Shown here: one piece after another, positions 1 to 32,898 of the stretch
Numbering within the stretch: the stretch's first letter is position 1
Layout: each line of letters opens with the position of its first letter
Virus record (IMG/VR): IMGVR_UViG_3300009507_000063
Coordinates: 1 to 32,898 of that record
Length of the DNA stretch: 32,898 bases
Strand: one strand, 5' to 3'
From: a virus
Notes under the pieces: model-generated
Databases searched by the model: none
Told to the model about the DNA's origin: nothing
What the model saw: the letters and a program-made list of their open reading frames with translations, nothing else
Translations under genes and position numbers: made by a program

Positions 1-208
1 AGATTGCTGTAATATTCGCACCCATTTGAGGACATACTAATATAGTATCAGGTAATCCGTTCTCATCGTGGTCACCACCTTCACCACATATAAAGAATGA
101 ACCACTCTTGGCTGGGTGGAAAGATTTCCACCCATCAGGTTGTGTGTGGAACCAAATCTTAGTCAGTTTTTTGAAGAGATTGTATTCTTCATCAGTGATT
201 TCTTTCAT
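1..208 (-). CDS. Hypothetical protein, 3' end beyond window
   Basis: An open frame begins with ATG at 208 and runs off the left edge (at least 69 residues, starting MKEITDEEYNLFKKL). A good ribosome binding site (GGAGAAGG) lies just upstream, overlapping the end of the neighbouring small frame. The visible part is rich in aromatic residues, Gly and Asp (for example ICGEGGDHDENG around residues 43-54) and has no signal peptide or membrane segment. I do not recognise the family. The RBS and the tight spacing to the gene at 237-374 support a real gene in the same minus-strand series. Function is unknown. Confidence 0.7.
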   Translation of the reverse strand, partial: MKEITDEEYNLFKKLTKIWFHTQPDGWKSFHPAKSGSFFICGEGGDHDENGLPDTILVCPQMGANITAI

Positions 209-236
209 CGTGCACCCTTCTCCAGTTTAACATCAT

Positions 237-374
237 TCATAGTCGCTTTGCCTTGTACCAATTGATATGATCGTTCCAGTTATTGAACTCACCTCGAATC
301 GGGCAGAAGAACTGCCCATTATAGGGCGATTTGGTTGTGTCCTTATAGGACAGGTTTAACTCAGTTTGTCTCAT
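237..374 (-). CDS. Small hypothetical protein (45 aa)
   Basis: ATG at 374, TGA at 237. The 45-residue product (starts MRQTELNLSYKD, ends WYKAKRL) is basic and aromatic, with one Cys in a QFFCPIRGEF stretch. An AAGGAA Shine-Dalgarno sits about 6 bases upstream of the ATG. An 11-codon frame (ATG overlapping this gene's TGA) and then the 208 gene follow immediately, as in a compact phage operon. It is the first minus-strand gene after the AT-rich divergent gap at 375-430. I know no homologue, and the call rests on the RBS, the composition and the spacing. Confidence 0.6.
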   Translation of the reverse strand: MRQTELNLSYKDTTKSPYNGQFFCPIRGEFNNWNDHINWYKAKRL

Positions 375-430
375 TACATTCCTTAAAAATTAAAAAATTA
401 TATATAATTCCAACTTAACACGGTGATATA
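375..430. promoter_or_regulatory. AT-rich divergent intergenic spacer
   Basis: This 56-bp spacer separates the minus-strand gene at 374 from the plus-strand ORF at 431. It is almost entirely A+T and contains TATATAAT-like sequences on both strands, but I see no matching -35 hexamer at 16-18 bp. A divergent promoter is likely from the position alone; no defined element can be assigned. Confidence 0.3.
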
Positions 431-592
431 ATGTCTCTTCTTCAAACAATGGTACTAGAAAAGTACCAGCCCGTCTCAGGAAAAACTTATTATCTTTATC
501 GTTCTTTTAGCGGTAAACTTTTTGTCAGTGACAATATTTTAATCGCCGGTGAAAAAATTGGTAGTTATGTTTGGACCTCTTCGCGAGGCTGA
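431..592 (+). CDS. Small hypothetical protein on the plus strand (53 aa)
   Basis: ATG at 431, TGA at 590-592. The product begins MSLLQTMVLEKYQPVSGKTY and has alternating hydrophobic and polar residues (YYLYRSFSGKLFV, NILIAGEKIGSYVW), like a small beta-rich protein. The minus strand has no competing frame at 431-564, so the ORF explains an otherwise empty stretch. It converges with the next minus-strand gene and overlaps its last 28 bases. The Shine-Dalgarno is weak (GGTGAT). A perfect 7-bp inverted repeat (450-468) lies inside it. It is the only plausible plus-strand gene in the window. Function is unknown. Confidence 0.5.
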   Translation: MSLLQTMVLEKYQPVSGKTYYLYRSFSGKLFVSDNILIAGEKIGSYVWTSSRG

Positions 593-834
593 CCTTTATA
601 CCATTCTATTACAGTTGATACTCGGAATGATCGCCAGGCTTCAACGTCTGTGGCCCACACAACAAAATTATCGTTAGTAGCCACCTGCTCCAGAATCTCG
701 GGCACATTATGATTAGACAACTCCGGATTTAATGTGCAAGGCATTACCCTCTTACCACCGTCATTAATCTTCATGAACTCTACCGTAACAACACCATTCT
801 TTAACTCTTCAAGAAACTCTGCTTTCTTTTCCAT
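565..834 (-). CDS. Hypothetical protein (89 aa)
   Basis: ATG at 834, TAA at 565. The product is soluble and mixed charge (MEKKAEFLEELKNGVVTVEF...), with repeated short hydrophobic strands (VVTVEFMKI, FVVWATDVEAWRSFRV) and no export signal. The start overlaps the end of the lipoprotein gene by one base, and the RBS would lie inside that gene. The N-terminal 'LKNGVVTVEFMKINDGG' to 'MPCTLNPEL' layout looks like a small nucleic-acid-binding beta protein of the kind common in T4-like phages, but that is only an impression. Function is unknown. Confidence 0.75.
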   Translation of the reverse strand: MEKKAEFLEELKNGVVTVEFMKINDGGKRVMPCTLNPELSNHNVPEILEQVATNDNFVVWATDVEAWRSFRVSTVIEWYKGQPREEVQT

Positions 835-1388
835 TACTCTGCTATCTCCACTATAGGTTGTACAACACTAACACCACCGATCAGATCAGATGATATAAGA
901 TCATTCAAATGATTTTTCTTACCGCGTGTCCATTTAAGACCAACATAGGCACGATACTGTTGTGTCGCAGTAACCAACACGGATTTGTTCCACTCTTCAT
1001 AACCAACAGGAGCCACTTGCGTGACCACGTTCCTTACAAGAGAATCGGTAGACATTTCAACAGAATCACTAGACTCACTTCCTAGTTCAGCCACTTTATA
1101 GTCAGTTTCTTTATTGATTTGCCCCGCAATCTGATCCGCAAGATCTGCTTTCGCAATGATCATTGCCTTTTCAATTGCTAATTGTAGATTGGATGATACG
1201 GCTGTACCTACACCATAAATGTAACGGTATTTGTTTTTCCTATCTAACAAGCCACGAGACTCTTCGCTTTTGATGTACCACTCAGGGATCTGTGTCAGCA
1301 TTGCACTGTCAGAACCTTCTTGCTTCACTTTGTATGTTGAACTGCAACTGCTTGCTAACAACATTGCCACGATTAATAACGACTTCAT
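834..1388 (-). CDS. LPP20-family-like lipoprotein (184 aa)
   Basis: The N-terminus is a lipoprotein signal with hydrophobic residues 4-12 and a lipobox LASSC, giving Cys15 as the lipidated residue. The mature part has the layout of LPP20-type bacterial lipoproteins: a Pro-Glu-Trp motif (IPEWY), then YRYIYGVGTAVSS near residues 54-66, then a long helix of alternating Ala (LAIEKAMIIAKADLADQIAG). It should be anchored in the envelope of the infected cell. A phage-made surface lipoprotein could act in superinfection exclusion or receptor masking (inference), or be a captured host gene. It lies 7 bp after the gene at 1396-1680, another exported protein. The family assignment is from pattern recognition only. 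Confidence 0.7.
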   Translation of the reverse strand: MKSLLIVAMLLASSCSSTYKVKQEGSDSAMLTQIPEWYIKSEESRGLLDRKNKYRYIYGVGTAVSSNLQLAIEKAMIIAKADLADQIAGQINKETDYKVAELGSESSDSVEMSTDSLVRNVVTQVAPVGYEEWNKSVLVTATQQYRAYVGLKWTRGKKNHLNDLISSDLIGGVSVVQPIVEIAE

Positions 1389-1395
1389 TATATCC

Positions 1396-1680
1396 TCACT
1401 TTGCTAACGCTATAATTACTCCTAACAGTCCCACGTCAACAAGTTGGACTTTCACATAATCATTAAAATTATGCTTGGGATCAAACTTGTTACTGTCTTT
1501 GGTTTCTTCTTTACACTTTCTTACTTTGGTTTCACTAACCATCACGCCGTTCTCAAATACTTGAGTGACTTCGTAATGACATTCGGTTTCTTGTGTCTCT
1601 GCGGCTACACACTGTACAGCCAAAAGACACAGAAAAATAGCAGACAAAATCATGATGAGTTTTCTTCTTCCAGAATTCAT
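1396..1680 (-). CDS. Exported hypothetical protein (94 aa)
   Basis: ATG at 1680. It has a Sec-type signal (MNSGRRKLIMILSAIFLCLL...) with likely cleavage near VAA (about residue 27). The short mature region contains two Cys (ECHYEV and VRKCKE) that could form a disulfide. It ends with a hydrophobic segment (VQLVDVGLLGVIIALAK) that may be a C-terminal membrane anchor. The start is 2 bp after the stop of the 1683 gene. With the downstream lipoprotein it forms a pair of envelope-targeted proteins. Frames on the opposite strand over the same bases have no RBS and break the operon direction, so I left them out. Function is unknown. Confidence 0.65.
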   Translation of the reverse strand: MNSGRRKLIMILSAIFLCLLAVQCVAAETQETECHYEVTQVFENGVMVSETKVRKCKEETKDSNKFDPKHNFNDYVKVQLVDVGLLGVIIALAK

Positions 1681-1682
1681 GG

Positions 1683-1937
1683 TTATTTCCCCTGGTAAAT
1701 CTTCTGTAGATGGTCCTCAAACTCCTCAACTTTCGCAAGACGATTAGGCCAGTAAATGTAATCCTTCTCCGGATTTGCTTTCAGATTATTCAGCAAAGGT
1801 TGTACTGCATTGAACAATTCCACCAATCGGTCATGTGTTTCCAGATGTCCTTCTGCTTGTTCTTTCGCTGTCTGAACTACCTCTAGTTCTTCTTCAGTGA
1901 CAGCAGTAAAACCAAAATCAAAAATGTCTTCACTCAT
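1683..1937 (-). CDS. Conserved T4-like hypothetical protein (84 aa)
   Basis: ATG at 1937. The product is acidic and helical. The beginning MSEDIFDFGFTAVTEEELE and the segment NNLKANPEKDYIYWPNR resemble a small protein I associate with many aquatic T4-like phages; this is recognition, not a search result. It has no Cys and no membrane segment. The start overlaps the end of the 54-aa gene upstream by 8 bases (ATGAGTGA), so the two are probably translationally coupled. Function is unknown. Confidence 0.75.
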   Translation of the reverse strand: MSEDIFDFGFTAVTEEELEVVQTAKEQAEGHLETHDRLVELFNAVQPLLNNLKANPEKDYIYWPNRLAKVEEFEDHLQKIYQGK

Positions 1938-2094
1938 CTTCAGTCTCCAGGGTGAAAGTAAAAGTATCGGGAGTGTACTCAGTAGGATTACACATCCAGT
2001 TCATCACAGACTCGCGCAGATCTTCGCTTGCTTTTTCTTCTTCCATGTCCAAACGAAACTGGCGATAGGCAACAAAGTCTAGTATGTTATCCAC
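1930..2094 (-). CDS. Small acidic hypothetical protein (54 aa, GTG start)
   Basis: GTG at 2094, TGA at 1930. The product (MDNILDFVAYRQFRLDMEEE..., ending TFTFTLETEDE) is strongly acidic. An AAAGGAG Shine-Dalgarno lies 9 bases before the GTG. The gene overlaps both neighbours by 8 bases, filling what would otherwise be a 149-bp hole between 1937 and 2087. This compact arrangement and the strong RBS make a real gene likely despite its size. Function is unknown. Confidence 0.7.
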   Translation of the reverse strand: MDNILDFVAYRQFRLDMEEEKASEDLRESVMNWMCNPTEYTPDTFTFTLETEDE

Positions 2095-2512
2095 AGAGAG
2101 GTGCTCCTTTTACACGATTTACTCTATCCCATTCGTCGGGCGACACATCGTTCAATCGAGAAGATTGATGGTGAGCGGGTGCTGAGATACGTCCATTAAA
2201 TCCATCGCGAGCATCATAATCATCAGAATGATCCCAGTGTTTGTTATGCTCTTGATCATGAATGTCTAACTGGATCAGAGCATAGTGCAGAATCTTCATG
2301 ATGTCTTTACGAGCATCAGCAGGAGTTCCCTTGTTACCATATCGCTTGGCATACTTGATTACATTACCCAAGCAAAAACCAGTACCATGCCCACTATCAA
2401 TAATAACATCCGTGGCTTGATACTTGTCGGTTGCGTAATGTTGATCGTAGGTTTTATCAACATAAGTTTTTAACTCTTCGATTAGTTTGTCTTCGTTAAA
2501 CTTGTATTGCAT
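2087..2512 (-). CDS. DUF3310-like protein (141 aa)
   Basis: The central segment FCLGNVIKYAKRYGNKGTP (about residues 47-65), followed by a helix with DIMKILHYALIQLDIHD, matches the layout of DUF3310 phage proteins (a conserved G-N-x-[IV]-K-Y...K-G core, then D..K...Y). The function of that family is unsettled; some members are labelled 'nucleotide kinase' without proof. The C-terminal third is His/Asp rich (HNKHWDHSDDYDARDG) and looks disordered or metal-binding. It overlaps the nucleotidyltransferase upstream by 17 bases and the 54-aa gene downstream by 8. It is cytoplasmic. Confidence 0.65.
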   Translation of the reverse strand: MQYKFNEDKLIEELKTYVDKTYDQHYATDKYQATDVIIDSGHGTGFCLGNVIKYAKRYGNKGTPADARKDIMKILHYALIQLDIHDQEHNKHWDHSDDYDARDGFNGRISAPAHHQSSRLNDVSPDEWDRVNRVKGAPLCG

Positions 2513-2909
2513 TAACTCTTCTCCTTAAATCACTAGTCGAGAATCTGTGGTCTCGTTTATTAAAATGTATTTCAATGCCTCGACTGGCACAAATTGCTCT
2601 ACCCGTAAATTTGGCGTCTTTGTATTCTTCACCAATTATTCTAACATTAATTTCGTACATTGTCAAGATGTCTTCAAGATCTTGTTCAGTGACATAGGGT
2701 ATGATTTCATCTACGTATTTAATAGCATTCAACTGAGCATATCTTTCAACAACAGTCTGAATAGGTTTATTCTTCTCGGGTCGGTCAATAGTTGGATCAA
2801 CCTGTAACCCACATATCAGATAGTCACACTGATTCTTGGCTTCACGGAGCATAGCACAATGCCCCGCATGGAGAAGATCAAAGGCACTAGCCGTAAATCC
2901 TACTATCAT
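2496..2909 (-). CDS. Cytidylyltransferase-like nucleotidyltransferase (137 aa)
   Basis: It has the hallmark HxGH motif at residues 14-17 (FDLLHAGHCAML), preceded by the usual GFTASAFD strand. RFSTSDLRRRV near the C-terminus stands in for the second nucleotide-binding signature (ISTT/RTxGISTT). Length and layout match glycerol-3-phosphate cytidylyltransferase (TagD/RfaE C-terminal type) enzymes, which join CTP or ATP to a phosphorylated sugar or alcohol. The substrate cannot be told. A role in phage or host surface glycan chemistry would fit the two glycosyltransferase-like genes elsewhere in the window (inference). It starts at ATG 2909, just after the small membrane protein at 2916-3101. Confidence 0.8.
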   Translation of the reverse strand: MIVGFTASAFDLLHAGHCAMLREAKNQCDYLICGLQVDPTIDRPEKNKPIQTVVERYAQLNAIKYVDEIIPYVTEQDLEDILTMYEINVRIIGEEYKDAKFTGRAICASRGIEIHFNKRDHRFSTSDLRRRVNAIQV

Positions 2910-2915
2910 AATCTA

Positions 2916-3101
2916 TTACCAGTTGTGAACAACGTTTGCCATAATAAAAAAACAAGTCATGAAGTTTACACCTACTATCAGAGTTCTGACTACAGTGATG
3001 TAAATGTCATAGGGTTCTGTCTTATCGTCGGAGTAACCGCCAAGCGAATACTGCCATATCTTACCAATTTTAGTTAAGAGTTTCTTCACTGCCGTCGTCA
3101 T
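2916..3101 (-). CDS. Small membrane protein (61 aa)
   Basis: I chose ATG 3101, which gives MTTAVKKLLTKIGKIWQYSL..., a short basic amphipathic N-terminus and one strong transmembrane helix (IYITVVRTLIVGVNFMTCFFIMANVV). A longer frame reaches 3203, but its first 34 residues are a low-complexity shadow of the upstream gene. The chosen start still overlaps that gene by 32 bases and has no clear Shine-Dalgarno, so a GTG at 3089 is possible. It would sit in the inner membrane. Function is unknown. Confidence 0.5.
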   Translation of the reverse strand: MTTAVKKLLTKIGKIWQYSLGGYSDDKTEPYDIYITVVRTLIVGVNFMTCFFIMANVVHNW

Positions 3102-3273
3102 AGGTGACGACGATCTCACCTTCTTCGTTGATTTCAATTTCTTTTGCATCAAATGCTTGTAGAATAGTACCCCAAACGTGGAGTATTCCCTCTTCTTTAC
3201 CAAAGAACTTTCCTGCGTAATAACAGGCAGCCATTAAACCAACCGCGATAACTGTGTGTAGATATGGGTCCAT
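3070..3273 (-). CDS. Small single-pass membrane protein (67 aa)
   Basis: ATG at 3273 follows gp41 by 9 bases with an AGGAG Shine-Dalgarno. An N-terminal hydrophobic helix (HTVIAVGLMAACYYAGKFFG, residues 6-25) is followed by an acidic soluble tail (IEINEEGEIVVTYDDGSEETLN). Predicted topology is an inner-membrane anchor with a short beta-hairpin-like cytoplasmic tail. Similar small anchored proteins occur next to replication genes in aquatic T4-like phages, but I cannot name a function. Confidence 0.7.
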   Translation of the reverse strand: MDPYLHTVIAVGLMAACYYAGKFFGKEEGILHVWGTILQAFDAKEIEINEEGEIVVTYDDGSEETLN

Positions 3274-3282
3274 GCGAATCTC

Positions 3283-4668
3283 CTAATTGAATCGTATTCC
3301 TTTGAGTTTTTCGCCTGCTCTGGTCTTTTCAAAAACTGGAATATCATCCTCTTCTTTGGTCAAGGTCTGTTCTTCCTGCTTTACGTCAAACAATCGCATC
3401 TTTGATCTGTCTACACCAACAACAAATCGCTTGTTAGCACTGGGATCATTGTAACGATTCTTCAACTGTTTCACCATGATCTGACCTAACTTGTCCATCT
3501 CTTCATTAGAGACAAGAGCAAACATTAAATCCGCTGTCGCCGGCAAGCCAAACGATTCAGATGTATCCTCTAAGCCAGGATCTGAGTTACCGTAACCAGA
3601 TCTGGTGGTCTGTGTCGCTGAGAAAATAGGTAAATTGAACTCAACAGCAAGACCTCGCATCTCTTCTGCAATAGACTTGATGTAAGTGTATGAATTAATA
3701 GCACCGCCCATACTCTTCATTCTTGCGCTTGCACATATATTTAGATAGTCTATAAAGATAATTTCGGGTACAAACTTTCTTTTTAACTTTAATTCGTTCA
3801 ATAATGCACGAAAGTGACCAGTATGAGCCGCACCAGTTGGATACTCTTTGATGATCAGTTTGCCTTGAGTGCTGGATGCAATCTTACCTACACGATCTTT
3901 GAACATCTTTTCTGACATATGGTCAAGTTGATCAATGGGCACGTTCATCAAGTTCGCATCAATACGTTCAGCAATGCGCTCCTCTGCCATCTCCAGGGTG
4001 ATGTATAGGACGTTGCGACCTTGAGAAAGTGCATTGGCGGCGACATGACACATGAACAATGATTTACCTACACCCGTACCTGCCAGCGCAATATTCAGCG
4101 TCTTGTTGGGCAAACCACCTTTTGTTATGGTGTTAAGGTACTCTAGGTCAAAAGGAATACGTTCTTCCTGTTCATGATAAAAGGCGTAACGCTCATCAAC
4201 ATTCTCAAGGTAGTCATGACCAACGTTGGTGTCAAAGCACACCGCCAATGCATTCTGTAGAATATCGGGCAATGCGTCTTTGGTTGCAGACTCGTGTTTG
4301 CCATCAATAATCTGTATGGATTCCATAATAGCAAGATAGACCGCTCTATCTTGGCACCACTTCTCTGTGGTGTCTAACAACCACTCTTCATTCTCTTCTT
4401 TCTTCTCAAAGATAGCAGGTAGAATGTCAAGGGCATGGGTATATGTTTGTTCTGTAAATTTATTAGACTGATCTATTTCAATCTTGAAAGCATCCAGTGA
4501 GGGTAGTTTGTTATACTTCTGAACAAACTTAATCACCTCACCGAACAATGATCTGTAAACACCCTCAAAGAAATCAGGTCTGATGAATGGTATGACTTTA
4601 CGCATATACTTTTCATCAGTAAGCATGTTTCTCAGGATAGTTTGTTCAAGATCTATTTTCAACTTCAT
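3283..4668 (-). CDS. 41: Replicative DNA helicase, T4 gp41 family
   Basis: This is a DnaB-type RecA-fold hexameric helicase that unwinds DNA 5'-3' at the fork and partners the primase. Walker A GTGVGKS is at about residues 197-203 and Walker B EIIFIDYLN near 302-310. The KEYPTG and TADLMFALV segments align by eye with T4 gp41. The N-terminal helical domain (LRNMLTDEKYMRKVIPFI...) also matches. I chose ATG 4668 (MKLKIDLEQTIL, 461 aa) because the extra 11 residues from 4701 have no counterpart in T4. Neither start has a well-spaced Shine-Dalgarno, so coupling to the upstream gene, overlapped by 23 bases, is likely. It is the last core replication gene of this operon. Confidence 0.95.
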   Translation of the reverse strand: MKLKIDLEQTILRNMLTDEKYMRKVIPFIRPDFFEGVYRSLFGEVIKFVQKYNKLPSLDAFKIEIDQSNKFTEQTYTHALDILPAIFEKKEENEEWLLDTTEKWCQDRAVYLAIMESIQIIDGKHESATKDALPDILQNALAVCFDTNVGHDYLENVDERYAFYHEQEERIPFDLEYLNTITKGGLPNKTLNIALAGTGVGKSLFMCHVAANALSQGRNVLYITLEMAEERIAERIDANLMNVPIDQLDHMSEKMFKDRVGKIASSTQGKLIIKEYPTGAAHTGHFRALLNELKLKRKFVPEIIFIDYLNICASARMKSMGGAINSYTYIKSIAEEMRGLAVEFNLPIFSATQTTRSGYGNSDPGLEDTSESFGLPATADLMFALVSNEEMDKLGQIMVKQLKNRYNDPSANKRFVVGVDRSKMRLFDVKQEEQTLTKEEDDIPVFEKTRAGEKLKGIRFN

Positions 4669-4948
4669 CTCCGTATTGTAGTGATCCGTCTTCGGCGGCA
4701 TCTGCTAGAATGGCTTCAAGGACATCACCTACATGATTTTGTAGATCAACGTTCTCTTCAGTTAAATCGCCATCAGGTGTAGATTCTATCACAAAATTAA
4801 AGTTAAGGCAACCATTATCTCCATCAAAGGCAATATTACCATATCGTATAACGGTCTCCGGATAATCACCCGTGATGAGTCTTACGTCCCATGCTTGTTT
4901 GCCGCTTCCTTCGACAGGGACAAGATCATAATCTAAACCTTCTTTCAC
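4646..4948 (-). CDS. Hypothetical protein between uvsX and 41 (100 aa)
   Basis: ATG at 4948, overlapping the uvsX stop by 4 bases (ATGA-type coupling). The product is very acidic. The N-terminus reads MKEGLDYDLVPVEGSGKQAW and the core has strands (VIRYGNIAFDGDNGCLNFNFVIEST) followed by an acidic helix (VDLQNHVGDVLEAILADAAEDG). Its steady place between recombinase and helicase genes suggests a replication accessory role, but this is only context. I do not recognise a domain. Confidence 0.8.
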   Translation of the reverse strand: MKEGLDYDLVPVEGSGKQAWDVRLITGDYPETVIRYGNIAFDGDNGCLNFNFVIESTPDGDLTEENVDLQNHVGDVLEAILADAAEDGSLQYGDEVENRS

Positions 4949-5973
4949 TGTTCCCCCTCTACCTCGATACCAAGGTCGACCGTTTCAGATCCTACAGAGA
5001 ATGCTTTGGTAACATACTCTTGGAAACTTTCTTGAGCCAGAATAGGTGCCCAAAAATCTCGATCAAGATCAGCAAGACGATACTTCTTCTCTTCACCTAC
5101 TTTCTGATACCAACCGTTAGATGGTTTAACAACATCACCACTCGCCATTGCAACATCAAGTAAGCCAGACATCTCATCGATACCACCTTCCCACGAGACA
5201 GTGATGGGGATCTTAGACTGCTCTTTGACAAAGCGAGACTTCTCAACCTTGATGACAAAATCATAACCCATGACTTCGGTACCAGTCTTGTTCTGTCTAC
5301 GACCAATGATCCAGATGTTGTTTGCTGAGTAGTAAATACCAGTACCACCACCAACAATATCTTTCGGATACAATCCAATCTCTTTGTACGTGTGATTGAT
5401 TGCAAGCAAAGGAATGTTCTTCATTGCAAGATAAGGTGTGGTCATACGGAACAAACCTTTCAGTGCTTTTGCTCGTGACATATCAGCAACAGACTTTTCG
5501 TTCTTGGCATCTTCGAGTTCTTTCTTAGATGCTAGGTTACCAATGGAGTCAATCACAATGATCACATCATCTTCTTTATCCATGTCCTCTAACTGAGCAA
5601 TGAGATCAAACTTCAACTCTTCTACGTCCATGATAGGAACGTGAAGCACACGAGAGGTGTCGATACCAAACGCATCGAAGTATGATTGCGGCGAACCAAA
5701 CTCAGAATCATAGAACAACATCACAGCGTCAGGTTTCGCATTCAGATATGCGGCTGCCATCTTGAGTGCAAACGAGGTCTTGAAGTGTTTTGATGGACCA
5801 GCCAGTACAGTAAGACCTGATGTGATACCACCATCCAGAGACCCAGACAGTGCAACATTCATCATAGGCACATCAGTCTGCACCACTTCTTTCTCTTGAA
5901 AGAACTCAGATTTATCCATCTGTGAAGTCAGTTTAATCTTTGAATTCTTTTTTAGTTTCGCCATTAACGACAT
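4945..5973 (-). CDS. uvsX: UvsX, RecA-like strand-exchange recombinase
   Basis: The 342-aa protein aligns with T4 UvsX from end to end by eye. VPMMNVALSG comes first, then Walker A AGPSKHFKTS (residues 58-67), then MLFYDSEFGSP, Walker B IIVIDSIGNLASKKE, and AINHTYKEIG. It catalyses homologous pairing that starts recombination-dependent replication, working with UvsY (23083-23526) and UvsW (21610-23082). It is about 50 residues shorter than T4 UvsX, ending in a short acidic tail (EVEGEQ). It overlaps glutaredoxin by 10 bases and the downstream gene by 4. Confidence 0.97.
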   Translation of the reverse strand: MSLMAKLKKNSKIKLTSQMDKSEFFQEKEVVQTDVPMMNVALSGSLDGGITSGLTVLAGPSKHFKTSFALKMAAAYLNAKPDAVMLFYDSEFGSPQSYFDAFGIDTSRVLHVPIMDVEELKFDLIAQLEDMDKEDDVIIVIDSIGNLASKKELEDAKNEKSVADMSRAKALKGLFRMTTPYLAMKNIPLLAINHTYKEIGLYPKDIVGGGTGIYYSANNIWIIGRRQNKTGTEVMGYDFVIKVEKSRFVKEQSKIPITVSWEGGIDEMSGLLDVAMASGDVVKPSNGWYQKVGEEKKYRLADLDRDFWAPILAQESFQEYVTKAFSVGSETVDLGIEVEGEQ

Positions 5974-6188
5974 ACTATTTCCTTTAATTGGTTATAACCA
6001 CCGATGGGTTTGCCATCAATTTTTATTTGCGGGAAAGTGGTAGCACCTACAAACTCAGACAATATCTCATCCTTGGTGAAGTCAACATTGTATTGTTTGT
6101 AGGTGAACTCTATCTCCTGTTCTTCACAGAGGTGCTTTGCGGCATCACAGAACGCACACTCTGATTTACCCCAGATCTCAACGATCAT
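5964..6188 (-). CDS. grx: Glutaredoxin
   Basis: A 74-aa thioredoxin-fold protein with a dithiol active site CAFC (residues 11-14), the cis-proline motif TTFPQIKIDG, and the GG glutathione-binding turn (IGGYNQL). It should supply electrons, classically to ribonucleotide reductase, which raises nucleotide supply in infected cells; no reductase gene is in this window. It overlaps both neighbours by a few bases (ATGA-type overlap with the dehydrogenase-like gene upstream), so it belongs to the replication operon that starts at 8023. Confidence 0.93.
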   Translation of the reverse strand: MIVEIWGKSECAFCDAAKHLCEEQEIEFTYKQYNVDFTKDEILSEFVGATTFPQIKIDGKPIGGYNQLKEIVCR

Positions 6189-7078
6189 TTAATGTTGCGA
6201 ATATTAAAACACTCATCAAGAACCGAAAGACGGTCTGTCATACCAATGAGCATTCGCACATCATTATTTGCATATTCACCGCCATACGAGCGGGCTTCTT
6301 TTATTGAGACCTCAGAGTCTAAACCCGCTTTGATAAACGTAGGAATAGACAATGACGTATCTTGCAACACATCGCTAGCCTCAACAAGGCGACGAACCTT
6401 AGTGGGGTTTGCACCTTCACAATCAATAATTGTCTGATACATCTGATTAAAGAAAGTTTGCTTGACCGCTTTAAAGCCAACAATAGCCAGTTTTGCATAC
6501 ACGATTTCATGGTGTGTGCCAACCAGAACTTTCTTTGCACCCGCGATAGTATTGTTCATGACAATATTGGTGTGTGCTTCAACCGTCTTCTCATCACCGC
6601 CAATCATGAGCGTGTCACCGTTCAGAACTTCAAGTGCAGTCTCAGCCACTTCAGGTGAATAGATAACTTTACCTAAGAACCATTGTGGGTCAGTAGCACC
6701 TAGAATTCTGTCTAGAGTCTCGTGTGTGATTGTAGTCTTGAGACATACACCAGCGTCAGACTCTTTATGGATCCGAGAAAAGATATCCAACAACTCAGCA
6801 TCATCTGCGGTGTTGTTTTTCAGCAAAGGCACCTCTTCGCAGATATAGACGATGTTAGTGGCTTTGAGAATTTCTTCCATGTCGCCTTGTACAACGTCTA
6901 CAAGATTTTTGTCAAACGATGCACGAGTGGCATCTGCTAGGTAGTTGTCACCAATAATGCCAACTCTCAGTTTACCTGCGGGTTGTGATGCACCTTGTTG
7001 TGGTGGTGCCGCTTCATCTGTCATGCTGTTCCATGACTGCGACTCAGCCGCGGTGGGTGGTGGTTTTATCTCGCTCAT
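6185..7078 (-). CDS. UDP-glucose/GDP-mannose dehydrogenase-like protein, likely catalytically degenerate
   Basis: Residues 1-36 form a Pro/Ala/Gln-rich leader. The remainder follows the layout of nucleotide-sugar dehydrogenases: LRVGIIGDNYLA at the NAD-binding start, TNIVYICEEVPL, KTTITHETLDRIL, VIYSPEVAET, a central long helix with FKAVKQTFFNQMY, and RSYGGEYANNDVRML near the end. Key residues are changed. The GxGxxG loop reads GDNYLA, FFNE reads FFNQ, and the catalytic-Cys loop GGxCxxKD reads GGEYANND (Tyr269 in place of Cys). Ordinary two-step oxidation is therefore unlikely. It may be a binding or structural derivative, or use another chemistry (inference). It sits between the PrimPol-like gene and glutaredoxin. 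Confidence 0.75.
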   Translation of the reverse strand: MSEIKPPPTAAESQSWNSMTDEAAPPQQGASQPAGKLRVGIIGDNYLADATRASFDKNLVDVVQGDMEEILKATNIVYICEEVPLLKNNTADDAELLDIFSRIHKESDAGVCLKTTITHETLDRILGATDPQWFLGKVIYSPEVAETALEVLNGDTLMIGGDEKTVEAHTNIVMNNTIAGAKKVLVGTHHEIVYAKLAIVGFKAVKQTFFNQMYQTIIDCEGANPTKVRRLVEASDVLQDTSLSIPTFIKAGLDSEVSIKEARSYGGEYANNDVRMLIGMTDRLSVLDECFNIRNIK

Positions 7079-7087
7079 ATTTTACTC

Positions 7088-8023
7088 CTATGAATTTTTA
7101 TATGCATATTCTACAGCACGATCTGCTTCAACTTCAAGTGGTCTGTTATCATACCACATTCCATTGTCTTTGTCAAGTTGCCGACAAAGATCCGCAACTT
7201 GTTTGGCTGTTATGGGGTATCCTCTCTTGATTGCATTGCCAGCAGTAGCGATCATGATCTGATACATTTTGTGATACCATCCAGTACCAGTTATTGCTTG
7301 GTATTCCATCGCTAGTTGTCTAGGGAAAAATGGACAGTCGCGATAGTCTGTCCACACTAGATTGGTTTCTGTCATCTGATTTTTACGATGCTGAATCACA
7401 GCGGCTGCCATCTCAGGCGGTAGTCTATCAAGAAATGAATTGCCCGATGATGGTGGTCTGTAACTCCATTGAGACATTATATAGTCTGGGTCTACTTCTT
7501 CACCTTCATTCTCAAAAGTGAAATTGAATGCTTCAGGATATTGCGCAGGAACATAATACATTCGTGATAGATCTTTAGTCTGCTTGTCGCCAATATCTTG
7601 TAACTGTTTATTGAAAGCATACCAGAAATGTGGTATCTCATCTTTATCTAACTCGCGAGTCAATGGAAAGACAAGACGAAACTTAGGATTTATGGGCGTA
7701 CTTGATGCTGTAGAATAACAAAACCATCGGTACTTGCCACAGATTTCTTGCAGATTGTGTCTAAGGTCTCCGGTGTGAATATCAAAATCATCCACATCAA
7801 CAGCACACCAACGAGACCAACCGCTAACATTCCGATTAGAGCGCGTACTGTCTTTGACATACAAAGCAGGACTAAGCAAAGCAGAAGAATTATTGCCACC
7901 TTTGACTCCTGGTTCTTGTGATAGTTTAGTGAGAAATTTAGTAAATGCAGACCATGAACTCAGCGTCATTTGACGATGTGTTTTATTATCATACGTATTT
8001 GTGAAGATAGTAATCTGATACAT
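7088..8023 (-). CDS. PrimPol/AEP-like primase-family protein (311 aa)
   Basis: Residues 71-81 (RWCAVDVDDFD) match the hhDhD metal-binding motif I of archaeo-eukaryotic-type primases. FCYSTASSTPINPKFRLVFPL (101-121) matches the 'sTxSHt...pRfRlvlPL' strand pair of the VapE/replicase-type N-terminal primases, with the usual His replaced by Ser108. DLSRMYYVP (151-159) matches the third motif region. The C-terminal part (about 228-310, WYHKMYQIMIATAGNAIKRG onward) is a helical bundle like PriCT domains. There is no helicase domain and no zinc finger, and it is not alignable by eye with T4 gp61. A sigma70 promoter sits so that the mRNA should begin at the ATG. It heads the operon down to gp41. Confidence 0.6.
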   Translation of the reverse strand: MYQITIFTNTYDNKTHRQMTLSSWSAFTKFLTKLSQEPGVKGGNNSSALLSPALYVKDSTRSNRNVSGWSRWCAVDVDDFDIHTGDLRHNLQEICGKYRWFCYSTASSTPINPKFRLVFPLTRELDKDEIPHFWYAFNKQLQDIGDKQTKDLSRMYYVPAQYPEAFNFTFENEGEEVDPDYIMSQWSYRPPSSGNSFLDRLPPEMAAAVIQHRKNQMTETNLVWTDYRDCPFFPRQLAMEYQAITGTGWYHKMYQIMIATAGNAIKRGYPITAKQVADLCRQLDKDNGMWYDNRPLEVEADRAVEYAYKNS

Positions 8024-8029
8024 GAGACT

Positions 8030-8058
8030 ATTATAATGTATTTTCAGTCAGATGTCAA
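8030..8058 (-). promoter_or_regulatory. Sigma70 promoter, perfect consensus, upstream of the PrimPol-like gene
   Basis: -35 TTGACA (8058-8053), 17-bp spacer, -10 TATAAT (8035-8030). Only six bases (AGTCTC) separate the -10 from the ATG, so the expected start of transcription is position 8023, the A of the start codon. The gp43 stop TGA is the TGA within the -35 hexamer. It should be used by unmodified host polymerase early in infection. Confidence 0.9.
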
Positions 8059-10502
8059 CCGAAAAATGCTTCTAGTGTGGCACGTGGTTCAGCAGACCAG
8101 CCAACCGCATCTAGAATGGGATTCAAAGGATCCACAAATGCTTTGTTAAACATTGTGTTATAATCTATCTGAGGTTGAAGACCTAATTCTTTAGGCAACA
8201 CGCCGGGAAATGAAATGACATTCTCGTTTATACGGTTAGGCACCTTGAGGTATACGAACTTGATTTTCTCGCCGTTCTGTATCTTCTCATACTTATCAGA
8301 CAGACCTTGTTTCTTGATGTGGTGATTATATAGCAAGGCTCCACGAGAGTGGATAGGTGTGCCCTTGCCGTAAATACTAGTTCGGTCAGAATACTTATCT
8401 ACGTTGGTTACACCACGAGGGAAGGCAATCGCTTCGGGTGGTAGCGTAGAGAATTCTTTTTTGAATTCACGAATAAATTTCTGAGTGTCATCTTCGGTGC
8501 CCTCAATCAATACACGAAACACCTGCTTGAATCTATCGCGCACAATCTCGGGTGTGCTGGACTTAATCGCTTCAATACCCATCATCTTGAGTTTAGGTTC
8601 AGCGTATTGCACACCCTCGCTGTTATGAACGTTAAGGATGTATCGCTTCTTTGCCATCCAGATACCACGATCAGCGATGACCTCACGCTTCATGATCATG
8701 CGATTCTCATAGGCATTTGTCTCGTTCGCCAGAATTTCATAGCCATCAGCAATGATCTTTTCAAAATGCCCGCACACTTTATCAAGAAAGTTTACGGGAT
8801 TGGCAGGTGTGTGTAGATTGACAAGCGATGACATATTGATGTACACAGAGTCAGTGTCAATCGCAATGACATAATCTTCTTTGGTGCCAAGGATGTTCTG
8901 CATCTCAGTATTCACAGAGACTTCAGCATTCTTAATCGCTCGCTGACCACTAGTCGTGACAGCCTCTGCAATCTGTAAATCAAAGTATCTGAACCACTGA
9001 TTCGCCATTGCGCCATAGAGTGAGTTCATCAGAATCTTTACCGCCATCTGTTGATTGTCAAAGATGGTGATATCATTTGCTAGTTTCTTTGTGGGTGCTT
9101 CAGCATACTTCTTTTGTGCGTCAATCATCTTAGTCTTGGCTTCTACACGATCACCATAGAACTGCTTGATTACCTTTGGAATAATACCCTCAATGTCTTT
9201 GCGATATTTGGTGCCGTTCGCCGCTTGTGCAAAGTCTCCATCATCACCGTCAATCCATGAGAGAGTCTCGGGTGACATATTGTATTGTACAATAATATTA
9301 GGATACAGGCTGTTCAAGTCAAACGAGGTAACCCAATCATGTGCACCAACTACAGGATCTTTTACATAGCCACCGACAATAGAACCTTTTGCTTTGTTCT
9401 GCTTGGGCGGTACAACAATGTCTTGCTTGAGTAAAGCATTAAAGATAACAGCATCCCATATCGTAGTAGTGCCGAAGGTGTCAGAGTAATTGGTCTTGGC
9501 TTTGTACGCCATGGTTAGCGCCAACGTAATAAGACCCATCTTCTCTTCTAGTTTATCCACCAACTCTACGTCTTTGATGTTGTAGTCAATGAACTTTTGA
9601 TAGTCATTCTTATAGAGCGTGTGGAGATTGCCGTGTTCTTCGTAGGAGAGTTTCTTCTCGCCAAGTATTGAGTATGCAATGTGATCCAGTTTGTACGACT
9701 CTTGCTCGCCGTAGGTAAGTTTACCAAACTTCTGAAACAAATCATAGTAGTCTAGTTGAGATATACCCTCAAGATCATACGCGATGGCATCTTGACCCAT
9801 CTTGGTGTGAATCTTTCGTTGTCTAATCAGACCCCATGGTGATAACTTCTTGGCTTCGTCTTCGCCCATCAGCCGAGTGATACGATTAGCGAGATAAGGA
9901 ATGTCAAACTGTTTAGTGTTCCAACCAGTTACAATATCAGGACAGGTAGACTTAGATGACCACCAACCAAGAAACGATTGAAGAAGATTTTTCTCAGTCT
10001 CACAATAGAAATACTTGACCGCCTTATCGCTGAGGCTGACATCATAAGGTTGTGAACCCCAAACATAATATACATTAGTTATGTTATTCTTACATGTGAT
10101 AGCAGTGACTTCATGAAGGGCGTCTTCAGGAAAGGGAAAGCCTTCGTCAGATGCTACCTCAATATCAATAGTGGTCACATTAATACGTTCACGTTCAAAG
10201 GTGATGTCGCGAGGAAAAGTAGTGCCAATAAATTGGAGCACGAAGTTGGACATACCGCTCACAGGATAGTTGGGCACATCTTCGTACTGCTTGATGAAAT
10301 CCGATGCCTCTCGCATGTCATTGAACTCTATAGGTGACACATTGCCGCCATATAGACTCGTGAATTTAGAGGCTGTACCCTTGGGTGTGGGTACGAACAG
10401 GTTGGGTTTATATCTTATCTTCTTTTGGACTCGCTCGCCATTTTCATAGCCGCGATAGAGAAGATTGACGCCATATCGGGTAACATTGGTATAATATTTC
10501 AT
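8055..10502 (-). CDS. 43: DNA polymerase, T4 gp43 family (family B)
   Basis: All family B motifs are present in an 815-aa chain. Exo I is DIE (113-115), Exo [10 protein letters not shown] (193-200) and Exo [13 protein letters not shown] (307-316). Pol A is SFDLNSLYP (393-401), pol B is K489 with NSLYG (493-497), and pol C is DTDS (549-552). A KKRY motif follows. The C-terminus ATLEAFFG resembles the clamp-binding tail of T4/RB69 polymerase, so it should dock on gp45. It is about 80 residues shorter than T4 gp43. ATG 10502 fits the T4 N-terminus, yet has no Shine-Dalgarno and lies exactly at the predicted transcription start of its own promoter. Confidence 0.98.
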
Positions 10503-10508
10503 TCAGTA

Positions 10509-10537
10509 AGTATACTGTATTCCTTAGTCGTTGTCAA
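10509..10537 (-). promoter_or_regulatory. Sigma70 promoter upstream of gp43
   Basis: -35 TTGACA (10537-10532), 17-bp spacer, -10 TATACT (10514-10509), then six bases (TACTGA) and the ATG of gp43. The predicted start of transcription is 10502, the A of ATG. The spacer holds the TAA stop of the upstream glycosyltransferase-like gene. The CACTTGACAA 10-mer spanning the -35 recurs at the plus-strand promoter near 20334. Confidence 0.88.
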
Positions 10538-11276
10538 GTGATATCCACTCAAAATCTGGATGTTTTTCGCGTCTGTACATGGTCGTCATATCATACTTAC
10601 CGTTTCGCATGGACTTGGGTCGGTCGGTGACAGTGCCACCATACTTTTCGTCTACGATTTGAGTACAAGGCGCATGAAGAACAACCGAAGGATCTGTATG
10701 CGCTTGACTTGCATTTGCGCCTATACCCATGAGATTAATCCAACGAGGATCCTTTCGGCGACTCATCGGCCAGTATATCACATTGTTTTTTACTTTAGCA
10801 ACCCTGCAATATGTATCTGTTGCGGAGTGAAGACACGACATAGGACCTCTTGAATTACTGCCTCGGTCTCTTACCAAGTTCAACCACTGCTGTGCTACGC
10901 CTTGCTGACAAGTCCATATTTCCATTGCTGTACCCAGAACAATCGTCGGCATTTGTTTCCACTTAGTCATAACCATTCTAAAAGTGTCAACGTGCTTTGG
11001 ACGGAGATAAGCATCATGTTCCATTACCCAAAATCTTTCGCCCGATGCTATTCTATTTACCATTCTATATGCGGAATGAAACGATCCCATTTCTTGAGGT
11101 GATCTACTGTCAGAACTGATATAGTCTAACTCAGGTAGAAGGGTGTCAGGCGTGACGCACTGAACGACATGTATTTGGAATATATCTTCAACGGGTTTGA
11201 AAGACTCAAGAGCGCGGTCTTTATATCTGACAGCCAAAGGATTGTTCAGATCCACCTGCATGTAGGCTTGAATCAT
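10524..11276 (-). CDS. Glycosyltransferase-like protein (250 aa)
   Basis: ERFWVMEHDAYLRP around residues 80-93 looks like the metal-binding acidic motif of GT-A type sugar transferases (the ...EDDA... motif of family 25 LPS transferases), here EHDA. The following segment (MPTIVLGTAMEIW) and late Cys/His/Asp residues keep the size and order of such enzymes. Known relatives move a sugar from a nucleotide sugar to a glycan or protein. The target here could be phage DNA, a virion protein or host LPS and cannot be told. It overlaps the methyltransferase gene by 4 bases, so the two are probably co-expressed. Confidence 0.55.
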   Translation of the reverse strand: MIQAYMQVDLNNPLAVRYKDRALESFKPVEDIFQIHVVQCVTPDTLLPELDYISSDSRSPQEMGSFHSAYRMVNRIASGERFWVMEHDAYLRPKHVDTFRMVMTKWKQMPTIVLGTAMEIWTCQQGVAQQWLNLVRDRGSNSRGPMSCLHSATDTYCRVAKVKNNVIYWPMSRRKDPRWINLMGIGANASQAHTDPSVVLHAPCTQIVDEKYGGTVTDRPKSMRNGKYDMTTMYRREKHPDFEWISLDND

Positions 11277-12022
11277 CTCCAGAACTCATCGTCCGTTTGC
11301 ATTCCAAATAATTCTTCAAAGTGAAAGGGAGTATTCTTTAACATCCAACATGCGATTCTGATCTTAGCATTGATCTTAAACTTCTCATAATTTGCACTTC
11401 CTTTCTCTAACCAATTCGTAAGATCACGAGAGACATCACCAATAGTAAAACAAGTGATCTCACTGTGTTTGATCTTGTACCGCTCGGTGGTATATCCGTT
11501 CTCTTTGAGATACTCATTAAAACAATCAATTGCACCATGAACTAAGGTAGTGTCATGAAAGAGAATGCAGCCTGTTTCTTTCAGGTGTTTAAGTGCATTC
11601 ATGGCATCACGAAACGCCGCCGCGTTTGTATGCTCGGCATCTATAAAGATAATATCGTACTTGGTTGTTACTGGCAGATAGGCGAGATCACCTTGAAACG
11701 TCTCCATCTTATCAACAGGCACTTGCCAGTGTTCTAGAAGTTCATATACCTTTTCAAACGATGGGCTACCATTGTGTCCAACACCACGAATGTGGTCTTT
11801 ATTTCGTTCATCAGGATAGGACTCAGGATATAGATCCAAAGCCATCAGATATTTGAGATTAGGATTTAACAGTTGATAGGGTAAACTCTGACCGTAGTAA
11901 GTGCCGACTTCTAGCCAGTTGTAATCTTTGAAATAGTGACCCAAGGCGATCATGAAATTAACATCTCCTTGCATCATCATACCGTTGTCTTCAGGATTAT
12001 TAATATCAAATTGTTTAGGCAT
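11273..12022 (-). CDS. SAM-dependent methyltransferase (class I, Methyltransf_24-like)
   Basis: Motif I is YNWLEVGTYYGQSLPY (about residues 34-49). An acidic residue ends the next strand (YLMALDLYPE). YDIIFIDAEHTNAAAF (122-137) is the classic metal-dependent O-methyltransferase/cephalosporin-hydroxylase-like strand 4, and GCILFHDTTLVHG follows. The first Gly-rich loop is short (EVGTYYG). The enzyme likely methylates a small molecule or sugar; with the glycosyltransferase that overlaps it, glycan tailoring is a reasonable inference. A GAGAG Shine-Dalgarno lies before ATG 12022. Confidence 0.8.
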   Translation of the reverse strand: MPKQFDINNPEDNGMMMQGDVNFMIALGHYFKDYNWLEVGTYYGQSLPYQLLNPNLKYLMALDLYPESYPDERNKDHIRGVGHNGSPSFEKVYELLEHWQVPVDKMETFQGDLAYLPVTTKYDIIFIDAEHTNAAAFRDAMNALKHLKETGCILFHDTTLVHGAIDCFNEYLKENGYTTERYKIKHSEITCFTIGDVSRDLTNWLEKGSANYEKFKINAKIRIACWMLKNTPFHFEELFGMQTDDEFWR

Positions 12023-12038
12023 AGTATTCTCTCATAAA

Positions 12039-12134
12039 TTAGTCCGACATTTTTAAGCGACTCGTTCCGTAGAGTCCAAGAACGTCGGCAAACTTGTATA
12101 CGTTGTTACAACATATAGTTAACGAATGGTCCAT
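12039..12134 (-). CDS. Possible tiny protein (31 aa)
   Basis: An ATG at 12134 opens a 31-codon frame to TAA at 12039. Its C-terminal half (VYKFADVLGLYGTSRLKMSD) has coding-like composition. It overlaps the 44-aa membrane protein gene by 29 bases and has only a weak Shine-Dalgarno (TAGG). The same bases can also fold into imperfect hairpins, so the segment could instead be a leader structure for the methyltransferase gene. Treat as tentative. Confidence 0.3.
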   Translation of the reverse strand: MDHSLTICCNNVYKFADVLGLYGTSRLKMSD

Positions 12135-12240
12135 AACCTATGCTATACGTGGGGGTATAGAAGAATGGTCCTACCATTCCTCCAATGATTAAAAATGCGA
12201 ACAGGGTAATCCCTGCAACGTTCTTTGCTTTCTTAATCAT
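12106..12240 (-). CDS. Small membrane protein (44 aa)
   Basis: ATG at 12240 overlaps the TAA of the preceding small gene (TAATG). The sequence has a basic start (MIKKAKN), one hydrophobic helix (VAGITLFAFLIIGGMVGPFF) and a Tyr/Pro-rich tail (YTPTYSIGYGPFVNYML). Predicted topology is N-in with a periplasmic tail. It is the third in a run of exported or membrane mini-proteins. Function is unknown. Confidence 0.65.
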   Translation of the reverse strand: MIKKAKNVAGITLFAFLIIGGMVGPFFYTPTYSIGYGPFVNYML

Positions 12241-12347
12241 TATATAGACACCAAACTTACCACAATAATAAATGGTGCTACTGCTAAAATAGAGAGCAAT
12301 TGCAGGGTTGCAATTACGCTCTCTCGGTTTTCATATAACGTTTTCAT
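12240..12347 (-). CDS. Small membrane protein (35 aa)
   Basis: ATG at 12347 overlaps the TAA of the secreted 79-aa gene, and a strong GAGGAG Shine-Dalgarno precedes it. The protein is a polar N-terminus (MKTLYENRES) followed by a single long hydrophobic helix (VIATLQLLSILAVAPFIIVV). It is too short for most family models. The chain of TAATG overlaps at 12347 and 12240 shows translational coupling and supports all three genes. It may act as a membrane-inserted regulator or inhibitor (inference). Confidence 0.65.
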   Translation of the reverse strand: MKTLYENRESVIATLQLLSILAVAPFIIVVSLVSI

Positions 12348-12586
12348 TACTTCTCCTCTTTTGCCGATACAACATAACCTGCTTCTTCCCACTCTGCGAG
12401 TGTTCTGCACTTAGTTCTTGCGATGGTAGTCATACCAACATGTTGAACCTTTACTCGTGCACAGAATTTGCCATCTCCACGTTCAGTTGCAGTGTATGAC
12501 TCTTCTGCCATAACTGGTGCTGAACTTAAAGATGCCGCTAAGATTACGCCACTACAAGCGGCGAGGATAGTGTTTTTAGTTTTCAT
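12347..12586 (-). CDS. Secreted small protein with conserved Cys pair (79 aa)
   Basis: There is a clear Sec signal peptide (MKTKNTILAACSGVILAASL..., cleavage near VMA-EE at residue 27). The mature part has two Cys (42 and 60) framing KVQHVGMTTIARTK and a C-terminal CRTLAEWEEAGYV. A Cys-Arg-Thr-x-x-Glu-Trp ending of this type recalls small periplasmic proteins I associate with alphaproteobacteria, so this may be host-derived. The protein would act in the periplasm, and the Cys pair probably forms a disulfide. An AAGGAC Shine-Dalgarno lies about 9 bases upstream. Confidence 0.7.
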   Translation of the reverse strand: MKTKNTILAACSGVILAASLSSAPVMAEESYTATERGDGKFCARVKVQHVGMTTIARTKCRTLAEWEEAGYVVSAKEEK

Positions 12587-12598
12587 TTATAAGTGTCC

Positions 12599-13027
12599 TT
12601 ATTGAGAATTAATTTGTATTTTTCTCGGACGCTTCTCTTCGGGTAGTTCCACTCTGAGTTTAATCACTAGTAGTCCATTGACGAATTCGGCTCCATCAAC
12701 GACAACGTGGTCTGCGAGTCGAAATGTTTCCACGAATTTCTTCGTAGTAATCCCTTTGTGAAGATACTCTCTTGTATCCTCTTCTGGGTTTCCCGAAATA
12801 ACTAGAACTCCAGGCTTTGCCTCGATATCTAGATCTTTCTTAGCATAACCACCTAAAGCAAACTCCATGGCGTAATCCGTGTCAGAATATTTGATAATAT
12901 TGTGACGAGGAAAACCCTTCTCGTTGGCACCTAGTGCGGTTAGTTTTTCTATCTCATCCCATACATGGTCGAAACCAATGAAACGAGAGTGGGGGAACGA
13001 AAACACCTTTGTTCGTGTATTAACCAT
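12599..13027 (-). CDS. Small heat-shock protein, Hsp20/IbpA family
   Basis: A 142-aa alpha-crystallin-domain chaperone. FPRHNIIKYSDTDYAMEFALGGY begins the domain (about residues 40-62), KPGVLVISG and YLHKGITTKKFVETFRLADHVVV carry the core strands, and FVNGLLVIKLRVELPEE holds the GLL-type signature before the tail. Such proteins hold unfolding proteins as ATP-independent oligomers. Related genes are frequent in T4-like cyanophages, where a role in scaffold or host protein stability is suspected. It has its own sigma70 promoter (13097-13125), a 63-base leader with inverted repeats, and an AAGGAG Shine-Dalgarno before ATG 13027. Confidence 0.93.
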   Translation of the reverse strand: MVNTRTKVFSFPHSRFIGFDHVWDEIEKLTALGANEKGFPRHNIIKYSDTDYAMEFALGGYAKKDLDIEAKPGVLVISGNPEEDTREYLHKGITTKKFVETFRLADHVVVDGAEFVNGLLVIKLRVELPEEKRPRKIQINSQ

Positions 13028-13058
13028 TGCTATCTCCTTATTAATTTAAGCAAGATTG

Positions 13059-13077
13059 TTGTCTATCCTCCAGACAA
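13059..13077 (-). other. Hairpin in the hsp20 leader
   Basis: In the transcript, TTGTCT pairs with AGACAA around a 7-base loop GGAGGAT. The loop bases can instead pair with CTGTCCTC upstream (13091-13084) as an 8-bp stem with one G-U, so two exclusive folds exist. The real Shine-Dalgarno (AAGGAG, about 13036-13041) is outside both. Any regulatory meaning is inferred. Confidence 0.4.
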
Positions 13078-13096
13078 TTCTGCGAGGACAGTAATA

Positions 13097-13125
13097 TATA
13101 TAACACAAATTATCCTAAGAGTCAA
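13097..13125 (-). promoter_or_regulatory. Sigma70 promoter upstream of hsp20
   Basis: -35 TTGACT (13125-13120), 17-bp spacer, -10 TATATA (13102-13097). Predicted start of transcription near 13090, giving a 63-base leader. The TGA stop of the oxygenase-like gene at 13122-13748 is the TGA of the -35 hexamer. Confidence 0.78.
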
Positions 13126-13748
13126 GAAATTTTTACATCATCAAATTCCGGTAGATCGTTATGAATAGGAGTCGCCATAGGATGAAGTTCGGGTATCAAT
13201 TTGAATGGCGTTGATACGTCCATCTTTTCACTCAGTATCTTGTACTGTTCAGAATCTTTTCTTATGTAATGACACAACATCATCAACTGCCAACCTGCGG
13301 GTTGTTCTCTTCTGCCATGCTCCATGTTCACACCGTCATAGACCAGACCATAGCCTACGGGTATATCATAGTCAACACCCTCTATTTTCAGCGGCGTAGG
13401 CTTTTCTAGTCCACCACCAAATCCACATGTGATGCTGGCTGAGATTTGACAGTGATGATAGTCTTTATGGTCGTATAGGATATATCCAGGTCCCATCACT
13501 CGCCAGAACACCGTCGTAGGATACAGGTCAAAGCCACAAGTTTCTTCCATTATCTTGTGCTTTGCCAGACCCCATTCAAGAATCCATGGTTCACGATTGC
13601 CTTGACATTTCTGTTTTGAGGCTGGATCCAAGTTCACATAATTAGGATTGCTAGCCATGACTTGGAGTTCGTCAATATACTTTGCGAGAAATTGACATGC
13701 CCATTCACATTCTTGTTCAGTAGCAATTGGAATTACTTGAGATTTCAT
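13122..13748 (-). CDS. Fe(II)/2-oxoglutarate dioxygenase-like protein (208 aa)
   Basis: The double-stranded beta-helix signature is visible. H94-x-D96 is in ILYDHKDYHHC, and the distal His144 with Arg146/147 is in NMEHGRREQP, the spacing expected for the HxD...H...R facial triad and 2-oxoglutarate contact. Prolyl-hydroxylase-like phage enzymes of this size are common in aquatic T4-like phages. The substrate is unknown; protein or modified-base hydroxylation are options. It overlaps the next oxygenase-like gene by 4 bases, and its stop codon forms part of the hsp20 promoter. Confidence 0.72.
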   Translation of the reverse strand: MKSQVIPIATEQECEWACQFLAKYIDELQVMASNPNYVNLDPASKQKCQGNREPWILEWGLAKHKIMEETCGFDLYPTTVFWRVMGPGYILYDHKDYHHCQISASITCGFGGGLEKPTPLKIEGVDYDIPVGYGLVYDGVNMEHGRREQPAGWQLMMLCHYIRKDSEQYKILSEKMDVSTPFKLIPELHPMATPIHNDLPEFDDVKIS

Positions 13749-14257
13749 ACGTATGTGCTAGGGTCTGGGTCTTGTTCTACACCAAAAGAAAAGGTAAGTC
13801 TTGATGAAGATGTTGTAATTTCATGATGTGTGCCACGTGGTATGAAAACCCAGTCGCCCGGTGAGAAGAGAATAGGATTTTCAGCGAAGTTAGTCTTCTC
13901 AACCTTGAGTTCAATATTACCTAGCCCTTGCACCAGAATCACGTCCATGCCATCTTTGTGCCAAGGGTAACTAAAGTTTTGTGAACCCATGCCAAGGAAA
14001 GAGATGCACGTATTGTGATTCTTAGGAAATAACTCGTTCATCTCTGCTATGAGTTCATGACCGAACTTAGGAAAACTACCACGTGTGTGAGAGGCGTTCA
14101 GAGAAACTCTGTACTTGCCTTCATTCATGTCCAGTAGTTTTTCGGGATGAGTGTCTAGAAACTGTATTGCTTCTGACCAGCCATAGTTAAATCTGACATG
14201 TCCAAAAAAAGGTGTCTTTGATCTGATCTGGTCTAGATGATCAAGAAGTCCAATCAC
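13745..14257 (-). CDS. Cupin/JmjC-like oxygenase-fold protein (170 aa)
   Basis: WHKDGMDVILVQ (residues 99-110) supplies an HxD pair (H100, D102). FSPGDWVFIPRGTHHEI (131-147) is the conserved cupin 'PGD.....P.G..H' second half with H144 or H145 as third ligand. The layout resembles Cupin_4/JmjC-type hydroxylases, shortened to the core. Fe(II) and 2-oxoglutarate use is inferred from the motif. It overlaps regA by 4 bases and the partner oxygenase by 4, so the two oxygenase-like proteins are made together and may act in one pathway. Confidence 0.7.
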   Translation of the reverse strand: MIGLLDHLDQIRSKTPFFGHVRFNYGWSEAIQFLDTHPEKLLDMNEGKYRVSLNASHTRGSFPKFGHELIAEMNELFPKNHNTCISFLGMGSQNFSYPWHKDGMDVILVQGLGNIELKVEKTNFAENPILFSPGDWVFIPRGTHHEITTSSSRLTFSFGVEQDPDPSTYV

Positions 14258-14658
14258 TTATTGCCTATATTATATTTGGGACACAATTCCCAATCATTCT
14301 TTTCTTTATGTGAGATGATCTTGATCTGTCTCAATGGAGCACACTCATTCACTTGTGTCTTATCTAAAATCTGAATCAGACCCCAATCAGACAACAACTG
14401 AGTAATACTGTTGCGTCTCAGAATGTCATTCTCTTCTAGATTTGATTTCTTACCATCTAGCAAGAATAACTCTTTGAAGTGTACAATGAAGTATCTGCCT
14501 TGCTTGTGTAGAATATGGCATGACTGAAACAATTTGTTTTCTTTTCGGCTAGCCACACCCATACGAGTCAAAGTCTCACGTACCTTCAAAAAGTCGTCAG
14601 GCTCGTTGAGTGTGACTTCAAGCATCTGCGCCGGCGACCATAGTTTATTTTCTTCCAC
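14254..14658 (-). CDS. regA: RegA translational repressor
   Basis: From residue 12 onward (MLEVTLNEPDDFLKVRETLTRMG...) the protein aligns with T4 RegA to the end (ISHKEKNDWELCPKYNIGN), including the QSCHILHK and FIVHFKEL strands. RegA binds the start regions of early mRNAs and blocks their translation. Two starts are possible. GTG 14658 has an AAGGA Shine-Dalgarno at 9 bases and adds 11 residues; ATG 14625 matches the T4 start but lacks a Shine-Dalgarno. I give the longer form. It overlaps gp62 by 14 bases and the cupin gene by 4. As in T4 it follows 45-44-62, but here it is separated from 43 by about 3.8 kb. Confidence 0.95.
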   Translation of the reverse strand: MEENKLWSPAQMLEVTLNEPDDFLKVRETLTRMGVASRKENKLFQSCHILHKQGRYFIVHFKELFLLDGKKSNLEENDILRRNSITQLLSDWGLIQILDKTQVNECAPLRQIKIISHKEKNDWELCPKYNIGNK

Positions 14659-15025
14659 CTTTACTAATCCTTATTCTTATATCGTTAAGGTTGTCGGAGG
14701 AGAGTATAGTTAACGCTTGCTTTGCTTTATCATTGCTATAACCATAATACTCTTTTACAACATCCAAATCACTGACGATCTCAGGCTTAATCCACTTAGA
14801 GAATCGCTTACGTTTTCTTACAATATTTATAAGAAAATCAAATTGAAGTTTGTTATCAAGAATATGATATTGGTTCATAGCATTTGCAACCGCCACAGTG
14901 TCTTGAAAATAAGACAGCGAACGATTTGTCATGTACGGCAAATATGCTTTCTCTGACTCCTCGTCCACTATCATATTTTTCTTACTGTAGTTTATGGCGG
15001 TGACATAATCAAATGGGCTACTCAT
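14645..15025 (-). CDS. 62: Clamp loader small subunit, gp62
   Basis: I chose ATG 15025 (MSSPFDYVTAINYSKKNMI, 126 aa), which overlaps the gp44 stop as ATGA; a longer frame to 15061 lies inside gp44. The content (SEKAYLPYMTNRSLSYFQDT, MNQYHILDNKLQFDFLI, RKRFSKWIK) matches the conserved core of T4-like gp62, shorter than T4's 187 residues. It pairs with four gp44 subunits to load gp45. Position directly after 44 supports the call. A TATAAATA string inside the gene (14824-14831) is likely chance. Confidence 0.92.
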   Translation of the reverse strand: MSSPFDYVTAINYSKKNMIVDEESEKAYLPYMTNRSLSYFQDTVAVANAMNQYHILDNKLQFDFLINIVRKRKRFSKWIKPEIVSDLDVVKEYYGYSNDKAKQALTILSSDNLNDIRIRISKGGRK

Positions 15026-15960
15026 TTGAACTCCACACCAGCCATAATCTCTGTCATACAAGCAACCACGTTTAACTCGTGATCTGCCACAAACGCGGCT
15101 TTGTATTGATACTCTGCAAGAATAAGCACCAGTTGCGGTATGCTCTGTTGCTCTACTCGCTCATTCATACTGTCGTATAGAGATCTGAATATGGCAGAGG
15201 TATCAACATCAACGTTGTTTGCAACCCAACCTCGCATTGTCTTGAAGTTCTTACCCTTCAGTGCGTCAAACAAAACATCATAGTTGTGTGCAGAGACACC
15301 TGTGGTGATTTGAACACCACCCATGGTAGCGCGTTGAAGTTCATTAATGACTCGCCGCCAGTCGGGGGCGTATCGCATAATGAGTTCAGCAATGCCTTGC
15401 TTTGAAACACCATTGACAGGAGAACCTTCTTCTTTCAGAATATACAACACTCGTTGCATCATCTGCTCGCATAAGGCTTGCATGTCTTTCTTAGATGTAT
15501 TGAATTCATATACGCCACACCGTGAGTGGAGTGGTTCAATGATTCTGTTCTTGAAGTTACAGGTTAGAATGAATCGGCAGTTATCTGAAAACTCTTCAAT
15601 GAACCCACGCAATGCAGGTTGTGTTGACTGAGGATTCAGATAGTCTGCCTCATCAAGTATGACAATTTTGTAGCCACCCTGTAATGAAACGGTAGATGCA
15701 AATCGCTTGATCTTACCGCGAAGGGTGTCAATGTTCCCTTCTTCAGATCCGTTTACTACAATGTAATCAAATCCTAGTTCATTACAGATCGCCTTGGCTA
15801 CAGTTGTTTTACCTAAGCCGGCAGTACCAGTGAACAACATATTAGGTATGTTGCCAGTTTTTATAAACTCACTGAACGTGTCTTTTAATGCTTGTGGTAA
15901 AATGGTATCTGCGATAGTCGCAGGACGATATTTCTCAACCCAGAGGAATTCCTCTTTCAT
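15022..15960 (-). CDS. 44: Clamp loader large subunit, gp44 (AAA+ ATPase)
   Basis: WVEKYRPATIADTILP opens the protein as in T4 gp44. Walker A GTAGLGKTT is at 45-53 and Walker B VILDEAD at 100-106. The SRC arginine-finger motif is at 146-148. The C-terminal half is the helical collar. It uses ATP to open the gp45 ring and place it on primer ends. A GAGG Shine-Dalgarno lies before ATG 15960. Length (312 aa) is normal for the family (319 in T4). Confidence 0.97.
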   Translation of the reverse strand: MKEEFLWVEKYRPATIADTILPQALKDTFSEFIKTGNIPNMLFTGTAGLGKTTVAKAICNELGFDYIVVNGSEEGNIDTLRGKIKRFASTVSLQGGYKIVILDEADYLNPQSTQPALRGFIEEFSDNCRFILTCNFKNRIIEPLHSRCGVYEFNTSKKDMQALCEQMMQRVLYILKEEGSPVNGVSKQGIAELIMRYAPDWRRVINELQRATMGGVQITTGVSAHNYDVLFDALKGKNFKTMRGWVANNVDVDTSAIFRSLYDSMNERVEQQSIPQLVLILAEYQYKAAFVADHELNVVACMTEIMAGVEFK

Positions 15961-15987
15961 TCACTTGCCTCATAATATAATTTATTT

Positions 15988-16182
15988 TCAGTCTTCTTCA
16001 GAATTAGACTGTTCAGTTTCTACCATCTGGATCAAAGCCACACTCTGATCTCTCAACTGACCGATTGTCGCAAGTTCTTCACCACGGAAGCCACCTCGTG
16101 CGGCTACGGTGTCAATCACAGCCACTGTGCTTCGGGTGACACGATTCACCAGATCAATCATTTCTTCATTTACATCACTCAT
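15988..16182 (-). CDS. Conserved small protein between 45 and 44 (64 aa)
   Basis: ATG at 16182, 2 bases after the gp45 stop. A mostly helical acidic protein (MSDVNEEMIDLVNRVTRSTV, then GGFRGEELATIGQLRDQSVALIQMVE). A small gene in this slot seems usual in aquatic T4-like phages, which suggests a role linked to the clamp or loader. No catalytic motif is visible. Function is unknown. Confidence 0.8.
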   Translation of the reverse strand: MSDVNEEMIDLVNRVTRSTVAVIDTVAARGGFRGEELATIGQLRDQSVALIQMVETEQSNSEED

Positions 16183-16184
16183 AT

Positions 16185-16859
16185 TTACGCTCCATACGTA
16201 CTAGTTTTTTCCAATGCCACCCAGTATTGGATCTCGGTGTCTCTATTCACAAAATGTGAAATTAGTTTTGATGAAATCGCAACATCATAATCACCATCAA
16301 TCATCTTCAAGTTAGAGATATTGAACACAAAGTTGAAATCAGGACTATCAAAAGTCCCGTCAACATCAATTGAGAATGCGTTGGATGTTCCATCGTTGTT
16401 ATCTATAACACTACAACAAACCACATTGTCTTTGACAGACACAGACACCTCACTATGACCTAGGACAGAAGCCGCTCGCTTGATTCGTGATAGTGTCTCA
16501 CGATCTAAAACAAACTTGACCTCTGCATCTGGCATGATAACATCATTAGAAGGCGATGTCAACATATCGGGATCAGAGAAGAAGTATTTGATCCGTGATC
16601 TTCCACTACCATCAGCAATGGTAACATAGTTGTCTTCAAACGCCAGTCGTGGCTGATCTAACAGGCTAATTGTAGAGAGAAACTCATTGAGATCATAGAT
16701 ACCAAACTTCTGAGGGAAGTTAACATCAAGTGAAGTGGTACTCACTACGTTCTTGGCTTCTGATACAGTCTTTACGACATTACCAGAATTGATAACAATG
16801 TTTGAGTTTATTGAAGCAAAGTTCTTCAAAATTTCTAGTGTGTTGGCATTAAGTTCCAT
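16185..16859 (-). CDS. 45: Sliding clamp, gp45
   Basis: A 224-aa protein with the length and repeated beta-alpha-beta pattern of T4 gp45 (228 aa). It begins MELNANTLEILKNFASINSN, with FGIYDLNEFLSTISLLDQPRL and SRIKYFFSDPDML in the first domain and the weakly similar second half from about residue 110. Three copies form the ring that tethers gp43 and, with gp55, activates late promoters. It is the first gene of the 45-44-62-regA series and has its own strong promoter with flanking repeats. Confidence 0.95.
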   Translation of the reverse strand: MELNANTLEILKNFASINSNIVINSGNVVKTVSEAKNVVSTTSLDVNFPQKFGIYDLNEFLSTISLLDQPRLAFEDNYVTIADGSGRSRIKYFFSDPDMLTSPSNDVIMPDAEVKFVLDRETLSRIKRAASVLGHSEVSVSVKDNVVCCSVIDNNDGTSNAFSIDVDGTFDSPDFNFVFNISNLKMIDGDYDVAISSKLISHFVNRDTEIQYWVALEKTSTYGA

Positions 16860-16879
16860 AATATATTCCTTGCATTTTA

Positions 16880-16920
16880 CTGCGGGTTAATTTACACTTA
16901 TTATACACTTTTCTGCGGGT
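16880..16920. repeat. Pair of direct repeats flanking the gp45 -10 element
   Basis: CTGCGGGT on the plus strand occurs at 16880-16887 and 16913-16920, 33 bp apart (about three helical turns), within the similar contexts TTTACTGCGGGTTAA and TTTTCTGCGGGTAAA. One copy lies in the -35/-10 spacer and the other just after the expected start of transcription. This is the geometry of a paired operator; no binding protein is known. Confidence 0.5.
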
Positions 16921-16928
16921 AAAGTCAA
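16900..16928 (-). promoter_or_regulatory. Sigma70 promoter upstream of gp45
   Basis: -35 TTGACT (16928-16923), 17-bp spacer, -10 TATAAT (16905-16900); predicted start of transcription near 16893. The gp46 stop TGA is the TGA of the -35 hexamer. It drives clamp, clamp loader and regA. Confidence 0.9.
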
Positions 16929-18631
16929 GCAACCTTTGAAAAGTTTTTGTGCTTGATAAACTCAATCTTACGATCAAATTTATTATCAAGAAGTTCACCT
17001 TTGTGTGAGATGATAAACACATTGGTCTCATTGTCTATTGTGTCAAGAATCTTGAGTAGATTCTCAACCCCATCCGCATCGAGAGAACTGTCGAAAGTCT
17101 CATCAAGAATCAGTAGGTTGGTGGCGATACTGTTCTTCATCTTAGCAACCTGCCTCCAAGTAAACAAGAGTGCTAAGTCGATGCGTTGTTTTTCACCCTC
17201 GGAGAAACTGTCATAGGAGAATGCATCACGGTGCCGTGACCGAATGGTCTCCTTGAATGCCTCGTCTAGATCAAAGTGGACATAGAAGTCCAGCACTTGT
17301 AGGTACTGGTTAGTCAACTGATTAATGACAGGCAAATATTGTTTGATGATCTTGGTTTTAATACCGGTGTCTTTTAGCAGTTCAGTAATGACATTGTTGT
17401 ACTCACGTTGCTCTGCCAATTCTAGTCGTTGGTTGGTGAGATCATCTTTTTTATTCTCTTCGTTTGAAAGAGTATCTCGTGCTTCGGACAGGCTATGTAC
17501 ACCTGTTTCGAGTTCGGATAGGTCACCCTGTAGAGTATTAAGTCGTCGTTGTGTCCAGGTGATCTTTTCTCTGAGGGTGTTGATTTGCGCAATCTTATCG
17601 TTCTCGGCGCTAATATCTGATTTAATAATGTTCTTTTCATGTTCTAATTCTCCGACTTTGTTTTCGGCGTCTGCTCTCGCTCGCTCCAGTTCATCCCACT
17701 TGTTTTTGGCGTTCTGTACCTTATCCAATCTGAAGGTGGTTTCAATGGTTTGCTGGCAGGTGGGGCAGTCTTCGTTGTCTTCATAGAACTTGATTTCTTT
17801 GTGAGATGCTTTCTGCTTAGAGTTAAACTGAAAGACATATTTACCAATCTCAGTGATTTTACTGTCAAGGCCCTTCTGTCGTTCTTGAAGAGCAAGCAGG
17901 TGAGCATTGTCAAAATCAGTGACCTGGTCTTGTAGGCGGGCCAACTCTGAATTCTCTTCAGCAATCTGGTCTAACTTTTCTTGTCTGGCAGATTCAGAGA
18001 TTTTTTTCAAATCACAGAGGTGTTTCTTCTGTGAGTCTATCTTAGTCTGAACCAACTGCAATTCGTGTGTGTTGCCAGAGATAGATTCTTTAAGTATAGA
18101 AGTCTTCTCTTTTAGAATGCTATTCATCTTAGAGAACACATTAATGTCCAGAAGATCTTCGATGACTTCTCGCCTCGTGGATGCGGGGAGTTGCATGAAA
18201 GGAATAAAACTGCTACTCCCCAGCACCACGATTTGATGAAAAGTCTTGTGATTTAACTTGAGGATGTTCTGCTCAAGAACTTTTTGATACTCTTTGGCAT
18301 GTGAGTTTTGATTGACCATGGTGTCACCCTGCCATATTTCAAACACAGCAGGCTTCAAACCACGAATCACTTTATAACGCGCACCGGCGACGGTAAACTC
18401 AACTTCAACAATACTATTTTTATTGTTGACACTATTCACCAATTGGACCTTATTGATGTTGCGATGCGCTTTTCCAAAGAGAGCAAAAGATAGCGCATCC
18501 AGCATAGTGGATTTACCAGAACCATTTTGACCAACCACGAGAGTAGTCGCGGTTTCTTCTAAATTTAGGTTCGTAAAACTGTCGCCGGTGCTTAAAAAGT
18601 TTTTGTATTTCAACGAGTGAAATGTTATCAT
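16925..18631 (-). CDS. 46: Recombination endonuclease subunit gp46 (SbcC/Rad50-like)
   Basis: Walker A GQNGSGKST is at residues 34-42. A zinc-hook CPTC lies at 288-291 between two long coiled-coil arms (about 165-275 and 300-410). The ABC signature FSEGEKQRID is at 475-484 and Walker B LLILDET at 505-511. With gp47 it forms an ATP-dependent nuclease that degrades host DNA and resects ends for recombination. The length, 568 aa, is close to T4 gp46 (560). It overlaps the gp47 stop by 4 bases. A shorter frame inside its 5' region is a shadow. Confidence 0.97.
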   Translation of the reverse strand: MITFHSLKYKNFLSTGDSFTNLNLEETATTLVVGQNGSGKSTMLDALSFALFGKAHRNINKVQLVNSVNNKNSIVEVEFTVAGARYKVIRGLKPAVFEIWQGDTMVNQNSHAKEYQKVLEQNILKLNHKTFHQIVVLGSSSFIPFMQLPASTRREVIEDLLDINVFSKMNSILKEKTSILKESISGNTHELQLVQTKIDSQKKHLCDLKKISESARQEKLDQIAEENSELARLQDQVTDFDNAHLLALQERQKGLDSKITEIGKYVFQFNSKQKASHKEIKFYEDNEDCPTCQQTIETTFRLDKVQNAKNKWDELERARADAENKVGELEHEKNIIKSDISAENDKIAQINTLREKITWTQRRLNTLQGDLSELETGVHSLSEARDTLSNEENKKDDLTNQRLELAEQREYNNVITELLKDTGIKTKIIKQYLPVINQLTNQYLQVLDFYVHFDLDEAFKETIRSRHRDAFSYDSFSEGEKQRIDLALLFTWRQVAKMKNSIATNLLILDETFDSSLDADGVENLLKILDTIDNETNVFIISHKGELLDNKFDRKIEFIKHKNFSKVA

Positions 18632-19692
18632 GCAATTTCCATACTCTGTGCTTCAATCATAAGTTCACGTACTTGACTCTTGATACGCTCTTTGTCCAAG
18701 TCTGTATCTACAGCATCCACATAAGTATACAACAAATCATCCGTAGAGTCAATGTTTATTTTATCATCATCAACTTGCTTACCCGCAAAGTCTTGGAAGT
18801 TCTCTGCAATCTGTAAGCCATGAATCTTACGCATGTTGATCCGATCAATGAACTTCTCAAACTCTTGTGGCTTGGTCTTGTTGATCACAATGACCTTCAC
18901 AAACTTCTCATCAAGATTTGATACATTGCGAAGTGCCTGTTGTTGTTTGGTATCATCATAGAGAATCTTCTCAAACAAAGTGATAGGATTCTCAACAGGT
19001 GTCAGTTCACGAGTTTCGGTGTCCAACACATGGAAATATTTTCTGTCATTGGCATCTGACCAGAAGAATTCCATTTGACTACCAAGATAGTGGATGTTAT
19101 TCTGAGAACTTTTCGTGTGAAAGTGACCTGACAACACCATATCAAAACGTCTAAACGCATCCGCTGACATGCCATCAGAACATGGTATGCCTTTCTGCAT
19201 CTCAAAGCCGCTGAGTTCTAGGTGTGCACCAACAACGTCCGCCTTGCACGTATTCAAAAAGAATCGGGTCTTCTCTTCATTCTCCGGATTGATCCAGGGT
19301 ATGAGAGCGATAGGCATGCCATCATAGTCTACCACTTCGGGCTTCTCAATGATACGAACCTCGTTCATATAGTGACCGAGAAGTTCTTTCAGAGAGTTTA
19401 ACTTATTGGTGTTTTTGTAGTAAACATCATGATTACCTGGTATGATATCCATATGAATGCCACGATCCCTAAGTACGTCAAGGAAAATACGGCGATTGTG
19501 GTTAAGTGCTTTAAAATTGATTGATGTTCTGTTTTCATAGTAGTCACCGAGGTGTAGAATCTTCTTGATCCCTTGTTCTTCAAGATAAGGAAAGAATACA
19601 TCACGGTAAAACTTCTCTTGATAGTCCATAAAGATCTCAGAACTATTTCGGATGCCCGCATGGGTATCATTCAGGATTGCGACTCGGCTCAT
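18628..19692 (-). CDS. 47: Recombination endonuclease subunit gp47 (SbcD/Mre11-like)
   Basis: The metallophosphoesterase motifs appear in order: D9-x-H11 (LNDTHAGIR), GDYYENR (49-55), GNHD (86-89), H157 and GHFH (189-192). A C-terminal cap domain of about 120 residues follows. It cleaves DNA together with gp46. Length (354 aa) is near T4 gp47 (339). It overlaps gp55 by 4 bases and gp46 by 4, giving a tightly coupled 55-47-46 unit. Confidence 0.97.
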   Translation of the reverse strand: MSRVAILNDTHAGIRNSSEIFMDYQEKFYRDVFFPYLEEQGIKKILHLGDYYENRTSINFKALNHNRRIFLDVLRDRGIHMDIIPGNHDVYYKNTNKLNSLKELLGHYMNEVRIIEKPEVVDYDGMPIALIPWINPENEEKTRFFLNTCKADVVGAHLELSGFEMQKGIPCSDGMSADAFRRFDMVLSGHFHTKSSQNNIHYLGSQMEFFWSDANDRKYFHVLDTETRELTPVENPITLFEKILYDDTKQQQALRNVSNLDEKFVKVIVINKTKPQEFEKFIDRINMRKIHGLQIAENFQDFAGKQVDDDKINIDSTDDLLYTYVDAVDTDLDKERIKSQVRELMIEAQSMEIA

Positions 19693-20276
19693 GATTGCAT
19701 AAACTCCGACAGATCAGAATCAGCATGTCTGGCACGCTTCTTCTTGACTTTCTTACTATAGTCTTTAATGTCTTTGTCGTTGTCTTTCACCAAATCAATT
19801 CGCTCACGAAGTTCATCAACAAACGCTTGTGTCTGCCGTGAAGCCTGATCATTATCTATCTCTTCTGCTACAACGAGTTCTAAGCCACTTTCGGACAAAT
19901 ATTTTAACTTTATGTCTTGTTGCTTCTTTTCTTTCTCAATGCGGCGTAGGAACGCATACCATGCGATCTGAGTGAAGTATGCGAAGGCATTGGGTTTCCC
20001 TGTACGTGTGGCCTTGTCAATGTTATAGTTCTCAATAGCCTTGAGACAATTCTCCACAGCGTCCATCACCATCTCTTCGCGATAAGTATATCTCACAAAG
20101 TTGGCCTTGTGTGATAGACCCTCACTGATTTTCAAAAAACATCTCGCGATGTAATCCGTAACCATAGGCTTGGGTTTGTCGGCTTCTTTTGCGGTTCTTG
20201 CCATCGTAACATAGTCTACGACCGCTTGTGAGAAATCCGCGTTGTTTACGTAATGTGGTTTTTCTTTAGGTTTCAT
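19689..20276 (-). CDS. 55: Late-transcription sigma factor, gp55
   Basis: PHYVNNADFSQAVVDY, MVMDAVENCLKAIENYN and PNAFAYFTQIAWYAFLRRIEKEKK align with T4 gp55, a minimal sigma that recognises TATAAATA. The C-terminus DSDLSEFMQS resembles the T4 gp55 tail (SLDFLYE) that docks on gp45. I chose ATG 20276 (195 aa) because a GAGAGG Shine-Dalgarno sits 5-6 bases upstream, and the longer frame from 20300 begins before the predicted start of transcription (20295). The late promoters upstream of 32406, 28830 and 24051 should be its targets. Confidence 0.93.
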   Translation of the reverse strand: MKPKEKPHYVNNADFSQAVVDYVTMARTAKEADKPKPMVTDYIARCFLKISEGLSHKANFVRYTYREEMVMDAVENCLKAIENYNIDKATRTGKPNAFAYFTQIAWYAFLRRIEKEKKQQDIKLKYLSESGLELVVAEEIDNDQASRQTQAFVDELRERIDLVKDNDKDIKDYSKKVKKKRARHADSDLSEFMQS

Positions 20277-20301
20277 GTATACCTCTCGCATGTGAATCAT
20301 T

Positions 20302-20330
20302 ATTATACAACAAAAAGTTTCTCAAGTCAA
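20302..20330 (-). promoter_or_regulatory. Sigma70 promoter upstream of gp55
   Basis: -35 TTGACT (20330-20325), 17-bp spacer, -10 TATAAT (20307-20302); predicted start of transcription near 20295. The -35 lies in a perfect palindrome (20322-20337) shared with an opposite-facing -35. Confidence 0.9.
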
Positions 20331-20333
20331 CAC

Positions 20334-20362
20334 TTGACAAATACGGATTTTTGTGTTAAACT
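20334..20362 (+). promoter_or_regulatory. Possible divergent sigma70 promoter
   Basis: TTGACA (20334-20339), 17-bp spacer, TAAACT (20357-20362) on the plus strand. It points into the 3' end of the minus-strand gene at 20398-20859, so a transcript would be antisense or a short RNA. The -10 is imperfect and no gene follows except a 27-codon frame at 20401. Confidence 0.45.
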
Positions 20363-20397
20363 AGAGCATCGCTCGCAGAAGAACAGAGTATATACAA

Positions 20398-20859
20398 TTA
20401 ATGGATAGTATCATCTCTGGGTGGAAATGGTATAACGTTAGTAAGTTTCTTTTCACCGGTGTTATTATCTTTTCTATTTTCTAGAAGCCTCGCCATCGCT
20501 TCTGTGATGCGTTGAAGGCCTTCTATCTTATCTCTCTTATAATCTTCCACGCGTTCCTTTGCAATTGTATAACAGTCTCTAATTGCAACATCATATTGAT
20601 CTACAAGGTAATCACGCGGGCGATTGACTGAAATAATATGATCACTATTAACCATTATGTAATCATTTTCATCTTCTAAAAAATTAATGAATGGTCTAAA
20701 TGCATACATTCTATCACCACCATCATATTCATAATTAATAATTGTCATGGCATTTCTAATAATTAATTGATTATCATCATCAGATGGCCATTCCATAACT
20801 TCACACACGACCTCACTGCCGTTTGATAATTTAAATTGTGCTAGATCTTTTTTTGTCAT
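20398..20859 (-). CDS. Conserved T4-like hypothetical protein (153 aa)
   Basis: ATG at 20859, overlapping the glycosyltransferase stop by 29 bases. The N-terminal half is a run of beta strands starting LAQFKLSNGSEVVCEVMEWP and including NQLIIRNAMTIINY and DYIMVNSDHIISVN. This could be an Sm/SH3-like barrel (impression only). The C-terminal half is a charged helix (IRDCYTIAKERVEDYKRDKIEG). The N-terminal pattern recalls a protein seen in many aquatic T4-like phages. RNA or protein binding is a guess from the fold. It is the last gene before gp55 in the uvsY-uvsW unit. Confidence 0.8.
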   Translation of the reverse strand: MTKKDLAQFKLSNGSEVVCEVMEWPSDDDNQLIIRNAMTIINYEYDGGDRMYAFRPFINFLEDENDYIMVNSDHIISVNRPRDYLVDQYDVAIRDCYTIAKERVEDYKRDKIEGLQRITEAMARLLENRKDNNTGEKKLTNVIPFPPRDDTIH

Positions 20860-21613
20860 TCTCTGTCCAAGGAAATGCTTCAGATGAATTTTGTTTATAA
20901 ATGTCTAACATTGCAAATTTTAAATCAATTGTTTTATTTGCCAGTCTCTTTATATATACTTTCCTAGGGCCCTTTAAATGAGCAAATTTACCAGCAAGTT
21001 TACTTCTTTGAAATGCTTCACTTACTTGCCACTGATCACTACCCGCTGATGTTCTTAATGTCTGCGCAGTATAAGATGTTTCGCTTTTCATCATCTGATA
21101 GACAGCCTGAAACGTACCTATGTCATGCCATGCTTTTAATTTAAACACTTCATTGCTAAAATACATATGTTCCCAATGACACATAAACGTCTTGCACCAC
21201 GGGTGTTTTACATTGAAAGCGATCCACCCATTCTCAGAGTTTTTACCTCCACGATCTAAATATGTAAACAGATCATTACCGTGAGGCAAACGATCATTTA
21301 GCCACTCCTCATTATAGTCTTCTAGTTGCACGACATCACAGTCCATCCACACCACGTGCGTGACATCTGACTGCATTTTATCCATGATGTGTTCTATAAT
21401 TGCTTGTGGTTTGTGAGAGAATTTATCCCACCAGTGATCAAAATGATCGATCATTACTTGTGAGTTGGAATCTCTCCAACGTTGCCACTCAATATGTCTG
21501 CTACCTTTACCCTCTTCATAATGATAGGGTTGATGTTGCCACGTAGATGTAGCGTCTGCACCAAAATCAGCCCACAACGCCTTGTTCCAACATGTAATAA
21601 AGTCTACCTTCAT
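20831..21613 (-). CDS. GT-A fold glycosyltransferase-like protein (260 aa)
   Basis: HVVWMDCDVVQLEDY (residues 86-100) contains the DxD motif (D91, D93) typical of GT-A sugar transferases. GWIAFNVKHPWCKTFMCHWEH and GSDQWQVSEAF resemble acceptor-site segments of GMA12/MNN10-type (GT34-like) enzymes. The substrate is unknown. It overlaps uvsW by 4 bases and the downstream gene by 29, so expression is tied to the recombination genes. It is the second glycosyltransferase-like protein in the window and is unlike the one at 10524. Confidence 0.65.
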   Translation of the reverse strand: MKVDFITCWNKALWADFGADATSTWQHQPYHYEEGKGSRHIEWQRWRDSNSQVMIDHFDHWWDKFSHKPQAIIEHIMDKMQSDVTHVVWMDCDVVQLEDYNEEWLNDRLPHGNDLFTYLDRGGKNSENGWIAFNVKHPWCKTFMCHWEHMYFSNEVFKLKAWHDIGTFQAVYQMMKSETSYTAQTLRTSAGSDQWQVSEAFQRSKLAGKFAHLKGPRKVYIKRLANKTIDLKFAMLDIYKQNSSEAFPWTENDKKRSSTI

Positions 21614-23082
21614 AGTACAACTTTGCTCACTTTGCTGTTGAACTGTTCGCTGTTGTATATTTTTATTCTTTCAACGCTATGTCTTAATGTGAAGTTGGGC
21701 TTACCCTGACTCTTTAGATCATCTGCGATGTCATAGAGTTTGGTCGTTCTGCCATCATCTGACAATCGTAGACCTCTACCAATGGACTGTAACACCCTGA
21801 TTTGCGATTTGCTGGGAGATGCGAAAACAATATTGTGTATGTTCTTAATATTAATACCAGTACTAAAGGTACCAAGACTAGCAAGGGTAATAGAATCTGT
21901 TTGCGACTCAATGATAGCACGAACTGCCTCCCTATCTGTTGTTTTTGTTTCACCACTCACATAAAATAATTTTCTTCCTTCGGGTATCTTATCTTCTATC
22001 ATATCTCGCAGAACTTTGCCATGCTTGTCTACGAGATTGAAGAGTACGAGAGTATTACCGTCAAGACTGAGAGCGAGATTACGTATAAAGTTATTGCGTT
22101 TGTTGTGCGATACCAAAAAGTCAATTTCCTCTTGATAAGTGCAACCATGAAGTCTATCTCCATCTTCCTTTAAATGTTGTAAAAGTATAATGTCAATGTC
22201 TAGACTGGCAAGTTGCTTTTTCTCCTGGAGTACTGCGGTTGTCGTTACTCTATGGACTGGACCAAACAGACCTTCAAGCACCAGTTTGTGAACCTGAGTG
22301 CCATCTAGTGTACCTGTTGTGCCAAATCTATACTCTGCATTGTAGGACTTGTTCATAATAGAGGACAGCGACTTAGATTTAAAGCCGTGTACCTCATCAC
22401 CAAAAATGCATCCAAAATCTTCAAACCATATAGGGCTTAATTTATAGATGGACTGCCACGTGGTGATGATTATTCGTTTATTTGTTTCTTTAAGTTTACC
22501 ACTGTATATTTTATGAAACAGTTCCGGGTCAAAACCGTAGTCGGTAAAGTCTTTTGCCATCTGTTCAACCAAAGATGTTGTAGGAACAATGAGCAAAATT
22601 TTTCTATCATGATTCTCTAGATACCAACGCATCAGCATGTAGATGATGAGTGACTTACCACTACCCGTAGGTGATATCAGAATAGAACGTTTGAATTTAA
22701 TTGCATGACATACTGCATCATACTGATAGTCACGAGGCGCGAATGGTAGCCCTATGGTGGAGATCCACTTCATCGTCTCCATGTGATTCACTTTGTTTAT
22801 TGTGTAGGGCAGACCATAGGGACCATCTTCTACGTGAATGCCATATCCACGCTCCATACAAAACTTCTTGATGCTCCAATAAAGACCCGCGTTGATCTCA
22901 CCATTGGTGCGATTCAGCATACGAATCTTGCCATCCCAGCGCCGCGCCTTGACCGCTGGCATAAACTTAGCACCAGGTACCTCAAACGTGTAGTACTCAG
23001 ATAATTCAGACGCCACCGAAGGCTCGCAGTCAGTTAACTGAAGCATTGCGTGATCTTTTAATCTGAATTTAATTTCTTGCAA
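21610..23082 (-). CDS. uvsW: UvsW, recombination DNA helicase
   Basis: An SF2 helicase, 490 aa. Walker A ISPTGSGKS is at 136-144, the DExH box GDEVH at 228-232, and motif III-like FGTTGTLDG at 253-261. The C-terminal RecA domain carries SIGRGLRLSDDGR. T4 UvsW (503 aa) drives branch migration and R-loop removal and helps switch replication mode. ATG 23082 abuts the uvsY stop at 23083. It belongs to one unit with uvsY. Confidence 0.95.
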   Translation of the reverse strand: MQEIKFRLKDHAMLQLTDCEPSVASELSEYYTFEVPGAKFMPAVKARRWDGKIRMLNRTNGEINAGLYWSIKKFCMERGYGIHVEDGPYGLPYTINKVNHMETMKWISTIGLPFAPRDYQYDAVCHAIKFKRSILISPTGSGKSLIIYMLMRWYLENHDRKILLIVPTTSLVEQMAKDFTDYGFDPELFHKIYSGKLKETNKRIIITTWQSIYKLSPIWFEDFGCIFGDEVHGFKSKSLSSIMNKSYNAEYRFGTTGTLDGTQVHKLVLEGLFGPVHRVTTTAVLQEKKQLASLDIDIILLQHLKEDGDRLHGCTYQEEIDFLVSHNKRNNFIRNLALSLDGNTLVLFNLVDKHGKVLRDMIEDKIPEGRKLFYVSGETKTTDREAVRAIIESQTDSITLASLGTFSTGINIKNIHNIVFASPSKSQIRVLQSIGRGLRLSDDGRTTKLYDIADDLKSQGKPNFTLRHSVERIKIYNSEQFNSKVSKVVL

Positions 23083-23526
23083 TTAGAACCCTGCCTCAAA
23101 CTGTTTCCATCTGATGATGTTACCTACAGTTTGATGTCTCCACTTTAGGTTATCAACGATTTCCTTTAGTGTATCTATCACGGTCTTTAAGTATTCAATT
23201 TTGGCTTCACTCGCAACAAGTTCTGTATCAGCCTCAACAAAGTGCTCCATGTCACCCTTCAGAATTTTGAGACCATCAAACGGATCTGGATTCCAGCCTT
23301 GAGCCGCAATTTCTTCTTGACTCAATTTACCATGGAACCAAAGCCATTTATATTTCATCAGTTCTTTCTGTTTGAACTCGGCGTCTTTGAGTCTCAACTT
23401 GGCCTTAGACAACAGGCCAAGATACTTGGCATGAAGTTCAGGTGTTTGTTGACTAGAGATATCTAAAGAGTTAGGATCGATTCGGCAGTCTTTCTGCCAC
23501 GCATCCAATATTTGTTCTAATGTCAT
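23083..23526 (-). CDS. uvsY: UvsY, recombination mediator
   Basis: 147 aa. The mostly helical chain and the C-terminal IIRWKQFEAGF correspond to T4 UvsY (ending in MRAFEAGK). The N-terminal half (LDISSQQTPELHAKYLGLLSKAKLRLKD) also fits the family. UvsY loads UvsX on gp32-coated single-stranded DNA. It has its own extended -10 sigma70 promoter (23554-23582). A weak Shine-Dalgarno (GAG) precedes ATG 23526. It adjoins uvsW. Confidence 0.9.
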   Translation of the reverse strand: MTLEQILDAWQKDCRIDPNSLDISSQQTPELHAKYLGLLSKAKLRLKDAEFKQKELMKYKWLWFHGKLSQEEIAAQGWNPDPFDGLKILKGDMEHFVEADTELVASEAKIEYLKTVIDTLKEIVDNLKWRHQTVGNIIRWKQFEAGF

Positions 23527-23553
23527 AATGTAAACTCAAGTAAGGTATTACAT

Positions 23554-23582
23554 ATTATATCACAAAAATTCGAAGTAATCAA
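23554..23582 (-). promoter_or_regulatory. Sigma70 promoter (extended -10) upstream of uvsY
   Basis: -35 TTGATT (23582-23577), 17-bp spacer, -10 TATAAT (23559-23554). The bases just before it are TGA, giving TGATATAAT, a TGn extended -10. That TGA is the stop codon of the tail-tube gene. Predicted start of transcription near 23547. Confidence 0.85.
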
Positions 23583-24051
23583 ACGAAAAGGATATGGGAC
23601 AGGTAATAAACGTTTCTTCGTTAGACGCGCTAAACTGGACATCACCTAGCGTGGTAGGGAATGCGTTAACGTACTTGAACTCACGATTCTTGTTGTTTGC
23701 ACTGGTAAGAATCATGATCTGGATGTCACAGTAGTCCGCTAAACTACCATCTTTAAATGATGACAGTTTGTGCTTGGTCTCTACCATGTTCTCCATCCAA
23801 GTATATATCTCTCGGTAAACTTCCATGTTTTCATCAAGCAACACGTCCATTGTAAGAGAAGCAAACTCAATCTGATCACCAATGAATGGTAAGCCAGCAA
23901 GTCTAGGTCGCCCTAGTTTTGTCTCGCCAACTTCCATACTGGGATGCTGAACAGATTGAGCCATAAAAGAGAGATATGGAAATCTCTCCTTGTTAATTAC
24001 GACACGAAAACCTGTCGGTTGTAACAGGTTGGTTTGGCAATAATCTTTCAT
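23560..24051 (-). CDS. 19: Tail tube protein, gp19 family
   Basis: 163 aa, the same length as T4 gp19. The layout is an N-terminal PTGFRVVINKERFPYLSFMAQSV, GRPRLAGLPFIGDQIEFASLTM, a central helix (YREIYTWMENMVE), a long strand pair (LADYCDIQIMILTSANNKNRE), then FPTTLGDVQFSAS and a final SFSFDYFEFL. T4_gp19-fold proteins end in this strand pattern. It could instead be a tail-tube paralogue or baseplate tube-initiator. It has an exact late promoter (24079-24086) and a hairpin over its ribosome binding site. Confidence 0.75.
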   Translation of the reverse strand: MKDYCQTNLLQPTGFRVVINKERFPYLSFMAQSVQHPSMEVGETKLGRPRLAGLPFIGDQIEFASLTMDVLLDENMEVYREIYTWMENMVETKHKLSSFKDGSLADYCDIQIMILTSANNKNREFKYVNAFPTTLGDVQFSASNEETFITCPISFSFDYFEFL

Positions 24052-24057
24052 TTAACA

Positions 24058-24078
24058 CCCTTAGTGAATTACTAAGAG
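24058..24078 (-). other. Hairpin over the gp19-family gene ribosome binding site
   Basis: In the transcript CTCTTAGT (24078-24071) pairs with ACTAAGGG (24065-24058) around a 5-base loop. The stem has 8 bp including one G-U. The 3' arm contains the Shine-Dalgarno AAGGG for ATG 24051. A late transcript is predicted to begin at 24073 and would keep only three bases of the 5' arm. Confidence 0.6.
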
Positions 24079-24086
24079 TATTTATA
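24079..24086 (-). promoter_or_regulatory. Late promoter TATAAATA upstream of the gp19-family gene
   Basis: An exact T4-type late promoter. Its last A (24079) is taken as position -6, so transcription should start at 24073. It sits immediately after the stop codon of the transporter gene. It should need gp55 and the gp45 clamp. Confidence 0.85.
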
Positions 24087-25019
24087 CTAAGTGAAAGTAT
24101 GAATACCCACAATAATTCCTAAAGATGCACCCACACCAACCATTAATTTACCAAAGTCTTTGGCGATAATCGGATATGCTTTTGCAGGCAGTTTGTTTGC
24201 AAACGTCTGAATTGCCAGTTCACGACCACTCAGCAGACCAATAAACACCCAAGTCGTTGACATCGGAATGTTGTTGTACTGCTTGAAGTAGAACAGAATG
24301 ATCAGGTAAATCAGATCAATCAGTGTCGCACTCTTCACGTATTGTGTGCTAGTCTTTTGTCGCACGATCTGTTGGATCTTACCACCCTGTTCTTGGAACA
24401 TAAACCCAAGACCAGCAACAAACAATGCTGAGATACCGACAAGCAGTTCCGCAGAGATCTCACGAGGCAAGAACACTGCGATGTTTGCCATGTCGTGTGA
24501 CAACCACGTCCACCACAACCACCCAGTAACGACCCACTGTGCGACTCGCCATTGCGTGTCACTACCACCAAGATCAACCTTGCTCATGTACTTGGTGACG
24601 ATTGCCCACAATGCGTATGCACTCACTGCGGCAACACCATATCCTGCAAAGGATTTGACTAGCATTTTCTCTAGTACGAATGTTGAGGCGAATGCTGAGA
24701 GAACGAGAAACGATGTACTTACGGGTACGCCTATGCGGGTGAGTAGCAGAAGAACTGCGGGTGCGGCCGCATGATACCATTGCGGTTCCAGATAAGGAAT
24801 TTTATCTAGTCGTCCATACGATATGTCGCCGTACATTCCCCAACCGTACCAGAGCGCAAACACGAGAACTGTACTCGCACCCGCCCAGAGGTATTGCCAC
24901 TTGACTCGACGATTACTCGCCATCCAAGTACCAAGAGTTTGAATAGAATCGTTCGCAAGAACGGAGTAAGATGCTAGACCGAATCCTAGGATGGTCCAAA
25001 CAAGAGTCATTGTGTCCAT
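24087..25019 (-). CDS. PiT-family-like inorganic phosphate transporter (310 aa)
   Basis: A polytopic membrane protein with about 8-10 hydrophobic segments. The two half-repeats of PiT/Pho4 permeases are visible. LANDSIQTLGTWM (21-33) and SHDMANIAVFLP (174-185) are the two ND-type signatures, and IGVPVSTSFLVLS (96-108) and IPMSTTWVFIG (251-261) the paired P-x-S-T-T helices. It is shorter than many PiT proteins (roughly 400 aa or more), and the motifs differ from the usual GANDVANA. It should move phosphate with Na+ or H+ across the inner membrane. It is coupled (TAATG) to the small outer-membrane-like gene and lies among virion genes. Confidence 0.7.
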   Translation of the reverse strand: MDTMTLVWTILGFGLASYSVLANDSIQTLGTWMASNRRVKWQYLWAGASTVLVFALWYGWGMYGDISYGRLDKIPYLEPQWYHAAAPAVLLLLTRIGVPVSTSFLVLSAFASTFVLEKMLVKSFAGYGVAAVSAYALWAIVTKYMSKVDLGGSDTQWRVAQWVVTGWLWWTWLSHDMANIAVFLPREISAELLVGISALFVAGLGFMFQEQGGKIQQIVRQKTSTQYVKSATLIDLIYLIILFYFKQYNNIPMSTTWVFIGLLSGRELAIQTFANKLPAKAYPIIAKDFGKLMVGVGASLGIIVGIHTFT

Positions 25020-25324
25020 TAGAATGTATACCTTATTTCAGTTTCGAGTTTTTCGCTTTTGTCTTTCAGTTCAAATTTACCTTTGAACACCCAGTTGTTT
25101 TGTTTGAACTTGTAACCAGTCTCCATACTGAACTTATTGTCAGTCATGGTGCCTGCTTCAATGTAGAGATTGTTATCTGCCTTATAACCTATACGCAGAT
25201 GTTCTTGATGGGTGTGACGAACAGTGTTGTCCTCACGTTTGTATTCTATATAGGGATTTGCTAACGCCTTGTGATGGGCATTGATTATCACGAAGAGAAA
25301 TAGAAATCCAATAATCATTTTCAT
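25019..25324 (-). CDS. Small outer-membrane-like beta protein (101 aa)
   Basis: It has a Sec signal peptide (MKMIIGFLFLFVII...ALA, cleavage after residue 22). The mature part is alternating polar/hydrophobic strands (HLRIGYKADNNLYIEAGT, FSMETGYKFKQNNWVFKGKFEL). It ends in EIRYTF, the aromatic-x-Phe C-terminal pattern of Gram-negative outer-membrane barrels. Nearly 80 residues would make a small barrel or half-barrel, perhaps oligomeric. Its stop overlaps the transporter start, so the two are probably a functional pair. A variant late promoter and a 10-bp hairpin over the start codon suggest late expression. Specific function is unknown. Confidence 0.65.
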   Translation of the reverse strand: MKMIIGFLFLFVIINAHHKALANPYIEYKREDNTVRHTHQEHLRIGYKADNNLYIEAGTMTDNKFSMETGYKFKQNNWVFKGKFELKDKSEKLETEIRYTF

Positions 25325-25357
25325 AGTAACACCTGTTATTGCTTTGTTGTTACTATG
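25322..25357 (-). other. Perfect 10-bp inverted repeat occluding the start codon at 25324
   Basis: In the transcript CATAGTAACA (25357-25348) pairs exactly with TGTTACTATG (25331-25322) around a 16-base loop. The 3' arm contains the ATG, and the CAGGTG Shine-Dalgarno straddles the loop edge. The predicted late start at 25352 would remove half of the 5' arm. Confidence 0.6.
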
Positions 25358-25365
25358 TATTTACT
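25358..25365 (-). promoter_or_regulatory. Variant late promoter AGTAAATA
   Basis: AGTAAATA (25365-25358) differs from TATAAATA in two bases and lies at the usual distance before the outer-membrane-like gene. The position next to the hairpin is the same as at 24079. It is weaker evidence than the three exact sites. Confidence 0.45.
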
Positions 25366-25431
25366 GTAAATGACTATTGGATTGTGTTAAGATTGGATCA
25401 ATTTTATGTGACGTTTGTGTTAATGTTAGAC

Positions 25432-25459
25432 AAAAAAAAGGGAGACTAAAAGTCTCCCC
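25432..25459 (-). terminator. Rho-independent terminator after gp23
   Basis: On the minus strand GGGAGACT (25458-25451) pairs with AGTCTCCC (25447-25440) around TTT, followed by eight T residues (25439-25432). This is a strong, complete terminator 40 bp after the gp23 stop. It separates the head genes from the transporter operon. Confidence 0.95.
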
Positions 25460-25498
25460 TCAAAATGATCACTAATGTGACTCTTTTTATTGTCAATA

Positions 25499-26899
25499 TT
25501 AAGCGAGGATATTATCGACCCTAAAGATCCTGTAATATTGATTTTGACGAGCCGATCCCAGACCTTCGTTCAGTTGAGAACCGCCTTCTGAGTAAGGATT
25601 ACTTACCATGCCATAACGAGTCTTGAACCCGATACGTGGTTGGAAGTCATTCTCACCAACTGCACGTACCATCTGAAGAGGTACGTAAGGGCAGTAGAAT
25701 ACACCAGCGTCATAAGGATTGGTGCCTTTGTAACCAACAGTTACATAGTCAGCAACCGCATATGGGTCGATGTAAACTTTAGTGCGTCCGTTAAGAACAC
25801 CAGCAAACGTGTTACCTGTGTCGTCAACATTCAAAGAAGTGTTGAGTGCAGGTGAGTAGTCAAGCATACCAGCGGCAGTTAAGGCAGTCGCAACATCTGA
25901 AGAACAGATGATGAAGTTACCCTTACCACGACGAGTTTCTTTAGCAATGACGTTACACTCACGCTCTAATTGAACCAAGAGACCCTTGAACTTCTCAACT
26001 GACCAACGACCATCGGCGTCAGTAGCGAGGTCAAAGATACCAGCAGTCTGGATACCAGCCTGTCGTGAACCAATTTTCGCTTGGCTGTTGATAGTTCGGA
26101 TAACTTCTCGGTTGATTTCAGCAAGAATCTCAGTTGACAAAATGTTTGCCAATTCAGTTTCAGCGTCAAGACCGTGGATTGCCTTAAGATCTTGCGCAAG
26201 TTCCAGAGTGTACTCTGCTTTCAATGCGCGTGACTTAGCGACAACGCTGGTCTTATCAATTGAGAAACCCATCTCATGGAAAGTGTTTGCACCAGCACCA
26301 GTTCCGAGTGCTTCAGCAGTAGCAGTTGACATGCCAACACCTACGCTAGGTACGAACAAACCTTCTGAGTCAACAAGACTTGAGTCTTGAACGCCAGACG
26401 TTGCACCGTCAGCCGCGCCAACCAAACCTGAAGGACCACGAGAGTTGTGTGAACCAGCGTTTGCTTCGTCATGTACACTGTCGCCAGAGTAAGTAGTTTG
26501 TGCTTCGTTGAAGAGTGCTTCAGTACCTGCCGCACCACCACCAACTTTAGGCGTCTTGTATTGTGAACGCATAGCGAAGATCAAGCCCGTAGGACCAGTC
26601 ATAGGCTGTACACCACATACGTCATATGCCATCAAGTTAGGCATTGCACGGCGTACAAGAGCGATTAAGATTGGGTTCCAGTTAGTAGCGGCACCTGTGC
26701 CACCGTCGTTTCCGGAAAGACCGTTACCAGCCGCATTAGCCGCAACTTCGTTCATCATACCCTGCTCATAGAGGGCTTTTTCTTGGTTCTCAAGTACCGC
26801 GGCAGTTACGCTACGACGATGTGAGTCACTGATTTTACCAGCAGACTCTTCGTTCAGTACTGGAGACCATTTTTCTACTAATCGATCATACGATTCCAT
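25499..26899 (-). CDS. 23: Major capsid protein, gp23
   Basis: 466 aa. NPILIALVRRAMPNLMAYDVCGVQPMTGPTGLIFAMRSQY (about residues 74-113) matches the T4 gp23 block VRRAIPNLIAFDICGVQPMNSPTG. YTLELAQDLKAIHGLDAETELANILSTEILAEINREV and the C-terminal RIFRVDNI(L)A also fit. The first ~55 residues are the prohead segment expected to be removed by gp21. It forms the hexamer lattice of the head. ATG 26899 has an AAGGAGT Shine-Dalgarno. The terminator at 25432 follows. It is shorter than T4 gp23 (521 aa). Confidence 0.98.
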   Translation of the reverse strand: MESYDRLVEKWSPVLNEESAGKISDSHRRSVTAAVLENQEKALYEQGMMNEVAANAAGNGLSGNDGGTGAATNWNPILIALVRRAMPNLMAYDVCGVQPMTGPTGLIFAMRSQYKTPKVGGGAAGTEALFNEAQTTYSGDSVHDEANAGSHNSRGPSGLVGAADGATSGVQDSSLVDSEGLFVPSVGVGMSTATAEALGTGAGANTFHEMGFSIDKTSVVAKSRALKAEYTLELAQDLKAIHGLDAETELANILSTEILAEINREVIRTINSQAKIGSRQAGIQTAGIFDLATDADGRWSVEKFKGLLVQLERECNVIAKETRRGKGNFIICSSDVATALTAAGMLDYSPALNTSLNVDDTGNTFAGVLNGRTKVYIDPYAVADYVTVGYKGTNPYDAGVFYCPYVPLQMVRAVGENDFQPRIGFKTRYGMVSNPYSEGGSQLNEGLGSARQNQYYRIFRVDNILA

Positions 26900-26910
26900 A
26901 GAGATACTCC

Positions 26911-27957
26911 TTATTTGTTAGATTTTTTGATTGCTGTAAGGTACTGAGACATAGCAGATGAAACTTCTGCGGTGTCTTCTGACCAATCGTCAATAGTTTC
27001 ATCAGCGACTTCTTCGGTGATTTCTTTCTTAAAGTAAGACTCTTTAACAGTCTTGACCTTAGCAGTGAAAGATTCTTCATCTTCAAAGTCTAATGATTCT
27101 ACTAATGACTTTAACTTTTCTACTTGAGTTTCCGCCATGTCACGCGCACTTTCGCGAACGATTGTATCACGTTGAAAGGCTTCTAACTGTTGTGACATTT
27201 CAATTGCAGTACCTGTCTGTTCGTTGAGTTTTGCTTCCAACTCTTGAACGGTTTCTGCAAGTTCATCAACTAAGTCAACCTTGGTTTCGGGAACATCAAT
27301 GTAAGACTCAATAAACAGATCCTTAAGACTGTTCATGAACCCTTCAGCGATTTCAGTGCGGAGACCAGTCTCCACAGCGAGTTTGTTCTCGTCCATCCAT
27401 TGTTCAACTACGTAGTTGAGATATGAATCAACCTTCTCCACGAGATCAGAACGTGTAGATTCAAGTTCTTCCTCAAGGCGAGATTGATATTCATCTTCTA
27501 ATCGTAAAACTTCTTCCGAGATTTTAGATTTGATAGCAGTTTCAAAGATAACAGCAGTTTTCGCTTTGAACTCATCTGATAAAGTGGCTTCGCTTTCTAC
27601 CAATGATTTGAGTTCGTCAGAAAAATCGTAAGATGCTTCCGCAAATTCTTCTTCTTCTTCAGTGATCTCTTCAACACCCATTTGATCCAGAAGAGCCTCA
27701 AGGTCTTCTTTCTTCATTGATGCCATCATTTTGTAACCAGCGTTAACCATTGCTGCCTTTGCCTTAGGCGTATTGCCCTGAGGTGCAGGCTCGTCTTTGC
27801 CGTCTTTGTCGCCTTTACGCTTAGCCGCTTTCTTTGTAGAAGCAGATGTTGCCGCTACAGATGCTACGCTTTGCGCTTCAGCATTTTTCATATCGTGACC
27901 TTCCTCGACTTGGTTGTCCTCATCGTGAAGTTCAAGGTCTAAATTTTCTTCAGACAT
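26911..27957 (-). CDS. 22: Prohead scaffold protein, gp22
   Basis: A 348-aa highly charged, Glu/Ala-rich helical protein with coiled-coil-like stretches (MGVEEITEEEEEFAEASYDF, LDFEDEESFTAKVKTVKESYFKKE) and no hydrophobic core. Position between gp21 and gp23 fixes the identity. The scaffold assembles the prohead and is then cut to peptides by gp21. An early Lys/Ala/Ser segment (SVAATSASTKKAAKRKGDK) precedes the acidic part. An AAGGAG Shine-Dalgarno lies before ATG 27957. Confidence 0.92.
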   Translation of the reverse strand: MSEENLDLELHDEDNQVEEGHDMKNAEAQSVASVAATSASTKKAAKRKGDKDGKDEPAPQGNTPKAKAAMVNAGYKMMASMKKEDLEALLDQMGVEEITEEEEEFAEASYDFSDELKSLVESEATLSDEFKAKTAVIFETAIKSKISEEVLRLEDEYQSRLEEELESTRSDLVEKVDSYLNYVVEQWMDENKLAVETGLRTEIAEGFMNSLKDLFIESYIDVPETKVDLVDELAETVQELEAKLNEQTGTAIEMSQQLEAFQRDTIVRESARDMAETQVEKLKSLVESLDFEDEESFTAKVKTVKESYFKKEITEEVADETIDDWSEDTAEVSSAMSQYLTAIKKSNK

Positions 27958-27969
27958 AATGACTCCTTA

Positions 27970-28629
27970 TTAGTTTGATTTGAGCAACGAGAGGAAATTT
28001 TTAAACTCACGAATCTGCGTCTCGTAAAGATGCTTTTTCGGAGCAGTTTTAATTTCTGTCTCCATTTCTTCAATTACTTGAGGTTGGATAATGCCGTTAT
28101 TCCATACCCACTCTACGCCTTCCATTATGCCATTGACAAATGCGGCTGGAGCGGAGGGATCTTGTACGATATCAACAGTATTTAAAATAAAATCGTCACG
28201 TACATAATTGGCACCACCTTTACTCTCAAGACTACCCATACCACGAGTTGACACGCCTAGTTGAACGCCACCTTCGAGAAGACCTTTTACAATCTGACCC
28301 ATAGGAGTATCCAAAATTTGTGCCTTTCCAACAACATCATTACCCTTCCATTCCAGTTGAGTAATGAGGTGAGAAACTTTATCAAGATTCACAGTAGGAC
28401 CTTCGGGATGATTTAACTCACCGACTGATCGCTTCTGTGACACTTGCTCGGTAACGTACTTATCTACAGCCTTTTCCATAATAGGACGAGGATAAATACG
28501 ACCATTTCTATTCTTTTGTTCTGCTTGTGCAAACACACCTTCAATAGCAAACGACTTAGGCTTACCATCTTTGGCTTCTGTGATCACTGTCTCAATGGAC
28601 TGATCAATATATTCTGCCATCAATTTCAT
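27970..28629 (-). CDS. 21: Prohead core protease, gp21
   Basis: 219 aa, with the herpes-assemblin-like protease layout. FAIEGVFAQAEQKNRNGRIYPR opens the domain. VGELNHPEGPT gives the catalytic His (74), GQIVKGLLEGGVQLGVSTRGMGS the catalytic Ser (127) and its loop, and VDIVQDPSAP follows. It cleaves gp22, gp23 and other core proteins during head maturation. Start at ATG 28629 has AAGGAA upstream; a second ATG three codons later is possible. The gp68-like gene ends one base upstream of this start. Confidence 0.96.
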   Translation of the reverse strand: MKLMAEYIDQSIETVITEAKDGKPKSFAIEGVFAQAEQKNRNGRIYPRPIMEKAVDKYVTEQVSQKRSVGELNHPEGPTVNLDKVSHLITQLEWKGNDVVGKAQILDTPMGQIVKGLLEGGVQLGVSTRGMGSLESKGGANYVRDDFILNTVDIVQDPSAPAAFVNGIMEGVEWVWNNGIIQPQVIEEMETEIKTAPKKHLYETQIREFKNFLSLLKSN

Positions 28630-28830
28630 TTACATTTCCTTAGCAAACATGACACCCATCTTTTCAGCCTCTTTCTGGGACTTATAGGTGTCTAATTTAT
28701 CGCCGTCAATATAAACGGAGAACCCTTTGTTATCTTTATGAATCATTACGGTATGTTTATTAACCTTATTCTGGTAGACATGATCTCCAGCAGGCATCTT
28801 TTTTTCTCGTATGTTTTTAAAAGATTTCAT
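28630..28830 (-). CDS. 68: Prohead core protein, gp68-like (66 aa)
   Basis: A basic 66-aa protein (MKSFKNIREKKMPAGDHVYQ..., ending KEAEKMGVMFAKEM). Position between gp67 and gp21 matches gene 68 in T4 (141 aa), here much shorter. The conserved look of VYQNKVNKHTVMIHKDNKGFSVYIDGDKLDTYKSQKEAE recalls the short equivalents in aquatic T4-like phages. An exact late promoter leaves one base before ATG 28830, so the late message would be leaderless. ATG 28797, with a modest GAG Shine-Dalgarno, is the alternative start. Confidence 0.7.
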   Translation of the reverse strand: MKSFKNIREKKMPAGDHVYQNKVNKHTVMIHKDNKGFSVYIDGDKLDTYKSQKEAEKMGVMFAKEM

Positions 28831-28836
28831 AACTAT

Positions 28837-28844
28837 TATTTATA
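28837..28844 (-). promoter_or_regulatory. Late promoter TATAAATA upstream of the gp68-like gene
   Basis: An exact late promoter (28844-28837), just after the gp67 stop. Six bases (ATAGTT) separate it from ATG 28830. With the T4 rule (last A at -6) transcription starts at 28831, one base before the ATG. It should drive 68-21-22-23. Confidence 0.82.
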
Positions 28845-28849
28845 CAAAA

Positions 28850-29128
28850 TTAATCTTCAACAGGTTCGTCTGATTCTTCTGGCTCATTATTGTACATTTG
28901 ACCAGCAATCTTGGCTTTTGCTTGGTCCAACTGCGTCTGAAGACGATCACTAATCATGTCGTCAAACTGACCAGTGGCTTTTGTGAAGTCTTTGGCTGCG
29001 ATTGCATCAAGAAAATCATTAATATCATTTTTTTCAAGATCAACATCATCGCCAGTAACAGTGCCTACTTCGCCCTGTACTCCCTGATCAATTACTTCAA
29101 CTTCTGATTGTTGTTCTACTTCACTCAT
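28850..29128 (-). CDS. 67: Prohead core protein, gp67
   Basis: A 92-aa very acidic protein. The central helix (NDFLDAIAAKDFTKATGQFDDMISDRLQTQLDQAKAKIAGQMYN) has the 'FLDAI..KDF..A...FD.MI...V...LE..K..IAGQIY' shape of T4-like gp67. A disordered Glu/Asp-rich N-terminus and an acidic C-terminus flank it. It is a minor core protein of the prohead, processed by gp21. GAGG before ATG 29128 is the ribosome binding site. It lies one base after the virion-structural gene. Confidence 0.85.
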   Translation of the reverse strand: MSEVEQQSEVEVIDQGVQGEVGTVTGDDVDLEKNDINDFLDAIAAKDFTKATGQFDDMISDRLQTQLDQAKAKIAGQMYNNEPEESDEPVED

Positions 29129-29129
29129 T

Positions 29130-29741
29130 TTATATCCTCGCTATGTAAGATGTTTTCTTCAAGTTATCATTAAGTTTTCTGCCTGTACTACCAGCAGTTT
29201 TGTGTTCTGAAAGCGTTTCGTCCCAGACCTGATCAGCGGCGGCATTCGCAATCGCAGTAACATCGGCTGGTGTAATCGCAACAGCAAGTGCTTCTACCGT
29301 AATCAATTCAACAATGTTGGATCTAACCAACGACACCGAAACACCGTTCGCAAATCGAAACGGTGTTTCACCGGCTTCTCTAGTATATAGGTTACCTGTT
29401 ATAGTCAATGTGTAGGATGTTCCGTTAGGAGTAGGTTGTATTCTCCAACCGTTCTCTAAGAAGAAAGTAGTACCTAGATCCTGACTTTCAGTAATTGGGT
29501 CACCACCAACAGCAGTAAATGCCTTTGCCCATACAATAGGAGGAGGCGATTCTGTTGAAAACTGCGACCACTCTTTCCAAGCAGAATACAAATCAGTTTT
29601 AACGTTTAACTCTGTGACCCCTTCTGCAACATAAATGTTTCTGTTAGCGCCATCAAATGATACTTTTTGGTTAGGATGACCGCCTGCTGCGGCAGTTTCC
29701 CAGTTCCACCAAGAACCATAGTTGAAAACTATACTAGGCAT
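29130..29741 (-). CDS. Virion structural protein with tail/fibre-type repeat motif (203 aa)
   Basis: I chose ATG 29741 (MPSIVFNYGSWWNWETA); a longer frame to 29768 overlaps the upstream gene, and ATG 29741 lies 2 bp after its stop. The N-terminal part has LYSAWKEWSQ, common at the start of phage structural proteins of this type, followed by beta strands (NGTSYTLTITGNLYTREAGE). The C-terminus (AADQVWDETLSEHKTAGSTGRKLNDNLKK) is a motif often seen as 'AVWDE.LS.HTTAG.aG..L' in phage tail or fibre proteins. It is probably a head- or tail-surface protein; no exact role is inferred. Confidence 0.65.
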   Translation of the reverse strand: MPSIVFNYGSWWNWETAAAGGHPNQKVSFDGANRNIYVAEGVTELNVKTDLYSAWKEWSQFSTESPPPIVWAKAFTAVGGDPITESQDLGTTFFLENGWRIQPTPNGTSYTLTITGNLYTREAGETPFRFANGVSVSLVRSNIVELITVEALAVAITPADVTAIANAAADQVWDETLSEHKTAGSTGRKLNDNLKKTSYIARI

Positions 29742-29742
29742 C

Positions 29743-32406
29743 TTACTGAACGATCTCTTTCCAAGCAATACTAAACATCACTCGTGGATCTGAGAAGTCC
29801 TTGATTTGCTCGTGTCCAAAGAAAGTAAATGTAATACGTGATCCTACGAACCCATGAATAACCCCGCCACTACCATATGTGAAAGCAGTAGTGTCTATTG
29901 GTTGAGTCAAATTTCTATCAGCATAGAGATATGCCTTAGTCAAACTAACGATCTTGATAAAACACGTTCTTGGAAATGGATTAGTCCCTGTACCAGATAC
30001 ACCATGTAAATGTAATGCACCGTCTGCTACACTTATATTCAATGGGAACGTAGCAGTTTCTGGTTCACGTAAAACCCATCGGTCTGATATCTGAGGTTTA
30101 TTACCAGCATCAGCAGGATCAATAGTAACAACTGCTGGTCTGGTCATTGTGAATGTTTCTGTTCCAGCAAAAGTGCCTGTGGTTGCCTGAGACAATGTTA
30201 CTTCTGTGCCACTCACTACCTTTTTAATAGCAGTGTCAGCGGTAATATTTGGTCCTGTGATTGCCGCACCTTCAATTAGTTTAGTGTGTGTTACACTAGT
30301 GGCAGTCGGTAGTGCAGTATTCTGAATGTTTTTACTCAGTGTAATTACGTTTCCAACGACTGCTAATACGGTAGTGCCATCGGCAGTGTATGGAGTGTTA
30401 TCCCCATCAACTGCAATGATGCCACCGCCTACAACAACACCAGAAGCATCGGTTACAGTAAGTTCAGTTCCATATGCCGCTAATTGACCATCAGTTGTTA
30501 AAGTAATATCTTGATCGTCTAGTAAAAGTGTAGTGCTGTTACCAACTGCGTCAACTGCCGCACCCACTCCTGCTGTTGCAATGTTGTTTTGAATACCAGT
30601 AATAATATGTTCAGCAATACCACCATCATCTGGAGAATTTTTATATGAACCATATTGCAAATTGATGTAACGATCAGTTAAAACATCTGTGAATTGACCA
30701 TTAAACATATCTTCGAATTCGATTTTCTGTGTATTGCCTGGTTTATTGGTGTCCTCAAAAGAAGTACCAGCAGTAGAAACTTCGAAGTTTGTGCCAGGGA
30801 TTCTTGCGAAATCGTGCCCAGAGTGAACACTGTTAACACCTACTCTAAAATGAACAATTGCGTTACGACTTGCTCCTTTGCTTGCTGAATCAGGGGTTGC
30901 ATCGTTATCATAAGCGTATGCGGTGATCTTAGTAGGAATAAAAATACTATGATCAACAGATGTGCCATCGGATAATAATTCTGATGGTGATAAAGTGAAC
31001 AAAGGTCTAAATCCAATTCCGTCTACGGGCAAGTGACCAGTGGTGTAAACCTTTGGTCTACCCAAACTTTGCAAATTGATATCGACTTCAGTCCACACCG
31101 ATCCACTATAAGATCTTATATAAACAAAATTAGCATCAGAAGGTCTTGACTCTGTAAGTCCGAGTCGAACTAATCCAGCAGGTAAACTGCCATACCCACC
31201 TCCAGTACCACTTCCGTCACCGTATACAGCATGATCTTGCATTTCCGAATCACTTAAATAGCCATTAAAATGACACACAGGAAGTGATGCAGTCTGAGTC
31301 ATTGGTTCTGTATATGTGTTACCGTGATAGTATTCGTGAATAACTACTCTTCGACCCTGATAAAAGGTGCCAAATCGAATACGACCCGCACCATGCCATT
31401 GCACATCAATCCAGTAAATATTGTCTTTTGTTACATCTAAATTTAACTGACTTTTATTTGCCGCTCCAAGACTACCGTTTACTAAATCACCATTGAAGTT
31501 AGGAAGTCCGTCAGCAGTATTTGATGAAGCAAGAATATAATCTTTCTTTGTTCCGGAAACTGAAGACCTACGAACAAGATACAATACGCCCGTAGGACCA
31601 ACTGTAAACATCATACCGTTTTGAGCATCAAACATTCCAAATGATCTTTCGCAACCACTGTTACCGTGATTTGTGATGCTCAAAGGACCTGCCGCCAGAG
31701 AATCAACTAACATCGTCCCCATAAACAAATGCGAAGAGCCCGGAATATAGTGATGATATGTATTAGATGTTGCTGCCGCAAAGTCTTGTTCGGTTTTAAC
31801 TTTTACTTCAATGTATTTGCCTACATTATTGTGTTCAATGGCAGCAGTCCGAATGGATCTTGCTCCTCTGTTTAGATAAGTGAGAGAAAAGTTTTCGTAT
31901 AGTTCGTCGGGTGATGAATAAACATATTCGCCTAAGTGGGTTGCTCCTGACGTTCTAAGTTTACCAAACGCATCTAACTGAGGGGCACCTTCATCAAAAG
32001 TAATTTGTGCGGATCCGTATGCATCGACATCGAGACCGTAATCTGGATTATCATAACCCATAATGTTTTGTGCTGGAATATAAACATCGTATGCTTCAGC
32101 GACTGTACCTACGTTGGTTACACCGTCCGGTGCTGTTATTGTTTTACCGACAGCAGGAACTGTATTTTCAAACTTTGCTGATTGATTGTAGTGTACTGCT
32201 AAAATACCAGTTCCATCGCCCTTGTCATATACACCGTGAACGTGAACCATACCGAAATCGGCAACGGAATACCTTGATCCAATCTGCCAAGTATGACCAG
32301 TGAAAGTACCACCTGCGGTAAATGCTATTTCGGCAGTATGTACCATGTACACACGATCCCCAGTACTCTCCGGTGGTATCCTAGTATATCTCTTTTCGCC
32401 TGTCAT
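29743..32406 (-). CDS. Large virion structural protein (887 aa)
   Basis: A beta-rich protein of 887 aa. QLDAFGKLRTSGATHLGEYVYSS (around residues 143-165) resembles the 'DAFGRLRVS' start of large phage surface/structural proteins. The middle (about 230-480) is a jelly-roll-like, Gly/Asn-rich domain and the C-terminal third is low-complexity beta repeats with many Thr/Val (AVGNSTTLLLDDQDITLTTD, TADTAIKKVVSGTEVTLSQA). It may be a head fibre or tail-surface protein. ATG 32406 has an AGGA Shine-Dalgarno, and an exact late promoter precedes it. No host-binding site can be assigned. Confidence 0.75.
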   Translation of the reverse strand: MTGEKRYTRIPPESTGDRVYMVHTAEIAFTAGGTFTGHTWQIGSRYSVADFGMVHVHGVYDKGDGTGILAVHYNQSAKFENTVPAVGKTITAPDGVTNVGTVAEAYDVYIPAQNIMGYDNPDYGLDVDAYGSAQITFDEGAPQLDAFGKLRTSGATHLGEYVYSSPDELYENFSLTYLNRGARSIRTAAIEHNNVGKYIEVKVKTEQDFAAATSNTYHHYIPGSSHLFMGTMLVDSLAAGPLSITNHGNSGCERSFGMFDAQNGMMFTVGPTGVLYLVRRSSVSGTKKDYILASSNTADGLPNFNGDLVNGSLGAANKSQLNLDVTKDNIYWIDVQWHGAGRIRFGTFYQGRRVVIHEYYHGNTYTEPMTQTASLPVCHFNGYLSDSEMQDHAVYGDGSGTGGGYGSLPAGLVRLGLTESRPSDANFVYIRSYSGSVWTEVDINLQSLGRPKVYTTGHLPVDGIGFRPLFTLSPSELLSDGTSVDHSIFIPTKITAYAYDNDATPDSASKGASRNAIVHFRVGVNSVHSGHDFARIPGTNFEVSTAGTSFEDTNKPGNTQKIEFEDMFNGQFTDVLTDRYINLQYGSYKNSPDDGGIAEHIITGIQNNIATAGVGAAVDAVGNSTTLLLDDQDITLTTDGQLAAYGTELTVTDASGVVVGGGIIAVDGDNTPYTADGTTVLAVVGNVITLSKNIQNTALPTATSVTHTKLIEGAAITGPNITADTAIKKVVSGTEVTLSQATTGTFAGTETFTMTRPAVVTIDPADAGNKPQISDRWVLREPETATFPLNISVADGALHLHGVSGTGTNPFPRTCFIKIVSLTKAYLYADRNLTQPIDTTAFTYGSGGVIHGFVGSRITFTFFGHEQIKDFSDPRVMFSIAWKEIVQ

Positions 32407-32439
32407 TTTAGATCCTGTTAAATTCGGTTGTTATCATTC

Positions 32440-32447
32440 TATTTATA
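32440..32447 (-). promoter_or_regulatory. Late promoter TATAAATA upstream of the 887-aa gene
   Basis: Exact TATAAATA (32447-32440), overlapping the stop end of the upstream gene. Predicted start of transcription 32434, 28 bases before ATG 32406. It should drive the head and surface genes toward gp67. Confidence 0.82.
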
Positions 32448-32898
32448 CTTCAAACGCATCAAAGTTTCTGTCAACAACTTGTGACAATGGAAACGAATTG
32501 TTTGTTGCTGAGATTGTTTGATTCAATTGGTAGATAGGTAGACTACCCACTCTGAATGCTAAGATGTCTACTACTTCGGCCGCTGAAACAGAAAAGGTAT
32601 ATGAAGCATTTACTTTCTCTACCGTGACTGTTTCGCCCGGAGAGTCTATTATATCGGGTAATTTACTAGTCGAAGATGCAACGTCAGTAACATTGATTGC
32701 TGATGCCGTGGGTGTGCCGACTACTGTATATGTATCAAAGATTTTAAGATTGCTTCTTTGTGATACTCGAACTTGGTCACCACCTACAAGATTCATCGTC
32801 GTGAAATCTGTCGTACCCGTTCTAAGTATTTGTGTTATATTTGCACCACCACCAGTGTCTAACTCGATGTCTGTACTTGTGACTGCTGAAAGAACGTC
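32443..32898 (-). CDS. Partial virion structural protein, 5' end beyond window
   Basis: The frame stays open from the stop at 32443 to the right edge (at least 151 residues visible). The internal ATG at 32796 is not a natural start. The visible part is beta-rich and Thr/Ser/Val-rich (LSAVTSTDIELDTGGGANIT, YTFSVSAAEVVDILAFRVG). It looks like a repeat-type structural or baseplate-wedge/fibre protein. Nothing more can be said without the N-terminal part. Confidence 0.6.
   Translation of the reverse strand, partial: DVLSAVTSTDIELDTGGGANITQILRTGTTDFTTMNLVGGDQVRVSQRSNLKIFDTYTVVGTPTASAINVTDVASSTSKLPDIIDSPGETVTVEKVNASYTFSVSAAEVVDILAFRVGSLPIYQLNQTISATNNSFPLSQVVDRNFDAFEV

Follow-up and report, generated by a model that had tools for sequence, protein, structure and literature searches.

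The window, that is, the whole stretch of 32,898 nucleotides analysed here (IMG/VR record IMGVR_UViG_3300009507_000063), belongs to a marine, T4-like phage. On its minus strand, the genes follow each other in the order gp21, gp22, gp23, a terminator hairpin, the two genes described here, gp19, uvsY and uvsW. The first gene of the pair (25019-25324) encodes a small outer-membrane-type protein (OMP) of 101 aa including its signal peptide, with a mature part of about 79 aa and six strands. The second (24087-25019) encodes a protein of 310 aa, assigned by homology as a divergent PiT-type transporter. The two open reading frames have one base in common, in a TAATG stop/start overlap that couples them (25017-25021, minus strand). 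Upstream, the unit is bounded by the terminator-type hairpin of gp23 with its T run (25432-25458) and, downstream, by the late promoter of gp19, TATAAATA (24079-24086), both on the minus strand. The neighbours are clearly recognizable: gp23 by the Pfam family PF07068 (E 6.5e-148) and the tail tube protein gp19 by phrog_45 of PHROGs (E 1.3e-32). An earlier note, made from the sequence alone, had placed a coupled gene pair between the gp23 terminator and gp19, and its coordinates and neighbours are borne out by the reading frames and profile matches. Elsewhere in the window, a 260-aa gene (20831-21613) between uvsW and a 153-aa gene matched neither Pfam nor PHROGs at E below 0.03.

The half-repeat signatures of PiT permeases noted earlier in the 310-aa protein sit at the residues claimed, all encoded on the minus strand. 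Repeat 1 carries ND at residues 23-24 (24948-24953) and PVSTS at residues 99-103 (24711-24725); repeat 2 carries HDMAN at residues 175-179 (24483-24497), where the canonical motif is NDVAN, and PMSTT at residues 252-256 (24252-24266). The ND of repeat 1 aligns with the canonical PiT ND, and the other three motifs are placed by alignment, hhalign and the PDB profile match described below. In an alignment of 60 relatives from viruses and bacteria, N23, D24, P99, S101, T102, H175, D176, N179, P252, S254, T255 and T256 are invariant.

The similarity to known transporters is visible mainly at the level of the family. The window protein scores 15.6 bits against PHO4 (PF01384; E 0.0079), for a gathering cut-off of 33.7 bits, and PHO4 matches 30 of the 60 family members (best E 6.4e-8). 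No PHROGs or NCBIfam model matches the window protein. A phmmer search of the PDB with this protein alone gave no match, and neither did a 15-row profile; the 60-row profile was required, and its sole match among 177,635 PDB sequences is TmPiT (6L85, E 8.2e-6). When the viral proteins are compared with 11 canonical PiT proteins by hhalign, 280 columns align with the four motifs in register (P 0.0016, probability 15.8), the low probability being probably due to the closely knit nature of the family (Neff 2). An AlphaFold model based on 15 sequences only reached a pLDDT of 67, and Foldseek gave no match for it below E 0.1. A Pfam match to Prismane (E 0.18) was rejected as a composition effect. 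Of the earlier identification as a PiT permease, the relationship therefore stands, on the TmPiT profile match and the collinear motifs, and membership in Pfam PHO4 does not. As judged from its sequence, the protein is well supported as a divergent PiT homologue that falls outside PHO4 by the Pfam cut-off. Like canonical members such as TmPiT and E. coli PitA, it is built of two repeats in which the ND and P-x-S-T-[ST] motifs line up; it differs from them by its short length, its sub-threshold Pfam score, a His-Asp that replaces Asn-Asp in repeat 2 and a Gln that replaces Asn in repeat 1.

In the small OMP, residues 1-22 (25259-25324, minus strand) form a predicted Sec signal peptide ending in ..KALA, with a cut at about ALA-NPY before NPYIEY, and the C-terminus reads ..IRYTF. 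The Sec-type signal and C-terminal Tyr-x-Phe reported for this protein are thus confirmed. Its relatives (35 distinct sequences) share an invariant alternating pattern, in mature numbering Y3 E5 K7, R22 G24 and E34 G36, continued by E46 G48 K50, K59 K61 E63 and E72 R76; this strand alternation lies above that of shuffled sequences (mean z 4.3). AlphaFold predicts six antiparallel strands over the 79 residues of the mature protein (pLDDT 93.5). The top-ranked fold match of this model in the PDB is the porin OmpC (prob 0.94, TM 0.57), with a non-significant E of 0.7; other porins, VDAC and a designed transmembrane barrel are also listed with non-significant E-values, which may be expected for a protein of six strands. 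The Pfam family Phage_OMP (PF24653), an outer-membrane-like beta barrel of cyanophages, matches 23 of the 35 relatives (best E 6.1e-8). Furthermore, the signal peptide, the amphipathic antiparallel strands and the C-terminal aromatic residue are all features looked for in outer-membrane barrels. Six strands are few for a monomeric barrel; hence, an oligomer is likely. The outer-membrane nature proposed for the 101-aa protein is upheld by the Phage_OMP relatives, the strand alternation, the six-strand model and the porin-ranked fold match, and its assignment to the beta-barrel type, as modelled, is well supported. Like Phage_OMP, it is phage-encoded, beta-rich and secreted; unlike that family, the window protein itself gives no match to the profile and is tied to phosphate transport genes.

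Putative expression signals precede the pair. A late-promoter-like element, AGTAAATA, is located 34 nt upstream of the OMP start (25358-25365, minus strand). It agrees with the T4 late consensus, TATAAATA, at only six of eight positions, whereas gp19 and other genes of the window have TATAAATA at similar distances. A hairpin with a 10-bp stem (25322-25357, minus strand) holds the OMP start codon in the read-through RNA (-10.0 kcal/mol, z -2.1), and it cannot form in an RNA that starts at about 25352 (-0.5). In a related viral locus (L190), the stem is retained with one changed pair; in another (L191), a hairpin that is different and stronger (-20.1, z -6.8) encloses TAAATA. In the T4 late genes e, soc and 49, the start site is hidden in early RNA and open in late RNA. 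The OMP gene resembles these genes in that its start codon would be masked by a hairpin in read-through RNA and a late-type promoter lies in or next to the 5' arm, with the difference that the window hairpin is predicted only, on three related leaders. Together with the gene coupling, the hairpin would restrict the OMP and, through it, the transporter to late infection. The late expression suggested by the earlier note is thereby favoured, both by the promoter box upstream of the OMP and by the loss of the start-codon hairpin in RNA from that promoter.

The OMP-PiT pair recurs, with its gene order preserved, in independent contigs of viral origin, at identities down to 35% for the OMP and 59% for the transporter, so the pairing is not due to chance; the linkage is conserved in several phage lineages, in support of the earlier reading. 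More generally, genes adjacent to viral PiT genes are enriched for signal-peptide proteins (26/81 vs. 110/908, p 1e-5; 61 non-redundant loci, heuristic signal prediction). These neighbours include the small OMP, a secreted beta-rich family of 182 aa and, in several viruses, PstS. No relation between the small OMP and the 182-aa family was found by hhalign. A PDB match of the latter to Lef3 (E 0.0039) was considered unreliable, as Lef3 is a baculovirus DNA-binding protein and the query had six rows only. On the contig IMGVR_UViG_3300021425_002479 (L208, 1-4291), a member of the same OMP family is followed by a complete pstS-pstC-pstA-pstB set and, further downstream, by a PRPP synthase, a lipase-like gene and additional families, which are also found after PiT at other loci such as L044 and L088. 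Different phosphate transporters therefore appear to share one locus behind one OMP family. At a further locus (L235), the OMP is followed by pstS.

Other genes were seen at single loci or pairs of loci. A ferredoxin-like gene (CVGCKDTKCVEVCPVDC) follows PiT on two phage contigs (L010:6997-7332 and L011:7028-7363). An alphaproteobacterial-type permuted tmRNA gene lies directly after PiT on a viral-classed contig (L078:1366-1804), indicating either an alphaproteobacterial host or a misclassified contig. Directly before the small OMP, a TonB-dependent-receptor-like gene is present at L213:283-2682 and L221:1443-3848, identified by weak NCBIfam matches.

Many viral PiT genes are preceded by a leader RNA composed of GUGAGC (GTGAGC in the DNA), a 5-bp hairpin with a GGUAAAG loop, AARC and the ribosome-binding site (for example, L041:710-754, L088:7959-8003, L090:3048-3092 and L200:3960-4003). 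The leader is absent from the window, and the start-codon hairpin of the window unit differs from it. All 40 sequences of the alignment form the five-pair stem, and four of its pairs show double-sided changes (27 cells, compared with a mean of 7.2 in shuffles). The T4 late promoter core, TAAATA, is found upstream of 41/70 leaders, against 7.5 in shuffles (maximum 15). When viral contigs were scanned with the DNA pattern alone and the results pooled with the loci already gathered, at least 104 distinct copies were obtained. At least 97 copies with a following reading frame were listed: 87 precede PiT, seven precede members of the two OMP-type families, the small OMP and the 182-aa proteins, and two precede PstS, while the remaining one (L051) stands before a small reading frame 0.4 kb ahead of PiT. 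As some copies come from loci that were fetched by PiT, the PiT share is inflated; the notable point is that, among the matches listed, no other gene class lies behind the leader, which heads only PiT, OMP and pstS transcripts (97/97).

No Rfam family fits this leader. The cis-regulatory RNA freshwater-2 (RF02980), which likewise has two hairpins ahead of the ribosome-binding site, scored 14.4 bits (E 4.2) against a cut-off of 49.9. The leader appears to be undescribed. Of the 80 loci in the bacterial set, 79 lack it as well, the remaining one (L107) resembling a viral contig in a bin, and a search of 197 Pelagibacterales genomes, run with stricter filters and without a positive control, gave no match. 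It is conceivable, if rather doubtful, that uncultured marine phages possess their own phosphate regulon, in which one virus-only leader RNA regulates the non-homologous PiT, two secreted OMP-type families and PstS, possibly as a riboswitch that responds to a nucleotide or to phosphate status.

The claim that the small OMP is dedicated to the transporter had to be abandoned. At most OMP loci no PiT is found nearby, some members are instead paired with pstS, with pstSCAB or with a gene for a TonB-type receptor, and neither OMP type is present in many of the PiT phages. Exclusion is a frequent function of small envelope proteins of phages, and the OMP might accordingly be an exclusion or envelope factor of the outer membrane (blocking superinfection or changing a receptor) that is co-transcribed with PiT and stands outside phosphate uptake. 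Such a role would agree with the lack of PiT anywhere in 12 OMP records of 14-131 kb and with the receptor genes adjoining some OMP genes. However, two unrelated secreted families both occupy the PiT neighbourhood and carry the phosphate-only leader RNA, the OMP also precedes pstS and pstSCAB, and OMP and PiT are adjacent in both larger records found to hold the two, which makes this explanation unlikely.

The transporter is encoded in at least 577 viral stretches and the small OMP in at least 115; neither was found among 50,697 deposited phage records. Bacterial homologues of the transporter, at 56-63% identity, occur in Pelagibacteraceae, Flavobacteriales and other Alphaproteobacteria. In a tree of the family, most viral sequences group in their own clades, with three label changes compared with about 20 in shuffles (the root being arbitrary). 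The gene is therefore old in viruses. The patchy distribution and the many genomic contexts of the pair could also suit a passenger that was inserted among the virion genes and hardly affects the phage cycle. This is very improbable in view of the motif residues kept invariant across 60 homologues, the deep separation of viral from bacterial clades, the number of viral stretches with the transporter and the retention of the coupling and leader elements.

In bacteria, named neighbours lie within three genes at 37 of the 78 PiT loci: a MIP channel (28), an ArsC-like reductase of the LMWP fold (21), a response regulator (9), a histidine kinase (8) and ACR3 (5). The order in Flavobacteriales is regulator-kinase-PiT-ACR3, and the two-component genes are probably PhoB/PhoR, judging by domains and position. 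At L133:7151-8957 and similar Pelagibacteraceae loci, about 190 nt separate the PiT relative from a MIP channel and an ArsC-like gene upstream of it, forming an arsenic/phosphate island. Some PiT relatives move substrates other than phosphate, and the viral permease might carry arsenate, metal-phosphate or sulfate, or export arsenate in arsenic detoxification. The divergence of its sequence below the PHO4 cut-off, the His in place of Asn in the second signature and the adjoining arsC, MIP channel and ACR3 genes of the bacterial homologues would fit such a function. Nevertheless, arsenate enters cells by phosphate importers; arsenic genes are therefore expected beside such an importer, and this context fits a phosphate/arsenate permease. 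Moreover, among the named viral PiT neighbours there is no ars gene and PstS recurs, pstSCAB takes the transporter locus in L208 and PhoB/PhoR-type genes are neighbours in Flavobacteriales. Another substrate is hence improbable, and the phosphate role first proposed is favoured by the pstS and pstSCAB neighbours and substitution, the common leader RNA and the bacterial Pho/ars context.

The best explanation, with a probability of about two in three, is that OMP and PiT form a late-expressed viral unit for phosphate uptake across both membranes; its substrate, direction and pore role are deduced from context, and translation confined to late infection is likewise deduced. The small OMP, a protein of the beta-barrel type with six strands, would insert, probably as an oligomer, into the outer membrane of the host and help phosphate to reach the periplasm. 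The coupled PiT-type permease would then carry it over the inner membrane while phage DNA and virions are produced. The late-type promoter would drive the pair, and the RNA hairpin, which should be missing from late transcripts, would shut the OMP start codon in read-through transcripts.

The DNA of phage progeny contains a large amount of phosphate, a nutrient that can be limiting for marine viruses. The phosphate genes known from viruses are mainly pstS and phoH, with pstS in cyanophages. Furthermore, PHO4 has been described in viruses of marine algae (PMC3429862) and pit in soil phages (PMC10987575). The unit described here has viral phosphate acquisition in common with cyanophage pstS, algal-virus PHO4 and soil-phage pit and differs from them by a PiT relative coupled to a small OMP and located between gp23 and gp19. 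The OMP-PiT pair is a new variant among phage phosphate-acquisition genes. The shared leader RNA, located in relatives and not in the window, is the most novel element: an apparently undescribed leader marks a set of viral phosphate genes. That the PiT relative recurs beside small outer-membrane-type proteins points towards phosphate import through both membranes. Taken with the hundreds of uncultured viruses that carry relatives of the transporter, many of them under the shared leader, the pair suggests that phages supply phosphate-uptake genes of their own in late infection.
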